33,210 nt of DNA from Cylindrodendrum hubeiense. Its lineage: Eukaryota; Ascomycota; Sordariomycetes; Hypocreales; Nectriaceae. A program made the translations under genes and the position numbers. The stretch covers positions 1 through 33,210 of the forward strand of contig JAANBB010000431.1 in NCBI GenBank assembly GCA_014621425.1, written 5' to 3'. Positions 1 through 33,210 of this stretch are shown here, piece after piece (position 1 is the stretch's first letter; each line of letters opens with the position of its first letter). The notes under the pieces are model-generated. The model did not search any database. It saw only the letters and a list, made by a program, of their open reading frames with translations, and had not been told where the DNA came from.

Positions 1-2386
1 CTACTGAGTCTTCCACCTTGACCGAGTCTTCCACTGCTACTACCAGCTCGACTGAGTCTGCCAGCTCTACCGAGTCTTCCAGCTCTGCTTCCACTGAGTC
101 TGTCAGCTCTACTGAGTCTTCCAGCTCTGCTTCCACCGAATCTGCCAGCTCTACCGAGTTCTCTAGCTCTACTGCTGCTAGTTCAACCGAGTCTTCCAGC
201 TCCACTGAGTCTTCCACTGAGTCTTCCACTCAGAGTGTCTCTGCTGCTGGTACCACCAGCTCTGCTGATACTACAACTGTCGCTTCCCAGAGTACTGCTT
301 CCAGCACCACCACTTCCGCTGCCCCCATTGCCACCATTGACAGCACTATCCTCATCCTCGCCCGTGAGGACAGCGAAGCCTCTGCTGCCAGTCTTGGTCT
401 GTTGGCCTATGGTATCCCCTATGAGACCCTTATTGTTCCCTCTGAGGGAATTGCGCTCCCTACCCTGAACGACTCCATTTCTCACGGCAACTATGGTGGC
501 ATTATTGTTGTGGACGCTGTATCTTACTCTTACACCGCTGGGTGGGCCAGTGCTATCACCGCTGATCAGTGGACCGCCATCCATGCCTACCAGACTGACT
601 TCAGCGTCCGAATGGTTCGCATCAATGAGTGGCCCGGTGTTGACTTCGGTGTTACTACCGTTTCTGGCAGCTGCTGTGACGCCGGAGTTGAGCAGAGCGT
701 CTACTTCTCTGATGTCTCCGACTTCCCTACTGCCAATCTCAAGATGTAAGTACCTCAAGAAATACTTCGGCACTTCCCAGCTAACAATCTTCTAGCGAAG
801 CTGAGATGGCCACCGATGGCCTTTACCACGTTCCTGCCACTATTACTGATTCTGCCACCACCAAGGCCGTAGCTATGTTTGGTGTCACTACTGGTTTCAC
901 TTCAGCGAGCGTCGCCGCTGTTATCAATAACTTCAGCGGCCGTGAACAGTTCGTGTGGTTCATGAGCTGGGCTCCTGATTGGTCCGAGACCTCTGCTTTC
1001 CTCCAGCACGCTCATATCCACTGGGTCACTCGCGGTGTCTTCCTTGGCAAGCGTAAGGTTCATCTGAGCTGCCAGATCGACGATCTTCAGCTAGCTACTG
1101 AGCTCTACTCCCCTGCTGGCACTGAACTCAAGATTGAGATTGCCGACCTAAACGCCCACATCGCCTGGCAAACAAGCATTAACAGCCGCCTTCCCACTGG
1201 CTCTGCATTCTGGCTCGAGTTTGGACACAACGGCAACGGTGATTTTATTTCTGCTGCTGAGTTGGACACCACCCAGGATATCTGCATTCCTAATGACGCT
1301 GTTGACTACGACGAGGTTGCTGACACCGCCTTGGAGTTCGTGAAGCCCCTTGGCACCGGCGAGGACCGCTGGCCTACTGGATACGAGACCTACAACTGGA
1401 CCAAGACTTGTGCCGAGCTGGATGACTTCGCTGCCTGGTTTATGGTCGAAGAGAACCGCAATGCCTTTGCCCACGTTTCTCATACCTTCACTCATCTCGA
1501 GCTGAACAATGCCACCTACCACGATGCTGCCCGTGAGATTGCTTTCAACCAGGCTTGGTTGGCGCAAACCGGTATCGATAAGGCTACCCACTTCTCCGCC
1601 CATGGTATTATCCCTCCAGCTATCACTGGTCTTCACAACGGAGATGTTATCAAGGCTTGGACCGATAATGGCATCTACCACGTCGTTGGTGATAACACCC
1701 GTTCTGTCCTCCGAAACACCGGACACACCTACTGGCCCCTGATTTCAACTGTGGCTGACAACGGTTATGACGGACTTGTTATTGTCCCTCGATTTTCCCT
1801 TGCCATCTACTACAACTGCGCTACTGCCGACTGCTGTGCCGAGGAGTGGGCTGCTATCTCTAGCGGCACTGGTGTCTTTGATGACCTGATGGCTATCTCC
1901 AAGTCCACTAATGTGCGCAACCTGCTCGCATTGATGGCTGACCCCTACATGTTCCATCAGGCCAATATGCATCAGACCACTGTTGAAACGAGGACTGTTG
2001 GTGACTACAGTGCCCAGATGTCTCTGGTTATGTACTGGACTGAGACAATTGCCCAAGAGATCGCTCGTCTGACCAACTGGCCTATCCTCTCCCTCAAGCA
2101 CGATGACATTGCTCAATACTTCGTCGACCGCAAGACAGTGGATGATTGCAACCCTAAGCTTTCTTACACCTTCTCAGATGACGGCTTGTCAATCGAGTCT
2201 ATCACCGTCACTGCGGATGGTAACACTTGCTCTGCCAAGATTCCCGTCACCATCCCCTCAGGCTCTTCCAGTGCCTCCGGGGGTTCCGTCACTTCTGATG
2301 TGGTTGGCGCTGAGCCTCCTATCCAGTGGGTGACGCTTGACGGCTCGCCTGTCACTCTTACACTTAGCTCCCCCGTTAAGTTGTAA
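1..2386 (+). CDS. Agd3-like secreted polysaccharide deacetylase (CE18 type), 5' end outside window
   Basis: Two exons are visible: 1-745 and 796-2386, joined by a 50-nt intron (746-795; GTAAGT donor, CTAAC at 781, TAG acceptor). The frame is open from base 3, so the true start lies upstream; about 777 residues are visible. A Ser/Thr-rich low-complexity stretch comes first, then a Rossmann-like region (starting ILILAREDSEASA), then the deacetylase domain. Candidate metal ligands are the Asp of QIDDLQ and the two His of HVSHTFTHLELN, as in NodB-type deacetylases; CSAKIPVTIP lies near the C terminus. The resemblance is to fungal Agd3, which deacetylates the cell-wall/biofilm polymer galactosaminogalactan outside the cell. 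Family is recognised from conserved blocks; the substrate is inferred. In Aspergillus fumigatus agd3 lies in a cluster with uge3, sph3, ega3 and gtb3; none is seen to the right here, so any partners would lie to the left. Confidence 0.85.
3..245 (+). repeat. Ser/Thr-rich coding repeat, 42-bp period
   Basis: This stretch encodes mostly Ser, Thr, Ala and Glu with recurring STES units. The clearest tandem unit is 14 residues (SSSSASTESVSSTE followed by SSSSASTESASSTE), seen in the DNA as a 42-bp spacing between the copies starting near 75 and 117. It looks like an O-glycosylated linker or stalk in front of the deacetylase. Such tracts tend to vary in length between strains. Confidence 0.75.
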
Positions 2387-3998
2387 ACAATCTCATTTAT
2401 CAATAGGAGGATCTTGTATATCACGCGGCACATAACTACGCATTAATATTCTTGCAAATTAAATTAGTTACTTCAGTGTTATGAGACTTCTTACATACAA
2501 ATACCCGTACTACGCCCATCGTATATAAATGAGATATCCTCCTGATGTATTCCAACTGGAAAGAAGAAAATGAGGAATTGATCTTAATAATGTAGAATTT
2601 CATATTGTACACAAACAAATCTTATAACAAATGTACCTTTTTAGTGAGATGAATAAGTATCTTTGATAATTGGCAAGACCTGGGATGAATATTGACGAGA
2701 GTTTCAAAGTTCGCACTGTATTGTTGAATAGAGAATACACGCCATTTCCTTACTACACCACGCGGGATAAAACCGATGCTATTAATAAATTGGATTAAAC
2801 CGCACCAGAATACCATTTATTTAATGGTTGTCGCGATAAGGTCGAGTCAGTAATGATTTCGAACAACAGCGGATGGTTTAGAGGATATGAATATATGTGG
2901 AATGCAAAGAAGGCAATTCGTGCCCATGCTCTCAATGTCGAAAGCCGAGTAATTTTAGTAGTGAAATTGTCTCATATACGCATCCAGACCCGGTCAGCTT
3001 GGCGTCGAGAATATGAAATGACAACTTGAGGTAAGTGGTAGACCTAGGTAGAAGTATGGACGGCTATCTATATCGCAAATAATGCGAAGGGAAAACTGGG
3101 GTGGGACATCGCGTTTCTACACACCAAGTTTCACTAGAACCGGATCTGCTGTTTTGAAAGTGGCTGAGTGTCAAGGGCGATTTTCTGGCGGCCGCCACTG
3201 TGGCAATGCTTCGACAAGCTTGCTAGATGCCCAAAATCGTAACCTAGATGAAAAATAAGGGCTGGAACTTTTGATTGCCTTTCTGAGGCTAGACAACCCA
3301 ATTGAGGGGGTGACCCAGTTTTATAACTCACCATTATTATATGTTACGGTTAGGGTGTCGAGCTCATCCCAGTATGGCCTCATGTTTCCCATTAATTCTA
3401 TGCCAGCTCCCCTTTCCGTGAGTAGTTATTCCATTATAAGCGAGGATCATCTGATACACGCGGGTTAAGTATGCTACAATAAATCTAGATCAATCCCTAA
3501 AAATGCCAAGATCCCCCAAAGTCCCTGACATCATTCGGTGACCTGCCCAAACAGGCAACTCCGATGCGGCCCGCTGCGCGATGCGACCCTAAGTCGATAT
3601 AGAGGAGGTCGATCGGATGGGATGCCGGCATGCAGGTTTGATTCTGGAAGGTCGTTTTGCTCATATGGCTTAATTTGTGGATCGCATAAGTGGGATCTTC
3701 TGATACTACTTTGACCTCGTAAATGCAGTGTGACTGTGAGGGAGTGTCCTTCGCAACTTGATTTTCTCCTGCCAGAAATGCGTTTTTTCACCCGAGACTG
3801 ATCGCAATGACTATAGTGGCCGCATGAATATTATTTGCCTTCCAAAAATGGAAATGTATGAGAACTAGTACATATATAACGCGTCGGTAGACCCCAAGAA
3901 CTAGGCCTGGAGCTTGAATCCTGCGCTTACAGAGCAGTCGAGCAGACGATTGCAGAACTTCGAAAACATTTGGCCTCAACTTATAGCTTCTTGTCAAT
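2387..3998. other. Intergenic, 1.6 kb, no supported gene
   Basis: AT-rich spacer between the deacetylase and the aminopeptidase. The open frames here are short (up to 131 codons), carry no recognisable motif and lack coding-like composition. The right end holds the aminopeptidase promoter. I see no tRNA, repeat array or transposon end. Confidence 0.6.
3873..3879 (+). promoter_or_regulatory. Possible TATA box of the M28 aminopeptidase
   Basis: TATATAA lies 120 bp upstream of the proposed ATG at 3999 in otherwise mixed sequence. Position and sequence suit a fungal core promoter; nothing else supports it. Confidence 0.35.
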
Positions 3999-5247
3999 AT
4001 GCGAGGAATTATTGCATTCGCGCTCCTTGCAGCGCTATCAAATGCCGCCTCGATCAAACCACGACGCTTAGAAGAGCCTCTGTACAAGATTGAACTTGCA
4101 CCCGGCGACGTTCGTACCGTTACTGAGGAGGAGAAGTGGGCACTGAAAGCTGTAATTTGACCCACGGCACTGTCACTATTCATCTAATCCTCATAGGAAC
4201 ACAAACACTTTATCGATATCACAGACCTCGACGATGAGCCTGCCGCTGGTCTTCAAAAACGTGCAACCTTCCCCAATGCTGTCGCGCAAACAACCGCCGT
4301 GAATGCTCTATTCCCTCAACTGAGCCAGTCACGAATGCGCACTGCTCTGACGACGTTTTCCACCTTTCACAACAGATACTATACTGCATCTTACGGACAG
4401 CAGTCTGCTGAGTGGCTGCTGGCACAGGTTCAGTCTATTATCTCAGCGAGTGGCGCTTCAGGCGTGAATGTTACAACATTTGCGCATTCTTTCAGACAGC
4501 CGAGTATCATTGCTACCATTCCTGGAAAGAGTGCCAAGAAGATCATTGTTGGTGCTCATCTAGACTCTGTCAACCTTCAGAACCGAGCGGCGGGACGTGC
4601 CCCTGGTGCTGGTGAGTTTACCTCGTGCAAGAGCTGAAGCGTGAGGCTAACTGCCGCAGATGATGATGGATCAGGTAGCATCACTATCCTCGAGGCTTTC
4701 ACCGTTCTCTTGACAGATTCTCGCATTGCGTCTGGCGAGGCGGCCAACACCATCGAGTTCCACTGGTACGCTGGTGAAGAAGCTGGTCTGCTTGGCAGTA
4801 GCGCCATCTTCCAACAATATTCTCGTCAGGGTGCAGATGTTGGGGCGATGCTCAATCAGGACATGACTGGCTACATCAAGGCCGGCACCAAAGAGGTCAT
4901 TGGCGTTATCACTGATAACGTTGACGCTTCACTGACAGCGTTCCTCAAGAAGGTCATCGCGGCTGTAAGTAAGAATACTCTAGAAACCGAATGATAGCTG
5001 ACGATATGCCCAGTATACCTCTCTCACTGCTGTGGATTCCACATGTGGCTATGGATGCTCTGATCATGCGTCTGCAACCAGGGCAGGCTACCCCGCGGCG
5101 CTCGCTTTCGAGTCCACGTTCGCCAATATTAGCCCCAACATTCACTCGGCTCAAGATACGCTGAGCACAGTTGACTTTGCTCATGTCCAACAGTTCGCTC
5201 AGATGGTGGTCGGGTTTGCTTACGAGCTTGGATTTGCTACGCTGTGA
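3999..5247 (+). CDS. Secreted M28 zinc aminopeptidase (leucine aminopeptidase type)
   Basis: Four exons (3999-4151, 4197-4611, 4660-4964, 5014-5247) give 368 aa; introns are 45, 48 and 49 nt and each join restores the family frame. The N terminus [18 protein letters not shown] is a signal peptide, followed by an acidic propeptide-like region. All ligands of the two-zinc centre can be seen: His172 and Asp174 (AHLDS), Asp190 (ADDDGSGS, codon split by intron 2), catalytic Glu229 with Glu230 ([10 protein letters not shown]), Asp257 (NQDMTGY) and His309 (CSDHAS). Spacing and size fit fungal Lap-type enzymes that remove N-terminal residues from extracellular peptides. The ATG at 3999 was chosen because it alone supplies the signal peptide. 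The gene stands alone between long spacers, so context adds little. Confidence 0.93.
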
Positions 5248-6923
5248 GCGTTCGTTTTAAGTTGCTAGCAGCTTCCATGCGCCTGCCAGGTGGGTAGAAC
5301 CGAGATTACTCATGTCTTGTTGAGAGTAATGATGAATATTTAAGCTGTGTCGTGAACCCAAGATGTCAAAATTTGATTCTGATTTGTAAAGGGTTTTCAG
5401 CTTTGAAGCTAGTCATACAGTATCAGCAATGTGCTCTTGAAGCATCGACCGGAACCTCGTTCGATGAATACAGCGAGGCATAAGGAGTACGAGAGGTACA
5501 TACGCATACAATAGAGCACCACATATTTCCTCCTCGAGCGACTTGTTTATTTCATTGTGGGTTTCCTGCGGCTTGCTTCAGCACTTCATAGGAAGTGAAT
5601 GCAATCATACCATGTTGAACGTGACGCGACACCAACCGTCTGACCAACCCAGGGTTACTGAGACTTCAAGGGTCGTATTGCCCCCTGGGAGATGGGGTTT
5701 AACTTTGTGGACCCTTCGGTACTTGGTCTCGACATTTCTGGGCATCATTGATCATCAGAAAGGGCGTTGTGCCAGACACTGCAGAAACATAGATCGCATT
5801 ACTAAATTTCTTACCAACATGCTAATTTCTCGCAAGAACTCGGTTGCAGAGAATTAGCATTTGACCCGACTTTGCTCAGTCTCGCCGATCTTGATATGGC
5901 AATTAAAAGTGTACGTCGTCATTTTCTTTGGGCGCAATGGCCAGGGCATTTTGTATAAGGCGATGCAAGGATGAAGCATGTTGACACAGAACACAAACGT
6001 GGCGAAACCAAACTATGATCGACGCCTTTTTCTGTATGGTCACAATAAAAACGCGCGGTTGCGTCGAGAGTTGAGTTTACGTGGTCACGCATATCACGAT
6101 GCAGCCTCGTTCCAAATCTTCGAAACGCCGCATCTTAAACGCCATGACGCAACACCGGCATTTGCATACCCACACCCGACCACAACAAGGTTTTTTCCCC
6201 CGGGTATCTCTGTATGAATTCTCGCCTGTAGAATTGCGTGGACTTGAGCTAGCATGTGAACTAGCTTTTCTTAACGCAATCAGGAAGCCGGGATTCATCA
6301 ACAATATTCGACAGTGACATCCTAAAGTAGCTGTCAATCAGTCGGCAGACAAATTTCGGTAACTTGATAAAGTTTCACCAACGTGTCTGGCTTTCCGCGG
6401 CATCCGACCCTGCCTGTTTTGATACACTCGTGTCTCCAGTCTAACCAAACGCAGCTCGCTTTGAGCTAAGCTCTAGTCGCAATGATACCCTTGTCGTTTT
6501 CTCTGAGCCCCATTGTGAGGGAAAAGCTCACTGACTTGAGACGCCATCAGACCCCTGAAGCTCTAGAGGCAGTCCGGGGAAACTTAAAATCAAGACAGCC
6601 CAATCGAACACCTTCGCAGCAGACAACCGACTGGCAGACGCGCCCGCTCGTCGATTCCAATGTTACCCTGGCCTTCGTATCTGATTTAAGTCCAAGGTTG
6701 ACTTCGGTCTCACACCCAGTGTTGGTCAGAGACCGCGGGCTATGCCGCCAGGAGTTAGTTAACTGAGCTAGAGGGGAGAGGCGTCAAGGTCGTGTAAGCG
6801 ATGCTGGTTGAATTCAAAACCTCTCGAAGCCCCCATGGAAGCGTGACCGCATTTCACATGGTTCTTTTAACTAAACGAAAAGCCACTTTGTTTTCTTAAT
6901 GGGATACCAGATGTCAGGACAAG
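5248..6923. other. Intergenic, 1.7 kb, no supported gene
   Basis: Open frames at 5543-5857, 5978-6217 and 6482-6766 (79-104 codons) show no domain, no joinable neighbouring exon and no family resemblance. I treat this as spacer plus the promoter of the MFS gene at 6924. No repeat or mobile-element structure was seen. Confidence 0.6.
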
Positions 6924-8634
6924 ATGACGTCTACAGTTGGGTCAATTCCATCCACGTCAAGACGTGATTCTCTCCACGCTGCTGGCAGCGTCTTCTTTAT
7001 TTCCTCGGCTGGTCGTGTTCTGAAGCTCCCGATTCCGAGCACTTCCCATCGAGATCCGTTGACTTGGTCTCCCTCCAAGAGATGGATGGCTTTTTTTGCG
7101 TTACAGCTCTACTCTGTCGTAGCCTCCTTCGAACTCAACCTTCCTGGATTTCTCGTCAAAGCCATTCAGCAGGAGTTCAAAGAAGAGGTAAGTTGCCGAC
7201 TAATCCGTATTCAAATCACCTGTGCTAAGTCAAATAGGATATGAGTCCTTTTAGCATCCATTCACTCTCTTCCGCGATGACGCTGTTTACTGGCTTCGGG
7301 TATCTTTTAGGGATTCCTATTTCTACCGGTGTTGGGCGACGTCCCATATTCTTAGGCGCAGCATTTGTCACCGGCATCTCTACATTGTGGGCCGGAATAG
7401 CCGGTAGTTTCCTCCAACTACTGATAGCCCTCTGCTTGCAAGCCCTGGCTGCTGGGTCCGCAATTGGGATGGTAAGCAATTCCCCATCGGCTGTCTGATC
7501 TTTCGCTAACCATGTTAGTGTCTTCTCATAATCATTGACGCCACATTCATTGGCGAACGCCCGAGCGCTCTCTCTTTATACTGGTGTGTTGGGTCGGTTT
7601 TCATCAAGCTGGGGCTCATAATTCTGCCATTGAAGACAGACATGAATACCAACTGGCGTGAAGTCTACCGGATATGGCTTGCGCCATGTCTAGTCGCACT
7701 CATTCTCGCTCTAGTCTTCCTCCCTGAGACATATTTTTTGCGACCTCCAGTTGCGCTTGATGGACGCGTCCTTGTTCAAAGCAGCTCTGAGAAAGTAAAG
7801 ATTTACGCGGAGTGGGAAGAAGTTGAGGATATCGGCTTAGAAAGACCTCTCCCTGAGCTGCCAGTGACACGCAATCCCTTCATCCGTCTCAAAGTCAGCC
7901 GAGCACCTGGGACTGATTTGAAAGGCATGGCTGCGACATACATGCAGATGCTACTCTGCATCCTGAACCCCTTGACTTTTTGGGTCTCCCTCCTCACTGG
8001 AGCCATACTGAGTGGTGTTGTCTTCTTGAACCTAACGCAACCCAGTGTCCTAGTAGGAGTCTGTGGTCAGGATCCTTCGGCTGTCAGTACACTTTTTGGG
8101 GTCACGGGGATCATTGGCTCCGTTCTGGCATTTCCAGCCAGCGGCCCACTAGCTTCTTGGTTCACACGCTACTACACATTTCGAATGGGCGGCATCCGAC
8201 ATGCCGAGGTTTATTTGCCAGGCTTCGCTATCCCCGTCCTCTCAGGCTTGCTCAGCGTGGCACTTAATGGCATTGCAATAGAGAAAGGTTGGCCGCCAGC
8301 CTGGCTGTTTATCGCCTCTTCCTTAAGCATCTTTAGCTGGCTCACCGGAAACGTTGCCTTTACACTTTGGATAACTGAGGCCTTTCCTCAATGGGCTGCT
8401 GCGGCTTTAGCTGTCCAGCTATTTATAGGCAACATGATAAGCTTCGGTATCGGCAGTGCAATCGTGCCGTGGGTTGAGTCAAAGCATATCATTGAGCCAA
8501 CCACGCTCATTTCTGGACTGATCCTAGTCCTTGGTGTTCTTACTGTCCCTGCTGCTTTCTGGGGAAAAAGTGTTCGGCAGTTCATACATGGTCGGTGGAG
8601 TGACTCTGAGAAGGGGGCTTTACGTCCTCAATAA
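6924..8634 (+). CDS. MFS transporter, 12 membrane segments
   Basis: Three exons (6924-7187, 7238-7471, 7519-8634) give 537 aa; introns are 50 and 47 nt. After a hydrophilic N-terminal tail of about 60 residues, six membrane segments run from WMAFFALQLYSVVASFEL to CLVALILALVFLPETYFL, with GVGRRP in the loop after TM2 and the LPET sequence often found after TM6 of fungal drug:H+ type MFS proteins. A central cytoplasmic loop of about 85 residues follows, then six more segments ending in TLISGLILVLGVLTVPAAFW. This is the MFS fold, probably a plasma-membrane proton antiporter; the substrate is unknown. It faces the ABC transporter gene across a 1.9 kb spacer. None of the TCGG-N6-CCGA sites found further right occurs in its promoter, so co-regulation with that module is not supported. 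Confidence 0.85.
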
Positions 8635-10556
8635 GGCGTTCAAATGCCAGATTTTCTTTTCTCTGAATTTCAGCTAGCTCAATCACCACACTAGATTCTC
8701 TTTATCATTTTAGGCAATCTCTATCAAAAAGTCAATCCACCTTTTCCCTTTTCTGGTTGAAGTTACCAACTCCAACAAAGGTGGACATCAACTTCCATTT
8801 CACAGGCGCACTATGAATATATGTAGCCTAGTGTATTCCCGGAAATGAGATAATTTATCCCAGCCAATCATGTTAGCGGTCTCTTTCAGTCGGGACGTAA
8901 CTCAAGTCTGGATCAGGATCGTAGTATTTTCTGAAAATCTCAATTTGAGAATTTGGACGATGGACTTTCACTTACACTTTGTAAGACATCAAGATGTTTT
9001 TATGAAAACAGTGGTGAGTAGATAGAATTAGATAGTTGACAATCTAACTTACCATAGATGAGAACATAGCGCTCAATATCAGGCTCGTGAATAGGTCATA
9101 AAGTAATCTCGTTAACACCTTGCTTTCTTGCATGTATCAGATAAAGTGGATAACTGCCGGAAAGAATCGTCACACTCACAGTCAACACTGTCACGTTGGG
9201 GCAGCGCACCGAGCCAAAATAACTACTGGCCCATTCAAGCCCTTTCCGAGGTAATGTAGTGTAGTAGCCTTGTTCTCTATAAGATCAGTTATCGGCATTC
9301 TATGATTGGTGATTGAGGGTCAGGGAGTAACGAGAAAACGTTGTTGCCATTCGATGACCAAATATAGTAAAAATGACTACGACTCAGCTTCTGTCGATTT
9401 ACCCAACTTGTTAAAAGCAAAAATGACAAAATAAACGTGTGCCCTTATGCGCACTAACTGAAACTCCAAGGCTGCATCATCTTACTGACGCATGCTTGAC
9501 CAAGGCACTTGTCAGGGTGTAGCGTACAACTAGGGAGTGAAGAGGGCAAACTAGCTACTAAATGCTTAATAGATAGTAGGGATGAGGGGTGACTTCTATT
9601 AATACAGGGCCGTAGGTTGCTATTTATGCCCTTCTATAGGGAATCCTATCGCCGATACTCGGATACGTTGCATTTCTCGTAGTTTCGACCTCACCTGAGG
9701 AGAAATTACAGAGGCAATACCGCCTTCAAGAAAAGACGACCGCGACAGGTATCGCAATTGCAAAAAGATGTTGGTTGCCTGGGGAGCTTTGCAGTCGAAT
9801 ATGGCGTGGAGCATGATGTAGAACTCGTCATTTTGCTATAAAGCACGATCAACCGGAAAAAGACTCAAGTTCACGTCATAATAACCGTCAGCGTAATTAT
9901 GGCTGCCTATCTCATACTGGGTGCCTGGCTGCCTTGACAAAAATGCGACACCGGCGAGCTCAGAAGAGAAATTATGGAGACTGATTTAAGCCTAAAAGAT
10001 GCATACACATGCGATCAACGCGTAACCGTTGCGAATATTATTACGTGTGCACCTTGGATGCCCGACGTAGTTAACAACAAACAACTGATTTGTAATCTCT
10101 AGCGGGGCGTCGTAATTCGTATTTGGTACGTGTTCTCTCAGTGCCTAACCAACCACTGCGATGTTGTAGGGACTAAATAGGCAATCACTGATTATGCGAC
10201 AGATAGCCAGGGTAAAGCGCACCAGTCGGCCGGCTATCGGCGCCTAGGTCCTGCATCAAATTCCATCAATTGCCCCTTTGGATGAACGGTTCTTGCAGGG
10301 GTACTCCAGTGCGCCCGTATATCGATGCTGTCGTAGCCAATTGCTCAAATGGGGTAACGGTGGGGAACAAAAGTTCCGACTTGACGGCATTCGCTTGCGC
10401 AATCAGAATCGCGTGACTTTTATCAAGAGGCCCTACAAAAGTGCTGACTCCCGCCAAAGATGGTAGGGCTGATAACGGCTAAACGGCTCTGTTGTGAATT
10501 GTGGAATTACCGCCAATTTGTGCCTTCTCGCCATTCTCCAAAGCCTCAAACTAGCC
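8635..10556. other. Intergenic, 1.9 kb, no supported gene
   Basis: AT-rich spacer holding the MFS 3' region and the ABC transporter promoter. Small frames at 9620-9814 (-) and 10266-10466 (both strands) are not recognisable. No TCGG-N6-CCGA element is present. No tandem array or terminal inverted repeat was found by eye. Confidence 0.6.
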
Positions 10557-13500
10557 ATGGAAGAGCTTGCTATAGCCCAAGTAGCAGGCTCGACTTGCTT
10601 GCTTGCCTGGGATCAGTCGTTTGGACCTCGAATAAATAAGTCTTGCCGGTCATTCGATTTTACCCTGCAATTTGAAGATGTCTTTTTCGCCTGCCTACCA
10701 GCCGCAGTCTTTATCTGCCTGCTGCCATGGAATGTTTTTCGGTTGCTGAAGAGCGCCCCGACCAGCTCGATTAATTCCAAGCTTCAAATTGGCAAATTGG
10801 TAAGCTGAGGTCATTGGGGAATTCAACCACATGGGAGAAGCTTACCATAATTATCATTCAGATTGCACTCGGGGGGCTTCTCATTACCCAACTCGCATTT
10901 TTAATCCTGCGAGCTCAACATGAATCATTCAAAACAGCTGCCTCATTGGCGGCTGATATTCTAAGTCTGACAGCTACAATCGGCGCGATACTACTTTCAT
11001 ACCTCGACCACCAGCGATCTATCCGTCCTTCCACGCTTCTGAGCCTCTACATTTCCGCGTCAATTGTTCTATCTATTGCCCGAATTCGAACGCTATGGCT
11101 TATGGCACCGAGCGCTCCAGAACCGGCTGCTTTCACCGCGGTATTCATTTTGACCATCATTGCTTTCATCCTTGAATCCATTGAAAGGAGGTCGAGCTTG
11201 AGGGTATCCCAACGGCCTGGCATGTTGAAAGAGTACGCACCAGAACAGTATAGCGGACTTTGGGTGCGGACGAGCTTTGCCTGGCTGCTGGTCACATTAC
11301 GTCTCGGGTACACCAAATTTATCGCGGTAAATGACCTACCTATGCTGGATACGCAGCTTCGGAGTTCTGTGCTACGACAAAAGCTATTATCTACCTGGGC
11401 AACTTGTGAGTTAGTTCGGTAGCAATTTATTCTCAGCGCTAATCATGAATAGACAATCAGCAAGAGCGTCATAGTCTACTTCGTGCATGTTTTCGCGCTT
11501 TCTTCTTCTCCTTCTCGTCTGCAATTATCCCACGTCTCTGTCTAACCGCCTTCACCTTTGCGCAACCCTTTATGGTTGAGACCACGGTGAAATTTGTTGC
11601 ACAAAATTCACCGGATAGTACGTATGGAAAAGGACTAATTGGTGCCTGGACCCTTGTTTACTTGGGTCTTGCTGTGAGTAATCTCAATGTCCTCGTTGTG
11701 TCAATTATGATCTTACTAATGCCCAATTATAAGACGTCTACTGCGATCTACCAATACCAACTGTTTCGATTCGTCACACGCCTTCGAGGAGGTTTAACTG
11801 CCCTAGTATATCAACGAACCTTGGAGATACGATCCGTTGATTCAGAAGACATCACTGCAGTGGCTTTAATGGGAACAGACATACCACGCATCGTCGAGTC
11901 ATTTCGTGCAATTCACGAAATATGGGCGACAGTACTTGATATGTCTATCGCAGTATGGTTGCTAGAGCGACAACTTTCTGTCGCCTGTGTCGCACCTGTT
12001 GTTGTCGCGATCAGTACGTTCATAGCGAGAAAGAGATTTCTCATACTGACAAGGTCACAACTGACGTGCTCATTTAGTTTTTATCGCGATTACTTCGAAA
12101 CTTTCGGCCTCAACTAAACGTGAACAACGTCGATGGATTGAGAAGGTCCAGGAGCGACTTCGTATCACCACTGCTATGCTTGGTGATATGAAAGCCGTCA
12201 AGATGCTTGGCCTATCGGAAATCATGTCTACCGTTATCCACAAGCTCCGGCGTGATGAAATCCAGACATCCAAAGGATTTAGAATACTCCTTACCGTGCG
12301 AATCGTTCTCTGTAGGTTTCTTAACCTTTTTTTTTCTTTTCCTTTTTATTAACTTGAGTCTTAGCAAATTGTGTTCTCAACATAGGGCCAGTGGTCACCT
12401 TTGGGATGTATGCAATTATTGCTGTCTACTGGAAGAACGAATCTCTTCTGACAGCACAAGCCTTCACGTCAATCACACTCATCAGCTTGCTAACAAGACC
12501 TGTTTTGATGTTTATACAAGCCCTTCCGGATGTTCTGCAGTCTATCGGTAGCTTCGATCGCATCCAGGAATATGCCAACTATTACCCGAAGAAGCCGACA
12601 TCTGACCACAGCACAGATGCTGCTCCTCACGACTCCAGGTCTGTTATCAGTCTCCAGTCTTTGACTGGTGGGGTACAATACTCTTCTGCACGCGTTTCAG
12701 GGGATCATTTTATTTCACTACATGGCCAGAGCTTCAGTTGGAAACCAGCGGGACCTACAGTTCTAACCGACATCGAAATGCGAGTCGACTCTGAGAGCTT
12801 GACTGCCATTGTGGGCCCTATTGGAAGCGGAAAGACGTCTCTTTTGGAAAGCATTATTGGAGAGACAATCCCCATCTCTGGAACCATTTCCAAGGGAGTT
12901 GGATCTGTCGCGTACTGCCCTCAGGAACCGTGGTTGGAAAATACGACGATTCGTAAGAACATTCTCGGAGTGTCACCGTATGATCCAAAATGGTACGAGA
13001 CGGTTCAAAATGCTTGTGCATTGGGCCCAGATCTCGAGCAGATTAAGCTTGGGGATATGGCAGCTGTTGGGAGTAAAGGATGTAGCCTAAGCGGTGGCCA
13101 GAAACAACGAATCGTAAGTGAACATTGGCTGACAAAGGGACAACACTAAACATTCAAATAGGCTCTTGCACGAGCTGTGTACTCAAGGTGCTCGGTTATT
13201 TTCCTCGACGATACATTCAGCGGCATGGATGCTCGTACAATCGAACACATCTCCAATTCTTTGCTGGGACGCAACGGGATCTTCAGAAGATACCGAGTTA
13301 CCGTCGTCCTAGCTACTCACAACCGTGAGTTACTGAGACGAGTATCTTGCTGATAAAGGATGCTAACAGAACCTAGACAAACTCATGGCACTCGCTGACA
13401 AGATCATCGCCCTCGAAGGGGGGAAAGTTGTCGAGGTCGGAAGCCCTGCAGTGCTCCTTACAAGCAATGGCTACATCAACCATCTTGGAATTACACTGAA

Positions 13501-15691
13501 TGATGAGGCTGTCGAGGAGAAAACACAGCACATGACTCACAACGATTCTACCGACGAAGAATCACGAGTATCTGAAGAACTTATGGAAGAACCAGACGCG
13601 ATTGCGGAAGATGCAAGGCGTAAAACCGGGGACCCTTTGGTTTACAAATACTATTTTGAAAGCTCCGGATGGTTTATCGTGGGTCTGTTCGTATTGACAC
13701 TGGCCTTGTGGGTCTTTTGCTTAGAATTCCCGAGTAAGTCTGTCGACAACGACCAGTTTCCCTGTGGCCTGCGATTGAGCTAACTCACCATCTAGCAATC
13801 TGGTTAAAATGGTGGTCCGAAGCCAATGCCCTCCACCCGAATGAGAAAATAGGCATGTACATGGGAGTCTTTGCTCTTTTCGGCGCCGTTGGAACCTTCA
13901 TGGTGTTCGCAGTCTGTTGGTAAGTCTTCGCATCCACTTATTCAGCAACCACATATCATCTTACAAATGTCACAGGCTCTTATTCATCAAAATTATATCG
14001 AACACGGGATACAAGTTGCACAGTGATTTGCTGAAAGCGACGTTGAAGTTAGTATAACCCTCTATTCTAACCAAAATGAATACTAACATTCTCGTTTAGG
14101 GCTCCTTACCGATTCTTCAGCACCACGGATACAGGAAGCCTAATCAACCGGTTAGTATCTGCTAAATTTCCACATGCAACATATAGTGACATCATAGCGC
14201 AGATTCAGCCAGGATATGGAGTTGATTGATATGGAACTCCCCATGTATATGGTGAACTACACGACAAGTAAGTCATCCATTCTACTCCCATATCACAATC
14301 TTGTTTGTAAAATAGGACTAATGACCCATATGATAGGTGCCATGATGTGTGTTGCAAAGCTCATAATCCTAGTGATATTTTCCAAATACCTAGCAGCGAC
14401 GGTCCCGGTGATCGCTACCATGCTGTTTTTCTTGCAACGATTTTATCTCAAAACCTCACGCCAAGTCCGGCTTTTGGGCATCGAAGCCAAGGCTCCCCTC
14501 TATACTAGCTTCCAGGAGACAGTTGTTGGGGCACCGACAATCCGCGCTTTCGGCTGGCAACAACGCTATCAGGCCCGCAATGACGTGCTCATCGACACCA
14601 GTCAGCGTCCAGAATATCTCCAGTACTGCATTCAACAATGGCTCACCTTTACAATCGATATCATCGTCACTATTATAGTTGTTATTTTGCTTACTATTGT
14701 GGTAAAATTGAGAAGCAAATTCGACGCTGGTAGTGTCGGTGTCAGCTTGACTGCCGTCGTATCGTTTAACAATGCCCTCAGCCGTGTTATTCAGATGTGG
14801 ACGGCCATGGAGTCTAGCATCGGGGCTGTAAACAGGGTTCAAAGATTTGTTGCTGAAACTGAATCAGAGGGTACTGGTGAAGGGGGCGCCGGCCCAAAAG
14901 AGCCCTCAGACTGGCCAAAAGATGGCTCGGTTGAGTTCCTGAATTTGGTGGCTTCCCATGGGTACGTATCATCTTGCGATTTGCGCAAACATTGTGGAAA
15001 TTATACTAATCACTACAATAGACCTGACTCCGATCCCGTCCTAAAGGGTGTAAGTCTCTCCGTCAAACCGGCCGAGCACATTGCCATCTGCGGCCGCTCT
15101 GGAAGCGGCAAGACCTCTCTTATCCTTTGCCTTCTTCAAATGCTCGATATTCAGAGTGGAAACATCAACATCGATTCCGTCTCAATCGCATCTCTCAGTC
15201 CATCGCATTTACGCTCAAAGGTCAACGTTATCCCACAGGATCCCTTCCTCCTACCTGGGAGTGTCCGGTTTAATATAGATCCTTTTGGCGAAGCATCGGA
15301 CGACGAGATCATCCGCGCGCTAAATCGAGTGGGATTATGGGAACTTATCAAGGAGCAGGGGTTGGGCAAAGAGATGGATTCCGCGTCTTGGAGCGCGGGC
15401 CAGAAGCAACTGCTGTGTCTTGCACGAGCCATGGTCCGGCGCAAAAAGGTAATCATCTTTGATGAGGCTGCCAGCAGTGTCGACAGCGACACTGAGCGCA
15501 TCATCCAGGACATCATTGACTCGGAGTTCAAGAACTGCACGGTGCTCTCTATTATGCACAGGCTTCACTACGTCACCAAATACGATCGTGTCGCGCTGCT
15601 AGACGCGGGGACGTTGATAGAGTATGATCAACCATTGAAGCTGTTGGCTGAACAGTCAAGCTTTCGGGTGTTGTATGAAAGTCATAAGTAA
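10557..15691 (+). CDS. ABCC-family full-length ABC transporter (MRP type, with TMD0)
   Basis: Fourteen exons: 10557-10799, 10862-11405, 11453-11673, 11734-12013, 12078-12311, 12386-13113, 13162-13324, 13377-13733, 13796-13919, 13976-14047, 14100-14150, 14203-14267, 14337-14961, 15022-15691. They sum to 4377 nt, or 1458 aa. Order is TMD0 (about 1-200), TMD1, NBD1, TMD2, NBD2. NBD1 has Walker A GPIGSGKT near 651, signature LSGGQKQR near 742 and Walker B FLDD; NBD2 has Walker A GRSGSGKT near 1260, signature WSAGQKQ near 1359, Walker B IIFDEA and an SIMHR H-loop. Asp in place of catalytic Glu in NBD1, with Glu kept in NBD2, is normal for ABCC exporters. It probably exports drugs, toxins or conjugates at the plasma or vacuolar membrane. 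The ATG lies in CCATGG; in-frame sequence extends upstream without another ATG. Splicing of the stop-free introns 3, 11 and 13 is inferred from family alignment. Confidence 0.9.
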
Positions 15692-16294
15692 ATGTGGCAA
15701 GGTCTTTGCGGAAAACTTGAAGACTCTGGGAATAGTATTAAAAATTATTGCATGGGACAATAGGAAGAGTTTAGAGAGCAAGATTAAGTCTTATTTATCT
15801 GTATGTCGGATAGTTTTGGTAGGTGTATAGTAAAATTTATCTTGACCGCAACTTCAGTTCAATCGTGCCTACCCCAGTGCTTGATATCTAATTAGAAGTG
15901 GGCGCCGATCCAAACTCTTCTCGCTTTCTAACTCTATCTACAACTCTATTTCGTTTTCCTCTTCGCTCACCGTATTCTGGTTCATCATTTGCTCAGGAGA
16001 CACTAGCTTAAATTCCAAAGACCACATCGGAAATTCCAACCTGCCTATTTGTCCGGATTAAAAGGATTTGAAGGGAGCACCATACAAAATTGCTCCTGCC
16101 AATAGTGCAGCAAGGGTCAAGTCTGTATCGGCGATGGTGGCATCGCTATGCAAAGGGAAGCTTTATTTCAAAGCTATAGGCAACCAGTCACTTCTGCAAT
16201 TACGTCAACGGCCATGAAGTGAGAGAGGAGTACTGGATACACAATAGAAAGCTCGTATGTGAATGATATGTAATTCTGTCCCCCTTACGACTAA
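15692..16294. other. Convergent 3' spacer
   Basis: About 600 bp between the convergent ABC transporter and Dal5-type permease genes. It holds their 3' untranslated regions; no gene or notable repeat was seen. Confidence 0.6.
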
Positions 16295-18048
16295 TTAATA
16301 CGTGTATCTAAAATTGTGGTTTTGACAATCTGTCAAATCTTCCCTCTCTGCCTCGAGTCCAACTTCTGCGTTGTTATGCGGCTTCCCATACTGGTCGTCA
16401 CGGCGCTTGTTCTCGACAATGCAGAGGACATAATATGTGAGACCCATAGCAGCCATAACAGCAAACGCACACATGATTGACCCAATGCCAAGAGCGTACT
16501 TAGGGGCCTGGTTGGTTCGATAGAACTGAGGGCCGATAATATTTCCAATAGCTGAAATCGACGACGTGTTAGCAATCAACCTTCTCGTTGAAGACGAATT
16601 GGAATACCTGGAGAATGGGATCCTCGTAGAAGCGGCATCAAACTGACCATAAATGACTGCAATAGAAACTCCCATGAAGCTCTTCTTCGTTGCTCCAGCT
16701 GTATTGGAAGAAGACAGACTGAGTAAAAAGACCCAAGGAGGGTTGTAAAATCCCATGAGGTAGACGCCAGCAAGAGAGGCATTTCTCTGTGTCTCGGAAT
16801 CAAGAACATGTACCATGACGGCACCAGTCATGCCGATCAAAGCCGAGCCAATCCAAAAGACACACCGCATTTTCGGTACAAAGAATGCGATAGTTGTGAG
16901 TATCGCCTGGCTGACCATGGCGACGGCTGCCTGCGGAGTGGCCATCAGAAGCGTCTTGGTCGTGCTGAAGCCATAACCCGCAATGATGAGCGGGTTGAAG
17001 TTGGTGATACCGGCGTTGGCGATCGCATAGCCAAAGACACCTACCCATATACAGAAGCATTTAGGGTCATGCAGGGCTTCAATGATTTGCGAAGTGTTGA
17101 ATTTCTAGATGATTGCTGCGTCAGAACTGGGCGTGCATAAAAGCCGCGTGGATAGGTCCTACCTTGTGCGATTCGACACCAGTTTGATTAGAAGCAAGTC
17201 GAATGACAGCCAATTTCTTCTCCTCGGGTGTGAAGAACCAGGCTTTAGAAGGGGAATCGGGCAGACCAAAGAAGACAAGGAAACCAGTGAGAACGGTAAC
17301 TGCACCGTAAATAAGGAAAATATACTAGACACGCAGAAGTTAGTCAATTGAAGGGGTATTTGCAGCAATCGTGATAAATCTTACTCTCCACGTCGAAAGC
17401 GATCCCTTAATTTGTCCGATGGCGTACGACAAGATGCCGCCAAATACACCAGCGAACGTGTTGTACCAGAACGCAGTTCGGAGCGGCTGCTCTTCTCGTC
17501 GATACCACATCGAGTTGACGATCATCATGGCTGGCAGAACAGCTGCCTCGAAAACCCCCAGGAGGAAGCGGATGGTTGCCAGCCCCGCGAAATTGTGGCA
17601 CAGGGCCATAAAACAGAGCACAGCACCCCAGAGCACGAGGCAGACTCCAATGTATTTTCCGATGGGAACCTTCGTCATCAGCCAAAGAGTGGGGAATTCC
17701 ATGGCTAGATAGCCAAAGTAGAAGATGCTACTGAGCCAGCTGTATTCCTGGCCTTGGAGGTTCGCATCTTCCTTGATGCCGAGAACAGCCGCGTATCCCA
17801 GGGCGTTCTGGTATCGCAGTCAGTAAAAGATGGGGCCAGCATAGAATGGGCCTAGCTACCTTGTCAAGGAACGCAAGTGTCATGCTGAGAACAGCCAGGG
17901 GCATCACCACGAGGTCTGTCTTCAGCAGGAGCCGTTTTGCGTCGGCCTTGCTTATCTCAGTGTCGGCACCATGGCCGTGGTCCGTAGACACAATGTCTTG
18001 CATCTTCTCCTTCGAGGCATCATCGCAGCTCGGCTGCTGAGTATCCAT
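16295..18048 (-). CDS. MFS permease, Dal5/allantoate-permease (ACS) family
   Basis: Five exons on the minus strand (18048-17860, 17807-17385, 17324-17163, 17104-16648, 16551-16295) give 495 aa; introns are 52, 60, 58 and 96 nt. Family landmarks include LAFLDKNALGYAA at TM1, RFLLGVFEAAVLPAMM in the N half, FFGLPDSPSKAWFFT before the central loop, NAGITNFNPLIIAGYGFS, and IGNIIGPQFYRTNQAPKY near the end. Members (yeast Dal5, Tna1, Vht1 and relatives) import small anionic or nitrogenous compounds by proton symport: allantoate, nicotinate, biotin, dipeptides. The exact substrate cannot be read from sequence. An in-frame Met at 18111 would add 21 residues, but the start at 18048 gives the usual short hydrophilic N terminus. 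It is divergent from the zinc-cluster gene; the shared promoter holds three TCGG-N6-CCGA sites and several GATA sites. Confidence 0.9.
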
Positions 18049-18194
18049 TGCCACTAACACGAGAGGGAGGAAATTTATGTGATGGGTGACAATGGCGAGC
18101 CTGAAAATCAATGTCCGTCTCGAGACTTGTGTGAGAACCTTCTCTGTGGGGAATTGGTTCCTTCAATCGGTCATTGTCGATCACCAACCCGTGG

Positions 18195-18202
18195 TATATA
18201 TA
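18195..18202 (-). promoter_or_regulatory. Possible TATA box of the Dal5-type permease
   Basis: TATATATA lies about 147 bp upstream of the permease ATG at 18048. It is palindromic, so it could in principle serve either direction, but it is nearer the permease. Confidence 0.3.
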
Positions 18203-18354
18203 TTTCACACAGCGTCTCCTTATCGCGGACTGCGCTGGTAGTTATCTGCTACCCCAGCTTTTCGTACGCGACGTTCGTCAGGTTCGTTTTCGCACGAAGT
18301 GGGTTCAGGTTGATGGTATCATAGTTCCACCTGATAGCGTTCAGTCCAGGATTT

Positions 18355-18368
18355 TCGGTGGACACCGA
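18355..18368. promoter_or_regulatory. Zn2Cys6-type site 1: TCGG-N6-CCGA
   Basis: TCGGTGGACACCGA is almost wholly self-complementary (only the central GA is not), so the stricter TCGGTG-N4-CCGA form is met on both strands. CGG triplets inverted six bases apart are the known target geometry of Ppr1 and UaY. It lies 221 bp upstream of the regulator ATG and 307 bp upstream of the permease ATG. Confidence 0.7.
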
Positions 18369-18376
18369 GTTGTGTG

Positions 18377-18390
18377 TCGGGCGCCACCGA
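18377..18390. promoter_or_regulatory. Zn2Cys6-type site 2: TCGG-N6-CCGA
   Basis: TCGGGCGCCACCGA; the minus strand fits TCGGTG-N4-CCGA. It begins 22 bp after the start of site 1, close to two helical turns, which would put two bound dimers on the same DNA face. Confidence 0.7.
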
Positions 18391-18499
18391 GAAAGTGCAG
18401 GCCGAGCTTCTGGACGTTGTCGATTTTGCGGAGCTTCTGGAGACTACCGAGCAGGTTTATCGATAAGGCCCTGGAATGCCTACTAAACTGATTTAAGGT

Positions 18500-18513
18500 T
18501 CGGTCGTCACCGA
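18500..18513. promoter_or_regulatory. Zn2Cys6-type site 3: TCGG-N6-CCGA
   Basis: TCGGTCGTCACCGA; the minus strand fits TCGGTG-N4-CCGA. It lies 76 bp upstream of the regulator ATG, a position suited to autoregulation. Confidence 0.65.
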
Positions 18514-18588
18514 GAGCGTACGACTTCATCCCTCGGACTTCAGATCATGTTCGTCAGCTCCCTCGGCCTCCGACGAGATTAATCGAAC

Positions 18589-20889
18589 ATGGATGCTGAA
18601 TCGGACCCTCGTCCGTCTGTTTCCAAGGCTTGCAGCCGGTGTCATGCAAGGAAAGTGAAGGTAGCTAGTCTCATTCGCCATTCTCCATCCCCAATACGTT
18701 CTCGGCTAACTCCGGCGATTCAGTGCGACCAGAGGGTCCCCAGATGTTCAGCATGCATACGACAAGATGACAAGTGTAATATCACAGAATGCGTTGCTTA
18801 CCCATTTTCGGTGGTCCAAGGCCTCCAGGATCAGATTCGCAATCTTCAAGCCAGGCTCGACATCGCTTCCGCCACGGGCAGCCATCCTGAGCGAAACACC
18901 CAGCGTCAGCCTCCTGTTCCAGATATTCCATCATTGCCTATACAGCAAGAAAGCCACCTGCAGGTAAATAATGATAAAGCAGCTTGGCCGTCTGATTTCC
19001 TCAAGGAAGCTGAAGAGGTCGGTGTTCTTGCAATCGGAGGTCCAAATCCATACTCCGAAAATAAATATGGTGAGGAAATCCATCACATCCCACCCGGTGA
19101 TCATTCCCAATCGATGCTTACCATCTCCTTTTCGCAGTCGGGAGTGCAACAGGGTCAACATTTGCGAGAATATTTTTCAAGCAGCTGAACCTCGTATCTC
19201 CAACTGTTTCTGGCATTCTTGGCGGGAGCTTAGAGCAGTGCCCGTCCGAGAGATACGCTGCACTGCCTCCACAGCCGATAGCTCGATCATATCTCGCAAG
19301 TTACATCGCTCGTGTTCATTTATGGTGGCCTTTCCTCCAGCTTCCACTCCTTCGAAGGACCTTCCAGAGTATATATCAAAATCCAAGGCAATGCACCGAC
19401 CACGAGAAATTTATCGTTTTTATCGTTCTCGCCCTTGCCAGCGGCGAAGATGTTCAGCACAAATCCCAGCCGGGAATGATGGATCTAAATGACTCTGCAG
19501 CATACTTTCAAACCAGCCTACGATTCTTCAATAGCTTTCATGATTATCCCAGAGATCTTTTTGGGATTCAAGCTGTTATGCTCTTGGCCATTTGGATGTT
19601 GAATTCAGCCGCTAGTAGCCACAGTAGCGACCTTTGGCAGCTCAGTCGATACATAATGTCTGCCGCTATTGAATCTGGCCTCCACCGTCACAATACCGAC
19701 TGGGGCTTCACTGCCGAAGAGGTCGAGGTTCGAAACCGGACTTGGTGGTGCGCATACAACTTGGAACGGTTCGTCGATCCAGTCAATGGTTACAGACTTA
19801 ACTAACGCCTCTCAAAAGACAGGTCGCTGTTCTCACAGGTCGTGTTTTGTCCGTCAGAGACCATGCAATTCATGCATTGCTCCCATCGCCATCGTCTTTC
19901 GATACCCTCAGCAGCGCAGAAGCAATGGTGGCCCCGGTCTTCCATAAACACACCGTCGAATTATGTCGCCGAATGATATCTCTGAGACGCATTTCCGGGC
20001 GTATCCTTGAATCAATATATATTGCAAGGGGGCCCGATGGTAAGTGCATGGACACTTCCTTTCAGCAGATCTGTGCTAGATCAGACGAAGCTCGCAAAGA
20101 CCTGGAACAGTGGAAACGGCAATTAGACGAACTGGACCTGAAGCCTTCACGAGAATATTCCGAGATGAAGGTGGAATACTGTCTTCTCCAACTTCTGCTG
20201 CATCGTCCTTCCCCTACCTTTATGGTCCCGTCGCGTCAAATGACATCATCCTGTTCCAAGGTCGCCTCCAGTGCCATACACCAGTGGTCGAGCATCGAGG
20301 CAGAATTCGGAATTTCGGCAGTGTGTCGATGCTTCAGCCAACTTCATTCGATTCTCGTGGTCGGTCTAGCCGCTCTATATTGTGATTGGTATGTGTCATA
20401 CATAAATAGGTGTCGAGTTCTCTGCTAACCGACCACAATCATAGGCAAGCCATGGCGATGCCTCAGGCTGGAGTCCAAAACACACGCAGACTTCGTCGTC
20501 ACGAAAATGATACAATCGTCTGCCTCGGCCTCATTGATCGCGGAATTTCTCACATGAAAGCCATGAATCTCATCAGATACCGAGACTTATTCCAAGCGGT
20601 GAGAACCAAAGTCTACGCAGATGCGACATCCATGAATGCAAATACCGATGATTCCCCGACACATCCGATGGATATTCCCTCTGTAGAGCTCTACAGTGCA
20701 TCTGAAGGCCTAGACTTTGGAGGTGAAGATAGCGTGATGTATCCTGCAGGTGACGGTATGGAGACTTATCTCAGCCAGGTCAACGACTTCCTAGAAGGTG
20801 GTATGGTTGACATGGACGATACCCTAAACGCGTGGTATGATGCGGTGGTGCAAGATCTGCAAAATAATCCAGCTCAAACTTTTATGTGA
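18589..20889 (+). CDS. Zn2Cys6 fungal transcription factor, probable local regulator
   Basis: Five exons (18589-18660, 18724-19069, 19138-19768, 19819-20388, 20445-20889) give 687 aa. The N-terminal zinc cluster has Cys at 15, 18, 25, 32, 35 and 42 (C-x2-C-x6-C-x6-C-x2-C-x6-C). A short linker and a probable dimerising coil (VQGLQDQIRNLQARL, about 54-68) follow. The middle part, including FIVFIVLALASGE, AAYFQTSLRFF, LLAIWML and RNRTWWCAYNLER, matches the fungal-specific transcription factor domain; the C terminus is acidic, as in activation domains. Such proteins bind inverted or direct CGG repeats as nuclear dimers. Sites of that kind lie in its own promoter and before the aminotransferase, so it is the obvious candidate regulator of the module. 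It is too short, and its linker too unlike, to be assigned as UaY. Intron 1 sits inside the zinc cluster and is stop-free and frame-neutral. The exon 4 acceptor (AAAAG before ACAG) was chosen by frame. Confidence 0.9.
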
Positions 20890-21385
20890 CGATTTGGAGG
20901 GAAGCTTGAGGTCCTAGTATTCCCAGTGGCTTTATTTAATCTGCGTTCAATTATAATTACACTCGCCTATTCGAATGTACTGAATATTGAAACGCATGCA
21001 CTATTCTTACAATCGTGAAAACCACCAAACTTCCATCAACTGACTCGTGTCCAAATTTCGCACCCTCCTTATCTGTCTTCTTTTAAGACGAGGATACCCG
21101 GTTTAATGTGTAGACTCCGAACGATGGCGCCGTAAATAATTTAAGTGAGGGGTACTAGCATGTGTGGTCTAGGTGAAGGGGAGTCCACCAAAACTGGGGA
21201 GGCCGAAGCGTCCCCTAGTGAGGCCTCAACGCAGCTCATGACTATCACGAATTAGGACTGACGCGCCATCCGATTACGATTTTGAGCGAGAGGACCAGGC
21301 ACTTATCTGCGCTCTCTACCGGCAGTGCTTACCAGTTGCGCATTGAACTTGATAACTTGGTCTCCGAAGCTCGCCCCTATGGGTC

Positions 21386-21399
21386 TCGGTGGTGGCCGA
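21386..21399. promoter_or_regulatory. Zn2Cys6-type site 4: TCGG-N6-CCGA
   Basis: TCGGTGGTGGCCGA fits TCGGTG-N4-CCGA on the plus strand. It ends about 205 bp upstream of the aminotransferase ATG at 21605. Confidence 0.7.
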
Positions 21400-21423
21400 A
21401 GGAGGTGTGGGTGGGCCCAGAGC

Positions 21424-21437
21424 TCGGTGTCGTCCGA
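21424..21437. promoter_or_regulatory. Zn2Cys6-type site 5: TCGG-N6-CCGA
   Basis: TCGGTGTCGTCCGA fits TCGGTG-N4-CCGA on the plus strand. It begins 38 bp after the start of site 4 and ends about 167 bp upstream of the aminotransferase ATG. Confidence 0.7.
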
Positions 21438-21604
21438 GAAAGCCTCATACTCTCGCCTCATTGAACACCAGACCATGACTTCAACCAAGATTAACCACTT
21501 CCTTATCGCTGGTGTGCACTCGTGGTCTCTGGGCTTTTAATATCAGCCGATTTCCAGACAAACAAGCCAGCCACCATCACCTTATCAGACTTCGAAATTT
21601 CATC

Positions 21605-22755
21605 ATGGTAGCTTCACAAACCAAAGACAGCAACGCCATTGGGGCAACCCATGCTACAGTACCAAATGCTAAGAATGAGTCTATTCTAGTGAGTATGATG
21701 TTCCGAGCACTCCAGCTTGGTATAGACAAAAACGCTAACTATCTAGGTTGGGATGCGCGATGGCGTAACAGGGGAGTTCAAACTGGTTCCCAGAGACGAG
21801 GCTGTTGTGTCTGTATTTGACTCAAACTTCCTTGTCGGCGATGGTATCTGGGTTCGTCAGCTTTCATACCCAGATATTTCAAAGATTCTAATCGCCTCTA
21901 TAGGAAGGCATCCGTGCCAACAAAGGGCGTGTTCAGTTTGCTAAAGATCATTTGGATCGTCTATTCCAAGCGGCAAAAGCCATGTACATGGACTTGGGCC
22001 TGACCAAGGGAGAATTACTTGGTCTTATTCACAGCACGCTTGATGCGAACAATATGTGTGAGGATTCTCACGTTCACATGAGGCTGGTAGTCAGTCGTGG
22101 TCTCAAGTCCACGCCTTATCAAAATCCCCACGTCAATATCGGTCTGCCGCTCATCGTTATAATTCCCGAAGTCAAGGCAGTGGACCCATCATCAAAGGCC
22201 CGAGGACTGAGGCTTGGCACCACATGGGTTCGCCGCGGACCACCCGATGTCAAGGATGAGCAGTGGAATCACATTTCCAAAGCAACCGACGTTCAAGCTT
22301 GCATCAGCGCAAACGTTATGAATGTTGATGAGGCGCTCATGTTGGATCTACGAGGATTCGTAAAAACATGCAACTCGGTCAATTTCTTCATCATCCGCGG
22401 CAACGAAGTCTGGGCGCCTACCAAGGATAACCAGATGCAAGGAATTACTCGCCAACGAACGATTGATGTTTGCCGCGCCAATGGCATCATTGTCCGAGAG
22501 CTCGATTTCGCATTAACCGAGGTATATGGAGCCGACGAGGCGTTTTGCACGGGAACTTTCCCGTCGCAGATTCACGTGGTAGAAGTCGACGGACGTCAAA
22601 TTGGCGACGGACAGAGAGGGGCCATTACCGAGAAAATTCAGCAATTATATACTAAGCTTGTGAAGAGCGATGTGGAAAGGTCGCGGGAGGAGATTTTGGC
22701 CGAAGTGGAGGCACCACGGGACCTGAGCTTTCTGAAGACATTGTCTACTACCTAA
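21605..22755 (+). CDS. Fold-type IV PLP aminotransferase (D-amino acid/branched-chain type), non-canonical
   Basis: Three exons (21605-21688, 21747-21851, 21904-22755) give 346 aa; introns are 58 and 52 nt. Class IV features include FDSNFLVGDGIWEGIRA in the N-terminal domain, the presumed Schiff-base Lys189 in HISKATD, GITRQRTIDVCRANGI after the cofactor region, and EVYGADEAFCTGTFPSQ as the phosphate-side loop. Where most class IV enzymes have a Glu that contacts the PLP ring nitrogen (as in VTEG/VSET-like motifs), this protein reads GFVKTCNSVNFFI, with Thr218 at that place. The enzyme should still be PLP-dependent. It may act on D-amino acids, branched amino acids or an unusual amine, and sequence does not decide. 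It follows the zinc-cluster regulator in the same direction and carries two of its presumed sites. No leader or membrane segment is seen, so it is probably cytosolic. Confidence 0.88.
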
Positions 22756-23125
22756 TTAGATATTAATGCAGCTCATTGTTTCAGTAACCAGTTGGATATC
22801 AGCAAGACGTTGCAATTTCTGCTCGTTTATACTCGAATGTTCATTTTGACAGATGGGGGGACATGTATTTTTGCTGAAAATGGTCGATGAGGGGGAAGGT
22901 TGATTAGGTGAGCGCCAGGCAGCACTCCGTCCACTTAAAAACCGCCTTGCCATATCACATCATATCATCGTGACTCCTCACCGACGCACTACGACATTCC
23001 AAATCCACATCTTCACTGTGCCTACTCATAATGAGTTAAGAAACCTCAATTCACTCGTCGGGGATCGCTTTTAGCCTATTCTCAAAGAATTGGGTCAACT
23101 TCCGTCGGGAAGGTGAGAATACCAG
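22756..23125. other. Spacer between aminotransferase and F-box gene
   Basis: The 370-bp spacer contains the aminotransferase 3' region and the promoter of the F-box gene. It has no TCGG-N6-CCGA site and no recognised gene. Confidence 0.6.
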
Positions 23126-24565
23126 ATGAGTGCGCCAAGTGTCGCCGAGAAAGCTGCCTGCGGATCGCGTAAGGCTGTGTCCATCGCAGGTAGGACGACG
23201 AAAACAGCAGTTATTGTCTTAGTAAAGGGTGCTGCTGGAGTCTAATTTGTCGCACTAACAATAGTTACAGATCTGCCCAATGAAATCCTGTTTCACATAC
23301 TTGATCAGCTGTCAGGGGCAGAAAAGTTGCGACTCGCGCAAACATGTCGCAACATATCAGCCCTGGTTCTCTCCAAATTATACAGAGACGATGCAACAGA
23401 CATGACTTCATATCGCCCTGTTCCTTTCTCCCTTATATGGGGCTGCTGGTTTGGGGTCATGTCTGCAGTCAAGGCGTCGTTTGATGCCACCTCAGAATTG
23501 GGTCTGGATATCTCAACAATGATCCAAAAACGTATTCATACGACGAGCCTTGTACTATCACGCGTTAAACAAGCCATCAGGAGAGGGAACATAAAGCTCA
23601 AAGGGTGGTATGGCATGTGGGGCCAGGACTCGCACTTGCTTCACCTTGCCTGCCTTCGCGGGAACACCGCAATTGCAGAGCTTCTAATAGAGAATGGCAC
23701 AGAGGTGGACAGCTTGGATGCAGAAAGTCACACGGCACTACACTATGCCCCAAATACCCATGTGGTGAGTTTGACTAAATATGATACGGCGCCTCAGTGA
23801 CTAATGTATGCACAGGTGCGGTTTTTACTACAGAAGGGGGCAAACGTCAATGCGGCAGACGATTCGGGCGTAACGTCCCTCTGCTCCCTGTTACGATGGA
23901 GGTCTTGGGCCTTAGAAACCTGGAGTACAGAGCCTAATGTTGCCGGGGGCGGTGGAGCTCTCGACCCATCACATACAGTTCAGGATGTGAGCGGCGCTAT
24001 CCGGTTTCTTATCCAGGAAGCCGGTGCCAACATATATGCCCAGCGTTCATGGGACAGTCACCCCCTTCGCTGGGCTATATCAGCCGAAAATACAGAAGGC
24101 GTCAAGCTTCTTCTCCAGGCGGGGGCTCCGACGAACCCGATCAATCCCTCGACTGGGCAAAGAATATTACTACTGAAAGAGGCACTGGCCAATAAAGAGA
24201 CCTTGGAGATCGTCAACATGCTTCTCGATGCTGGAGCAGAAGTTGAGCCCGATGAGTTTCCACTTAAGGAATATCATACCCAAGTGCCGATCATCATATT
24301 GATATCATTTGCGAAACGAAGCCCCGAGGTTCAGGTCAACATTGCGCACAGAATCTGCAAACGGATCAGGGACATCAACGCAGATATCGGGGGAGAAACA
24401 ACTCTATTTTATTACCTGTATGCAATGCGAATGGACATTGCCAAGGTGATAATTCAGTATGGGGCGGAATGGAAACATCGAAGGAGCGAATTTGACGAGG
24501 CTACTTGGAAGGAACTTCTAGGGGACTCCTACGAACAACCCGAGGAAGTTGAAAATCAGGAGTAG
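23126..24565 (+). CDS. F-box and ankyrin-repeat protein
   Basis: Three exons (23126-23189, 23271-23764, 23816-24565) give 435 aa; introns are 81 and 51 nt. An F-box starts at about residue 22 (DLPNEILFHILDQLSG, then LRLAQTCRNISALV). Ankyrin repeats follow, recognisable by HLLHLACLRGNTAIAELLIE, RFLLQKGANVNAADDSG, HPLRWAISAENTEGVKLLL and a more diverged NMLLDAGAEVE. F-box proteins recruit substrates to SCF (Skp1-cullin) ubiquitin ligases, and the ankyrins would bind the target. Such genes are numerous and variable in filamentous fungi, and the target is unknown. Exon 1 rests on the ATG at 23126 and a join that restores the F-box start, so the N terminus is less certain. Its promoter lacks the module's palindrome. 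Confidence 0.8.
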
Positions 24566-25066
24566 GAATTCTACAAGAGTCCTCGAGAAAGACATGTCAT
24601 TCTACAAATTCCGCCTCGGCCAAAATATGCACTATAGATAGTCTTAAAGAGCCTTGCCATAGTTGGTGAGCATTACCCCATCTGTCGCAAGACATATGCT
24701 CTGCCTATGCAAGCCTCTGTTGCAGGGTCCCTTACCATTTGCTTCATATGGCGGCGCCACGGGACTTCGTGACACCGTCGCATCGCCCAGTGGTACCCGC
24801 CGATGCGACCGAAGGCTTCATTTCGGGCCAACACCGACTAGGTATTTTGCCAATCAAAGGCGATGGAATTTGATCAAGTGACACCTTTTTCTGAATGTTG
24901 GCCCGCACTTCAGATAATGCGGGAGGCCTACTTCTCAATCAGGCGTCCAATGTGAAGTCCAGAAAGCGAGGCCGCCCTGCCTCCTCCCGACCGTTAAAAG
25001 CCATCGCCCACGGCCGCCTAAACAGCACATTTGCATCACCATTTAACCCCCCGAATCCTCTCAGTC
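24566..25066. other. Intergenic, 0.5 kb
   Basis: Spacer between the F-box gene and the ISG12-like gene. Open frames of 60-96 codons have no recognisable domain. Base composition shifts from AT-rich to GC-rich about here, at the change from accessory to housekeeping-like DNA. Confidence 0.55.
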
Positions 25067-25676
25067 ATGGATTGTGTCTCCTCCCTCCTATTTTGCTTTC
25101 CTGGCCAAGGTGGTCCAGTTCAGCCAAACGCAGAGCCCAACGAAAAGGCCGTCATCACCACCCAGCCTGTCCCGTACTCGGATGACGCGGCGGGTCAGTT
25201 CATCGAAACGCTTCGAACCGCTGAGAAGCCCGGAAAGGAACTCGAGCGTCGCCTGAATCAGATTGTTTCCGCCAACGGGTGGACGGAGAACTTGGCCCAG
25301 TCTATCCTCCGCGGCCTCGAGAAGCTCGTGAAAGACGGCGCGTCGACGTCGTCTGCCATGGCCGAGGCGGTCGAAAAGGCCACGAACACAGCCAAGGAAT
25401 TCGTCAAAGAACACCCATACTACACAGTCCTCATTGCAGCGGGCACAATAATTGCTCTGGGAGTTCTCATCATGCTCGCGCCATGGGTTCTGGAAGCGCT
25501 GGGCTTTGGTGCGAACGGGCCACGACTGGGTAAGTGAGCGACAATGTTTAAAGTCCGCCACCACTAAAGATAATTTTGCAGGCAGTTTCGCAGCTAGATG
25601 GATGCAATCTACTGGCAATATCCCAAAGGGTTCCCTGTATGCATGGTTGCAGCGCATGGGGATGACATGGAAGTAA
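25067..25676 (+). CDS. ISG12/IFI6 (interferon-induced 6-16)-like membrane protein
   Basis: Two exons (25067-25529, 25582-25676) give 185 aa; the intron is 52 nt. The N-terminal two thirds is hydrophilic and helical (VEKATNTAKEFVKEHPYY), followed by a membrane segment VLIAAGTIIALGVLIML at about 123-139. The C-terminal block, assembled only by splicing, runs PWVLEALGFGANGPRLG then SFAARWMQSTGNIPKGSLYA and LQRMGM. It resembles the glycine-rich ISG12 motif, in which GF-x-x-x-GI-x-x-GS-x-A leads to a final LQS-x-GA. In animals these are small mitochondrial or ER membrane proteins tied to apoptosis and antiviral responses; fungal members are common but uncharacterised. The stop at 25536, reached if the intron is retained, would delete the C-terminal half of the motif. 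Confidence 0.75.
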
Positions 25677-26142
25677 GATACGCGACTGTGGCGTGTCTTT
25701 GGGTATTGGCTAGTTGGGCTCACCAACCGGGTCATTGGAGCCAATACTACCCAAAGTGCTGGAGTATTCTTTTTCTTCTCTCATTCATCATTAGGATTAC
25801 GTGTACCAAATTCAATGAGGTCCCAATAGTCTACCGGGGTGTCAAGGCGCCCTCCAATAACCAGGGCCCGTGATCGGCGAACCGAGACTATCACGACATG
25901 ATACGGTACCCCGCCATGCTGGCCCGTCCCCTCCACGCTGTGCCGTCCCCGCCATCAAGTTAGTCACCAGTTACTAGCCAGTGTCTATCATGCAGGGTGT
26001 CGTGTCTGGAGATCCCTCCGACATCCGGCCAATTCCCCATTAAACTCTACTCATACCTATTTTGCTTCATCTGAATATTCTGTTCTTTCCCCTTGACACT
26101 CAGCCCTCGTGCCGTTGATTGAGATTAGTCTGAACATCCACC
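25677..26142. other. Intergenic, 0.47 kb
   Basis: Spacer and presumed promoter of the gamma-glutamyltransferase-like gene. A TCGG-N4-CCGA inverted repeat lies at 25874-25885, with a spacing different from the N6 elements at 18-21 kb. No gene seen. Confidence 0.5.
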
Positions 26143-28120
26143 ATGCCTCTGCCTACGTCCTCGGTCTTCCAGCCGTCCTCGGCGGACTTCGCCAAGTTCC
26201 CTTCTCGGCGAAGTGTTGTTCACAGCACTCAGGGCATCGTTGCTTGCTCCCAACCTCTTGCTGCCAATTGCGGTCTCGAGGTCCTCCGAGCTGGAGGCAA
26301 TGCTGCCGTGAGTATCACCATATCGAGCCCGCCATGACCCCCGCATTGTGTTAACCCAACCCCAGGATGCCGCCGTTGCAGTTGGTAGGAAACGACAGTA
26401 ACCTAGTAATTGCCTCAGTATGGATCCTAACAACTCACAGCTGCTGGCCTCAACATGACGGAACCATGCTCCACCGGAATCGGTGGTGACATGTTCATTC
26501 TCTTCTACGATGCCGCCACCAAGCAAGTGAAGGCCATGAACGGATCGGGCCGCTCCGGAGCCAAATCCACCCTGGAAACCATTCGCAAGGATCTCAGCAT
26601 TCCTGGTGGCACTGAGGGACAGATTCCCATGTCCAGCGTTCATGCTGTTACAATCCCCGGCGCCGCGGCGGGATGGGTGGACACCGTGGAGAGGTTCGGC
26701 AGTGGGAAGCTCACTCTGAGCCAAATCCTCGGGCCCGCCGTCAAGCTGGGCGAAACGGGTTTTCCCGTGTCTGAAGTGGCATCGCACGCTGTATGTTTGG
26801 GACCTCAACTTGGCGTTCAGGGCTGACAATTCGCAGTGGCAAATCTCGGAAAAGTCTCTGAGAGCGGCCTCTCCTAACTACTCAGAGATGCTTAAGAATG
26901 ATCCTGCCGCAAAGAACGGGGTCAGAGCACCTCGGCCAGGCGAGATCATAAAGCTCCCTGAATTAGCAAAGACATTCCGCACTCTGGCCACCGAGGGAAA
27001 AAAGGGCTTCTACACCGGCCGCATCGCGGAAGAGTACATCAAGGTGGTGCAGGATCTGGGCGGTCACCTGGAACTGGCCGATCTCGAACATCACCTGAAG
27101 CAGGGCAGCGAGCCGGTCGAACCCATATCGCTCAAGTTCCGAGGTCAGGGACTCACCAGCGATGGCAAGGACGAGGGCGTTGAACTGTGGGAGCACCCAC
27201 CGAACGGACAGGGTATTGTTGCGTTGATGGCACTGGGCATCGTCCAGGAGCTTGAAAAGCAGGGCAAGATTCCCCAGTTCGGTCCCGAGGACTTCAACAC
27301 GACGCCCTACCTCCACGCCATCATCGAGGCTCTCCGACTCGCGTTTACAGACGCAAGCTGGTACGTCACAGACCCCAACGTCACAAAGGTGCCGACGGAG
27401 GGCCTGATCTCTCCGGAATACCTGGGCGAGCGGGCCAAGATATTCGACCCGTCAAAGGCACATGACCCCGTAACGCACGGAAGCCCGCCGTTTGTCTCGC
27501 CGGCCATTCAGAGCAGCGACACCGTCTACTTCACCGTCTCCGATTCGGCCGGCAACGCTGCGTCATTCATCAACTCCAACTACGGCGGATTTGGCACGGC
27601 CATCATCCCCAAGGGATGCGGGTTCACACTGCAAAACCGGGGTGCCAACTTTTCGCTCGCCGCGGACCATCCCAATAAGCTCGAGCCCCGTAAGAGGCCC
27701 TACCACACTATCATCCCGGGAATGGTTACGAACCTCAACGATGGGTCGCTGCACTCTTCGTTTGGCATCATGGGCGGTTTCAATCAGCCGCAGGCTCACC
27801 TGCAAGTCCTTCTCGGTCAGGTCGTTGCAAAGCTCAACCCGCAACAAGCTCTGGATGCCCCGAGAATATGCATCGGAGCTGGCATGCCGGAGCACGGAGG
27901 AGTGCTCGACTGGACGGTCAACGTAGAGGAGGGAGTGGCGGACGAGACTGTCGAGGGATTACGAAATCTGGGACACAGGGTAGTCGTTCTCAAAGACTGG
28001 AAGAGAGGCATGTTTGGCCGGGGTCAGATCATCCGGTACACGGTTGACCCAGTCGACAAGACGCCGCTGTGGTCGGCAGGAAGCGACTTGAGAGCGGACG
28101 GAGCCGCATATCCTTTGTAG
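26143..28120 (+). CDS. Gamma-glutamyltransferase-like Ntn hydrolase (no signal peptide)
   Basis: Four exons (26143-26307, 26366-26384, 26441-26790, 26837-28120) give 605 aa. Exon 2 is only 19 nt and completes the conserved GGNAADAAVAVAAGLN stretch. Family landmarks are [37 protein letters not shown], the presumed self-cleavage Thr407 in [11 protein letters not shown], and [10 protein letters not shown] with NRGANFS downstream. The small subunit would be residues 407-605, normal for the family. Gamma-glutamyltransferases cleave glutathione or other gamma-glutamyl amides. The lack of a signal peptide or N-terminal membrane anchor sets it apart from secreted fungal Ggt and resembles the YwrD-like subgroup, so it may be intracellular and its substrate need not be glutathione. 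It converges with the glutaredoxin gene, 104 bp away. Confidence 0.9.
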
Positions 28121-28224
28121 ATGCCACGCCCATGTGGCCCCAAATCTATTTGTCGTTTCTGTACAGAGGTATCTCGTGCAAGTCCATTAAATATCGGCGT
28201 ATCATACACTCAATCCGCTTTTCC

Positions 28225-28789
28225 TCATTCCTTCTTCTCGGCCTCGGCCTCGCCCTCAACCAGCACCTTCTTCTCCTCGAACATCTTGGCCAGGTCACCG
28301 CCCTGGTGCATCGAAACGAGGATGTCGCAGCCGCCGACGAATTCGCCGTCGACGTACAGCTGGGGGATCGTGGGCCAGTCGGAGTACTCCTTGATGCCCT
28401 CGCGCAGCTCGGGGTCCTCGAGGACGTTGAAGGCGGCGAACTTTTCGGGGTTGACGCCCTGGATGCCGAGGATCTGGATGGCGGCGCGCGAAAAGCCGCA
28501 CTGAGGGGTCTCGGGGGTGCCCTTCATGAACAGGACAACGGGGGCTGAGGCCACGGCCTTGTCAATCGCAGTGCGAGTCTGGTCCGAGATGAGACGAGCT
28601 TGGAAGGGTGTCAGACCCGACAGCGGTGCCCAGGGCGAGAGCGAAGCTCGGAGGGCATGTGCCGGGGCACGGAAGGCGGCCGGCCGAGCGGATGCCCGGA
28701 GCAGCGTCTGAATAGCAAAATTGGTCAGTAACGGACGAGAAGCGGGGCGATATCGGCACGCGCACCGAAGCAACTGTTCGCGTGAACAT
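28225..28789 (-). CDS. GRX5: Mitochondrial monothiol glutaredoxin, CGFS type
   Basis: Two minus-strand exons (28789-28766 and 28707-28225) give 168 aa; the intron is 58 nt with a TTACTGAC branch site. The first exon codes for only eight residues, MFTRTVAS. Spliced, the N terminus is rich in Arg, Ala and Ser with no acidic residue for about 48 residues, a mitochondrial leader. The glutaredoxin domain has the PQCGFS active site (Cys78), WPTIPQLYV and GGCDIL, the glutathione-binding elements. CGFS glutaredoxins use glutathione to hold and pass on [2Fe-2S] clusters in the mitochondrial matrix. The tail is acidic/basic ([10 protein letters not shown]). Without the small first exon the frame also stays open to a Met at 28773, but that start gives a poorer leader. 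Confidence 0.93.
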
Positions 28790-29721
28790 TTTCGGGGATC
28801 TGGGATGGCGAGAATGGTGCGAGCTCAGAGTTGGTCAAGGCCGGACCGCAGAGGAATTGGGTGATGTCAAAGCCGCCCCGGAAAGACGAGGTGTGGCTCG
28901 GTGAGGGCTGATGACCAATAGCCAGCTTGGTAATTCAAGTCACCTATGGCGCATGCGTGGCTGACCGGTGGCGACCCTGTGGCTGCCCTGGACGGCCCCG
29001 GCACAAAACTGGGCCAGCCCTGAGCGAAGCCCTGAGCGTGCTCCGTGCCTACCCTGTACTCGTGCCCCATGTTCTGCGGAGAGTCGCTAAGAGAGTCACT
29101 AAGACCGGTAAGAGACGGCACCGGCAGCGCTGAACCCGGGTCCGCAGCCGGTCGGCCAGAAGGGCATCACGAGCCCGTTGCAGTTTGCAGCTGCTGCGCC
29201 GTGTTTGCAGGTTTCACAGATGTCCAACCGCCAACCTTTTACTGGCACCGGGACGGAAAGTTTCAGCCAGTCAGGCCATTGCGACGACGAAAGCGGAGGT
29301 GCTACTGCGACCATCGGTCATGATGGGTCACACTCATGACGGTTGATCGGTCTTGGATCGGTCTTCATCGGTGACATCGGATGACGTGGGGATGAATTGG
29401 CGGGGTTAAAATACTGCTTGCAATCCGCTACATCAGCTTTTAGAACTTTATTACCAAGCTCACTGCCTCCAAGCTAGCTATTACATCAGCTGGACATTTC
29501 CATTATTTATTCGCTTTGAACCTCAGTTGTTCATTGTTCATCGAGCTGCAGAGCAAAAGCCGTTTAAGCTAGACGACCTAGAGCCCAAACGACATCCGCC
29601 CCGCCGAGAGCTTTTGACAGCTACCCCCAACATCAACAACACCAACAACAGCGTCATTCCTCGTCATAACTGGAATCTCACAGCTGTAGCTACACTCACC
29701 ACATATTAAACCCCAGTCGCC
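28790..29721. promoter_or_regulatory. Divergent spacer, Grx5 / PPC decarboxylase
   Basis: The 932-bp GC-rich spacer lies between two divergent housekeeping genes. It has small direct repeats (CCCTGAGCG twice near 29020; GAGTCGCTAA/GAGTCACTAA near 29083) and four ATCGG units starting at 29346, 29357, 29367 and 29376, with a fifth at 29313. A TGACGTG bZIP-like sequence follows at 29382. Open frames on both strands (60-92 codons) have no recognised domain and look like by-products of GC richness. Confidence 0.5.
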
Positions 29722-30447
29722 ATGCTTCACCACACCCAAAACGGGCGCGATCTCCACCACGACCTGCTGGTGCGAAACTCCCCCGAAGCGCTTGAGAAGG
29801 CACGAAACGATGGCAAGCTCCATGTGTTGCTCGCAGCAAGCGGATCTGTAGCGACCATCAAGCTGGTCCAGATCATCGACGGCCTCGCCGAGCACAGAAA
29901 CCTGTCCATCCGCATCATCCTCACCAGCTCGGCCGTGCATTTCCTCGCCGGCCAATCGCACGAGCAGCCCACCGTCTCGGCCGTCAACTACATGCCCAAC
30001 GTCGACGCCGTGTACACGGACTCGTCCGAGTGGGCCAAGCCGTGGAAGCGCGGCGCGCCCATCCTGCACATCAACCTCCGCAAGTGGGCAGACGTGCTGG
30101 TCATTGCGCCCCTCAGCGCCAACACTATGGCCAAGATGGTCAACGGCATCTGCGACTCGCTGCTGACCTCGGTTCTCCGGGCATGGGACGCTACAGGGAC
30201 TGTCGACGGAGGCGTCATCAAGAAGATCATCGTGGCACCTAGTATGAACACCGCGATGTGGCGGCACCCAGTGACGGCCAAGCAACTTAAGACTCTTGAG
30301 GAGGAGTGGGGAGGCGAGAACGGCTGGGTCGAAGTGCTACGGCCTGTGTCGAAGGCGTTGGCATGCGGAGATGTGGGGGAGGGCGGCATGGTCAGTTGGC
30401 AAACGATCGTGGCCATCATTGAGACCAAGGTTGGGTTGAGGAAGTAA
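29722..30447 (+). CDS. Phosphopantothenoylcysteine decarboxylase (CoaC/Hal3-type flavoprotein)
   Basis: A single uninterrupted frame of 241 aa. The HFCD-flavoprotein fold shows LLAASGSVATIK (FMN phosphate binding, about 37-47), ILTSSAVHF, catalytic His116 in ILHINLRKWADVL, PLSANTMAK with Asn134, APSMNTAMW at 173-180 (substrate clamp) and LACGDVGEGGM with active-site Cys215. It decarboxylates phosphopantothenoylcysteine to phosphopantetheine in CoA synthesis, as a cytosolic FMN-bound trimer. Having both the His and the Cys, it could work as a homotrimer like plant and human PPCDC, unlike budding yeast, where the residues are split among Cab3, Hal3 and Vhs3. There is no long acidic tail of the Hal3/Sis2 kind, so the salt-tolerance phosphatase-inhibitor role is less likely. 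The ATG at 29722 lies in GCCATGC and is the only sensible start. Confidence 0.95.
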   Translation: MLHHTQNGRDLHHDLLVRNSPEALEKARNDGKLHVLLAASGSVATIKLVQIIDGLAEHRNLSIRIILTSSAVHFLAGQSHEQPTVSAVNYMPNVDAVYTDSSEWAKPWKRGAPILHINLRKWADVLVIAPLSANTMAKMVNGICDSLLTSVLRAWDATGTVDGGVIKKIIVAPSMNTAMWRHPVTAKQLKTLEEEWGGENGWVEVLRPVSKALACGDVGEGGMVSWQTIVAIIETKVGLRK

Positions 30448-30916
30448 TGGATATTGCACTGAGTGCGAGGGTTGATAATGCTTCATGCGAACGGCGTTGG
30501 CGGGGTTGCCTGGGATCTAATGGCGTGTACCAACACCAAAATGAAATGGTTAATAATCTACAAAAAGATTCTTTCTGTTAATTTACATGTTCTTCAAATC
30601 ATGAAGATCGTCCTCCGTGACTGATGCAGACTGGATCAATTATTTTGGTCCAGCGCTGGCGATGGTTTGACAGCTGACTGAGAAACAACAGGCCAACTGC
30701 CAGCAGCTGCTGGCAACCTGAGTCGACCGTCCACCACAAGCATGGCCGCACCTGCCCAAGTTATGTATGGTATTTCGAGCGTTCAGGCTCGTGATCCTTC
30801 CAGGTTGAACCTCCCTCCTCATCTTCTCACTCTCCTCATCGCATCCTCACATTCTGGTCATAGCATCTCAACACCGACTCCTCCCTCATATTCACTGCCG
30901 ACCAGCTGCCGCTGCC
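30448..30916. other. Intergenic, 0.47 kb
   Basis: Spacer holding the 3' end of the decarboxylase transcript and the upstream region of the coiled-coil gene. A 126-codon frame from 30742 overlaps the next gene in another frame and has no recognised feature. Confidence 0.5.
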
Positions 30917-31788
30917 ATGAACAGAAATTCCCATCACACTCTTGGTTCAAGCTCAACTCTGTGGGCCGACAACACCAATTCTTCGTCTACATTACGAGCC
31001 CGGCTCCGCAGTCAAGATGCCTCGGCACCCACTTCTTCGCCGAAGCCTCCGACGTACCACCACGTTTACCAACAATTCCGTGCCTGTTTTGGTGCCGACG
31101 CCGGATCCACTCGATACGATGATCCAGTACCTGGTTTAAACGAGTGCCGTGATCCGGATGCTGTGACGCAGCTGAGAGGCGAGTTTTGCTGACACTGCCG
31201 AGAGTCCCGTGCTGACCGTATAGATGTAGAGTCATTTGCGCAAGCAGGCATTAATCTTCACGCTTCAGCTACTGCCCAACTCATCGAAGCTCATTCAGAC
31301 ATCCAGTCGCGAATCTCTCGCTTCGTGGGCGAGTCGTCTGCCACCCTGTCGGAAAGCGATGCCATCTACGCCAACATTGCCTACCCGCTCTCTGCAACGC
31401 TGTGCCACTCCGATAACTTTCCCAACGCATCGATCCTCAGTCACCTGACCAACCTCAAAAAGGAAATTTCATCAGCAAAGGAAGAGCTGCAGCGACTTGG
31501 GGCAGAATAGGATGTATGTGCCCAGGTTGAGCTGGATGCTTGGAAATTGTTGATGGGGGAAACAAACCGAGGGACTGCCGAGGCTGATGAGGACGCTGCG
31601 AAAATGGCTAAAAAGTTCAAGGCAGAAGCTAAGAACATCGTGCAAGAGCAGTGTCAATTGCTGGGAGGCATGGAAAAGGTACATTGCCCGCCTACCAAAT
31701 GACCCATTGCTAACCATTTCCACAGGAGTTCAAGGCCAAGATCCAGGCCGAGTCGATGAGACTCATGCAAATGATGATTGATGAATGA
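30917..31788 (+). pseudogene. Coiled-coil protein gene of unknown function with in-frame TAG (broken, read through, or sequence error)
   Basis: I do not recognise this protein. The likely structure is exon 1 30917-31178, a 45-nt GC-AG intron (31179-31223; AG/GCGAGT donor, GCTGAC branch, TAG acceptor), exon 2 31224-31678, a 47-nt GT-AG intron (31679-31725; GCTAAC branch) and exon 3 31726-31788 ending in TGA. The N terminus is Ser/Thr-rich and likely disordered, followed by helical segments (ESFAQAGINLHASATAQLIE, LTNLKKEISSAKEELQRLGAE). The TAG at 31508-31510 falls right after that coil. The same frame then stays open and charged-helical (AEADEDAAKMAKKFKAEAK), and the last intron joins in frame to FKAKIQAESMRLMQMMIDE. 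If functional only to the TAG, the product is about 182 aa; the continued frame would add about 77 codons. Which form is real is not decidable here. Confidence 0.6.
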
Positions 31789-32101
31789 AATATTCCGGTC
31801 ATACATCTACGTGGGCGTTACGGGACTTGTTCAAACTGATGCAATGCAATAGTATTGGGCGGGGTTAGCTTCAAAATACACGGACTGAGTACGTTCTCAA
31901 TTGCTATAGACAGTCAACTGCAATTCTATTTTCATATCTCATTACTTCTGCAGCTACTTGGCCACTCGCCAACCCATGCCGATTCAATTCGACAAAGACC
32001 GCCTAGACCCTTTTTGTGAGTTCAAATCCCAAACGCCGTCCCATGAATCCTCCAGTTGGTAGCCTCTTGGCGCTGTCATTTTATCCTGATGTATTCCATA
32101 T
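31789..32101. other. Convergent 3' spacer
   Basis: About 310 bp between the convergent coiled-coil gene and the branched-chain aminotransferase. It presumably holds both 3' untranslated regions. No gene seen. Confidence 0.55.
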
Positions 32102-33210
32102 TTACTCCTTCTCAGGGATGATGACACCCCACTTGTGCTGCTCGCGACCGTAAATGATGTCGCCGAGCCAGCCCTTGACCTTGGAAGTGACCTCGCCAGG
32201 GGTAGCCTCGGGACCCATGGGAATGTCGATGTTCTTGCCACGGTGGTGGATCTGCGAGATGGGGCAGATGAAGTACTGAAAATAAGTTAGCTCGGTACGT
32301 CCATGATCTAGGTTGGTGCAACTTACAGCAGTACCAGCAGCGAAGGACTCGAGAATGCGGCCCTCAGCATCAGCCTCAATGACCTCGTCGATGGTGTACT
32401 TGCGCTCGGTGATCTCATACTCGCCGTTCAGTCTCTCGCGGAACAGCTCGAGACAGCTTCGTCGGGTAACGCCATCCAGGATCAGCTTGTCGTCCAGAGG
32501 AGCAGTGATGATCTCCTTCTTGCCGTCCTTTCGCTTCCAGATGACGAAAAAGTTGCTGGCTCCGGCCTCGGTACACTCGCCCTGCTGGCCGTACAGCCAG
32601 AGGATCTGGTGGAACCCACGGACGCGAGCATCGGCCGTGGCCAACAAGGAGGGGCCATAGTTGGCGCCGACCTTGGCATAGCCGAATCCGCCAACCCAAG
32701 CGCGCACCATGTCCTCGGGGGAAGTGTGCAGGCGCATGCCGCCAGGAGGGGCGTCCAGACGGGGCATGTAGGTGATGATGATGTACAGGAGAGCCTCCTT
32801 GGGGGCTCCAACACCGAGCTGGGGAGCAGTTCCGATGACGGTGGGGCGGATGTACAAGAAGCTGCCAGCACGCTCCTTGGGAAGCCACTTGGTTCCGTCG
32901 ACGGACAGCAGGGCAATAATTAGCTTCTCGATCTGGGAGGGCTCAAAGACAGGAAGGGAGATGCGCTCAGAGGACATTCGCAGACGGGCGGCGTTGCGGT
33001 CAGGGCGGAAGACACGCAGCTTGCCATCGTAACCGCGGAAGACCTTGAGGCCCTCGAAGCACTCGGTGGCGTAGTGCAGAACCGAGGCAGTGGGCATGAG
33101 GCTGAGGGGGCCGTAGGGCTTCAGCTCGGGGGTGGCCCAGCCGGTGGAGGCTTTCCACGAGGCCTGGATCATGTGGTCGGTCGCAATGGTCTCGTCGCCG
33201 GAATGGGCAG
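32102..33210 (-). CDS. Branched-chain amino acid aminotransferase (BCAT), 5' end outside window
   Basis: Two minus-strand exons are visible: 33210-32327 (open past the window edge) and 32275-32102; the intron is 51 nt and the stop is at 32102-32104. An internal Met at 33172 is not the start, because the frame continues upstream as AHSGDETIATDH. BCAT landmarks include FEGLKVFRG, SLYIRP-like SFLYIRPTVIGTAPQLGV, the PLP lysine in GYAKVGANYGPS, the canonical PLP-ring Glu in ECTEAGASNFFV, LDGVTRRSCLEL, the phosphate-binding AAGTA (completed at the intron) and YFICPISQI. It catalyses the last step of Val, Leu and Ile synthesis and the first step of their breakdown with 2-oxoglutarate. Whether it is the mitochondrial or cytosolic form depends on the missing N terminus. 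Confidence 0.95.
   Translation of the reverse strand, partial: AHSGDETIATDHMIQASWKASTGWATPELKPYGPLSLMPTASVLHYATECFEGLKVFRGYDGKLRVFRPDRNAARLRMSSERISLPVFEPSQIEKLIIALLSVDGTKWLPKERAGSFLYIRPTVIGTAPQLGVGAPKEALLYIIITYMPRLDAPPGGMRLHTSPEDMVRAWVGGFGYAKVGANYGPSLLATADARVRGFHQILWLYGQQGECTEAGASNFFVIWKRKDGKKEIITAPLDDKLILDGVTRRSCLELFRERLNGEYEITERKYTIDEVIEADAEGRILESFAAGTAVSCTNLDHGRTELTYFQYFICPISQIHHRGKNIDIPMGPEATPGEVTSKVKGWLGDIIYGREQHKWGVIIPEKE

Follow-up and report, generated by a model that had tools for sequence, protein, structure and literature searches.

Three neighboring genes in the genome of Cylindrodendrum hubeiense share five copies of the palindrome TCGG-N6-CCGA in their two promoters. The question is which protein reads these sites and what it does with the genes beside them. 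The window, meaning the whole stretch of DNA that was analyzed, is 33,210 bases long and is one entire contig (C370) of a 47.5 Mb genome in 798 contigs. The introns and the gene families point to a filamentous fungus. The initial annotation had described the genes as a trio. This was borne out by spliced models, which were built by hand from splice sites, and by Pfam domains for all three. The gene models also set the limits of the two promoters:

16295..18048, minus strand: MFS transporter gene (spliced model, 5 exons, 495 aa; PF07690, MFS_1)
18049..18588, no strand: shared divergent promoter of the transporter and regulator genes, with sites 1-3
18589..20889, plus strand: Zn2Cys6 regulator gene (spliced model, 5 exons, 687 aa; PF00172 and PF04082)
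20890..21604, no strand: promoter of the aminotransferase-like gene, with sites 4 and 5
21605..22755, plus strand: class-IV aminotransferase-like gene (spliced model, 3 exons, 346 aa; PF01063, Aminotran_4)

The transporter and regulator genes form a divergent pair in these models. MFS_1, Zn_clus with Fungal_trans, and Aminotran_4 each scored over the curated Pfam cut-off; for the regulator protein, PF00172 reached 26.5 bits (cut-off 21) and PF04082 reached 78.2 bits (cut-off 23). The transporter is of the anion:cation-symporter type, and its nearest solved relatives are VGLUT2 and a D-galactonate transporter. TIGR00893 scored under its cut-off on this protein.

Other frames were also found in the window. 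ABC transporter frames (TMD0, two ABC domains and a membrane domain) at 10775-15688 adjoin the trio, and F-box and ankyrin-repeat frames at 23246-24562 lie immediately downstream of it. Both are without the motif. A frame at 785-2383 has the domains of the Agd3 deacetylase (PF25115, PF25116 and PF25117), a gene familiar from galactosaminogalactan clusters. There is also a gamma-glutamyltranspeptidase frame at 26720-28117 (PF01019).

The palindrome occurs five times in the window, at 18355, 18377, 18500, 21386 and 21424, as had been claimed. All five copies lie between gene models, in the stretches 18049-18588 and 20890-21604 (1,255 bp in total), so the described confinement to two promoters is correct. 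About 0.5 chance matches per window had been estimated; in 100 dinucleotide shuffles the average was 0.40, the highest count was 3, and none had five. The stricter form TCGGTG-N4-CCGA likewise fits all five sites; the match is on the minus strand at 18377 and at 18500, and on both strands at 18355. The motif was found to be longer still, and asymmetric. CTCGGTG-N4-CCGA, with one fixed base beyond the form in the initial annotation, is present at every site. The two middle bases of the inner N4 are C and G, each in four of the five sites. The palindrome observation is confirmed and is stronger than was stated at first. The exact matches are as follows:

18355..18369, minus strand: site 1, CTCGGTG-N4-CCGA
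18377..18391, minus strand: site 2, CTCGGTG-N4-CCGA
18500..18514, minus strand: site 3, CTCGGTG-N4-CCGA
21385..21399, plus strand: site 4, CTCGGTG-N4-CCGA
21423..21437, plus strand: site 5, CTCGGTG-N4-CCGA

No other gap between TCGG and CCGA, from 0 to 20 bases, has more than two occurrences in the window. A single TCGG-N3-CCGA is present at 18563-18573, just before the regulator ATG and within the divergent promoter. Its gap is that of GliZ sites, but it may be due to chance.

The five sites were picked out from many possible patterns, and such a cluster could in principle have arisen by chance or by local duplication. To allow for the freedom in picking a pattern, all tetramer inverted repeats (256 x 21, gaps 0-20) were counted in both promoters. 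TCGG with a gap of six was the top pattern with five occurrences. The runners-up, CGGT with a gap of four and CTCG with a gap of eight, had two each, and three of these four occurrences sit on the five sites (CGGT/4 at sites 1 and 3, CTCG/8 at site 5); the fourth is CTCG/8 at 18562. First-order Markov randomisation was repeated 300 times; the most frequent pattern occurred once in 91 of the runs, twice in 202 and three times in 7, and no tetramer repeat ever reached five. The core rate in the genome predicts just 0.019 copies of TCGG-N6-CCGA in both promoters, against the five found there. The flanks of the sites do not align. In a common orientation they are identical at 5 to 12 of 25 positions on the left and at 5 to 10 of 26 on the right, and the five sites are therefore not recent copies of one segment. 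Chance or duplication is an extremely improbable origin for this cluster. The extensions TCGGTG and CTCGGTG were picked after the sites had been seen; chance extension of all five would have a probability of about 4e-5 for TCGGTG and 8e-8 for CTCGGTG, because there are 93 oriented matches of the first type and 27 of the second per 711 core places in the genome, the five sites being left out of these counts.

A similar density of the motif elsewhere in the genome had been raised in the initial annotation as evidence that would count against its reading. The reading survived the search, in which the extended motif had no other two places within 60 kb. Across the 47.5 Mb, the core TCGG-N6-CCGA was found at 716 places, TCGGTG-N4-CCGA in 99 oriented matches and CTCGGTG-N4-CCGA at 32 places. 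Backward-pattern controls for the two longer forms gave 127 and 39; these controls are not matched for CpG, so that reliance was placed on the shuffles and on clustering. There is no overall enrichment of TCGGTG-N4-CCGA in the genome; five of the 32 CTCGGTG-N4-CCGA places are at the trio. Among the other extended places (27 in total), 25 were examined. Nineteen of these are inside stop-to-stop frames of 200 aa or more, and six are outside such frames, of which two loci (L038 and L010) were read. At L038 (C545:48553), a lone CTCGGTG-N4-CCGA was found immediately upstream of an ABC transporter frame, where it is possibly a further target or a chance match.

The exact pattern CTCGGTGNCGNCCGA has five places in the genome, three of them at the trio. 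Allowing one mismatch raises the count to 116 oriented matches (103 for the backward pattern), and the closest pair outside the trio among the matches listed is 3.2 kb apart, on contig C337. Tandem pairs of TCGG-N6-CCGA within 30 bp number six in the genome, two of which are at the trio; the backward control gave none. Beyond pairs within 30 bp, there may be further clusters of the bare palindrome elsewhere. What was observed directly is that the sites exist, are rare in the genome and are confined to the trio, together with the identities of the three genes.

From these observations we infer binding, the identity of the binder, activation and an inducer. The initial annotation had read the palindromes as the sites of the zinc-cluster protein encoded between them. 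This is supported by the Zn2Cys6 and fungal regulator domains of that protein, which make it the putative binder. In addition, the best solved match of regulator residues 1-93 was to Ppr1, which was weak (E 2.7e-5 over 49 residues), followed by Gal4. Ppr1 is described in the cited portion of its source as binding CGGN6CCG (PMC11534201). The regulator gene adjoins its putative targets and also has palindromes in its own promoter. It is likely, as judged from the sequence, that the five palindromes are sites of this protein and that it activates the trio in a self-regulated circuit. A Zn2Cys6 dimer would read the two inverted CGG triplets across the six-base gap, with extra contacts on one side through CTCGGTG. 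The regulator would then switch on its own gene, the divergent transporter gene and the downstream enzyme gene. The result would be a substrate-induced, self-regulated circuit for uptake and conversion. The likeliest substrate would be a small anionic nitrogen-bearing compound that is taken up, converted and sensed by the regulator.

The placement of the sites can be considered with regard to each of the three genes. Measured back from each ATG, the site centers are at 82.5 to 227.5 bp for the regulator gene, where site 3 is the closest at 82.5 bp, at 313.5 to 458.5 bp for the transporter gene, and at 174.5 to 212.5 bp for the enzyme gene, where site 5 is at 174.5 bp. Distances of this kind are expected for upstream activating sites. 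The distance from site 1 to site 2 is 22 bp, or about two helical turns. The CTCGGTG halves of all five sites are oriented along the transcription of the transporter or the enzyme gene, and not along that of the regulator gene. With five sites, this shared orientation is only suggestive. The same two features, the closeness of site 3 to the regulator ATG and the direction of the extended halves, would also suit a local regulator that binds here as a repressor, if only of its own gene, and not as an activator of the whole trio. Pathway regulators of this domain make-up are mostly activators, and repression is considered quite improbable here.

A different regulator could also read the sites. 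UaY binds TCGG-N6-CCGA, the same half-site and spacing, and the trio could be part of the regulon of a purine regulator of the UaY/Ppr1 type. Candida Ppr1 is described as binding CGGN6CCG at purine catabolism genes in the cited portion of its source (PMC11534201). In the genome studied here, CGG-N6-CCG with one outer base off was found upstream of a uricase frame, at a distance of 373 bases from it (L139:2902), and upstream of one purine-permease frame, roughly 200 bases away (L141:3302). In 25 other loci, CGG-N6-CCG had a background of about 0.2 per kb. These two cores are possibly the UaY-type sites of this genome, and since they lie upstream of two purine genes, a second N6 regulator may act in it. 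However, the uricase and purine-permease loci examined have no perfect TCGG-N6-CCGA, and the CTCGGTG extension is absent from both cores. Each of these two genes has a single core and no cluster. The extended motif clusters at the trio and nowhere else. At two further permease genes, on C8 and on C533, no CGG-N6-CCG was found in the sequence examined. Furthermore, none of the genes in the trio is a known purine gene by Pfam. The CTCGGTG extension appears to be what distinguishes the trio from the purine-gene cores, and it is unlikely that the trio belongs to a purine regulon.

The self-regulated circuit of the local protein, which is the preferred reading, can be compared with the loci of the regulator's paralogs. 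One paralog, at C1:510196, has a stretch that is 28% identical. The C1 cluster (L147 and L148; C1:511000-530000) contains the regulator paralog, a PrpF-family gene, an aconitase-family gene and a mitochondrial carrier-like frame, the last at 22.0 bits and slightly below the cut-off. It resembles itaconate or aconitate clusters. Five copies of TCGG-N6-CCGA are present in it, three between the regulator and PrpF frames and two between the aconitase-like and carrier-like frames. The aconitase-like pair has the form TCGGAT-NN-ATCCGA; the genome contains four such places, and this pair accounts for two of them. The three palindromes on the regulator side have looser inner bases. Among the six best paralog loci, C1 is the one with N6 palindromes clearly upstream. 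Another (L136) has one N6 palindrome 51 bp before half of its zinc cluster, another (L138) has one downstream of the gene, and the remaining three have none. Therefore, the N6 frame recurs at one relative, where the inner bases differ, and is not common to the whole subfamily. The palindromes of the C1 cluster speak for the preferred reading, and the scarcity of clear upstream sites at the other five loci speaks against it.

The trio promoters were also searched for other motifs. HGATAR is the consensus for GATA factors, and it was found repeatedly in both:

18220..18466, no strand: five HGATAR motifs between the transporter and regulator genes; 1.33 were expected, and at least five occurred in 3 of 300 randomisations
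21069..21587, no strand: six HGATAR motifs ahead of the aminotransferase-like gene; 1.99 were expected, and at least six occurred in 3 of 300 randomisations

These counts are reached by 2.8% and 3.5%, respectively, of same-length stretches elsewhere in the window, which makes the enrichment weaker. The motifs hint at nitrogen control, and control by a GATA factor could perhaps be added to that by the local regulator. CreA-type, TATA and CCAAT motifs were not enriched in the trio promoters.

The enzyme gene is the least usual part of the trio. Its protein has the class-IV aminotransferase fold, as indicated by PF01063 and by fold matches, and it has Asn185 in the column of the lysine that holds PLP. 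The catalytic lysine is absent. Lysine is found at this column in 5mqz, in 5e25 and in a paralog on contig C690. The enzyme model was based on an alignment of 42 of 80 relatives, with only exon 3 folded. The best sequence match, which is also among the best fold matches, is an aminotransferase-like protein from Variovorax paradoxus (PDB 7z79). It has asparagine in the place of the PLP lysine, as in the trio enzyme, and 9j32 is its N174K form. This protein is bacterial and is about 40% identical to the fungal enzyme. Asparagine replaces the PLP lysine in the 7z79 structure and in all 80 bacterial relatives aligned, a set that leans to the near relatives of the Variovorax protein, having been taken from a prokaryote scan with that protein as the query (150 found, 80 loci kept). 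A prokaryote scan with the fungal enzyme as the query found no relative.

The genes beside the bacterial relatives were explored as well. Of the 80 loci, 21 were taken; 10 of these gave no frame under the filter, and the neighborhoods of the other 11 gave 65 neighbor frames, 35 of which were scanned. BPD_transp_1, an ABC-transport permease domain, was the commonest (7 of 35), and the rest were mixed. No pathway could be named from the 35 frames scanned. In the paper listings examined, no function was found for the lysine-less group, which has crystal structures. To a specialist, the unusual part would be a lysine-less enzyme under the control of the proposed circuit.

A broader proposal can be made, although it is tentative and rather doubtful. 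The trio could be a private circuit for an undescribed fungal pathway, in which the lysine-less fold-IV protein is central and has a chemistry that differs from classical transamination. Regulons that share CGG-N6-CCG could be kept apart by the bases beside the triplets, with CTCGGTG on one side at the trio, an AT within each half at the aconitase-like promoter of C1, and neither of these at the purine genes. The set of regulator, motif and targets is sharply defined from sequence alone. Clusters that have a common frame but differ in the adjacent bases would offer a way to study how cross-talk between zinc-cluster paralogs is prevented. Should the circuit exist for the sake of the lysine-less enzyme, its inducer would point to the substrate of that group of proteins.

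A self-regulated zinc-cluster circuit with CGG-N6-CCG sites is of an already familiar type. The trio is like the systems of Ppr1 and UaY in having a Zn2Cys6 domain and CGG triplets inverted across a six-base gap. It differs from them in the one-sided CTCGGTG constraint and in its targets, which are a transporter gene and an aminotransferase-like gene, and not known pyrimidine or purine genes. As with GliZ, there are TCGG/CCGA half-sites in the promoters of the regulator's own cluster (PMC7022936). The spacing given for GliZ in the cited portion of that source is three (TCGG-N3-CCGA), whereas it is six at the trio, and the trio is without a biosynthetic core gene. TerR of the terrein cluster is also a zinc-cluster regulator acting at the genes of its own cluster, and its consensus likewise starts with TCGG. 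In the cited portion of that source, its CGG repeats are direct, while those at the trio are inverted (PMC4360782).
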